Assembly: GCA_013140575.1 (NCBI GenBank)
Contig: JABFSN010000102.1
Coordinates: 1-35,784, forward strand
From: Phycisphaerales bacterium
Lineage (GTDB): Bacteria; Planctomycetota; Phycisphaerae; UBA1845
DNA: 35,784 bases
Direction of reading: 5' to 3'
Part shown: positions 1 through 35,784 of the stretch, in pieces
Numbering within the stretch: the first letter of the stretch is position 1
Layout of the letters: every line of letters starts with the position of its first letter
Made by a program: the position numbers and the translations under genes
Notes under the pieces: model-generated
Databases searched by the model: none
The model's input: the letters and a program-made list of their open reading frames with translations, nothing else
What the model was told of the DNA's origin: nothing

Positions 1-351
1 GGTTGGGGCGCGGGGACTGTGGTTTCGGGGGCGGAATCGGGTATGTGATCTGTGGGCGGATCGACGGGCGCGGGTGGTTGAGCGAAAGCTGCGAACGCGC
101 TCGTCGACACGACGATCATGGTGGCGAGGTATGGACGATTCCGCGTTTGTTTCATGCGCGTCGTTTCATCGGCCGATTCCGTCCATCGGAAGTTCCATGC
201 CGACGGAGAATCGTAGCCGCGGTGTCACCGGGAATCACGCATTTGAAACCGGCGAACGGCGTGTTCGCCGCCGATTTCGGGTGGCCGGTGACGGATTGGG
301 CGCGATGGGCATCCACCAATTGCACGGCGACGGTCGATACTGAAGACATCC
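1..351. other. Left-edge region without a recognisable gene
   Basis: The first 351 bases contain several open frames on both strands, but none gives a protein I recognise and none has a convincing ribosome-binding site. The longest frame runs on antiphase through the following glycosyltransferase gene and is rich in Gly and Arg, which is typical of a shadow frame in GC-rich DNA. The tail of a gene lying further left could be present in the first ~50 bases, but this cannot be shown. Confidence 0.4.
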
Positions 352-1764
352 ATGAACTGGACGTGGCGGAGACATTTGCTGGTGGTGCTGGGGCTGACCG
401 CGGTGGCGGGCGGGGTGCGGTTTTTTCGATTGGGCGAGCCGGGGTTGTGGGGGGACGAACTGGCCACGGTCCACGGGGCGCTGAACAACCAAGAATTCCT
501 GTCGAAGCGGCTGGGTTATCTGCCGACGCGGTTGGGGTTGATGGCCACGGGATTGGGGCCGGATCGGGTGTCGGTGTCGGCGGTGACGGAATGGCGGGCG
601 AAGGGGCTGGACGAGTTCGCGGCACGTTGGCCGAGTTGCATGATCGGGGTGCTGACCGTTCCGCTGGTTTATCTGGCGACGTGCGCCGTGGTTTCGCCGG
701 GCGCGGCTGCGTTGGCCGGACTGTTTCTGGCGTTGTCGCACTGGCATTTGTTGTGGTCGCAGAGCGCGCGGTTTTATGCGCCGCAGTTTCTGTTTTACAC
801 GTTGTCGCTGATGGTCTATTTCCGGGCGACACGAACCGGAGCGGCGGGGCATTGGGCCGGGGCGATGATACTGGCGGGTCTGGCGTGCCTGTCGCAGCCT
901 ACGGCCGGAGTCATTTTCATTGTGTTCGTCGTACATACGCTGGCCAGGCGGATGACCGGCGACATTCGGGCGTTCGCGGTGAAGCCGCTGGTGATTGCGG
1001 GCGTGCTGGCTGGGGCGGTCATCGCGGTGGTGGCACGGGACGTCATTCAGAAGCCGGATCGGTGGGCGCAGTTTTTCCGGGATAGGGGCAATCTTCCGCC
1101 GTTCCGTTTGATCTTTTCGTCCGCGTTTTACGTGGAACTGTCCATGATGGCGGCCGGTTTCACGACGGCGGTGTGGATGTGGTTGCGGAAACGTTCGGAA
1201 CTGGGGTTGTTTCTGCTGTTGGCCGGGGTGATTCCGTCGGTGGTTTTTTCGATTGTGGGCCTGCGGGCGTTCGTCGAAGTGCGGTACGCGCTGGGATGCT
1301 TGTATCCGTGGTTGCTGCTGGCGGCGATCGGATGCACGGAACTGGCCGCAGTGGTTCGATTGCCACATGGGCGCCTGCTGGGCGTAGTTCCGGCCGTGGC
1401 GTTGGTTGGTTCGCAGGCGACCATGCTGTACGGATATTTCACGGAAGGGGGATACCGGGGGCGGATACGGGACGCGTACGCCTACGTTGTGGAGAACTAC
1501 CAACCGGGGGATCGGTTGGCCGCGGAAATGCTCGAGGGACCGTATTACGTGGGACGGCCCTTGGATTATGACATCTGGCGGGAGTGGCGGGAGTTGGAAC
1601 ACGCGGCGGGGCGGGTATGGGTGGTGTGCGGGGCCATCAACCAGGGGTCACCAAGGAAATGGCTGCGGGAAAACGGCGATTTGCGGGCGGCGTTCAGCAC
1701 GCACGTGGCCGGACCCGGCGAAACGGTCTACGTGTATCTGATCGATAGCGGGGAATCGCATTAG
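352..1764 (+). CDS. Multi-pass membrane glycosyltransferase, GT-C / PMT (ArnT-like) family
   Basis: This is a 470-aa hydrophobic protein with about nine to eleven predicted membrane spans. It would transfer a sugar from a polyprenyl-phosphate donor to an acceptor on the outer face of the inner membrane. The N-terminus has one span (about residues 9-24), then a loop with R-x-G-E-P-x-L-W-x-D-E. The acidic pair there matches the catalytic loop-1 acid of the GT-C/PMT_2 (GT39/GT83) fold. A later Q-S-A-R-F-Y-A-P segment resembles the conserved aromatic/basic loop of these enzymes. The C-terminal ~100 residues are soluble and periplasmic-like. The start at 352 is the first in-frame ATG before the span; its ribosome-binding site is weak. 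Donor and acceptor cannot be inferred, and no glycan cluster surrounds it. Confidence 0.75.
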   Translation: MNWTWRRHLLVVLGLTAVAGGVRFFRLGEPGLWGDELATVHGALNNQEFLSKRLGYLPTRLGLMATGLGPDRVSVSAVTEWRAKGLDEFAARWPSCMIGVLTVPLVYLATCAVVSPGAAALAGLFLALSHWHLLWSQSARFYAPQFLFYTLSLMVYFRATRTGAAGHWAGAMILAGLACLSQPTAGVIFIVFVVHTLARRMTGDIRAFAVKPLVIAGVLAGAVIAVVARDVIQKPDRWAQFFRDRGNLPPFRLIFSSAFYVELSMMAAGFTTAVWMWLRKRSELGLFLLLAGVIPSVVFSIVGLRAFVEVRYALGCLYPWLLLAAIGCTELAAVVRLPHGRLLGVVPAVALVGSQATMLYGYFTEGGYRGRIRDAYAYVVENYQPGDRLAAEMLEGPYYVGRPLDYDIWREWRELEHAAGRVWVVCGAINQGSPRKWLRENGDLRAAFSTHVAGPGETVYVYLIDSGESH

Positions 1765-2065
1765 CGCGCGGTTCAAAGATGGGGGATTGGAAGCGTTGGG
1801 GAATCACGTCGGCCAGCCCAGAATTAAAGAGTATAGCGAAATTAGCCATTAAAACAGTAGTTTCGCGTTCCGCCGCCTGGGGACGCGGGGCATTAGTGGA
1901 CCGGGCGCGAACGGCGAGCCGATATCCAAGGTAGCCAAGGATGTACTTGACGGGCAGTTGGGAATCGACGAGCATCCCGGCTGCGTCCGAAATGGACGGT
2001 GGCTTTGCAGGTGGCACGGCGCGGTGCCCGGCGGGGCTTTTCGATAAAAACACGGAGGAAAAGTG
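1765..2065 (+). promoter_or_regulatory. Intergenic region upstream of the beta-barrel gene; AT-rich promoter candidate
   Basis: About 300 bases separate the glycosyltransferase from the next gene. An AT-rich island at 1822-1866 stands out from the GC-rich surroundings and probably holds the promoter. It contains TAAA (1825-1828) and GCCATTAA (1845-1852), resembling a sigma-28 promoter (TAAA, 15 bases, GCCGATAA) but with 16 bases between. Nearer the gene, GGCAC (2013-2017) and GTGCC (2024-2028) can form a small hairpin. GGAGG at 2054-2058 is the ribosome-binding site for the next gene. No terminator is evident after the glycosyltransferase. Confidence 0.3.
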
Positions 2066-3091
2066 ATGAAAAGACGTTTGTCGGTGACGATCGTTGCGCT
2101 CGCCTGCGGGCTGTTCGTGGGTATTGCGACCGCCCAGGAACCGAGCGAATCGTCGGGGAGCGAAGGGCAATCGCAATGGAAGCTGTTCCGGTTCAAGGGG
2201 GAGAAGGTGGAATTGCCCTACTTGTGGGGCGAAACGTACGATGTGGACTATCCGGCGCGGGGCTATCAGGGCGTGGATGACTTCTTCAGCGTTCGTGAAG
2301 CCAATGCCAACATCAAGGCCAAGCAATGGCAATTCGAGTTGGGCATGGGCTGGGGGACGGGCCCGACGGGTTCCGGCGCGGATGACTTGTTCGGAATCAC
2401 GCCGGCGTTGAAGTACGCGTACACGGATACGAACTGGATCGAAATCGGCATGGAGTCGCTGAACCTCGGTGACGGAACGGGTTTCGGGTTCGACGATGAG
2501 GACGGTTTCTTCGGTTCGGGCTCGGGGTCGGGCTTCGGATTGGGCGGGCTGGGCGGTCTGTTCGGCGACAACGACGATCAGATCGACAACGGCAATGGTG
2601 AGACGTTCCTGAAGTACTTCTGGCAGATGAGCCATGAAGACGGCTACATGCCGGCGTCGGCGTTCTGGACGCATGTCCGCTTCCCGACGGGCGACGGTTC
2701 GGAAAAGATCGACGGCACGTTCAACCTGAATTTCACCAAGACGGTATACGACGGCATCCGGTGGCACCTCGGCGGTTTTATCCGCACGGCCAACGGAGCC
2801 CGCGGCGATCTGAACGACGAGCGGGTGGGCGACCGGCGTGATTTCCAGTATTCGGCGGGAACGAGCCTGGATTTCGCGATCAACGAACAGAACCTGTTGT
2901 TGGTCAGCTATCACAACCGCAGCAGCGACTATGACGGCAACGCGACCACCCACGCCTACGAACTGGGTTGGGTCCATCAACTGGCCGACAATCAGAGCCT
3001 GATGCTGGCGAGCACGTACAACGACACGCGCGGCGGGTTCGAAGAAGGCCCGGAGTGGAACACGCGGGTGCAGTGGTCGTATTCATGGTAA
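2066..3091 (+). CDS. Secreted outer-membrane beta-barrel-like protein of unknown function
   Basis: The 341-aa product starts with a clear Sec signal peptide (basic MKRR, hydrophobic core, cleavage probably after A-T-A before Q-E). The mature protein has many alternating polar/hydrophobic stretches and aromatic girdle residues, and it ends in Y-S-W. A terminal aromatic is characteristic of outer-membrane beta-barrels inserted by BamA. The middle carries a low-complexity Gly/Ser/Asp insertion (about residues 145-180) that would be a long surface loop. It resembles the loosely defined transporter/porin proteins annotated in planctomycetes, but I recognise no specific family. ATG 2066 is preferred over GTG 2063 because GGAGG lies 7 bases upstream. 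A strong terminator follows, so it appears monocistronic. Confidence 0.6.
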   Translation: MKRRLSVTIVALACGLFVGIATAQEPSESSGSEGQSQWKLFRFKGEKVELPYLWGETYDVDYPARGYQGVDDFFSVREANANIKAKQWQFELGMGWGTGPTGSGADDLFGITPALKYAYTDTNWIEIGMESLNLGDGTGFGFDDEDGFFGSGSGSGFGLGGLGGLFGDNDDQIDNGNGETFLKYFWQMSHEDGYMPASAFWTHVRFPTGDGSEKIDGTFNLNFTKTVYDGIRWHLGGFIRTANGARGDLNDERVGDRRDFQYSAGTSLDFAINEQNLLLVSYHNRSSDYDGNATTHAYELGWVHQLADNQSLMLASTYNDTRGGFEEGPEWNTRVQWSYSW

Positions 3092-3153
3092 TGGTCTGAC
3101 GCGGTTCGGCCCGCGAGGCGGGCTGGGGCCGTTGTAATTCAATCGCAATCGAG

Positions 3154-3189
3154 CAGGCGATCGGTGTTGACCGGTCGCCTGTTTTTTTT
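3154..3189 (+). terminator. Rho-independent terminator after the beta-barrel gene
   Basis: An 11-bp stem (3154-3164 with 3171-3181, one G-T pair) and a 6-base loop are followed directly by a T run. This is a strong intrinsic terminator. It isolates the upstream gene from the flagellar cluster, which has its own promoter. Confidence 0.9.
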
Positions 3190-3310
3190 GTTGAGCGCGC
3201 GGCGAACGGCGGGCTGAAGGCGAAAGCTGCAGGTCGGGGCGCACGTGATGCGCGATGACATTCGTTCATGCAGGTCGCCGGAGGGCAGTTCGGGCATGGA
3301 TAAAAACGCC

Positions 3311-3337
3311 GTAACATCATTTCATTTCCATTGTTAC
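3311..3337. promoter_or_regulatory. Inverted repeat upstream of the sigma-54 promoter; candidate activator site
   Basis: GTAACA (3311-3316) and TGTTAC (3332-3337) form a perfect 6-bp inverted repeat. Their centres are about 21 bases apart (two helical turns), within an AT-rich patch. It lies about 65-90 bases upstream of the predicted transcription start, where sigma-54 activators of the FleQ/FlrC/NtrC type commonly bind. The assignment as an enhancer is inference from symmetry and position. Confidence 0.4.
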
Positions 3338-3375
3338 ACCCAATTCAGTTGGCTACGTCTCGGTCGCCCAATCGG

Positions 3376-3392
3376 TTGGCACGCCGACTGCT
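3376..3392 (+). promoter_or_regulatory. Sigma-54 (RpoN) promoter of the flagellar rod/hook operon
   Basis: The element reads TTGGCACG, four bases, CTGCT, against the consensus TTGGCACG-N4-TTGCW. The invariant GG (3378-3379) and GC (3390-3391) are exactly 10 bases apart, as sigma-54 requires. The predicted start is near 3403, upstream of the small ORF at 3516 and of flgF. Middle and late flagellar genes are driven by sigma-54 in many diderm bacteria, so the context fits. An activator ATPase would be required; none is encoded in this window. Confidence 0.75.
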
Positions 3393-3515
3393 ATGGTCCG
3401 TGGCGACTGCGGGGTGGTTGTCAAACGCGCGGGGGCGGCTCCGCGAGGGCGATCGATCTCGGCGCGCGGGGAGTGCCGATTCGTGACGCGATTCGGGCAG
3501 ACGGAAACTGGGAAG

Positions 3516-3686
3516 ATGGACCTGACGCAGATACACGACTGGGCGGATTTGGGGCGGCGGGTTCGGGAGGCGGCGGCGCGGGCGGCGCGGGAGTCGATCG
3601 AGATGGGTCCGAACGTACGCGGGTCGCACACGTCGCTGCGGCAGGAAGAACCGAAACCGGCGGTCCGGAAGGACGGGTCGGCATGA
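3516..3686 (+). CDS. Small ORF translationally coupled to flgF, unknown function
   Basis: This 56-aa frame begins at ATG 3516, which has a short purine-rich stretch (GGGAAG) only a few bases upstream. It ends at a TGA that overlaps the flgF ATG as ATGA, the arrangement used for coupled translation. It is the first possible gene after the sigma-54 promoter. The product is short, charged and mostly helical, with Arg/Ala/Glu repeats in the middle and a polar tail. It does not look like FlgM, FliE or FlgB. It could be a real small flagellar protein or only a leader that couples flgF translation. A longer version starting at 3393 would begin inside the promoter and is unlikely. Confidence 0.35.
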   Translation: MDLTQIHDWADLGRRVREAAARAARESIEMGPNVRGSHTSLRQEEPKPAVRKDGSA

Positions 3687-4447
3687 CGTACGGACTGTGG
3701 CTATCGACGGCCGGTTTGCAGGTGAATGAATACCGTCAGGCGGTGCTGGCGAACAACCTGGCGAATGCGGACACGGTGGGATTCAAGCACGATTTGGCGG
3801 TGATGCAGGAACGGCCGGTGGAGAGCGCGGCCGGCGGCGACGCCCGGTTCGGACATCGGATTCTGGACGGGATGACGGGGGGGACATGGGTTCGGCCGAC
3901 GGTACACACGTTCGAGCGCGGTGAATTCGAGCAGACCGGGAACCCGATGGACGTGGCCATCGACGGCGACGGGTTTCTGTCGGTCAGCGACGGGGACGAG
4001 ACGCGTTACACGCGCGATGGGCGAATGACCATGAATCCGGGCGGGGAGCTGGTGTTGACGGCGGGCGAGGGGCGGTGGCGGGTGCTGGATGACGGCGGTG
4101 AGCCGGTGATCGTCGATTCGACGACGGGCGGAGCGATCGAGGTGTCGGATGATGGCACGATCCGTCAGGGCGGAGCGGCGATCGGCAAATTGGGCGTTGT
4201 TGGGTTCGCGGACCGGAACCAGTTGAGCAAGGTGGGCGGGAATCTGTACCGCAACGCGGGGCCCCAGCCGACGGCGGTCGCGGCGCGGGTGCGCAGCGGG
4301 CACGTCGAGCGATCGACGGTGAATCCGGTGGCGGGGCTGGCGAAGATGATTGAGGCGGCGCGGGCGTACGAGTTGAACGCGCGGATGATCAGTTTGCAGG
4401 ACCAGACGATCGGGATGGCGGTGACGACGGTCGGGCGGATCGGTTAG
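3683..4447 (+). CDS. flgF: Flagellar proximal-rod basal-body protein FlgF (hook-basal body family)
   Basis: The 254-aa product (family usually 245-255) belongs to the FlgE/F/G rod-hook family and forms part of the rod across the periplasm. The N-terminal helix contains the conserved L-A-N-N-L-A-N-A-x-T-x-G-F-K signature (about residues 22-35). The middle has the F-x-Q-T-G-N-P-x-D-V-A-I-x-G-x-G-F strand region, and the C-terminus ends in the helical rod motif with A-R-A-Y-E-L-N-A. Within the family, length and order before flgG favour FlgF. The true start is ATG 3683: upstream in-frame codons give non-flagellar sequence. It is overlapped by the preceding small ORF and followed by a hairpin-rich spacer before flgG. 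Confidence 0.88.
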   Translation: MTYGLWLSTAGLQVNEYRQAVLANNLANADTVGFKHDLAVMQERPVESAAGGDARFGHRILDGMTGGTWVRPTVHTFERGEFEQTGNPMDVAIDGDGFLSVSDGDETRYTRDGRMTMNPGGELVLTAGEGRWRVLDDGGEPVIVDSTTGGAIEVSDDGTIRQGGAAIGKLGVVGFADRNQLSKVGGNLYRNAGPQPTAVAARVRSGHVERSTVNPVAGLAKMIEAARAYELNARMISLQDQTIGMAVTTVGRIG

Positions 4448-4673
4448 CAGGATCTTCGGGATGTCCGATCGTAGTGGTTTGCAGTGATGTCTGGGTTTTC
4501 CGAGGGGTGGAGTGTCGGGTACCCGATGTGCCTGCCGCCCCTCCGGGGCTTAATGGCGGGCGCGACGGATCCGGGGGCTGACGCCCCCGGCTATTGACTG
4601 TCGCCCCTTCGGGGCTGTCGAACCGGCAACGAGTGACGGGCGCAGCGGATCGAAATCCAGCGGGGAGCAGGCG
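4448..4673. repeat. Palindrome array (planctomycete REP-like hairpins) between flgF and flgG
   Basis: The 226-base spacer carries four short palindromes: TCGGGTACCCGA at 4515-4526; GCCCC-tcc-GGGGC at 4537-4549; an 8-bp stem with TGAC loop at 4571-4590; and GCCCC-ttc-GGGGC at 4603-4615. None has a T run, so they are not typical intrinsic terminators. Similar GC-rich hairpins recur at 27866-28108 and 34242-34473. They are probably an interspersed repeat family inserted inside the operon. RNA hairpins here could modulate the flgF to flgG mRNA ratio. Confidence 0.6.
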
Positions 4674-5480
4674 ATGGCGATTACGGCATTACACGCGGCC
4701 GCGACGGGGATGAAGGCCCAGGACACCAAGCTGGATGTTCTGGCGAACAACCTGGCAAACGTGAGCACTGTGGGGTTCAAGCGGTCGCGGCTGAATTTCG
4801 AGGATCTGTTGTATCAGATCAAGCGCGAGCCGGGGATTCCGAACGCGGACAACGAGCCTATTCCGCACGGGATTCAGGTGGGCGTGGGGGTGGGCGTGGC
4901 CGGCACGCAATTGAATTTCGGGCAGGGGTCGGTGGATAGGACGGAACAGCCGCTGGATCTGCTGATCGACGGCGAGGGGTTCTTCCAGGTGCGGGCGGTT
5001 CAGGACGGCAGTCAGATCACGGCATACACGCGGAACGGGAATTTCACGCGTAATTCGGTGGGGAACGTGGTGCTGGCCAACAGCGAGGGGTCGGTGTTGG
5101 ATCCGCCGATCACGGTTCCGGACGACGTGGTGCGGATTTCGATCGGGGCCAATGGGGAGGTCAGCGTATTGCAGCAGGGTTCGCAGGCGCTGACGGTGGT
5201 GGGTCAAGTTCAGTTGGCGCGATTCGTGAATCCGGAAGGACTGAAGCAGATCGGGCAGAATCTGTTCCAGGAGACGGATGCTTCAGGAACGCCGGTGGCG
5301 GGGAATCCGCAGCAGGACGGTCTGGGGTCGATTCAGCAGGGGGTGTTGGAAATGAGCAACGTGGACCCGGTGCGAGAATTAATTCAGTTGATTCTGACGC
5401 AGCGGGCGTTCGAGTTGAACAGCCAGTCGATTCAGGCGGCCGACCAGTCGCTGCAGGTGGTGGCGAATTTGAGGCGGTAA
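4674..5480 (+). CDS. flgG: Flagellar distal-rod protein FlgG
   Basis: At 268 aa (family usually about 260) this is the clearest rod protein in the cluster. It opens with the FlgG-type A-L-x-A-A-A-T-G-M-x-A-Q and the L-A-N-N-L-A-N-V-x-T-x-G-F-K-R signature, which includes the K-R-x-R-x-x-F-E-D-L-L-Y extension typical of FlgG. The C-terminal helix has E-M-S-N-V-D-P-V-R-E-L and R-A-F-E-L-N-S-Q-x-I-Q. It forms the distal rod that carries the L and P rings through the outer membrane. GGGGAG lies about 6 bases before the ATG at 4674. flgA follows after a short gap, the usual G-A-H-I order. Confidence 0.95.
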   Translation: MAITALHAAATGMKAQDTKLDVLANNLANVSTVGFKRSRLNFEDLLYQIKREPGIPNADNEPIPHGIQVGVGVGVAGTQLNFGQGSVDRTEQPLDLLIDGEGFFQVRAVQDGSQITAYTRNGNFTRNSVGNVVLANSEGSVLDPPITVPDDVVRISIGANGEVSVLQQGSQALTVVGQVQLARFVNPEGLKQIGQNLFQETDASGTPVAGNPQQDGLGSIQQGVLEMSNVDPVRELIQLILTQRAFELNSQSIQAADQSLQVVANLRR

Positions 5481-5555
5481 CGCACGATCCCGCGGGCGGC
5501 GGGTTGAATGATGATTGAGCAGGATGCGACCGTGAAAAGCAAGGAGTGCAACATC

Positions 5556-6635
5556 GTGGTGAGGCGACGGGCGATCGCGCCGGCGGCATGGGTGATGATG
5601 CTGGGAATGGCGGCCGTCGGGTGGGCCGACGAGGTGCGGGTGCGGGCGTCGGCATCGGTCAACGGGGATCACGTCACGCTGGGGGATGTTTGCGACCTGT
5701 CGGGACTGGCGGTTGAGACGCGACAATCGGCGGGGACGGCCGTCGTGGTCAAGTCGCCGCGCCCAAACGAATCGGTTTCCATTTCAGGCGCCGAGCTTCA
5801 GGCGGCATTACGCGCTGCGGGCGTGAACCTTGCGACGACCGTGGTCGCGGGATCGACGCAATGTACGGTGGCGCGGACGGCGCCGCGCGGAGACGTCGCC
5901 GTCGCCGCTGCGAGTTGCGGTTTCACGGGCGCGAACCATGCGATGGCGGTCAGCGGGAGTGGAACATTGCGGCAAGCGGTGGTGACGGCATTTGACCGAT
6001 TGGCCGCGGAACGCGGCGGACGCGTCGAATTGCAATTTGGCCGGACCGGGGATGACGTGCTGAATCTGAGCGCACCGGTGTGCCGGTTTGAGGTGCGTCT
6101 CGCCGAAGGGAGATGGCTGGGCCGGATGTTAAACGTCGACGTCGCCATTGAGCGCGACGGCGAACCGACGGACATGGCCCATCTGGCCGTCAGTGCGACG
6201 TTGATCGTGGGGACTGTGGTGGCGCGGAATCCGATCAACGCGCTGGCGGTGATTCGCCCGCAGGACGTGGAGGTGGTGGAACGATCGTTCGAACGAGCGG
6301 ACGAAGTGGGCATGGGGACGGTGGAAGCGGTGGTCGGCCAGCGGGCCAAGAGGTTCATTGATCAGGGAGCAATCGTCCTGTCGGGGGACGTGGAGACGGC
6401 GCCGCTGGTTCAGCGGGGCGAGATCGTCGAGGTGGTGTCGTTGATCGGAGGCGTGTCGGTGCAGACGGCGGGTAAAGCGATGAGTGCGGCCGGTCTGGGC
6501 GAAATCGTACGGGTCAGTCTGGGCGATCGGCGAAACCAGCCGCTGGCGGGGGTGGTGACGGGGGCGCGACGGGTCATGGTGGGGCACTCGATGCGTGCGT
6601 CGGGTGACGATCCCGCGGCGGGAGACGGCACATGA
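5556..6635 (+). CDS. flgA: Flagellar P-ring assembly chaperone FlgA
   Basis: FlgA is a periplasmic chaperone that helps FlgI polymerise into the P ring. The product (359 aa from this start, longer than the ~220 aa of E. coli FlgA) has an N-terminal membrane/signal segment ending A-V-G-W-A-D. A long N-terminal half of beta character is followed by a SAF-like domain (about residues 215-285, with N-x-x-x-A-V-I-R-P-Q-D-V). The C-terminal beta domain ends R-x-V-M-V-G, typical of the FlgA C-terminal family. GTG 5556 is chosen because AAGGAG ends 9 bases before it and the signal peptide then has a normal length. ATG 5508 is in frame but has no ribosome-binding site. The stop overlaps flgH. Confidence 0.85.
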   Translation: MVRRRAIAPAAWVMMLGMAAVGWADEVRVRASASVNGDHVTLGDVCDLSGLAVETRQSAGTAVVVKSPRPNESVSISGAELQAALRAAGVNLATTVVAGSTQCTVARTAPRGDVAVAAASCGFTGANHAMAVSGSGTLRQAVVTAFDRLAAERGGRVELQFGRTGDDVLNLSAPVCRFEVRLAEGRWLGRMLNVDVAIERDGEPTDMAHLAVSATLIVGTVVARNPINALAVIRPQDVEVVERSFERADEVGMGTVEAVVGQRAKRFIDQGAIVLSGDVETAPLVQRGEIVEVVSLIGGVSVQTAGKAMSAAGLGEIVRVSLGDRRNQPLAGVVTGARRVMVGHSMRASGDDPAAGDGT

Positions 6636-7366
6636 ACCGACAGCGGACTGCGCATCTGCGATGCACCGCCACTGCGGCCATAGCGTTCTGGCTATTCGCA
6701 TCCGCGGCGGTTCCTGCGCAGACGACGTCCATTCGCATCCGGGAGCGTGACCGGTCGACGCCACCGACACAGAGCGGTAACCCGCGATTGCCGGAGGAGC
6801 GCGTGGGCAACCCCGTGCTGGAGCAATGGTCGTTGAGCGCGGTCAAGGTCAAACCGCCCAAGAAGCTCGCGGTTCACGATCTGGTCACCATTATTGTCCG
6901 CGAGCAGCGCAAGTACGAAAGCGACGGGGCGCTCGAAACGAAGAAGCAATTCGATCTGCGAACCACGGTCAATGCGTTTCTGAAGCCCGACGACGGTCTA
7001 TTGGGAGCGTCGACGTTTCCCAATGGGCGGCCCAACATCGACTTCAAGAACCAGAGTAACGTCAAGAACGAATCGGACAAGGAGCGGGAAGACAAATTGA
7101 CGACGCGCATCACGGCGCAGGTGCTGGACATCAAGCCGAACGGCAATCTGCTGCTGGAGGCACGAGCGGAAATCTCGTTCGACGAAGAGGTCAGCGTCAT
7201 CACGATGTCGGGGGTCGCGCGCAGTCAAGACATCACGGCGGACAATACGGTATTGAGCACCCAACTGGCGGACAAGTGCATCGTGGTCAACAACGGCGGT
7301 GCGGTGCATGACGGCAGCGCCCGCGGGTGGATTACGAAGCTGCTGGACGCGGTGCGGCCATTCTAG
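6632..7366 (+). CDS. flgH: Flagellar L-ring protein FlgH (no lipobox)
   Basis: The 244-aa product forms the outer-membrane L ring, the bushing around the rod. Conserved FlgH features are L-A-V-H-D-L-V-T-I-I-V-R-E (about residues 79-91), the L-T-T-R-I-T-A-Q-V-L-D-I-x-P-N-G-N-L core and the S-G-V-A-R-x-Q-D-I-x-x-D-N-T-V motif near the end. FlgH is normally a lipoprotein. Here the N-terminal segment ends A-V-P-A-Q, a signal-peptidase I type site, and its only nearby Cys (residue 11) lies before the hydrophobic core and cannot act as a lipobox. The start overlaps the end of flgA as ATGA. Confidence 0.9.
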   Translation: MNRQRTAHLRCTATAAIAFWLFASAAVPAQTTSIRIRERDRSTPPTQSGNPRLPEERVGNPVLEQWSLSAVKVKPPKKLAVHDLVTIIVREQRKYESDGALETKKQFDLRTTVNAFLKPDDGLLGASTFPNGRPNIDFKNQSNVKNESDKEREDKLTTRITAQVLDIKPNGNLLLEARAEISFDEEVSVITMSGVARSQDITADNTVLSTQLADKCIVVNNGGAVHDGSARGWITKLLDAVRPF

Positions 7367-7376
7367 GGAGATGACT

Positions 7377-8507
7377 GTGCGACGAACCGCATTAATGAAA
7401 CACGCAACGGTATCCGCCATCGCACTGTTGACCGTGGTCCGCATGGCGGCGGCGGATGTGACGGTGCGTGTGGCCGATGCGACAAGCCTGAAGGGGCAGG
7501 GCATCAACCGTCTGGTCGGACATGGTCTTGTCGTGGGATTGAACGGAACCGGAGACGGCGACGATTATGCGGTGACAATGCGGGCATTGGCACAGACGTT
7601 GGGGAATCTGGCCGCGCCGATAAATGCCCTGGAAGAACTGAAAGACACGCGCAACGTAGCATTGGTATTGCTGGACGCCATCGTGCCGGAAAACGGCGCG
7701 CGGGAAGGGGACCGCGTCGACGTACACGTAAGCGCGATCGGCAGCGCCAAGAGCCTGGCCGGCGGAAGACTGGTGGTGACCCCGTTGGTATACGCGGATC
7801 CGCATGTCACGAAGGTGTTCGCGTTCGCGTCGGGTCCGCTGGAGATTGCCGGCGCGAGCACGCCGACGGTGGGACTGATCAATCGCGGTGGGACGATTCA
7901 TGAAGACGTATTGATGGGGTTTACGGCATTCGGCCGGGAGCTGCCGTTCCGTAATAGTTGGATTCAATCCGACGAGCAGTACGTCACGCTGGTGCTGGAC
8001 GAACACCACGCGGGATGGGGACTGGCCGTCGCCATCGCCGAGGCCATCAATGCCGAGTTGAGCCTGGCGGCGGACGTGGAGCGGGTGGCGATGGCGCTCG
8101 ATCCCAAAAACGTGGTGGCGCTGGTTCCGACGTTTCAACGCGGCGACCCGGCTTCGTGGATTCGCGACATAGAAGAGCTAAGCGTGTTGATGCCCGCGGA
8201 AGAGGCCCGCGTGACCGTCGATCGGACGACGGGGACCATTGCGGTTAGCGGCGACGCGCGCATATCCCCGGTGATCGTGTCGCAGAAGGGAATGACCGTA
8301 ATCGTCCGGACGCCGGCAGCGGACGAGCCGCGAATCGAGCAGCGATCATTCGTCGCGGTGGGGACGGACAAGCAGGTGGACGCCAATGTATCCGATCTGC
8401 TGCAAGCGTTAAACCAGTTACAGGTTCCCATCGACGACCGTATCGCAATACTGATGCAGATTCAGAAGGCCGGCAAGTTGCACGCCAAGCTCGTACACCG
8501 GGAGTAG
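7377..8507 (+). CDS. flgI: Flagellar P-ring protein FlgI
   Basis: FlgI builds the periplasmic P ring around the rod in the peptidoglycan layer. The 376-aa product (family about 365-380) has a signal peptide ending M-A-A-A. The mature region has the family hallmarks N-R-L-V-G-x-G-L-V-V-G-L-N-G-T-G-D, R-N-V-A-L-V-L-L-D-A, the L-x-V-x-V-S-A-I-G-S-A-K-S-L-x-G-G-x-L-V-V-T-P-L type stretch, and a C-terminal D-L-L-Q-A-L-N-Q-L. GTG 7377 is favoured because GGGAG ends 6 bases upstream. ATG 7371 directly abuts that element, and ATG 7395 is a further in-frame option. It follows flgH closely, and only two bases separate its stop from the next gene. Confidence 0.93.
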   Translation: MRRTALMKHATVSAIALLTVVRMAAADVTVRVADATSLKGQGINRLVGHGLVVGLNGTGDGDDYAVTMRALAQTLGNLAAPINALEELKDTRNVALVLLDAIVPENGAREGDRVDVHVSAIGSAKSLAGGRLVVTPLVYADPHVTKVFAFASGPLEIAGASTPTVGLINRGGTIHEDVLMGFTAFGRELPFRNSWIQSDEQYVTLVLDEHHAGWGLAVAIAEAINAELSLAADVERVAMALDPKNVVALVPTFQRGDPASWIRDIEELSVLMPAEEARVTVDRTTGTIAVSGDARISPVIVSQKGMTVIVRTPAADEPRIEQRSFVAVGTDKQVDANVSDLLQALNQLQVPIDDRIAILMQIQKAGKLHAKLVHRE

Positions 8508-8509
8508 CG

Positions 8510-8827
8510 ATGAGCGCGACAACGACCATGGCGAATGGTACGACAAGCGACGCCCGACGCGAGGTGTTGGCGAAACTACGCGAGACGATCAATCGCGTGA
8601 CCGGCGCCGTTTTCTATGGGCCGCTGCTGCGGTCGGCGCGGGGCGGATTGAACGACAATGGAATCGGGCGCGGCGGCCGAGGTGAATCCGTGTTTCAGGG
8701 GCAAATGGATCAGATTCTGATTGAGCGGGCAGGCGAGGCGTCCCATCACAATCTGAATGAGCTCCTGTTCGACCGGTTTGCGGCGGTCGCAATCGCGAAT
8801 GGCGCAGAGAGGCGCGAGGCGTCATGA
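8510..8827 (+). CDS. flgJ: Rod-binding protein, FlgJ N-terminal-type, no muramidase domain
   Basis: This 105-aa protein sits exactly where flgJ is found (after flgI, before the hook-associated genes). Its C-terminal half contains the F-x-G-Q-M-D-Q-I-L pattern of the short rod-binding (Rod-binding/FlgJ-N) family, a capping or assembly factor for rod growth. E. coli FlgJ (~313 aa) has a second, peptidoglycan-hydrolase domain that is absent here. Separate hydrolases do that job in many non-gammaproteobacteria. The call rests on position and a weak motif match. GGGAG precedes ATG 8510, and the stop overlaps the next gene as ATGA. Confidence 0.6.
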   Translation: MSATTTMANGTTSDARREVLAKLRETINRVTGAVFYGPLLRSARGGLNDNGIGRGGRGESVFQGQMDQILIERAGEASHHNLNELLFDRFAAVAIANGAERREAS

Positions 8828-9357
8828 CGAGAGTACACTTCAACGGCGGAGCAACGCTCGGCGCCGACGATCTGGCGGCACTGCTGGACCGGATCGCCGT
8901 ATCCTATGCGGCGTTGCACGAATGCCTGGAGGAGAAGCTTGCGTGTCTGCGGTGTGCTGAATTGGAGAACATCGATTCGTTTTTGGGGCGGGAGCGTCTG
9001 CTGGCAGCGCAACTGATCGAGCAGGACGGGATGCGCCGGCGCATCATGGAACAGCTCGGTCGGCCGTATGGCATGTCCGCGGAAAAGGCCCGGGGCATGC
9101 CGGTACGCCGACTGGCCGAGCGGCTGGGCGAGCCGCATTCGAGTCGACTGTGCGCGGCGGCCGACCGTTTGAAAGAGCAAATAGGCAGGACGCAGGCGCT
9201 GGCCGGGATGGTGGAGCGCGTGTCACGGGACGTGCTGGTTCATGTGCGCGAGATGTTCGCGGCCGTTGCCGCGCCGTTCGCCGGTGGCGAGGGATACTGT
9301 CCACGCGGAGCGACGCGGGGGAGTCGTCCCCGCGAATTGTTCGAGGCAGTGGGGTAA
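8824..9357 (+). CDS. flgN: FlgN-like export chaperone for the hook-associated proteins
   Basis: The 177-aa protein is largely helical, with Leu/Glu/Arg-rich heptad-like stretches across residues 10-140. This is typical of FlgN, the cytoplasmic chaperone that delivers FlgK and FlgL to the export gate. Its position immediately before flgK supports the call, since sequence conservation in this family is low. It overlaps the preceding gene as ATGA. The last ~25 residues are of different character (Gly/Arg/Pro/Ser) and are encoded over a 7-bp-stem palindrome at 9314-9334, which suggests the reading frame was extended by a repeat-like insertion. Confidence 0.65.
   Translation: MTRVHFNGGATLGADDLAALLDRIAVSYAALHECLEEKLACLRCAELENIDSFLGRERLLAAQLIEQDGMRRRIMEQLGRPYGMSAEKARGMPVRRLAERLGEPHSSRLCAAADRLKEQIGRTQALAGMVERVSRDVLVHVREMFAAVAAPFAGGEGYCPRGATRGSRPRELFEAVG
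9314..9334. repeat. Palindrome inside the 3' end of flgN
   Basis: CGCGGGG (9314-9320) and CCCCGCG (9328-9334) are a perfect 7-bp inverted repeat around GAGTCGT. A related sequence, GGGGA-ATCG-TCCCC, lies at 14266-14279 before the flagellin gene. The hairpin is 28 bases upstream of the flgK start and could affect flgN/flgK coupling. Confidence 0.45.
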
Positions 9358-9362
9358 GCGGC

Positions 9363-11090
9363 ATGGGACTGATCAATACGGCGTTGCAGGTCGGACGAAG
9401 CGCGCTTTTGACGTATCAAAGTGCGTTGCAAATAGTCGGCACGAACATTTCGAACGCCGGCAGTCCGGATTATACACGCCAGACGCCGGGATTGGCGCCG
9501 ATAAGCGGACCGCCGCTGCCGGAGGGAATGCGGCCCGGCGCCGGGGTGGCGTTGACATCGCTGAAGCGCAGTCTGGATGAATCACTGGAGAATCGCGTGC
9601 GGACGGCCATCGGAGACACGGAGTCGAGCGTGACGCGGCGACAAGCGATGACCGCAGTAGAAAACGTGTTTGATCCGCTCGTCGGCGCGCAATTGTCCGA
9701 GCGGCTAAGCGAGTTTTTCAACGGAATGAGTCAGCTGCAAAATGACCCCAGCGATTTGTCGACCCGGCAGTTGACCATCGCCGCCGGTACAGCACTGTCC
9801 GACACGCTACGGCAGATGCGGTCGTCACTGGTGGAAGCGGGGACGAATCTGAATGGGGAGATTGCCGGGCGGGTGGAGACGGCCAACGCACTGGCTGGGC
9901 GGGTTGCGGAGTTAAACGGCGCAATCGTCTCGGCGGAATCGGCGGGCTCGCCGGCCAACGCATTGCGCGATCAGCGGGACGCGGCCCTGCGCGGACTGGC
10001 CGAGATCGTGGACGTCCGTGTTCGGCCGCAGGGCAACGGGTCGTTTAACGTCTACGTGGGCAACGAGAGCCTGGTCGAAAGCGGCGTGTCCCGCGGGCTG
10101 AGGACGACGACGCGTCTAGACGGTGCGTTTGCTCGTGACGAGGTCGTGTTTGCAGACAACGGAGCGCAAGTGGCCATACACGGGGGGCAATTGCAGGGGT
10201 TAATCGCCGCGCGCGACCAGGACGCATTCGGGCGGCTGCAACAGGTCGACGAACTGGCGGCCGGGATCATATTTGAGGTGAACCGCGTACACAGTGATGG
10301 ACAGGGTGTGTCCGGGTATTCCGAACTAATCTCGTCGTACGCGGTGGCAGATACAGAGGCAGCATTGAATTCGGTCGAGGCAGGGCTGTCGTTCCAGCCT
10401 GTGAACGGCAGCTTTTACGTGGCCGTGCGGGATACGACGACGGGCGGGCTGCGCAGTTATCAGGTGCAAGTGGACCTGGACGGCGTGAATGATGATACAA
10501 CGCTGACGTCGTTGATCGAGGATTTGAATGATCACGTGCCCGAATTGACCGCGTCACTGACTGTAGACAATCGTCTCGAATTGACGGCCGATGCCGGTCA
10601 GGAGATTCTGTTCGGTTTCGACGGTCAGTCGCAGCGGGCGGATACGTCCGGTCTGTTGACAGCGCTCGGCGTCAACACGTTGTTCGACGGCACAGATGCG
10701 ACAAACATAGCGGTGCGCGACCAGTTGGTCGATCAGCCGTTGCTGTTGGCCGCGGCGTCGGTGGCGATCACGGGAGACGGGGCCAATGCGGGCCGATTGG
10801 CCAATGTCGGACAGTCGACGAGTGAGTTGTTGAACGGCGCGTCTATCGTGGATTTCTATGGTGCGGTGGCCGGCGAGGTCGGTGTGTCTATTTCAATCGC
10901 CGTGCGTGACGTGGACGCGAATAGCACCGTTCTGGACGCGTTGCAGGCGCAGAAAGAGAACATCAGCGGCGTCAGTCTGGACGAGGAGGCAATCGAGCTC
11001 TTGAAATTTGAGCGAGCGTTTCAAGGTGCGGCGCGCTACGTGAGCGTCGTGGATCGTCTGGCGGGCGAATTGATCGCGTTGCTGCAGTAG
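9363..11090 (+). CDS. flgK: Hook-filament junction protein FlgK (HAP1)
   Basis: The 575-aa protein forms the first junction layer between hook and filament. The N-terminus has L-x-x-x-Q-S-A-L-Q-I-V-G-T-N-I-S-N-A-x-x-x-D-Y-T-R-Q, the FlgK version of the axial-protein N-terminal helix. Next come the F-F-N-G-M-S-Q-L-Q-N-D-P-S motif (about residues 118-130) and a D0/D1 coiled-coil region. The middle (about 325-470) contains a Flagellin_IN-like insertion. The end has S-G-V-S-L-D-E-E-A-I-E-L-L-K-F-E-R-A-F-Q-, the FlgE/FlgK C-terminal signature. ATG 9363 is the correct start because upstream in-frame codons read antiphase to flgN. Spacing from flgN is 5 bases. Confidence 0.93.
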   Translation: MGLINTALQVGRSALLTYQSALQIVGTNISNAGSPDYTRQTPGLAPISGPPLPEGMRPGAGVALTSLKRSLDESLENRVRTAIGDTESSVTRRQAMTAVENVFDPLVGAQLSERLSEFFNGMSQLQNDPSDLSTRQLTIAAGTALSDTLRQMRSSLVEAGTNLNGEIAGRVETANALAGRVAELNGAIVSAESAGSPANALRDQRDAALRGLAEIVDVRVRPQGNGSFNVYVGNESLVESGVSRGLRTTTRLDGAFARDEVVFADNGAQVAIHGGQLQGLIAARDQDAFGRLQQVDELAAGIIFEVNRVHSDGQGVSGYSELISSYAVADTEAALNSVEAGLSFQPVNGSFYVAVRDTTTGGLRSYQVQVDLDGVNDDTTLTSLIEDLNDHVPELTASLTVDNRLELTADAGQEILFGFDGQSQRADTSGLLTALGVNTLFDGTDATNIAVRDQLVDQPLLLAAASVAITGDGANAGRLANVGQSTSELLNGASIVDFYGAVAGEVGVSISIAVRDVDANSTVLDALQAQKENISGVSLDEEAIELLKFERAFQGAARYVSVVDRLAGELIALLQ

Positions 11091-11127
11091 GCGGCGGAGT
11101 GCGGACGGCGCACAGGGATTAGACGTC

Positions 11128-13062
11128 ATGGCCGTATCACCGATTAATGTCACACGTGTGTCGCACAATCTGCGGACGATGTCGCTGTTGCAATCGTTGC
11201 GGCAGAACACGACCGATCTGTTCAATCGTCAGACGCAGTTGGCGACCGGACGGCGGTTCAACAGCATCGGCGAAGACCCGGTGGGGGCGGCGCAGGCGCT
11301 GCGTCTGCGGCAGTCGTTGGGGCGGCAGGATCAGATTCTGGACAACCTCCGGCATGCCGATTTGATGCTGACCGCGTCGGACGACGCGTTGACCGAGGTC
11401 AACTCGCTGCTGGCGGAGGCCCAGGCGATCGGTGCGTCGAGCATCGGCGCCCAGGCCGGCCCCGACGAGCGGGTGGCGAATGCGTCGTTGATCGCGTCAA
11501 TCCGCGAGCGGCTGATGGCGGTCGGCAATACGCAGGTGCAGGGGCGTTATCTGTTCGCGGGCCGCGACACGCAGACGACGCCGTATGTGTCGGCGCTGGG
11601 CGGGGTCGCCTACGTCGGCGATACGGGCGAACAGTTCACGCAGGTGTCGGAATCGGAGCAGGGCAGTTTCAGCGTGCCGGGACAGCGTCTGTTCGGGGGA
11701 TTCGGCACCGCGATCATCAGCACGCGCGATCTGGAACCAGAATTGACGGAAGACACGCGTCTGGAAGACGTAGGCGGGGCCACGGGGCAGGGAATCCGAA
11801 GAGGGACGATCATCATCGGGGACGCGGCCGGCGCGTCGATGCAGGTCGACCTGTCGCACGCCGACACGGTGGGCGACGTGATCGACATGGTCAACGACGC
11901 CGCGGATCAACTGGGATTGGGGTCTCCGGTGCAACTGGACGGCGGCGGTCTATCAGTGACAGGTAGCGGCATCAACATCCGCGACACGAGCACGGGCCAG
12001 ACGGCATCGGACCTGGGAATCGTCGTGTCCGCGGACGATCCGCTCGCGGCCGTCGCACCTGATTTGACGCCGCGGCTGACGCCGAATTCGCCCATCGGAA
12101 GCCTGAACGCCGGGGTGGGCGCGACGCTGGAGGACGGGTTCCGCATCACGGTCGGTCCGCGAACGGTGACCATCGATCTGGACGAGGTTGAGACGGTGCA
12201 GGACGTGCTGAACAAGATCAACACGGCCGGCGTGTTCGTGACCGCGCGGATCAATGACGCGGGCACGGCCATCGAGATTACCAGTCGCCTGGCGGGCGTG
12301 GCCATGAGCATCAGCGAGAACGGGGGCACGACGGCGGCGGAGCTGGGCATTCTGACGTTCGCCCCGGACACGCCGGTGGCGATGCTGAATTCCGGGAGGG
12401 GTTTGGAAACGGTGGAGGGCGAGCCGGACCTGATGATCGCGGCGAGCAATGGGGACACGGTGGAGGTGAATCTGGACGGGGTCGAAACGCTGGGCGACGT
12501 GGTGGAAATGATCAATCAGGCCGCGGAGGACGCGGGGGTCACGATCGAGGCGGGCTTCAGCGAAGACACGAACGGCATCGTCATCACCGATTCCACGGGG
12601 GGGGCGGGACGATTGACGGTGACGCGGGCCAGCATCCAGTCGTTCGCGGTGGACGATCTGGGTCTGAACAAGACGGCGGCGGAGGGCGAGGAGTTCATTG
12701 TCAGCGACGACGTGGCCGTCGTGCGCCCCGACGGGTTGTTCACGGCGCTGATCGATCTGGAGACGGCGCTGGCGTCGAACGACGAGCGCGGCATCACCGA
12801 CGCGACCGGCCGATTGCAGACGGTGGCCGACGACATCACCCGCGAGCACGGCGTGGTCGGGTCGCGGGCGCGGTCGATGAGCGAGCGGGTGGAGCAGACG
12901 GAAAACGCGGTGACCGCATCGCAGGCGCTGCTGTCGGACATCGAGGACCTGGATTACACGGAAGCGGTGACGCGATTCCAGCAGGCGCAGACGGCGCTGC
13001 AGGCCAATTTGTTGTCCGGTTCGCAACTGTTGAATCTGTCGTTGTTGGATTTTCTGGGATAA
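11128..13062 (+). CDS. flgL: Hook-filament junction protein FlgL (HAP3), enlarged with three internal repeats
   Basis: FlgL is the second junction protein and is related to flagellin. The N-terminus (V-S-H-N-L-R-T-M-S-L-L-Q-S, then R-Q-T-Q-L-A-T-G-R-R-F-N-S-I-G-E-D-P) and the C-terminus (L-x-D-x-D-Y-T-E-A-V-T-R-F-Q-Q-A-Q-T-A-L-Q-) are typical. At 644 aa it is about twice the usual length of 300-400. The excess is an insertion at about residues 215-515 made of three ~90-residue Flagellin_IN-like units (215-300, 320-410, 417-515). Each has a beta-strand, a D-V-x-x-x-I-N/V-N helix and an I-T-S/T-D-S ending. These should project from the junction surface. It is probably the last gene of the sigma-54 operon, 37 bases after flgK. 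Confidence 0.92.
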   Translation: MAVSPINVTRVSHNLRTMSLLQSLRQNTTDLFNRQTQLATGRRFNSIGEDPVGAAQALRLRQSLGRQDQILDNLRHADLMLTASDDALTEVNSLLAEAQAIGASSIGAQAGPDERVANASLIASIRERLMAVGNTQVQGRYLFAGRDTQTTPYVSALGGVAYVGDTGEQFTQVSESEQGSFSVPGQRLFGGFGTAIISTRDLEPELTEDTRLEDVGGATGQGIRRGTIIIGDAAGASMQVDLSHADTVGDVIDMVNDAADQLGLGSPVQLDGGGLSVTGSGINIRDTSTGQTASDLGIVVSADDPLAAVAPDLTPRLTPNSPIGSLNAGVGATLEDGFRITVGPRTVTIDLDEVETVQDVLNKINTAGVFVTARINDAGTAIEITSRLAGVAMSISENGGTTAAELGILTFAPDTPVAMLNSGRGLETVEGEPDLMIAASNGDTVEVNLDGVETLGDVVEMINQAAEDAGVTIEAGFSEDTNGIVITDSTGGAGRLTVTRASIQSFAVDDLGLNKTAAEGEEFIVSDDVAVVRPDGLFTALIDLETALASNDERGITDATGRLQTVADDITREHGVVGSRARSMSERVEQTENAVTASQALLSDIEDLDYTEAVTRFQQAQTALQANLLSGSQLLNLSLLDFLG

Positions 13063-13176
13063 CGGTGTGAATCGAAATACCCACGATTTCTGGGGAGAGC
13101 GGGCGCTCGACGATCGGACGCGTGGTCCGTCGATCGATCGGGCGAAACCGTCGCCCGGGCGGAGACCCGGGGTTGG

Positions 13177-13200
13177 GAGGCGCGGGCGCCTCGCAATTTT
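13177..13200 (+). terminator. Possible intrinsic terminator after flgL
   Basis: GAGGCG (13177-13182) and CGCCTC (13187-13192) form a perfect 6-bp stem with a CGGG loop. Four bases later there is a short T run. It is weaker than the other two terminators, but its place between flgL and fliW suits the end of the long operon. Confidence 0.4.
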
Positions 13201-13320
13201 CGCGTCGCGTTCACCACACGAAGACCCATCGGGGTCCGCGTGGGGTGCGGGGGTCGGTCGGATGGACGACCGGCGCGCGACGTGGATCGACGAAGAAGGA
13301 ACGACCACGGGAGTGTGGCG

Positions 13321-13770
13321 ATGATCATTGAAACGTCGCGATTCGGGCCGCTGGAGGTGGACGGCGACCGGCTGATCACCTTCGAACGGGGCATTTTGGG
13401 TTTCCCCGATGAGCAGCGGTACGCCCTGATCCAGACGGGCGAGCAGAGTGCGTTCTACTGGATGCAGGCGGTCGATCGCGAGGACCTCGCGTTCGTGGTG
13501 TGCGACCCGCGGATGTTCGTCCCGGATTATCGCGTGCCGGTCAAAACCGACGATCTGGCGATGATCGGCGTCGACGATCCCGACCAGGCCCAGGTGTTCA
13601 TCATTGTCAACAAGATCGATGACGTGCTGACCGGGAACCTGCAGGGTCCGGTGGTCATCAACGTGCGGACCCGCGCGGGACGCCAACTCGTGCTTTCCGA
13701 CCGGAAATTCTCGACCCGGCACCCGCTGATCCGGCTGCCGAAGGAGAAGGCCATGAGCCGAACCGCCTGA
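13321..13770 (+). CDS. fliW: Flagellar assembly factor FliW, CsrA antagonist
   Basis: The 149-aa product (family 130-160) carries the FliW pattern I[18 protein letters not shown] near the N-terminus. It also has F-Y-W-M-Q-A-V-D-x-x-D-L-A-F-V-V-x-D-P, and the C-terminal [11 protein letters not shown] and R-H-P-L-I-R-L. In Bacillus and Campylobacter, FliW binds flagellin; when flagellin is exported, free FliW binds CsrA and relieves repression of flagellin translation. Here fliW, csrA and the flagellin gene are adjacent and in the same direction, so the same switch is likely. GGGAG lies about 8 bases before ATG 13321. Confidence 0.92.
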
Positions 13771-13970
13771 ACCCCCGGCGCTGGCGACACGGTTCGCCGT
13801 TCGGTTATCATGCTCGCGCGAAACGGAGCACGCCGAACGGCCGGACGGTCGCCCGACCGGTCCGCGTGTCCGCCCGCCCGTCACGAATCGACGCCCTGCG
13901 TCGCCGTGCGGAAGGGAAACGGGCACGCGGGTTTCACCGAGCATCGGCACAGCCGAGGAAGGAGCCGAGG

Positions 13971-14225
13971 ATGTTGGTGCTGTCCAGGCAACGCGATGAA
14001 TCGATCATGATCGGCGATAACATCGAGATCACGATCGTGGATATACGCGGCGACAAGGTGCGTCTTGGAATCGCGGCCCCCACCGAGGTTCCCGTGCATC
14101 GCAAGGAAGTTTACGAAGCGATCAAACGGGAGAACCTGTCGGCCGCCGCGATGAAACCCGACGACCTGACCAACGCCGCCGAGCGCGATGCGTCCGATCG
14201 GAACCGGAAACGCGACGCTCGCTAG
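13971..14225 (+). CDS. csrA: Carbon storage / translational regulator CsrA
   Basis: The 84-aa product begins [15 protein letters not shown], the invariant first strand of CsrA. It includes G-D-K-V-R-L-G-I-x-A-P and the second RNA-contact strand P-V-H-R-K-E-V-Y. These residues build the two GGA-binding faces of the homodimer. The C-terminal ~25 residues are a polar tail, longer than in E. coli (61 aa). CsrA binds GGA motifs over ribosome-binding sites and blocks translation. Its own leader has two GGA motifs (AGGAAGGAG, 13955-13963) close to the ATG, so it may be autoregulated. It lies between fliW and the flagellin gene. Confidence 0.95.
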
Positions 14226-14242
14226 CTCGTCGAGAATCAGGA

Positions 14243-14265
14243 GTCGCCGCACGGATCGCGGCGAC
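14243..14265 (+). promoter_or_regulatory. Predicted CsrA-binding stem-loop in the flagellin leader
   Basis: GTCGCCGC (14243-14250) and GCGGCGAC (14258-14265) form a perfect 8-bp stem. The 7-base loop reads ACGGATC, which places GGA (14253-14255) in a hairpin loop with the flanking A and T of the CsrA consensus. Further GGA motifs lie at 14240-14242 and 14268-14270, and two overlap the flagellin ribosome-binding site. A CsrA dimer could bridge the loop site and the ribosome-binding site about 95 bases away. CsrA binding is inference from motif, structure and gene context. Confidence 0.6.
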
Positions 14266-14279
14266 GGGGAATCGTCCCC
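14266..14279 (+). promoter_or_regulatory. Second small hairpin in the flagellin leader
   Basis: GGGGA (14266-14270) pairs with TCCCC (14275-14279) around ATCG. It abuts the CsrA-type stem-loop and hides one GGA motif in its stem. It resembles the palindrome at 9314-9334, so it could instead be a short interspersed repeat. Confidence 0.35.
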
Positions 14280-14345
14280 AGCGAACATACGCCCACGCGC
14301 CGCCCGTTGCGTTCAAGCGCCGCGCGCCGCGTGCGTGAATCAATC

Positions 14346-14355
14346 AGGGAGGATT
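14346..14355 (+). promoter_or_regulatory. Flagellin ribosome-binding site overlapping CsrA motifs
   Basis: AGGGAGGATT contains a strong Shine-Dalgarno sequence (GGAGG, 14348-14352), 7 bases before ATG 14360. It has two overlapping GGA motifs (14348-14350 and 14351-14353). CsrA bound here would exclude the ribosome. This site also settles the start: TTG 14354 lies within the element and is not used. Confidence 0.6.
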
Positions 14356-14359
14356 GAAC

Positions 14360-15832
14360 ATGAGCCGAATCAATTCGAACATCCCGGCCGTCACCGCCGG
14401 GTTTCAACTCGCGCGAAACCAAAACGCATTGTCGACGTCGTTGGAGCGGCTGTCCAGCGGATTGCGGATTAACCGCGGGGCCGACAACCCCGCCGGTTTG
14501 ATCGTGTCCGAACGGCTGCGGGCGGAAATCTCCGCGGTCGGGCAGGCCATCGACAATTCCCACCGGGCGATCAACGTGATCGCCACGACCGAGTCGGGCC
14601 TCGACGGGGTATCCACCCTCTTGAACGACATTCAGGCGCTGGTGGTGGAGGCCGCCAACTCCGGCGCTTTTTCCGACGACGAAGTGCAGGCCAATCAGCA
14701 GCAAATCGACTCGGCGATCGATTCGATCAGCCGCATCGCCAACACGGCGACGTTCGCGGGCAAGAAGCTGTTGGACGGCGGTCTCGACTACGTGACCAGC
14801 GGCGTCAATACCACGCTTCTGGCCGATGTTGGTGTTCTGGAGGCCAACTTCGGCGACCGGCCGTACATTCCCGTGGACGTATCCGTTTCACAATCGGCGT
14901 TGCAGGCCGAACTCCATTTCGCCGCCAGCGCCATCGGGAACCAATCGATCAGCATCGACATCCAGGGCGCGGCCGGCATCATCACCCTGACGTTCCCGGC
15001 CTCGACCACGACCAACGAAATGGTCACGCAGATCAACGGCGTGTCCGACGCCACCGGCGTGATCGCCTCGGCCAACGGGTATACCGTGGGCGGTCCGGCG
15101 CTGACCGCGTCGGGCGTGGTGCTGATGAGCGAGCGCTACGGCTCCAAGGCGTTCGTCAGCGTCAGCGTGCTGCAGAACAGCGCTCCGTTCTTCCTGCAGG
15201 ACCGCGCCGGCGTCACCGTGGACGGCACGGTCGGCGGCGGGCGCCGCGAGGGCCGGGACGCGGCCGCGACCATCAACGGAGCGGCCACCGTGGGCGACGG
15301 GCTGAAGCTTAAGCTTTCCTCCTTCCTGCTGGATCTGGACATTGTGCTGGACACCAGCTTCGGCGCGCAGACCACCTCGTTCGCGATTACCGACGGCGGC
15401 TCGCTCTACCAGTTGGGACCGCGGGTCAATGTCAGTCAGCAGGAGAGCATCGGGGTCAAGTCCATGCAGGCCAACAAGCTCGGCAACCGCGTCGTCGGGT
15501 TCCTGTCCGAGTTGCAAAGCGGCGGTCCCAAGGCGCTGCGCACCGGGAACTTCAACGGCGCGTCCGAAGTGCTGGACGAGGTCATCACCCAGGTGGCCGT
15601 CCTCCGCGGGCGGCTGGGGGCGTTCGAGCGTAACAAGCTGCAACCCAACATCAGCCAGTTGCAGATCGCGGTGGAGAACCTGACATCGTCGGAGTCGATC
15701 ATCCGCGACACCGACTTCGCGCAGGAAACCACGGAATTGACGCGTGCGCAGATTCTGGTGCAATCCAGCACCAGCGTCCTGGCCATCGCCAACGCCCAGC
15801 AGCAAAACGTGCTGTCGCTGCTCGGCGGATAG
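14360..15832 (+). CDS. fliC: Flagellin, filament subunit
   Basis: The 490-aa protein is the polymerising subunit of the filament. The N-terminal D0/D1 region contains the flagellin landmark L-E-R-L-S-S-G-L-R-I-N-x-G-x-D-N-P-A-G-L (about residues 29-48). The C-terminal D1/D0 region has A-V-E-N-L-T-S-S-E-S-I-I-R-D-T-D-F-A-Q-E-T and ends in the conserved Q-x-L-V-Q-x-x-x-x-V-L-A-I-A-N-x-Q-Q-Q-N-V-L-S-L-L. The central ~200 residues (about 165-370) are variable, with a Flagellin_IN-like unit around 195-275 and a Gly/Arg-rich turn near 295. Neither fliD nor fliS follows, which differs from many flagellin loci. Regulation by FliW-CsrA is predicted from the leader, and a strong terminator follows. Confidence 0.95.
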   Translation: MSRINSNIPAVTAGFQLARNQNALSTSLERLSSGLRINRGADNPAGLIVSERLRAEISAVGQAIDNSHRAINVIATTESGLDGVSTLLNDIQALVVEAANSGAFSDDEVQANQQQIDSAIDSISRIANTATFAGKKLLDGGLDYVTSGVNTTLLADVGVLEANFGDRPYIPVDVSVSQSALQAELHFAASAIGNQSISIDIQGAAGIITLTFPASTTTNEMVTQINGVSDATGVIASANGYTVGGPALTASGVVLMSERYGSKAFVSVSVLQNSAPFFLQDRAGVTVDGTVGGGRREGRDAAATINGAATVGDGLKLKLSSFLLDLDIVLDTSFGAQTTSFAITDGGSLYQLGPRVNVSQQESIGVKSMQANKLGNRVVGFLSELQSGGPKALRTGNFNGASEVLDEVITQVAVLRGRLGAFERNKLQPNISQLQIAVENLTSSESIIRDTDFAQETTELTRAQILVQSSTSVLAIANAQQQNVLSLLGG

Positions 15833-15875
15833 GATCTGAGCAAAGCTTCGGAAGTCAGCAGGTAGTCCAATATGA

Positions 15876-15910
15876 CGGGCATCGGTCACAGCACGACCGG
15901 TGCCCGTTTT
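15876..15910 (+). terminator. Rho-independent terminator after the flagellin gene
   Basis: A 12-bp stem (15876-15887 with 15895-15906, one T-G pair) and a 7-base loop are followed by TTTT. It closes the fliW-csrA-flagellin block. Confidence 0.88.
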
Positions 15911-16131
15911 CGTTCCATGGTATTCAATGAGAATTGATCGCGCCCACGACGGGTGCGCAGGGTGGGCGTGAGAGTCGGTGGAACTGCGGCCACGAGACTT
16001 CATCGTTGCCCACGCACCGGATGTTGTTAATGAACTCCGACAGGGTTTCGAACAAGGAGCTTGGCGACGATGTGGAAGACATCGTTCTCGTAGCCCACGT
16101 CCGCGATTTGCCGGAGCCGGTCGACAATCCA
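15911..16131 (-). pseudogene. Possible decayed coding fragment downstream of flagellin
   Basis: On the minus strand two short frames look protein-like but are shifted relative to each other. One contains I-A-D-V-G-Y-E-N-D-V-F-H-I-V-A-K-L-L. The other continues F-E-T-L-S-E-F-I-N-N-I-R-C-V-G-N-D-E-V-S-W-P-Q-F. Joined by a frameshift near 16055-16060 they would make one ~60-residue segment. No start codon with a ribosome-binding site and no known family could be assigned. The fragment abuts a terminal-inverted-repeat element, which suggests an insertion damaged an older gene. This is a weak call. Confidence 0.25.
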
Positions 16132-16281
16132 GGTAGTGGGTCAGTTTGGCCACTGGCATTCCGAGACTGCCGAAGGCGGGCGGAGAATCCGGCCGGGTGC
16201 CATCACCGGCAAGATTCTTCGGTCGCTGCGCTCCCTAAGAGTGACAAACGGGGGCGGCACCGGTCAAACTGACCCACTACC
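16132..16281. mobile_element. 150-bp MITE-like element with 20-bp terminal inverted repeats
   Basis: The left end (16132-16151) and right end (16262-16281) are inverted copies that match at 19 of 20 positions. The interior is too short for a transposase. It includes, at about 16209-16250, a palindrome-rich block with A-AGATTCTTCGGTC and GCTGCGCTCCCTAAGAG. This resembles a dispersed repeat that I recall from many planctomycete, chloroflexi and metagenomic sequences. A miniature inverted-repeat transposable element is the simplest reading. Target-site duplications are not obvious. Confidence 0.55.
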
Positions 16282-16459
16282 CGGATTTCGGACGCCGTTC
16301 ACGAAACGACCCGCGCTCATCGATGCGGAGCTCCCCTCGGCGACGTGCATCTGGTCCCCGCCCCGAAAGCGCGTCCACGTCGTCCCATCCCGCCCTCGAA
16401 TACCTGCCGACGAAACCGTAATTGTTCCATCGTTTCTGGGACGCTACGTTCGCCGAACC

Positions 16460-17032
16460 CTAGTTCTTGCGCGTGTACTTGCCCGTCATCTCGACCTTCT
16501 TGACGGTGTGCAACAAGTCGGCCCATTCCACCATCGTCCAATCGAGCGTGTTGCCATCCACGACGGTCATGGTGTACCGGCCGTAGCTGGTGGTGCCGTC
16601 CAATCCGACGCTCTTGTAGTCCATTCGCCAACTCTTGGCCGCGGCATCGTAGTTGGCCACGCCCCGTTGAGGGTAGCCCCAGTTGTTGAACATCCCCCAG
16701 AGGTACGTCTTTTCGGTGGGATGCCAACTCCATTTGCCTTCGGCCTCGAATCGCGTGCTCTGATTCTGTGAGACGAAGTGTCCGTTCAATGAACGCTTGT
16801 CCAGTGTCCACTTCCACTCCGCGGTGCCGGACCATTTGTTGTCCGGCGCGTCCGCGTTCAGCATCTCCGCATCCCACGTCCACGACCCGATGAAAACGTC
16901 GTAGGCATCCAGCTCGGCGGGCCGCGCCGGCTGCTTGATTTTGGAGAAATCCACCTTTGGCGCCGCACATCCGCAAAGGAGCCCCGCCGAAATAATCAAC
17001 ATCGCCCAGCCTGTTCTCCTGACGCATCGCAT
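16460..17032 (-). CDS. Lipoprotein with DUF1579-like beta-barrel domain
   Basis: The 190-aa product has a lipoprotein signal: basic start, hydrophobic stretch, lipobox L-L-C-G-C near residue 22. The mature part (about 45-190) reads I-G-S-W-T-W-D-A-E-M, W-S-G-T-A-E-W-K-W, G-H-F-V-S and ends E-M-T-G-K-Y-T-R. These short W- and G-rich strands match the lipocalin-like DUF1579 family, small beta-barrels of unknown ligand. ATG 17032 is preferred over the longer frame because GAGGAG lies about 9 bases upstream on this strand and the lipoprotein signal begins there. The gene stands alone. Function is unknown; binding of a small hydrophobic ligand in the periplasm would be a guess from the fold. Confidence 0.7.
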   Translation of the reverse strand: MRCVRRTGWAMLIISAGLLCGCAAPKVDFSKIKQPARPAELDAYDVFIGSWTWDAEMLNADAPDNKWSGTAEWKWTLDKRSLNGHFVSQNQSTRFEAEGKWSWHPTEKTYLWGMFNNWGYPQRGVANYDAAAKSWRMDYKSVGLDGTTSYGRYTMTVVDGNTLDWTMVEWADLLHTVKKVEMTGKYTRKN

Positions 17033-17265
17033 TGTCGTATCTCCTCGAAAAAGGACACGTGAGCCGTCCACCCGCTTGTCGCGCGCCAGCATACGGTTCG
17101 CGCTGCGGAAATGCCAGCGGAAAGTTTCGGTCCCGGACGATCCTTCGGCGATCACGCTGCCGCACGCCGACCCACGGGCCCAACAACCCGGCGGATCGAC
17201 CTGCACGCGGGAGTGGGACTCTCGCCGGGTAATCGCCGACTTTGGTACGAATTTGGCCCGCCGCA

Positions 17266-18129
17266 TCAAGACGCGCTCCCCGTCGTCCGGTCTGACGGCT
17301 CCCCCGAAACACGCGCGACGCCGTCATCCCGTCTCGGAAACGGAATTATCGGCGTCCCGCATTCGGGGCACGTCGCCGACGTAAGTTGATACAGCGGGTA
17401 TCCGCACGTGCCGCACGACTCCTCCTCAATCTCGATCAGGAAGCGCAGGCCGCACTTGACGCACGCCGATCGTCCCACGAGAAACCGCTGCGCGAAGTCA
17501 CACCGGGGACACGTTGCCGCCAGGGCCAGTTCCACCGTCTTCACCGCCTCGCGCAGGCGAATCCTCGAGACGCGGTGAAGAATCGGTACGGCGATCGTGC
17601 CGCAGGCGACCGCTATCGAAACCACCCCAATGCACCGAACCCACAGATCGCCCATGGGCTCGACCCAAATGGTAACGGAAATCTGAATCGCCAGCACCGC
17701 CACCGTCAGGAGTGTACCCAGGCGAACCCACTCATACGCACGCCGTAACCTCGCCAGAGAGATCAGCCCGACGTGTGGAAACGCAACACCCGCGACGCAG
17801 GCCGTGCCCATGATCCTGAGAAACCGTCTCAACACGCCCTGGTTCCAGAGCCAACTCTCCATCCAGATCGCAGTCACCACCAAAACCAGCGCGACCGCGA
17901 CGGAAATCGCGCCCAGCGGTCCGACCGGATGCCAGCGCCGCCGCTCCCACGGCACGGCGCTGGCCAAACCGAGAATCGACGCCGACGCGACGGTCGCGGT
18001 CGTTCCGAGAACTTTGGCGTGGACAGCCCCGAAGCTGCCGATGAGCAGGCAATACACACCGACGAGACCACAGACCCCGATGGAACTGAGAAAGCCGACC
18101 AGCAGCGTCCGTTGCGTATGGGACTTCAT
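17266..18129 (-). CDS. Membrane protein with two C-terminal zinc ribbons, unknown function
   Basis: The 287-aa product has an N-terminal membrane half with about five or six spans between residues 8 and 185. The cytoplasmic tail has four CxxC pairs: C207/C210, C223/C226, C239/C242 and C254/C257. The last pair belongs to the C-G-Y-x-L then C-P-E-C-G pattern often seen in planctomycete proteins. It presumably binds two zinc ions. It starts at ATG 18129, overlapping the stop of the upstream lipoprotein gene as ATGA, so the two are co-translated. The longer frame to 18837 is a shadow of that gene. The role is unknown; the context suggests an envelope function under TetR control. Confidence 0.65.
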   Translation of the reverse strand: MKSHTQRTLLVGFLSSIGVCGLVGVYCLLIGSFGAVHAKVLGTTATVASASILGLASAVPWERRRWHPVGPLGAISVAVALVLVVTAIWMESWLWNQGVLRRFLRIMGTACVAGVAFPHVGLISLARLRRAYEWVRLGTLLTVAVLAIQISVTIWVEPMGDLWVRCIGVVSIAVACGTIAVPILHRVSRIRLREAVKTVELALAATCPRCDFAQRFLVGRSACVKCGLRFLIEIEEESCGTCGYPLYQLTSATCPECGTPIIPFPRRDDGVARVSGEPSDRTTGSAS

Positions 18130-18740
18130 GGTTTCTGACTCGCTTGAGGCTTGAGGCGGTCGCGCAGCACGTCGATGAGCACGGCCGTGCAGTCGCCTTC
18201 CGTCTTCGGATTCACTTTCGAGAACTCTTCCCAGTGCGAGTTCAACAGAACCACGAACGCGACCGCCCCTTCGGCGTCCACAATGTAGGTATGAATGCCA
18301 ATCACTTCGGTTTTGCCGTCCAGATACTCGGGCAGCAAGGCGTAGCGTGTGCCGATCGGGTTCGCCCGTACATACTCCCCGAATTCCTTCGCCGAGTCCC
18401 GCCACATCCTGGACTGGTTCATTCGCCAGGGGCCCGTGATCGGCACGTGACCGTCGGAGGCCGTCGCGTCCGCCAGTCCCGCGGCGTTGAGCGACTCGGT
18501 CAACCTCGCCGCCGCGTGATCGTCGTAGGTCATGGTCGTTCCTCGAACCGCCGCTGGAAAGACGGTGATGGACATAGTTCCAACGCTGGCCAGGAGGGTC
18601 GCTCTGTTCTTTTCGAGCTTCGAGCGAAACGCCTTCTCCGCGGTCATGTCCATCGCGATGCATCCCCCCAGTCCGCCCATCGCCGCGCCTGCGCCCGCTA
18701 CGAGGGCGGCGAGGCGTCGATTGCGATTCCATCGTTTCAT
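18126..18740 (-). CDS. Hypothetical lipoprotein, first gene of a TetR-controlled pair
   Basis: The 204-aa product begins with a basic N-terminus (MKRWNRNRR), a hydrophobic alanine/glycine stretch and a lipobox L-G-G-C at about residue 27, so it should be a lipid-anchored envelope protein. The mature part is mixed alpha/beta. It includes a stretch like A-R-L-T-E-S-L-N-A-A-G-L-A near residue 80, which is reminiscent of the small envelope proteins that compute a lower-case helper domain in GNA1162/LpoB-like families, but I cannot assign one. ATG 18740 is supported by GGAG about 7 bases upstream. A 16-bp palindrome lies 28 bases upstream of the start, and the zinc-ribbon membrane protein follows with a 4-base overlap. 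Confidence 0.6.
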   Translation of the reverse strand: MKRWNRNRRLAALVAGAGAAMGGLGGCIAMDMTAEKAFRSKLEKNRATLLASVGTMSITVFPAAVRGTTMTYDDHAAARLTESLNAAGLADATASDGHVPITGPWRMNQSRMWRDSAKEFGEYVRANPIGTRYALLPEYLDGKTEVIGIHTYIVDAEGAVAFVVLLNSHWEEFSKVNPKTEGDCTAVLIDVLRDRLKPQASQKP

Positions 18741-18767
18741 CGTTCGGCTCCTGTGCTGGGCATAAGC

Positions 18768-18783
18768 GTAAGTGTACGCTTAC
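18768..18783. promoter_or_regulatory. TetR operator upstream of the lipoprotein/zinc-ribbon pair
   Basis: GTAAGTGTACGCTTAC is a near-perfect 16-bp palindrome (one mismatched position pair). An outer perfect 8-bp repeat overlaps it (TAAGCGTA at 18763-18770, TACGCTTA at 18775-18782). It differs at only two symmetric positions from the palindrome upstream of the tetR gene (19424-19439). It lies 28 bases upstream of the lipoprotein start and just past the end of tetR, so it probably represses the pair. Confidence 0.7.
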
Positions 18784-18805
18784 ACAACTCTCAAAAAAAA
18801 ACGCG

Positions 18806-19399
18806 CTACGTCGCGGTTCTCCCTTCAATAAGCACATGCCCCACGTCGGCCATGAACCGCCGGCGACCGCTCCGCTTCAACAAATCGAGTTCCTGGACGA
18901 TGCTGGCCAGTGTGCCCAATCCGATGACCGCCCACGCGGACGCCTCGATGTCCGGTCGCCGCCGCCGATCGCCGTCGCGATAGTCTGAGATCTGCTCGCC
19001 GATGAACCGATGGAATCGGCGATACATGGTGCGAAGCGCCCGGCGGATGGCCGGGTCGTTGGTCTCGCTCAACCCGGCGAACACCAGACGCTGCAGCCCG
19101 GACTCGCCATGGTGCTCCGATTCGTATTGCAGCAACCGCTCCGCGGGGGGCTTACCGTCGCCGCGCTCGGCCAGCAACCGCCGCCACGTCTCGGCGGAGA
19201 GTGCGTATACGAACTCGATCGAGGCCACGAACATCGCTTTCTTGTCCCGCCACAGGCGATACAGGATGTTCTCGCGAACCTTGCAGCGTTTCGCCAGTTC
19301 GGCCGTCGTCGTGCGGCGATAGCCCAGTTCGGCGAAGGTTTTCGCGACGATGGGCAGAAGCTGCCTGCGTCGTTCATCGGCTTGACTGGGTCGGGGCAT
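18806..19399 (-). CDS. TetR/AcrR-family transcriptional regulator
   Basis: The 197-aa product has the TetR DNA-binding domain at residues 10-58. Its helix-turn-helix reads T-T-A-E-L-A-K-R-C-K-V-R-E-N-I-L-Y-R-L-W, followed by the typical D-K-K-A-M-F. The C-terminal ~135 residues are helical and would hold the ligand and dimer surfaces; the ligand is unknown. The gene lies between two matching palindromes: one 25 bases upstream of its start, which suggests autorepression, and one after its end, before the lipoprotein/zinc-ribbon pair on the same strand. A local regulon of three genes is the simplest reading. The start at 19399 gives a normal N-terminal arm, but no strong ribosome-binding site is visible. 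Confidence 0.88.
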   Translation of the reverse strand: MPRPSQADERRRQLLPIVAKTFAELGYRRTTTAELAKRCKVRENILYRLWRDKKAMFVASIEFVYALSAETWRRLLAERGDGKPPAERLLQYESEHHGESGLQRLVFAGLSETNDPAIRRALRTMYRRFHRFIGEQISDYRDGDRRRRPDIEASAWAVIGLGTLASIVQELDLLKRSGRRRFMADVGHVLIEGRTAT

Positions 19400-19423
19400 C
19401 GCGGACGTTCATCCATCGGTTAT

Positions 19424-19439
19424 GTAGGTGTACGCCTAC
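19424..19439. promoter_or_regulatory. TetR autoregulatory operator
   Basis: GTAGGTGTACGCCTAC is a near-perfect 16-bp palindrome placed 25 bases before the tetR start, with an AT-rich stretch (ATATA) next to it. It shares the frame GTA-x-GTGTACGC-x-TAC with the site at 18768-18783, and the two differing positions are symmetric. The pairing of two such sites around one TetR gene is strong circumstantial evidence for binding by this regulator. Confidence 0.72.
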
Positions 19440-19938
19440 AATATACCCCATTCTCCATCCGTGTAAAGTGCGAAATTGTCGGCCGCCCAATGTTCTCGCA
19501 AAAAAATGCCCGAGGGAATTCGTCGCCACCGTAAAAACGATTGAAATTCACCCCGACTTGAATAGCCGTCGGTGATACCGCCAAGCCGCGCAATTCCGCG
19601 GCCGACTCGGTTCACGTCGCGTTGGCATGGTTCTATCGGATGGCTTCTCAGCGGACATGGAACTGTCGCCACATTGCGAATGCCAGGAAATTCAAGCGTT
19701 TGGAAACGTCGAATGCGCCAATGGGGCTGTCCGTTCCGATCATGGCGACTTGCAGACGCTGCTACCGGTCGAGATTGACCCATGGCGGGTGACGGTCTGA
19801 TCGTTGCGGGAGTGCGCGAGCGCCGACGGGTGATCAGCGAGCCATTCGGGCACGATCCGGCAACCTGCGCCGGGCATCTCAAGGAGATCGGGGACAGGCA
19901 TTGATCGCGCGTCGTCAGTCCGTACAGGGGCGACCGGA
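19440..19938. other. Region without a confident gene; short open fragments
   Basis: About 500 bases lie between the tetR promoter and the acyltransferase end. On the plus strand, two short overlapping frames have reasonable composition: 19627-19800 (57 aa) and 19782-19904 (40 aa, with E-R-R-R-V-I-S-E-P-F-G-H-D-P). Neither has a good ribosome-binding site or a family I recognise. They may be remnants of one disrupted gene. No terminator, tRNA or clear repeat is visible. Confidence 0.3.
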
Positions 19939-21168
19939 CTACGTGTACCGCAACCACCACTCCGTCCGCCGGGCCTTGACGCCAGAGAACCAGCGGCACG
20001 CAAAATAGAGGATCACGATCGCGACCGCCCAAACCACGTAAAGAAGCGGCAGACCCCAGGTGTAACCGTCCGGAGCGGGCGGATTGCCCATCGGATGGTT
20101 GGCGAAGAGCCAGGGGCTTACTTCGCCCAGCCGGATTTTCGACACCGCCACGGCCAGCGCGTGAATCAACGGGACATGGAGCAAATAGAAGAAAAACGGC
20201 ACTCGGCCGAAGACGCTGATCCAGCGGGCGAATGTGCCGCGAGCCCTTTCCAGCAGCGGAATCAACGCGATGCACGGGCCCAGCGTCATCAACAGGAACG
20301 CGAGTGACGCCGGATACTTGCCGGGGTTCAGAAACGACAGGACCGCGGGCATGAACGGCGCGCCGTCCGGTCGCGGCGCCCCTGCCGCCCACGGTCGCGG
20401 ATCGCCGTACAGGTTGAATCCGCGGAGGAGCGCGAAGAGGCCCACGGCCCCAAGCCCGATGGCCAGACAGAGACGGTTCCGTGGCGCCGCTTGCAGCGTC
20501 AGGATCCTGCCGAAGGCGTATCCGGCGGCCATGACGCCGATCCACGGGACGATGGTGTAGAGCACGATCAGGCTGGGGCCGACGGCCCCGAAGCGGATCG
20601 GCCCGGCGGAGAACCCATGATAGAGGACCTTCCAGAGGTCGGCGAGAACTCCGCCGTCCTGCATGGGGATGTGCGCGGCGATGCGTGGTCCCACGGCGTT
20701 GTGGGACGCGATGATGGCGACGCCGATGGACCCGACCGCGACGAGCGGCAGCTTCACCAGCCCGGCCAGCAGGATCATGCACCAGCCGATGACCCAGATG
20801 ACGCCGGCCATTTCGTAGTGCGCGAAATCTAAACTGAAGGTCCAGGCCACGCGGAAAAAGGTGAGCTCCAGGAACACGAGCCAGGCTCCGCGGATCAAAA
20901 GATGGCGCGACAGATCGGCGTGTCGCCGGCCGTGGAAGTAGGCACTGGTCCCTGCCAGGAAGATGAACGCGGGCGCACAAAAGTGGGTGATCCAGCGGGT
21001 GAAGAAGATGGCCAGCGTGGGACCGCCGGCGGGGAGTCCGGAAAAGACCCGCACGTGGTCGATGGCCATCAGGATCATGACCGCGCCACGAATCAGATCG
21101 ATGGACGCGATGCGGGAGTTGTTCGAGGCCGGCGGCGCTGCACGGATGTCGGGAGGGATCGCACACAT
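19939..21168 (-). CDS. Multi-pass membrane acyltransferase-like protein, DUF1624 / HGSNAT-like
   Basis: The 409-aa protein has about ten predicted spans. It begins with the family hallmark R-I-A-S-I-D-L-I-R-G-A-V-M-I-L-M-A-I-D-H-V-R (about residues 18-39), in which D-x-x-R-G and the D-H pair are conserved. This is the pattern of the DUF1624/heparan-alpha-glucosaminide N-acetyltransferase-like superfamily, which moves acyl groups across membranes. A later R-W-I-T-H-F-C-A-P-A-F-I-F-L-A-G segment also fits. The substrate is unknown. ATG 21168 is chosen over the upstream frame because GGAG lies 7 bases before it, and residues before it lack any membrane or family feature. The gene is isolated. 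Confidence 0.75.
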   Translation of the reverse strand: MCAIPPDIRAAPPASNNSRIASIDLIRGAVMILMAIDHVRVFSGLPAGGPTLAIFFTRWITHFCAPAFIFLAGTSAYFHGRRHADLSRHLLIRGAWLVFLELTFFRVAWTFSLDFAHYEMAGVIWVIGWCMILLAGLVKLPLVAVGSIGVAIIASHNAVGPRIAAHIPMQDGGVLADLWKVLYHGFSAGPIRFGAVGPSLIVLYTIVPWIGVMAAGYAFGRILTLQAAPRNRLCLAIGLGAVGLFALLRGFNLYGDPRPWAAGAPRPDGAPFMPAVLSFLNPGKYPASLAFLLMTLGPCIALIPLLERARGTFARWISVFGRVPFFFYLLHVPLIHALAVAVSKIRLGEVSPWLFANHPMGNPPAPDGYTWGLPLLYVVWAVAIVILYFACRWFSGVKARRTEWWLRYT

Positions 21169-21539
21169 GAGTTCACTCCACAGACGCCGGATAAACCAAA
21201 CGTCCAACGTGGTTCCCGCGAGAAGGACACGGGCGTGCGCGATCGCGCCTGCCGCCGTCCACGTCGCCACGCGGACGCGCCCCTTTTCATGGATATTCGC
21301 CGAACGGCGCGATGGAAAGCCGACACCACAAGCTTGCACGGTAAACGACTGTTTCCTGCGCCAAGGGTCGATTCGAAAGGGCGGCTACCACTACGAGCCG
21401 CGCGGATCGGAGATTTCGTGCGCTAGTACGTCAATCCTGTTGAACACCGGCCACGCGAACTCTACGATCGTCGCCTCGTGGAAGCCGCGATGGAACGGTA
21501 GAATTCCCGGACCTCGAGCAAGTTGGGGGCCAGCAATTA
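21169..21539 (+). promoter_or_regulatory. Divergent intergenic region with a purSL promoter candidate
   Basis: The 371-base gap separates the divergent acyltransferase and purine genes. For purSL, TTGAAC (21440-21445), 17 bases, and TACGAT (21463-21468) make a fair sigma-70 promoter about 70 bases upstream of the start. A second -10-like TAGAAT lies at 21499-21504, with a poor -35. No PurR-like palindrome, riboswitch or hairpin leader was recognised. The ~170 bases nearest the acyltransferase show no clear signals other than its ribosome-binding site. Confidence 0.35.
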
Positions 21540-24434
21540 ATGAGCATCTGGGGCGTGGCGTTGACGGCGAGGCGGGCCGAGTGGGATGTCCGCGGCCGGT
21601 CGGCGCTGGCGGACATACACCGGCGTGGGCGATCGTACATTGGCCGGGTGGATGGCGCGTCCATCTACCTTTTTCGAGGGGACCTAAACGCGACCGCGAT
21701 GGAGCGGCTGGCCGTCGAATTGCTGGCCGATCGCGTCACCGACACGTTTCGCGTTTTCGAGGGGATGGCCGCGCCGTTTGATTGCCGAGCCGCGGTCGAG
21801 GTCCACTATCAACCCGGGGTCATGGACCCGGCCGCGGGCAGCACGCTGGCCGCAGCCCGCCGATTGGCGGAAGCGGGGGTGCTGGGGGAGGGCGTTCGAA
21901 TCGACGAGGTTCGAACGGCCCGGCGATTTCACATCGACGGCGTGCGTGACGCGGCCGAATTGGAGTGGTTGGCGCGCGACGTACTATCGAATGGCTGCAT
22001 CGAGACGGCTTACTTGAACGGTCTTGGCCGGTCGGATGCGTTGCCGACCGCATTTCCCGTCGCGCCGGAGCAGCCGTTCGTTCGGCGGACGGTGTCAATT
22101 CGGGAAATGGACGATGCATCGCTCGCGGAGCTGTCCCGCAGGGGGCACTTGTTCCTGTCCTTGGCGGAAATGAAGGCGATACAAGCCCGATTCGCGGCTA
22201 TGGACCGGGATCCGACCGATCTCGAACTCGAGACGTTTGCACAAACTTGGTCGGAACACTGCGTCCACAAGACGTTGAAAAGCGAGATCGTCTATCGCGG
22301 CGAGGATTTCGGGCGGGCCGGGGAGGTCGAGGTCCGGTTCGACAATCTATTGAAATCGACGATCGTGGAAGCGACGCGGCGATTGAATCGCGACTGGTGC
22401 CTGTCGGTTTTTCAGGACAACGCGGGAATCATCGCGTTCGACGACGACTATGGCATCGCGTTCAAGGTCGAGACGCACAATCACCCGTCGGCCATCGAGC
22501 CCTACGGCGGGGCGGCGACGGGCGTCGGCGGCTGCATCCGCGACATCCTCGGTTGCGGATTGGGGGCCAAGCCGGTGGCGTCGACCGACGTGTTCTGCCT
22601 GGCCCCGCCCGATTGGCCGGAAGAACGCGTGCCGGCGGGCGTCCTGCATCCGCGGCGGGTGTTGAACGGAGTGGTCGGCGGGGTGCGCGACTACGGCAAC
22701 CGCATGGGCATTCCGACGGTCAACGGGGCGATTCATTTCGACGAACGCTACCTGGCCAATCCGCTGGTGTTCTGCGGATGCGTGGGTTTGATTCCGCGGG
22801 ACCGGATCGCGAAGTCGCCGCGGGTCGGCGATCGCATCGTGCTGGTCGGCGGTCGAACGGGGCGCGACGGAATTCATGGGGCGACGTTCTCGTCGGCCGA
22901 ATTGACCGACACGCACGCCGACGAATTCGCCCACGCGGTGCAGATCGGCAACGCCATCGAGGAGAAGAAGGTGCTGGATGCGATTTTGGCCGCCCGCGAT
23001 CACGCGTCGGGCTGCCTGTTCAGCGCCATTACCGATTGCGGCGCGGGCGGATTGAGCAGCGCGGTCGGGGAAATGGCCGAAACGCTGGGGGCCGATGTCG
23101 ATCTCGAACGCGTGCCGTTGAAATACGCCGGACTGCGTTACGATGAAATCTGGATTTCGGAAGCGCAGGAGCGCATGGTGCTGGCCGTCGGCGAATCGCG
23201 ATTGAATGAATTGTTGGCCGTGTTTCGCGCGGAGGGCGTCGAGGCCACGGTGATCGGGACGTTCCGTGGCGACCGTGTGTTGCGGGTGCGTTATCGGGGA
23301 ACGGTAGTCGGGGAATTGGACACGGCGTTTCTGCATCATGGATTGCCGCGTACCGTGCGACGGGCGGAATGGAGGCGACCGGCGGTTCAAACCAAGTCGT
23401 CCGCGCCCCCGCGCGGCGACGTGTCCATCGGTGACCGGCTGTTGACGCGGTTGGGCGACTGGAACGTGGCGTCAAAAGCATGGGTCATCCGCCAATACGA
23501 TCACGAGGTGCAGGGCGGCAGCGTGGTGAAGCCGCTGGTCGGACCCGGCGAGGGACCGTCGGACGCCGCGGTGCTGCGGCCGCGACTGGACAGCGAACGG
23601 GGTGTGGCCGTCGGATGTGGTTTGTGTCCGCAGGAGGCGTCGGACCCGTACGTGATGGCGGTGCGCGCGGTGGACGAGGCGTTGCGCAACGTCATCTGCG
23701 TGGGCGGCGATCCGGATCGGACGGCCATTCTGGACAACTTCTGTTGGGGCGAAGTGGAGTCGGCCGAATCGCTGGGGGCGCTGGTGCGGGCGTGCGTCGG
23801 GGCCCGCGATGCGGCCGTTGCCTATGGGTTGCCATTCATATCGGGCAAGGACTCGTTGAACAATCAATTCAGCATGTCGGCGGAGGAGGCGAAACGGGTT
23901 GGCCTGCCGGCCCGGTTGTCGATTCCGCCGACGTTGTTGATCAGCGCGATCAGCATCATGGACGACGTGCAACACTGCGTGACGGCCGATCTGAAACGGG
24001 TGGGAAACCGACTGTTCGCGGTGGATGTCGGGTCATGGACGGATCTGGCGGCGGCAGGCGGGGGGCATCGGCGTGTGGCGTCATGGATTCGCGAGGGTCG
24101 GGTGTTGGCGGCGCATGACGTAAATGACGACGGTTTGGCCGTCGCGATTGCGGAGATGTGCATCGGCGGCGATTTCGGGGCGGTCTTGCGACTGGATGGT
24201 TTGAGTTCCGACGGTGACGTGGCGACGGTGTTGTTCGGGGATGGCCGATGGCGGTACCTTCTGGAATGCACGGACGGTCGACCATTGGACGGACCCGGCG
24301 TGATCGGAATCGGCGAGGTGACCGGCGATGCGTGTCTGCGAATCGAAACGAGCGGACGAACGGCGGCCACGGTCACGGTCGATGCCATGCGTCGGGCGTG
24401 GCGGTCGCGGATGGGCGAATCAGGCGGGGCGTAG
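21540..24434 (+). CDS. purL: Phosphoribosylformylglycinamidine synthase, fused PurS-PurL (PurSL)
   Basis: This enzyme converts FGAR, ATP and glutamine-derived ammonia to FGAM, step four of purine synthesis. At 964 aa it exceeds small PurL (~740). The first ~160 residues contain two PurS-like halves: about 20-75, with Y-L-F-R-G-D-L then L-A-V-E-L-L-A-D; and about 84-160, with V-x-Y-Q-P-G-V-M-D-P. These mimic the PurS dimer. The PurL core begins near 185. It has W-S-E-H-C-V-H-K-T (about 237-245), the nucleotide-binding E-T-H-N-H-P-S-A-I-E-P-x-G-G-A-A-T-G-V-G-G (about 311-331), D-C-G-A-G-G-L and the second-half S-G-K-D-S-L-N-N-Q. The glutaminase is separate (purQ, next gene). The start at 21540 lacks a clear ribosome-binding site. 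Confidence 0.95.
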   Translation: MSIWGVALTARRAEWDVRGRSALADIHRRGRSYIGRVDGASIYLFRGDLNATAMERLAVELLADRVTDTFRVFEGMAAPFDCRAAVEVHYQPGVMDPAAGSTLAAARRLAEAGVLGEGVRIDEVRTARRFHIDGVRDAAELEWLARDVLSNGCIETAYLNGLGRSDALPTAFPVAPEQPFVRRTVSIREMDDASLAELSRRGHLFLSLAEMKAIQARFAAMDRDPTDLELETFAQTWSEHCVHKTLKSEIVYRGEDFGRAGEVEVRFDNLLKSTIVEATRRLNRDWCLSVFQDNAGIIAFDDDYGIAFKVETHNHPSAIEPYGGAATGVGGCIRDILGCGLGAKPVASTDVFCLAPPDWPEERVPAGVLHPRRVLNGVVGGVRDYGNRMGIPTVNGAIHFDERYLANPLVFCGCVGLIPRDRIAKSPRVGDRIVLVGGRTGRDGIHGATFSSAELTDTHADEFAHAVQIGNAIEEKKVLDAILAARDHASGCLFSAITDCGAGGLSSAVGEMAETLGADVDLERVPLKYAGLRYDEIWISEAQERMVLAVGESRLNELLAVFRAEGVEATVIGTFRGDRVLRVRYRGTVVGELDTAFLHHGLPRTVRRAEWRRPAVQTKSSAPPRGDVSIGDRLLTRLGDWNVASKAWVIRQYDHEVQGGSVVKPLVGPGEGPSDAAVLRPRLDSERGVAVGCGLCPQEASDPYVMAVRAVDEALRNVICVGGDPDRTAILDNFCWGEVESAESLGALVRACVGARDAAVAYGLPFISGKDSLNNQFSMSAEEAKRVGLPARLSIPPTLLISAISIMDDVQHCVTADLKRVGNRLFAVDVGSWTDLAAAGGGHRRVASWIREGRVLAAHDVNDDGLAVAIAEMCIGGDFGAVLRLDGLSSDGDVATVLFGDGRWRYLLECTDGRPLDGPGVIGIGEVTGDACLRIETSGRTAATVTVDAMRRAWRSRMGESGGA

Positions 24435-24437
24435 CGC

Positions 24438-25208
24438 ATGGCCGCGGTTAATGTGCTGATCGTTCGAGCGCCGGGGACCAATTGTGAATTGGAGACGGCA
24501 TTCGCCTGGCAATTGGTCGGCGCGCGGACGCGAATCGTCCACATCCAGGCGCTGCTCGAAAACCCGGAAATGCTGAACGAGGTGCAGGTGTTGAACGTGG
24601 CCGGCGGATTCTGTTACGGGGATGACATTTCGGCCGGGCGGATCATGGCGACGGAATTGATGCTGGGGTTGTCGGACGCGCTGAAATCGTTCGTCGACGC
24701 GGGCAGACTGGTGCTGGGGATTTGCAACGGGTTCCAGGTGCTGGTCAAGACCGGGTTGTTGCCCGATGGGAATTCGACGGCCACCGGCGTAACGTTGGCG
24801 TTCAACGCGTCAGGCCGATACGAAGACCGTTGGGTGCACATCAAGGCCTGCTCGAATCGATGCCGTTTCGCACCCGCAGACGAGATTCTGTACGTACCCG
24901 TGGCCCACGCCGAGGGCCGCATCGTAATGGACGACCCGTCCGCGCTGGACGCGCTCCGTCGGGGCGGTCACATCGCGTTTCAGTACGTTGACGAACGCGG
25001 GCAATCGGGCGATTTTCCGATCAATCCCAACGGCAGCATGGGGGCGATCGCCGGACTGACGGATCGAACCGGTCAGGTTTTGGGTTTAATGCCGCACCCG
25101 GAACGGCACGTGCATTTCACGCACCATCCGTGCTGGACGCGTCTATCCCGGGATCGGACGCCGGACGGGCTGAAACTGTTCCGGGCGGCGATGGCCGGTT
25201 TGCGATAA
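24438..25208 (+). CDS. purQ: Phosphoribosylformylglycinamidine synthase glutaminase subunit PurQ
   Basis: The 256-aa class I glutamine amidotransferase supplies ammonia to PurSL. The N-terminus has V-L-I-V-R-A-P-G-T-N-C-E-x-E-T, as in PurQ. The nucleophile Cys96 sits in L-G-I-C-N-G-F-Q, and the catalytic His/Glu pair lies in L-M-P-H-P-E-R-H near the C-terminus. Length is normal (220-270). Only three bases separate it from purSL, so the two are co-transcribed and made together as subunits of one complex. Confidence 0.96.
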   Translation: MAAVNVLIVRAPGTNCELETAFAWQLVGARTRIVHIQALLENPEMLNEVQVLNVAGGFCYGDDISAGRIMATELMLGLSDALKSFVDAGRLVLGICNGFQVLVKTGLLPDGNSTATGVTLAFNASGRYEDRWVHIKACSNRCRFAPADEILYVPVAHAEGRIVMDDPSALDALRRGGHIAFQYVDERGQSGDFPINPNGSMGAIAGLTDRTGQVLGLMPHPERHVHFTHHPCWTRLSRDRTPDGLKLFRAAMAGLR

Positions 25209-25252
25209 TCGCACTTGAATGATCGTCGGCGTCGAATTCGGAGACATGGGCT

Positions 25253-25612
25253 GTGGATCGTGCATCGAATTCGATCCCCATCCGGGAGCACGCGCCGGCT
25301 ACGGCGTTATGTCTTGTGTTCGCGGCCGTGCCGATCATCGTTCCGCTCGTGCAACTTCCGGCCGATCGTCCGGCGCGATTCGGCTGGCAGATGTATTCGG
25401 GAATCAAAATCATCCCCCAATTCGAAGTCATCGGGGCCGACGGCGGCATGCGGCCGATCACGCTGACCGATTTTGTGGCCAACGTCCGCGCCGATCTGCG
25501 TTACGACGACGTCCTGCCGAAACATTTGTGCCGAGTTTTGGACGATGCGGCGGCGGTGCGGGCACGTGATCCGATGACGCGGCGCGAAACGGTGATCGAA
25601 TGTCCCCGGTAG
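25253..25612 (+). CDS. Small membrane-anchored protein, partner of the HTTM gene
   Basis: The 119-aa product has one hydrophobic segment (about residues 16-36). A short soluble region follows with R-F-G-W-Q-M-Y-S-G-I and a D-L-R-Y-D-D-V-L-P segment, then a charged C-terminus. I do not recognise a named family. G-W-Q-M-Y-S resembles the loop found in small proteins encoded beside vitamin K-dependent carboxylase-like (HTTM) genes. It uses a GTG start (25253) with a weak purine stretch upstream, about 45 bases after purQ, and its end overlaps the next gene by 13 bases. Function is unknown; the overlap argues for a partner of that protein. Confidence 0.6.
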   Translation: MDRASNSIPIREHAPATALCLVFAAVPIIVPLVQLPADRPARFGWQMYSGIKIIPQFEVIGADGGMRPITLTDFVANVRADLRYDDVLPKHLCRVLDDAAAVRARDPMTRRETVIECPR

Positions 25613-26397
25613 CCGGGTTACGCCGGCGGATGATCGAACGATGCGACGGCGGGCCGCTGGGGCAGGCGCGCTTCGTCGTCGGGTTGGCGGGTGTGCTGGC
25701 CGCCGTCGAGGCTCGCGGAATCCTTCACGAGACGCTGGCGCCGCACATGCTGCGCATGCCGGTTTGGTCGTTCACCGCGACGTGGCCCGCGGGGGCGTAT
25801 GACGCCGTCTGGGGCGTGTGGTTGATCGCGTCCGTCGGAATGACGGTCGGATTGTTTACGCGGGCGTCGTGCCTGCTCGTGACACTCGCGGCGGGTGTCT
25901 ACATTCAGCTTGATCACCAGTTCTATAGCAACCACGCCTACCTGCTGGCCATTCTTGCGTTTCTGTTCACGATGGGCGATGCCGGGGCGGCCTATTCCTG
26001 CGACGCGCTCCGAAACGCGCGCCGCGACGTGCCCGCGTGGCCCGTCGCGCTGTTGAAAATACAGCTGTCGATCGTCTATGCGTTCGCGGCCATTTCCAAG
26101 GTAAACATGGTCTACCTGTCCGGCGCTGTCTTGGCTGCCAACATGATTCACGGCCCGTTGCGACGATTTCCGCAGTTGGTCGATTCGCCGGAATGGATGT
26201 GCGCGGCCGCGTCGGCGTCGATTCTTGTCGAAACGGCGCTGGCGACGGGGCTGTGGATACCACGTTGGCGCAAGCCGTTGATTGTCGGCGGCATCGCGTT
26301 TCATGTCTTGTTGATTATTGTGTTCCCGGCGAACCAGCGCCCCGGGTTGGCCGTATTCACGTTCGAGATGATCGGGCTGTATGTGTTGTTTCGATGA
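25600..26397 (+). CDS. HTTM (horizontally transferred transmembrane) domain protein, carboxylase-like
   Basis: The 265-aa protein has about six to seven membrane spans. It carries features of the HTTM/vitamin K-dependent gamma-carboxylase-like membrane family: R-F-V-V-G at the first span, the G-L-F-T-R-A-S-C turn, D-H-Q-F-Y-S-N-H-A-Y-L-L, and K-I-Q-L-S-I-V-Y-A-F-A-A-I-S-K-V-N, where I-Y-x-x-A-x-x-x-K is typical. Human GGCX carboxylates glutamates, but most bacterial HTTM proteins are uncharacterised and this one has only the membrane part. It overlaps the small upstream gene by 13 bases. A role beyond membrane localisation cannot be given. Confidence 0.75.
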   Translation: MSPVAGLRRRMIERCDGGPLGQARFVVGLAGVLAAVEARGILHETLAPHMLRMPVWSFTATWPAGAYDAVWGVWLIASVGMTVGLFTRASCLLVTLAAGVYIQLDHQFYSNHAYLLAILAFLFTMGDAGAAYSCDALRNARRDVPAWPVALLKIQLSIVYAFAAISKVNMVYLSGAVLAANMIHGPLRRFPQLVDSPEWMCAAASASILVETALATGLWIPRWRKPLIVGGIAFHVLLIIVFPANQRPGLAVFTFEMIGLYVLFR

Positions 26398-26622
26398 CAT
26401 TCGCCGCTATGGGTTCTGCGCGGGCATTGGGGGGTGGACCACAGGACGCCGCCCCACGGGTGACGATGACGCACGACCCCCGCACGCCATGCGCCGTCGG
26501 CGGCATCCCATGCGGTGGCATCCCGAATGGGTCGGGGAAGTGCCATCAGCGCGATCGGATCGCAAAATGAAACGCCGGCCGTCCGATGATGACCTTGCGG
26601 TTCGAGAACATAGGATATCAGC

Positions 26623-27789
26623 GTGACGAAAACAACGACCTGCGCAGTTGCTTGGACGACCTCCTGGATGATGATCGGCGGAGCCGTCGGGTGCGATTCC
26701 GCAACCGTTCACGGTGAAAGCGCCCCGCCGACGGTCAATGGAGCTGCCGCCGTGGCGCCGCAGGAAAAGGAACAGGACGCGATGCCCAACCAGCGTTTTT
26801 CATCGTCGGGCTACGACATTTCGCCGCTCCCGCGGACGACCGTGGCGGAATTGGCCAAGAAACTGGACCCGGAAGCGTACCGGATCACCCAGAAGTCCGT
26901 CACCGAGCGGGCGTTCTGCGGCACGTTGTTGGACAACAAGAAAGACGGGGTCTACACGTGCGTCGTCTGTGGGCTGCCGTTGTTTTCCAGCGCGCACAAA
27001 TTCAATTCGGGAACCGGCTGGCCCAGCTTCTTCCGCGAAGTCGACGCGCAACACGTGGCCCGCAAGGTCGACCGCGGTCACGGAATGGCCCGCACGGAAA
27101 TCAACTGCGCCCGTTGCGGTTCGCATTTGGGTCACGTGTTCGACGACGGTCCCAAGCCGACCGGCGAACGGCATTGCCTGAATTCCGCGTCATTGCGCTT
27201 CCATGAAAACGGGACTGAAATGCCGCCCGAAAGCCGCCCCGCGCAGGATCAAACAAAAACGACCGGTGCGGCCCCATCGGCCGCGGCGGGAACCGCCGTC
27301 TCGAAAACGGAAGTCGCCTATTTCGCCGGCGGTTGTTTCTGGGGACTGGAACATTATTTCCAACAGGGTCCAGGCGTGGTTGACGCGGCCAGCGGCTATA
27401 TGCAGGGAAGTGTAGCCAACCCCACCTACAAGGACGTCTGCGGCGACGGCACCGGCCACGCGGAGACGGTGAAGGTGGTCTACGACCCGTCGCGGATTAC
27501 GTTTCGCCGATTATTGGAAGCGTTTTTCGTGATGCACGATCCGACGCAAGTCAACCGGCAGGGGCCCGATGTCGGCGATCAATACCGATCCGGCATTTGG
27601 TACGTCAACGACGAACAGAAGCGCGAAGCCCAGGCCTACATCGACGAATTGGGCACTTCCGGCCGATTCAAGAGCCGCAAGATCGCGACGCAACTCGAAC
27701 CGGCCGACAAGTTCTTCCCGGCCGAGGACTACCATCAGGACTACGTGGCCAGGACCGGAAACGCCTGCCACGTCCGCAATCCGTGGTGA
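26623..27789 (+). CDS. msrAB: Exported methionine sulfoxide reductase, MsrB-MsrA fusion lipoprotein
   Basis: The 388-aa protein reduces both diastereomers of methionine sulfoxide. It starts at GTG 26623 (AGGA 8 bases upstream) with a lipoprotein signal and lipobox V-G-C (Cys24), so it should act in the periplasm. MsrB comes first (about residues 65-195): zinc CxxC pairs at 113/116 and 162/165, G-T-G-W-P-S-F, and catalytic Cys185 in R-H-C-L-N-S-A-S. A linker of ~35 residues leads to MsrA (about 230-388), with catalytic Cys238 in G-G-C-F-W-G, Y-x-x-G-x-x-x-N-P-T-Y and H-x-Q-D-Y. A terminal Cys (about 383) may resolve the disulfide. Thioredoxin-like electron supply across the membrane would be needed and is not visible here. 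Confidence 0.93.
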   Translation: MTKTTTCAVAWTTSWMMIGGAVGCDSATVHGESAPPTVNGAAAVAPQEKEQDAMPNQRFSSSGYDISPLPRTTVAELAKKLDPEAYRITQKSVTERAFCGTLLDNKKDGVYTCVVCGLPLFSSAHKFNSGTGWPSFFREVDAQHVARKVDRGHGMARTEINCARCGSHLGHVFDDGPKPTGERHCLNSASLRFHENGTEMPPESRPAQDQTKTTGAAPSAAAGTAVSKTEVAYFAGGCFWGLEHYFQQGPGVVDAASGYMQGSVANPTYKDVCGDGTGHAETVKVVYDPSRITFRRLLEAFFVMHDPTQVNRQGPDVGDQYRSGIWYVNDEQKREAQAYIDELGTSGRFKSRKIATQLEPADKFFPAEDYHQDYVARTGNACHVRNPW

Positions 27790-28129
27790 CAACACGAGCG
27801 ATTCGTTTCACGAGTCGGCGGTCGGCGGCGATGTGAACGGAACATCGCCAATAGTTCGTGTAAATCGTCCCGCAGGGACGCGATGAATGTAGCCCAGCAC
27901 TTCAGTGCTGGGATGACGGCCGGTCTTTGATTCCGTTAGTCCCGAAGGGACGGCTGAAGCGGAAGGCAGCGTTTCAGCCGTCCCTTCGGGACTCGGCGTC
28001 ACCCGGACGGTAGCGTTCCCCGCGTTGAAACGCGGGGCTACGTTCAGGCCTGCCTGCGGCCGGCAACCCCCGGAAACGCGAAACACATAGGTGCCAACAT
28101 TTGGCACCGTCTAGAAGCACTGTAGACGT
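27790..28129. repeat. Array of palindromes (REP-like) between msrAB and cheY
   Basis: The 340-base gap contains a dense set of hairpins: CGTCCC-gca-GGGACG (27866-27880); CCCAGCAC-ttca-GTGCTGGG (27893-27912); a perfect 21-bp inverted repeat with a 14-base loop (27938-27958 and 27973-27993); a CCCCGCG hairpin (28018-28037); and GGTGCCAA-cat-TTGGCACC (28090-28108). Several share GCA or GAA loops. The two flanking genes converge here, so the RNA hairpins may also act as bidirectional terminators or 3'-end stabilisers, although no T run follows. There is no gene in this stretch. Confidence 0.7.
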
Positions 28130-28513
28130 TTACGCCGGCGCGGGCGCGGCGGCGGCGCGTTTGACGGTCTGGGCGATCTTCTCGGCAAGGGTCTCCGTGG
28201 AGAACGGTTTGACCACGTAATTGCTGGCCCCGGCCTGTATGGCGGCGATGACCCGGCTCTTCTCCGCTTCCGTCGTGCACATGATGATGGGGAATTTGCG
28301 CCCCTTTTCGCGCAGCGTCTTCAACAGCGTCAGACCGTCCATGTTGGGCATGTTCCAGTCCAGCAGCATCAGATCCGGTTCGACCGATTCGAGTGTTTTC
28401 ATGGCCTCCACGCCGTCGGCCGCCTCGACGATTTCGGTATGGCCCAGTTGACCGAGGATGTTCTTCTGGATGTTGCGGATCGTGCGCGAATCGTCGACTA
28501 GCATGATCTTCAT
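28130..28513 (-). CDS. cheY: CheY-like single-domain response regulator
   Basis: The 127-aa protein is a lone receiver domain. It has the acidic pocket D7-D8, phospho-acceptor Asp52 in L-L-D-W-N-M-P, Thr80/81 in C-T-T, and Lys102 in V-V-K-P-F. It ends with a short Ala/Pro-rich tail and no output domain. Phosphorylated CheY binds the flagellar switch and changes rotation. It is overlapped (ATGA) by cheX upstream, so kinetics of the phosphoryl group are probably controlled by the neighbouring phosphatase. The window lacks the kinase CheA; whether this CheY serves chemotaxis or another Che-like pathway cannot be told from sequence alone. Confidence 0.88.
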   Translation of the reverse strand: MKIMLVDDSRTIRNIQKNILGQLGHTEIVEAADGVEAMKTLESVEPDLMLLDWNMPNMDGLTLLKTLREKGRKFPIIMCTTEAEKSRVIAAIQAGASNYVVKPFSTETLAEKIAQTVKRAAAAPAPA

Positions 28514-28995
28514 GACGCGGCTCCCACGAGAGATTTCTTATCCACCTTCATCGCTACCTCGACACTGAAGCCGCCGAGCGAGCACTGGCACGGTATCATC
28601 AGGCTCGGATGCACCTTGGAATTGAGCACCTCGTGCCCCTGCCCGGTGATCACGCTGGGCAGCGAGATGCTGACGTCAAGACCCTCGAAGTTGGCTTTGG
28701 CGCCGCCGGCCACCATGTTGGCCAGCTCGCCGAGCGCATCGGCGAAATCCGGATGACCGAGGGTCAGTTGGGCGCCCGCGAACTTGGACGCCGTCCCCGT
28801 CGCAACGTCCAATCCGAACGCCAGCACCACGACCCCGCTGGCGTCTCCGGAAAAGCCGATGACGGCCGACACGTCGGCACGGCTTTCGATGGACGACTTT
28901 ACCACCGGCCTCTGGAATTCCACCTCGATGCCCAGCATCGTGCGGAAAACATTGCGGATGGATCCCACGAACGCGTTGACGTACCGAACGTCCAT
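28510..28995 (-). CDS. cheX: CheX-like CheY-P phosphatase
   Basis: The 161-aa protein belongs to the CheC/CheX/FliY phosphatase family. The signature E-x-x-N is present as E90-L-A-N93, in G-E-L-A-N-M-V-A-G-G-A-K, the helix that inserts into the CheY active site. One such helix is seen, as in CheX, not the two of CheC. The N-terminal M-D-V-R-Y-V-N-A-F-V and C-terminal beta strands match the family. It would dephosphorylate the CheY made by the overlapping downstream gene. ATG 28995 is chosen because residues upstream in the longer frame are unrelated to the family, and GGAGG lies 13 bases upstream (slightly long). Confidence 0.8.
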   Translation of the reverse strand: MDVRYVNAFVGSIRNVFRTMLGIEVEFQRPVVKSSIESRADVSAVIGFSGDASGVVVLAFGLDVATGTASKFAGAQLTLGHPDFADALGELANMVAGGAKANFEGLDVSISLPSVITGQGHEVLNSKVHPSLMIPCQCSLGGFSVEVAMKVDKKSLVGAAS

Positions 28996-29147
28996 GTTGT
29001 TCTGCGTGCCTCCATTCGTTGAGCGCCGCGGCGACACCGTCACCGTTGCGCGGCCCATCACCACCGGGCGCCGCGAGGCCATCGCGCGCGGTCGGTGCAA
29101 TGAAACCTGCACGTCAATTGTCGGCTCTTTCGTGCGGCGTGTTGCGA

Positions 29148-29843
29148 TCAGCGCCCGCCGACCGATAACACGCGGCCTGAGGAGCCGGTTTCGACGTCGG
29201 CCTCATTCAGCTGCAATTCGATTTCCCTCCCGTCCACGCGGACGCGAACCGCCGTCCGATCAATGGCCACGACATGGGCCCCGTCGACCGATTGCCCCGG
29301 GGCCACCATCGCTCCGTTGATCACCGCGTACGGATTGGCCGCCCCGCTGATAATGCCGGTGACGCGGAAGCGACCGCTCCATGCGTTTTCGCGTGCGTGT
29401 TTCGTCGCCGCCGGCAATGTTTCGGCGGGCGATTCCTGTACGTCCTCACCGCTTGCCGCCAATTGCGTTGGCGGATTGTTCTCGGCGTCGCCGATCGGCG
29501 ACGTGCGTCCGTCACGGACATCGTCAGACGGTTCGATCGCGGTGGCCGCGGATGGACCAGCCGCCCGATTCACCTCCTCGATCGGCCCGACCGCCGTCGA
29601 AGAGACGGCCAAAACGGCCAACCCCATCGCGACGAGAACCATGACCACGGCGATTCCTTCGGCCGGCGGTCGCGATCGGTGGATGCGTCGAGCGACTTCC
29701 CCTTCGGCCTTCGTCGGCGTGCGTAGGGCGTCGTCCAACATCGTCGCCGGTCGATCGACCGGCCACTGAATTCGAGACGCCGTCGGTGCGGGTTCCTTTT
29801 CACGTTGGGCGGTTCGGCGCAAGGCCTGCTCGATCACGCTCAT
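29148..29843 (-). CDS. GspB-like type II secretion / pilus assembly-associated protein
   Basis: The 231-aa protein has a cytoplasmic N-terminus (about 1-60), a single hydrophobic segment (about 63-85) and a periplasmic region. Its last ~65 residues, with R-V-T-G-I-I-S-G-A-A-N-P-Y-A-V-I-N-G then an x-P-G-Q-x-V and a V-A-I-D-R strand, match the C-terminal domain of GspB (T2SSB). GspB works with the ATPase GspA/ExeA to place secretin channels in the peptidoglycan. The gene follows the ExeA-like ATPase with an ATGA overlap, and AAAGGA lies just before ATG 29843, which settles the start. The partner secretin and other Gsp genes are not in the window. Confidence 0.75.
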   Translation of the reverse strand: MSVIEQALRRTAQREKEPAPTASRIQWPVDRPATMLDDALRTPTKAEGEVARRIHRSRPPAEGIAVVMVLVAMGLAVLAVSSTAVGPIEEVNRAAGPSAATAIEPSDDVRDGRTSPIGDAENNPPTQLAASGEDVQESPAETLPAATKHARENAWSGRFRVTGIISGAANPYAVINGAMVAPGQSVDGAHVVAIDRTAVRVRVDGREIELQLNEADVETGSSGRVLSVGGR

Positions 29844-30652
29844 GTCAGGCATCCTTTCAGTTCCTCGACGCCGTCGCGGACGTGCTCAATTCCGACGCAC
29901 TCTTCGCCCCGACCGAAGGCGGCCAACAGCGACATGTCGCACAGGGCGTTCAGCAGTCGCGGCAGCCCGCGGGCGTTCTCGTGAATGTCGCGGACCGCTT
30001 CCGGGGCGAAGCCCGGCCGTCCATTGCCGCCGGCCACGTGAATGCGATGGCGGATGTACGCCTCGGTTTCGTCCGCGCCGATTGGTCCCAAATGGAACCG
30101 CACCGTCACGCGCTGGCGAAGTTGCCGCAACCGCGGGTCGGCCAACCGATCGGCCAGTTCCGGCTGGCCCGCCAAAACGATCTGCAACAACTTGCGGTCG
30201 TCCGTTTCGAGGTTGCTCAACAACCGGATCTGTTCCAGCAACCGGCAGTTCAGGTGCTGGGCTTCATCAATGATCAGCACCACGTCCCGCCCGGCCGCCG
30301 CCTCCTCCAGCAGACACGCAGTCAACGCTTCGCGAAGCGCCAGACGGTCGCCGCGCGGCGGCTTCAATCCCAGTTCGTGTACGATGGCCCGCAGCAATTG
30401 CGACTCGGAAAGCGCCGGGTTCAGGATCAACGCCGTCCGGCATCGCCCCCGCAGTTGTTCGAGCAGCGCCCGGCACAACGTGGTCTTGCCCGACCCGATG
30501 TCCCCGGTCAGCAGAATGAACCCCCGTCGATGCTCGACGCCGTAGACCAAATGCCGCAACGCGGCCGCGTGCCCCCGCGCCGGATACAAAAACCGCGGCG
30601 CCGGCGTGTTGTTGAACGGCGGCTCGTTGAGTCCGAAAAAATCGAGATACAC
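29840..30652 (-). CDS. ExeA/GspA-like AAA+ ATPase
   Basis: The 270-aa product opens with Y-x-x-F-F-G-L-x-E-P-P-F, the hallmark of the ExeA/GspA/MSHA family. It has a Walker A motif at 50-58 (G-D-I-G-S-G-K-T-T) and Walker B at 124-130 (V-V-L-I-I-D-E). An L-S-N-L-E-T-D segment follows, then the sensor region and the G-x-P-R-L-L-N-A-L lid near 230. The peptidoglycan-binding domain of Aeromonas ExeA is missing, so the protein is a short form. The start is GTG 30652 with GGGGGAG about 7 bases upstream. With the overlapping GspB-like gene it forms the two-subunit unit expected for secretin assembly. Confidence 0.82.
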   Translation of the reverse strand: MYLDFFGLNEPPFNNTPAPRFLYPARGHAAALRHLVYGVEHRRGFILLTGDIGSGKTTLCRALLEQLRGRCRTALILNPALSESQLLRAIVHELGLKPPRGDRLALREALTACLLEEAAAGRDVVLIIDEAQHLNCRLLEQIRLLSNLETDDRKLLQIVLAGQPELADRLADPRLRQLRQRVTVRFHLGPIGADETEAYIRHRIHVAGGNGRPGFAPEAVRDIHENARGLPRLLNALCDMSLLAAFGRGEECVGIEHVRDGVEELKGCLT

Positions 30653-30929
30653 CGAGACGCTCCCCCGGGGCGACCATTCCAGACGGCACTATGGGACGTC
30701 GGCAGTCCGGGAACGCGACTTGAGTTCCGGATGGAAGCGATGAGGATGCGAAATGCGCAGGCGAAGGGGTCTCTGAATGAACTTCAGAACCCCGGACGCA
30801 AGTCCGAGGCCGAAGGCGAACCGGCTCGCGTGCGTTTCCTTTCCTGACGTCGGCCACATGCGACCCGCCACTCGCGTGGCGAGTTCGCATCGTGCCGCCC
30901 GACGCCAGAAATTCCAGCGTTTCGGTTCG
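30653..30929. repeat. Hairpin-rich spacer between the ATPase and the epimerase
   Basis: Two hairpins stand out: CGGAC-gcaa-GTCCG (30793-30806) and CGCCAC-tcgc-GTGGCG (30866-30881). Both have four-base loops, and the first uses the GCAA loop found at 34331-34348. No gene is supported here. They resemble the other GC-rich palindromes in this window. Confidence 0.5.
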
Positions 30930-31865
30930 TCACACGGCCATCGACGCGTAGTAGTCGATGGCCAGGCGGAGGCCTTCGTCGAACGGGACGATGGGTTCGT
31001 AGCCGATCAGTTCCTTCGCCCGGCGGATGTCGGCTAGCGAGTGTTTCACGTCGCCGGTGCGCGGGGGGAGGTATTGTGACCGGACCTTTTTGCCGAGCAG
31101 TTCGTTGATCCGGGCGATGATGAGGTTGACACTAATGCTTTCGCCGCAGGCGACGTTGACGGCCTCGCCCGTCGTCCGCTTGGCATTGGCGGCCAGCACG
31201 TTGCCGTGGACGACGTTGTCGATGAAGGTGAAATCGCGGGTCTGCTCGCCGTCGCCGTACACGATCGGCGGACTATTGGCCATGATCGCGGTTACGAACG
31301 CGGGAATGGCGGCCGCGTACTGGCTTTTCGGATCCTGCCGCGGACCGAACACGTTGAAATAGCGTACGGACAGCGTCTCCAGCCCGAAACACTCGTAAAA
31401 CGCCTTGCCGTACAATTCGCCGGTCAATTTCTGCACCGCGTAGGGGCTTAGCGGCGCCGGTTTCAGTTCCTCGTGTTTCGGCGAAACCGCGGCGTCGCCG
31501 TACGCGGAACTGCTGGCCGCGTAGATCACCCGGCGGCATTTCTTCCGCACGGCCGCCAACAGCAGATTAAACGTGCCGTCGATGTTGGCCGTGTGGCTGT
31601 TCATCGGATCATCCACCGACCGCGGCACCGATGGAACGGCCGCCTCGTGAAACACCATCTCGATTCCGTCGCACGCGGCCAGGCAGGTTTCGATGTTGCG
31701 GAGGTCGCCCTCGACAATGTCGACCGACGGCAGCCCCGCGAGGTTCACCCGGTTGCCGGAACTAAAATCGTCGATGACCCGAACGGAGTGCCCCAGTTGA
31801 ACGAAACGATGAACGAGATGCGAGCCGATGAAACCCGCCCCGCCCGTCACCAGATAATTGGACAT
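30930..31865 (-). CDS. NAD-dependent UDP-sugar epimerase/dehydratase (WbpP/GalE-like)
   Basis: The 311-aa enzyme belongs to the extended short-chain dehydrogenase family. The NAD-binding G-x-x-G-x-x-G lies at residues 8-14 (G-G-A-G-F-I-G-S). The catalytic S-S-S-A-Y-G-D region is at about 118-124, and the Y142-x-x-x-K146 pair is present. It best resembles UDP-N-acetylglucosamine/UDP-glucose 4-epimerases (V-I-D-D-F-S-S-G-N near 30). It would make sugar precursors for surface glycans or polysaccharide. The gene stands alone on the minus strand, with no clear glycan cluster around it, so the exact substrate is uncertain. Confidence 0.85.
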   Translation of the reverse strand: MSNYLVTGGAGFIGSHLVHRFVQLGHSVRVIDDFSSGNRVNLAGLPSVDIVEGDLRNIETCLAACDGIEMVFHEAAVPSVPRSVDDPMNSHTANIDGTFNLLLAAVRKKCRRVIYAASSSAYGDAAVSPKHEELKPAPLSPYAVQKLTGELYGKAFYECFGLETLSVRYFNVFGPRQDPKSQYAAAIPAFVTAIMANSPPIVYGDGEQTRDFTFIDNVVHGNVLAANAKRTTGEAVNVACGESISVNLIIARINELLGKKVRSQYLPPRTGDVKHSLADIRRAKELIGYEPIVPFDEGLRLAIDYYASMAV

Positions 31866-32167
31866 GACCCGCCCGCTTTCAATCGTCCCCCGACCGCCGT
31901 CGAAGCTAAGGCATACGGCCCCGACCCGTCAAACTCCGCGTGAACCGGACGCCCCCCGGTCTATCGGCCGGTCCCCGAGCCGTGTCCAACGAAAGAAGCG
32001 ACTCCCCGAAGCCATGTCTCCATGTCCAACGCAGTTTTCTTGCCTCCCCTCCAGCCATCGGCCAAACCAATCGGACCGACCGGTTCAAACGGATGGCGAT
32101 GGAGCAAATCGTCGATTTCCCGGCGTATCATCGTGCCGTTCCATTCACTAGATGTAGCCCAGGCATT
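31866..32167. other. Intergenic region between mcsB and the epimerase; partial repeat at one end
   Basis: The ~300 bases contain no convincing gene. Near the mcsB end, 32152-32174 shares TGTAGCCCAG with the palindrome unit at 27888-27897. It then runs into a degenerate arm, so it looks like a broken copy of that repeat. The epimerase promoter may be in the first ~80 bases, but no strong motif was seen. Confidence 0.35.
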
Positions 32168-33226
32168 TCAATTCTGCGACCCCATCATCCGCCGCAAATA
32201 GTCCGCGCGGGCCACGCTGCGCTCGGCCCCGTCGAGGCGCCGGCCGGTCAGCTTCTGAAGGTGCGCCGGTTGACTGTAGATGAACATCTCGTTGACCTTG
32301 CGCAGATCGAGGTTCTTGCATCGGCCCATGTGTACGCCCATGCGAATGTGCGACAGAAGGAACAACGTCTCGTCGCTGCTCACCGCGCGGGCGTTCCCCA
32401 GCGTGCCCACCGCCCGCCACACCTTGTCGTCCAGCAGGTTCACGCGTTCGCTCAACAACGCCTCGCGGGCGGCCAGTTCGAATTGAACGATCCGCGGTAT
32501 GATTCGCGAGCCGAACTCCTCGACGATTTCCTCCTCGCTCTGTCCCAGCGTCACCTGATTGGACACCTGGAAAAAATCGCCGATCGCGTCCGTCCCCTCG
32601 CCGTACAGTCCGCGGACGGCCAGACGCATGTCCTTCGCCGCACGGAACATCAACTCGATCTGATTCGTCAGCTTCAGCGCCGGCAGGTGCAGCATGACCG
32701 AAACGCGCATCCCCGTGCCCACGTTCGTCGGACACGCGGTCAGGTAACCGAATCGTTTGTCGAACGCGAATTCGAGGTTCTGCTCGATCCTGCGTTCCAG
32801 CGCGTCGATCTCCTCGAACAGCACGCCGATCTGCAGCCCGCTGCGCAGCGCCTGTATCCGCAGGTGGTCTTCCTCGTTGATCATCACCGCCCGGCGCTCG
32901 CCCTCGCTGATGGCCACGCCCCGCGCACCTTCGCCGGCCGCATGTTGCTTGCTGATCAGGTGGCGTTCGACCAGCAGTTGCCGGTCGATCTCGTCCGCGT
33001 CGTTGATGTCCAGAATCAGCGTATTCCCGCCCAGCTCGACGTCGGCAATACAGTCGGCCACGGCGCGATAGATTTGCTTGCGGTCACTTTCGCCCGCCTT
33101 GGACAGGAACCGCTGACCGGCGATGTTGCGGGCCAGTCGGATGCGCGACGATAGCACGACGTCGGCGTGCGGACCTTCGCCCTTCAGCCACTCACCGGTC
33201 TGTCGCGTCAGTTCGTCGAATGTCAC
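32168..33226 (-). CDS. mcsB: Protein arginine kinase McsB
   Basis: The 352-aa protein (family ~350-365) is an ATP:guanido phosphotransferase-type kinase that phosphorylates arginines on proteins, marking them for ClpCP in Bacillus. It has the phosphagen-kinase S-S-R-I-R-L-A-R-N near residue 25, A-C-P-T-N-V-G-T-G-M-R-V-S-V-M-L-H-L-P (about 160-178) and the C-terminal L-L-S-H-I-R-M-G. It lacks the long substrate-specificity loop of creatine or arginine kinases. The start is GTG 33226, overlapping the mcsA stop as GTGA. McsA is the activator. The ctsR and clpC genes that accompany this pair in Firmicutes are absent here, so its targets are unknown. Confidence 0.9.
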   Translation of the reverse strand: MTFDELTRQTGEWLKGEGPHADVVLSSRIRLARNIAGQRFLSKAGESDRKQIYRAVADCIADVELGGNTLILDINDADEIDRQLLVERHLISKQHAAGEGARGVAISEGERRAVMINEEDHLRIQALRSGLQIGVLFEEIDALERRIEQNLEFAFDKRFGYLTACPTNVGTGMRVSVMLHLPALKLTNQIELMFRAAKDMRLAVRGLYGEGTDAIGDFFQVSNQVTLGQSEEEIVEEFGSRIIPRIVQFELAAREALLSERVNLLDDKVWRAVGTLGNARAVSSDETLFLLSHIRMGVHMGRCKNLDLRKVNEMFIYSQPAHLQKLTGRRLDGAERSVARADYLRRMMGSQN

Positions 33227-33717
33227 GCCGATTCACACGTCTTAATCCGGTCGCGCAGACGCGCGGCCTCCTCGTAGTCTTCGAGTTTGATCGCCTCTTT
33301 CAACTGCCGACGCAGCTTCGCCAACTGCGTATGCACGCCCGGCGCCCCTTCGTCGAGCCGCGCCGGCCCCTTGCCCACATGGTGTGTCGCCCCGCGATGC
33401 GCCCGCTCGATCAACGGCGCCAGGTGCTTCTCGAACGCCTTGTAATCGTTCGGGCACCCCAGCAGTCCCGTGCTCCGAAATTCGCGGAACGTCATCCCGC
33501 AATCCGGACAGGACAGGTCCGCACCCGCGGTGATCCCCGCCGACTGCTTGATGAACCCCTCCAGCATGCTGCTGATCGTCTCCTGCTTCGGCGTCGCCAG
33601 CCCCTCCTCGGCCGAGCAGCGCTCGCAAAAATGCCGCTCGATTTTCTCGCCGTCCGGCGGCACGATGTCCAGCAGGTGGACCGTCGCGGGCGATTTCCTG
33701 CACTTCTGACACAACAT
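33223..33717 (-). CDS. mcsA: McsA, zinc-binding activator of the arginine kinase
   Basis: The 164-aa protein carries several CxxC zinc motifs (C3/C6, C31/C34, C70/C73, plus C88). Its C-terminal UvrB/UvrC-type motif (about 125-160: L-R-R-Q-L-K-E-A-I-K-L-E-D-Y-E-E-A-A-x-L-R-D) is as in McsA of Bacillus. McsA stimulates McsB and responds to metal or thiol stress there. The gene directly precedes mcsB with a 4-base overlap. ATG 33717 is preferred over TTG 33726: it places the first CxxC at residues 3-6, the usual position. Confidence 0.9.
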   Translation of the reverse strand: MLCQKCRKSPATVHLLDIVPPDGEKIERHFCERCSAEEGLATPKQETISSMLEGFIKQSAGITAGADLSCPDCGMTFREFRSTGLLGCPNDYKAFEKHLAPLIERAHRGATHHVGKGPARLDEGAPGVHTQLAKLRRQLKEAIKLEDYEEAARLRDRIKTCESA

Positions 33718-33787
33718 CGCGGCCAATCCGATTACTCGCTAACGAACTCGATCGCCCTGCGAATTTTACAGACCCCACTCATTATCG

Positions 33788-34168
33788 TCAACTTGCCGAC
33801 GCCGGTCGCGGAGTGTACGCCGCCGTGCATCCCGGCGCCTCGCGAACGCGCACACTTCGCAGCTTGTCCGTCCATGCCGCGGCCGACATGCGCTCAAACA
33901 CCACCCGGGCGACCTGTTCGGCCGTCGGGTTCACGCCCGCAAACCAGGCGTGGCCATTAAGGTCCGCGTGGTGCAGTTCCTGAAGCACCGCCCGCAACGC
34001 GCGTTCCACGTCCATGAAGTCCGCCACCATGCCCCATGCATCCAGCCGCGAGGACTCGAGCCGCACCCATACGTGCCAGTCATGCCCGTGCAACGGCTCG
34101 ACCGAACCGTCGGCCAGCGTCAGTTGATGCGTCGCCGAAAACTCGCCCTCGACTACGATCTCGTACAT
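33788..34168 (-). CDS. PTPS/QueD-family protein with E-x-x-H-G-H motif (PTPS-III, folate-type)
   Basis: The 126-aa enzyme has the 6-pyruvoyltetrahydropterin synthase fold. The zinc histidines are H14 (F-S-A-T-H), H27 and H29 (L-H-G-H). In QueD and mammalian PTPS a catalytic Cys precedes this site as C-x-x-x-H-G-H. Here that position is Val, and a Glu (E24) stands three before H27: E-P-L-H-G-H. This is the signature of PTPS-III enzymes, which cleave dihydroneopterin triphosphate to 6-hydroxymethyl-dihydropterin and substitute for FolB in folate synthesis. The rest (D-F-M-D-V near 50, L-H-H-A-D-L-N-G) is normal. ATG 34168 is supported by the standard N-terminus. Confidence 0.8.
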   Translation of the reverse strand: MYEIVVEGEFSATHQLTLADGSVEPLHGHDWHVWVRLESSRLDAWGMVADFMDVERALRAVLQELHHADLNGHAWFAGVNPTAEQVARVVFERMSAAAWTDKLRSVRVREAPGCTAAYTPRPASAS

Positions 34169-34552
34169 GCCGCATCTCCGCCCGTCGCCTAAATAGAACC
34201 ACGGAACAAAGAAACTGATTTCGTCAACTCTCGCGAATCCTCGCCCGTAGGGCGCACGGTCTTAGCCAGGGGCTTCAGCCTCATCATTACGCACAACTCG
34301 TTCCGACCCGCGTAGCGCGCGCATCAGAGCGGCGGGCGCAAGCCCGCCGTTTCCGCGAAACCGCGTCCATGACCCCTTCGGCGGACATGCGCCCCGTGCC
34401 AGTCCACTTGTGGGTAAGGGTGAGGCTTCAGCCCATGGAACGGATTCCCCATTTCTTTCCGCCCGCAGGGCGGACGAAACTCTGTTTCCCTTTTGTGTGT
34501 TCTTGTTTACTACGAACGAATCCTCCGGACTCAACGCCGGACATGGCAACCG
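34169..34552. repeat. Hairpin-rich intergenic region between the PTPS gene and the membrane fusion protein
   Basis: The 384 bases contain several GC-rich hairpins: CGCCC-gta-GGGCG (34242-34254), GGCGGGC-gcaa-GCCCGCC (34331-34348) and CCGCCC-gca-GGGCGG (34459-34473). They belong to the same loop types (GCA, GCAA, GTA) as those at 27866-28108. Open frames through them give Gly/Pro/Arg-rich translations typical of repeats, not proteins. No gene is supported. Confidence 0.6.
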
Positions 34553-35784
34553 TCATCGCGACGGTCGCGCGACCGCGGGCCCAGCCGGCACGACGCGCAC
34601 CGGTGTCCCGTCGTGCATGTCCTCGAGGTGGTCGCCGATCAGTTGCATCCCCGGTCGCACGCCGCTCAGCGCCTCGACCGACTGTTCCGTCCGCGCCCCG
34701 ATCGCGATCAGCGTCGCCACCGCCCGATCGCCCGCCACCGTGTAAACCGTTCCCGACGCACCATCCGCCGCCGCCTGGACCGCCGATTTCGGTATCCAGG
34801 CGCCCTCCGCCGGAACAGTGCCACCATCTGTCGCTCGATCGAGGAATTCGACCTTCGCGGACCCGTCCACGCGCAGGCCCGCGCCCGGTTTGTGAATCCG
34901 CACCTTCGCCTGGACCGTGGCCTTCGCGTAGTCCCCGATCGGGTCGATCCACATCACGGCGCCGTCGTACCCCGCCCCCGGCGCCGCGTCGGGCGTGATC
35001 CGCGCCGCTTGACCGGCGTAAATCCGTTGCACGTCCCGCTCGCTGACGTCGATCTCCACGCGCAGGAGCGTCATGTCCGCGATCTTGACCAGCTGCGCGT
35101 TGGCGTTCGCCCCCCGACCCCCCTCCGCCGCTAGAAAATCGCCCACCTGCGCATTGCGCTCCAGAATCACCCCTGGAATGGGCGCCCGGATCGCACAGTC
35201 ATCGAGCCGCTGCTGCAACTGCCGCAGCCCCGCCCCCGCGGCATCCGCTTCCGCCTGGTTGACATTCACCGCGATCGCCGCGGCCTGTTCCTCCGCGACG
35301 GCGACGTCCAGCGCCGCCGCCGCCGATTCCGCCTTGTTTCGCGCGTTGTCGAACTCGAAATCGCTCGCCTGATCGGACGCGTGCAGCCGTTCCAGCCGAT
35401 CGTAATTCCGCCGCTCCAGCTCAAGATCGGCCCGGGCCTGCACAATCGCCGCCCTGGCCCGGGCGCGCTCGCTGCCCGCGTGCGCGACTTCGAGGTTCCG
35501 CCGCGCCGCAACGGCCGCCGCCTCGTCGCGCTGCGCCCGGTAGACCACATCCTCCACGCGGGCCAGCACGTGATTCTGCTCGACCGTGTCGCCCTGCTCC
35601 ACGTTCAGCTCCACGATCTGACCCGACACCTTCGTGGCCACGTTCACCTGCCGGTCGCTGACGATCTTCCCATTGGCCACCATCACCACCCGCGATCCCG
35701 CCCCTTCCGTCGCCGGCACAACGAACAACGTCACGTCCCGCACCGGTTCCGAGAACGCCGCCACGATGTTCTGTCCCGTTGTCC
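34553..35784 (-). CDS. Efflux membrane fusion protein (HlyD/MacA/RND adaptor family), partial
   Basis: The frame is open to the right edge, so the N-terminus lies outside the window; about 410 residues are visible. The order is that of periplasmic adaptor proteins: a lipoyl half-motif (V-S-G-Q-I-V-E-L-N-V-E-Q-G-D-T-V), a long Ala/Arg/Glu-rich coiled-coil hairpin, the second lipoyl half (I-R-A-P-I-P-G-V-I-L-E-R-N), and beta-barrel and membrane-proximal domains. Such proteins bridge an inner-membrane ABC or RND transporter to an outer-membrane channel. The GTG at 35764 is internal and is not taken as the start. The transporter genes are not in view, and none is encoded immediately downstream. 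Confidence 0.85.
   Translation of the reverse strand, partial: TTGQNIVAAFSEPVRDVTLFVVPATEGAGSRVVMVANGKIVSDRQVNVATKVSGQIVELNVEQGDTVEQNHVLARVEDVVYRAQRDEAAAVAARRNLEVAHAGSERARARAAIVQARADLELERRNYDRLERLHASDQASDFEFDNARNKAESAAAALDVAVAEEQAAAIAVNVNQAEADAAGAGLRQLQQRLDDCAIRAPIPGVILERNAQVGDFLAAEGGRGANANAQLVKIADMTLLRVEIDVSERDVQRIYAGQAARITPDAAPGAGYDGAVMWIDPIGDYAKATVQAKVRIHKPGAGLRVDGSAKVEFLDRATDGGTVPAEGAWIPKSAVQAAADGASGTVYTVAGDRAVATLIAIGARTEQSVEALSGVRPGMQLIGDHLEDMHDGTPVRVVPAGPAVARPSR

Follow-up and report, generated by a model that had tools for sequence, protein, structure and literature searches.

The flagellin gene of the Phycisphaerales bacterium examined here directly follows fliW and csrA, which raises the question of whether its leader is a translational switch repressed by CsrA and controlled by FliW. 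Control of CsrA by FliW in Planctomycetes has previously been proposed from gene content (PMC4682653), and a search of the open-licence literature by title and the start of the abstract returned no study of a planctomycete flagellin leader. We consider it very probable that the leader is such a switch. Hairpins carrying the CsrA mark are kept by matched base changes in relatives, and a switch of the Bacillus/Campylobacter type therefore very probably works here. This would extend a feedback loop demonstrated in a few phyla to Planctomycetota by evolutionary evidence at the RNA level, beyond the presence of the genes.

The window, i.e., the whole stretch of DNA analyzed (35,784 nt), is an entire contig; judged by FliW, most of its closest named relatives are MAGs carrying the label Phycisphaerae or Planctomycetota. 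Its plus strand carries, in this order, flgN (8824–9357), flgK (9150–11090), the gene of an FlgL-like protein (11128–13062), fliW (13321–13770; 149 aa; Pfam FliW, 2.5e-35; PDB matches 2aj7_A and 5dmb_A), csrA (13971–14225; 84 aa; Pfam CsrA, 3.2e-26; PDB match 5dmb_D), and the flagellin gene fliC (14360–15832; 490 aa; Pfam Flagellin_N, 2.3e-32, and Flagellin_C, 7.4e-19); flgN, flgK, and flgL were assigned by Pfam, the names flgK and flgL being our reading of the domain matches. The identities of fliW, csrA, and flagellin, which the initial annotation had placed side by side in this way, are confirmed by Pfam. The leader between csrA and flagellin is 134 nt long. On the 3′ side of fliC, folding revealed a terminator-like 14-bp hairpin with a TTTT run at its end (15874–15908, plus strand), which is absent from the terminator scan list. 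FliS is also found in the genome.

Relatives were collected through FliW, so that the presence of fliW is given in what follows. csrA and then flagellin came next in order in 163 of 166 such loci, a number that includes 80 added named loci. Three loci (L057, L124, and L126) were dropped because they had no flagellin match, and L001 and L024 (both the window itself) as well as L002 (a second CsrA-like match) were left out of the locus set. Collapsing identical leaders and spacers gave 94 distinct fliW-csrA-fliC loci from Phycisphaerae and near kin, the window included. The second CsrA-family match in the window genome (L002, 1501–1662; G000:C97:1761-1922) is weak, at 27.6 bits.

The general element of the predicted module is the hairpin at the ribosome-binding site (RBS), not the one further upstream. 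The initial annotation had noted two GGAs overlapping the flagellin RBS about 95 bases downstream of a first hairpin; they occupy 14348–14350 and 14351–14353 within the Shine-Dalgarno sequence AGGGAGGA (14346–14353), and the ANGGA starts of the upstream and RBS sites are 95 nt apart in the window. What it overlooked is a separate hairpin that presents the RBS in its loop (UCAAUC-AGGGAG-GAUUGA, 14340–14357, plus strand); the centroid fold shows it, and comparison of the 94 distinct leaders supports it. The predicted CsrA site of this loop (site 2, AGGGA; 14346–14353, plus strand) overlaps the Shine-Dalgarno sequence and is put forward from motif conservation. In 91 of the 94 loci the motif TCANGGAGG lies no more than 30 nt from the flagellin start, the exceptions being L022, L113, and L114; it is absent from the csrA leader and from the fliW leader in all 94. 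Counted letter by letter over the 94 leaders, it reads T (93), C (94), A (92), a variable position (A 49, G 23, C 13, T 9), GGAGG (94), A (92), and T (87). A fixed A and GGA around a free N match ANGGA, the recognition pattern of CsrA (PMC4894983).

The two arms of the RBS hairpin have changed together. The mean folding energy of 66 distinct hairpins is −4.02 kcal/mol, compared with −2.61 kcal/mol (sd 0.18) when their 3′ arms are swapped, and none of 300 swaps was as low. When pairs 3–6 were scored over 74 distinct rows, 74.0% of the positions were paired with a covariation of 0.318, as opposed to at most 37.2% and 0.167 in slid registers. The exact 12-mer TCANGGAGGATT occurs five times in the window genome, and only the fliC copy precedes an ATG with a long frame; a second copy (L171) is followed by an 81-aa frame that opens with TTG, and the other three have no nearby start.

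The upstream hairpin, SL1 (14243–14265, plus strand), is exactly as the initial annotation had described it: a perfect 8-bp stem formed by GTCGCCGC (14243–14250) and GCGGCGAC (14258–14265), with ACGGATC (14251–14257) in the loop. The loop presents a predicted CsrA site of the form ANGGAU (site 1, ACGGAT; 14251–14256, plus strand). The window holds 217 ANGGA sites when both strands are counted, and the three framed by the longest perfect stems are those at 14251 (8 bp), at 14346 (6 bp, the RBS site), and, ahead of fliW, at 13262 (6 bp). Dinucleotide shuffling of the leader's first 106 nt gave an 8-bp ANGGA stem in 2 of 5000 trials; the overall stability of the 150-nt stretch is unremarkable (z = −1.43; equalled by 17 of 200 shuffled sequences).

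In a midpoint-rooted FastTree phylogeny built from FliW, CsrA, and the flagellin N-terminus, the window falls in a clade of eight members with a support of 0.99 (the window, L014, L030, L035, L036, L039, L053, and L067), whose leaders can barely be aligned except at the hairpins and around the start. All eight have an ANGGA starting 17–28 nt past the csrA stop codon; its distance from the RBS ANGGA is 88–102 nt in seven members and 54 nt in L067. At site 1, A and GGA are kept in all eight, N is variable, and the following T is kept in seven. The initial annotation had proposed to judge the stem by its fold and by covariation among relatives. This check did not refute its proposal: seven of the eight members have a stem that covaries while enclosing an ANGGAU loop (in L053 only a degenerate form can be made out by eye), but the element is limited to this small clade. 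For the seven aligned members, L053 being left out, covariation was 0.458, compared with 0.198 in shuffled alignments (0 of 500 reached the observed value) and at most 0.238 in slid registers; 89.1% of the pair cells were standard (0 of 500 shuffles), and nine cells had changed on both sides (1 of 500). Two further measures were unremarkable, namely four pairs changed on both sides (reached by 66 of 500 shuffles) and eight further pair types (202 of 500).

Distal ANGGA hairpins exceeded shuffles over the wider set: those at or below −8 kcal/mol numbered 10 in 92 leaders, against a mean of 2.6 and a maximum of 6 in 60 shuffles. When all 64 triplets were compared by energy in 92 leaders, two leaders of 45 nt or less having been left out, GGA was barely first (11 leaders, against 10 each for GAC, GAT, and GCC); by strict pairing in the 93 distinct leaders then in hand, it was more clearly first (8 against 5, with a median of 0). 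SL1 is lineage-specific, being confined to one small clade and not general in the class. The leaders of L030 and L039 contain further ANGGAs; in each, SL1 is followed by another strong hairpin whose loop presents one, which makes three predicted CsrA sites.

The covarying arms of the RBS hairpin, and an SL1 stem that changes while ANGGAU stays, speak against an explanation without CsrA, in which the RBS hairpin would be only a strong Shine-Dalgarno sequence whose folding is incidental or resembles a thermosensor, and SL1 would be an unrelated hairpin serving RNA stability or processing. In favour of that explanation, the Shine-Dalgarno core is GGAGG, flagellin is highly expressed, and 20 of the 66 distinct RBS hairpins are less stable than −3 kcal/mol. 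A small and crude control drew 20 further GGAGG starts from these loci. There, too, A is the commonest letter at the position fixed in the flagellin leaders (12 of 20) and is less dominant at N (8 of 20), so the argument from a fixed A and a free N is only one of degree; the flagellin leaders keep this A in 92 of 94 cases and the TC before it in 93–94, compared with 12, and with 5 and 8, of the 20 control starts. The motif is also missing from all 17 flagellin starts read in the FliW-less genomes described below. We regard an explanation without CsrA as improbable. Less probable still is that SL1 marks the end of the csrA transcript, i.e., a terminator outside the flagellin leader: it starts 17 nt past the csrA stop codon, as such an element might, but no T-run follows it, it is absent from the terminator scan list, and its loop ANGGA is kept while N and the stem vary.

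The proteins agree with a CsrA-FliW switch acting on the leader. CsrA has L4, R6, V42, and R44 in all 94 distinct loci, and the L4 and R44 region is what we take to be its RNA-binding part. Equally invariant (94 of 94, the window included) are I51 and N55, the FliW-contact residues; V/I51 and N55 are needed for FliW binding in Campylobacter jejuni, and N55 in Bacillus subtilis (PMC7829508). The best solved relative of CsrA is 5dmb_D and the second best of FliW is 5dmb_A, which are chains of one FliW–CsrA complex. The window holds the RNA-binding CsrA residues, the FliW-contact residues, and a linked fliW, and by motif and hairpin a putative CsrA site over the flagellin Shine-Dalgarno sequence and, in the window's clade, a second one upstream.

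Relatives without FliW provide a natural contrast. We took 20 listed genomes of the 198 in the phylum without a FliW match; 6 of them had a CsrA match and 10 had flagellin-type matches, and their 30 loci gave 17 usable flagellin starts. Five of the CsrAs were read (L248–L252, all from one family of Phycisphaerae), the sixth, a weak match in G201, being left out. All five have K55 instead of N55 and keep L4, R6, V42, and R44; the N55-to-K55 change in this family is perhaps one event. As the FliW-containing counterpart, 29 new loci from 95 other genomes of the wider phylum gave 18 flagellin starts. The motif is present in 12 of these 18 and in none of the 17 FliW-less starts (Fisher, 3e-5, uncorrected for kinship, in which the two sets differ). 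Within the class of the window, the contrast is 8 of 8 versus 0 of 10; outside it, 4 of 10 versus 0 of 7, which is no strong contrast; there, 6 of the 10 FliW-containing starts have no motif. The FliW-less start of L219 comes close, with TCCAAGGAGGATT. CsrA with K55 beside flagellin starts without the site makes the co-evolution of the three parts directly testable.

CsrA might instead bind and repress here with FliW being no antagonist, a reading to which we give very little credence. The FliW–CsrA step rests on homology, and the linkage of fliW is partly a product of selection, as the loci were collected through FliW. Against this stand the occurrence of FliW in 50 of 51 genomes of the window's family (and in 59 of 60 of our first sample, the window genome counted in both), N55 in 94 of 94 CsrAs where the five FliW-less ones examined have K55, and the match of both proteins to chains of the 5dmb complex. 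The small RNA CsrB (RF00018, the sole Csr/Rsm family searched) was also not found in the window genome, which is 96.47% complete, while the E. coli control was positive.

Together with the gene order, the hairpins, their conservation and covariation, and the conserved CsrA residues observed here, the Bacillus and Campylobacter systems (PMC4894983, PMC7652899, PMC6529632, and PMC6070490) point to how the switch would work. From them we infer binding, repression, FliW antagonism, the partner switch between FliW and flagellin, and bridging by the dimer. A CsrA dimer would bind the loop ANGGA of the RBS hairpin (14340–14357) and block ribosomes from loading, and in the window's lineage its second RNA pocket would be anchored on the ANGGAU loop of SL1 (14243–14265), 95 nt upstream. 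Free FliW would bind the CsrA helix around I51/N55 and lift the repression, while unexported flagellin would sequester FliW, so that CsrA would stop flagellin synthesis until export resumed. The initial annotation had read the leader as a CsrA switch, and this reading is supported by an RBS site that is conserved and covarying in nearly all 94 loci and by the kept CsrA residues; as CsrA binding and FliW antagonism are carried over from other bacteria, the support is at the level of sequence only.

How the genes are transcribed bears on the wiring of the switch. The fliW-csrA spacer, 200 nt long in the window, contains a sigma70-like promoter (GCGACA-16-TATCAT; 13784–13811, plus strand), and relatives have one at a similar position. 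Of the 94 spacers, 29 contain TATAAT, for which the window has TATCAT, and in 25 of these it lies 22–44 nt past the fliW stop codon; none of the 94 stretches comprising the csrA 3′ end and the leader contains it. Spacers with a promoter score of at least 8 numbered 58 of 94, where mononucleotide shuffling yields about 15. Four sigma28- and sigma54-like patterns, sought between fliC and a point 300 nt ahead of the leader, matched in 0, 0, 0, and 1 of 94 loci, the single match being loose. The k-mers enriched in the csrA 3′ end and leader were for the most part coding-like or rich in GC, and TATAAT was not among them. With no recognised promoter before fliC and a csrA-fliC gap of only 27 nt in L077, csrA and fliC may share one message; an unrecognised fliC promoter is possible.

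A conserved element ending in AGGAAGGAGCCGAGG precedes the csrA ATG (13941–13970, plus strand). Its consensus before the ATG is gcatcggcatggcc.aGGAAGGAGCCgagg, with two GGAs; AGGAAGGA is found at the csrA start in 67 of 94 loci and ANGGA in 89. RNAalifold gave essentially no consensus structure for this leader (energy −0.6), and we therefore claim sequence conservation alone; it is possible that the element is an autoregulatory CsrA site. About 60 nt upstream of fliW, a perfect 6-bp hairpin with ANGGA (13255–13272) was considered as a third CsrA site and rejected because the hairpins of relatives carry other loops: many form a hairpin of 6–8 bp about as far from fliW, but its loop reads, for example, gtggt, tgg, gtgt, or tcggt (45 of 94 loci listed). 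More tentatively, and with considerable doubt, we suggest that in Phycisphaerae csrA has a housekeeping promoter to itself just past fliW and a GGA-rich leader that serves autoregulation, that flagellin is cotranscribed downstream, that intercistronic CsrA hairpins set the CsrA-to-flagellin ratio within one mRNA, and that loss of FliW accompanies N55K and loss of the flagellin CsrA site. If this were true, repressor and target would share one mRNA in Phycisphaerae.

Overall, the locus combines a Campylobacter-like RNA layout with a Bacillus-like gene order, the order in Bacillus being similar to the fliW-csrA-flagellin order of the window. As described for the C. jejuni flaA leader, one ANGGA stem-loop is followed by another that lies on the RBS, with compensatory changes among relatives and FliW present (PMC4894983). 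The 5′UTR of C. jejuni is 45 nt long and fliW lies apart from csrA (PMC4894983), whereas in the planctomycete the sites are 95 nt apart, fliW, csrA, and fliC are adjacent, and the upstream hairpin is limited to one small clade. The B. subtilis hag leader, again compared by description, likewise has two CsrA sites, one of them over the Shine-Dalgarno sequence (PMC6529632 and PMC7652899). In that bacterium the FliW:CsrA ratio is partly set by translational coupling, and further limits on the levels have been predicted (PMC6529632); the planctomycete differs in that fliW and csrA are separated by a spacer in which a sigma70-like promoter and the conserved leader of csrA are found. The wiring may differ from known systems: csrA itself has a conserved promoter, and none was recognised before fliC. 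FliW and CsrA are also described as acting together in Clostridioides difficile and Geobacter (PMC8523840, PMC11898703, and PMC13407953), a likeness that extends to the locus studied here in the proposed action of FliW with CsrA. Apart from the flagellar genes, the window contains two Acido-Lenti-1 RNAs (RF01687), at 4571–4616 on the plus strand (57.1 bits) and at 27866–27912 on the minus strand (44 bits).
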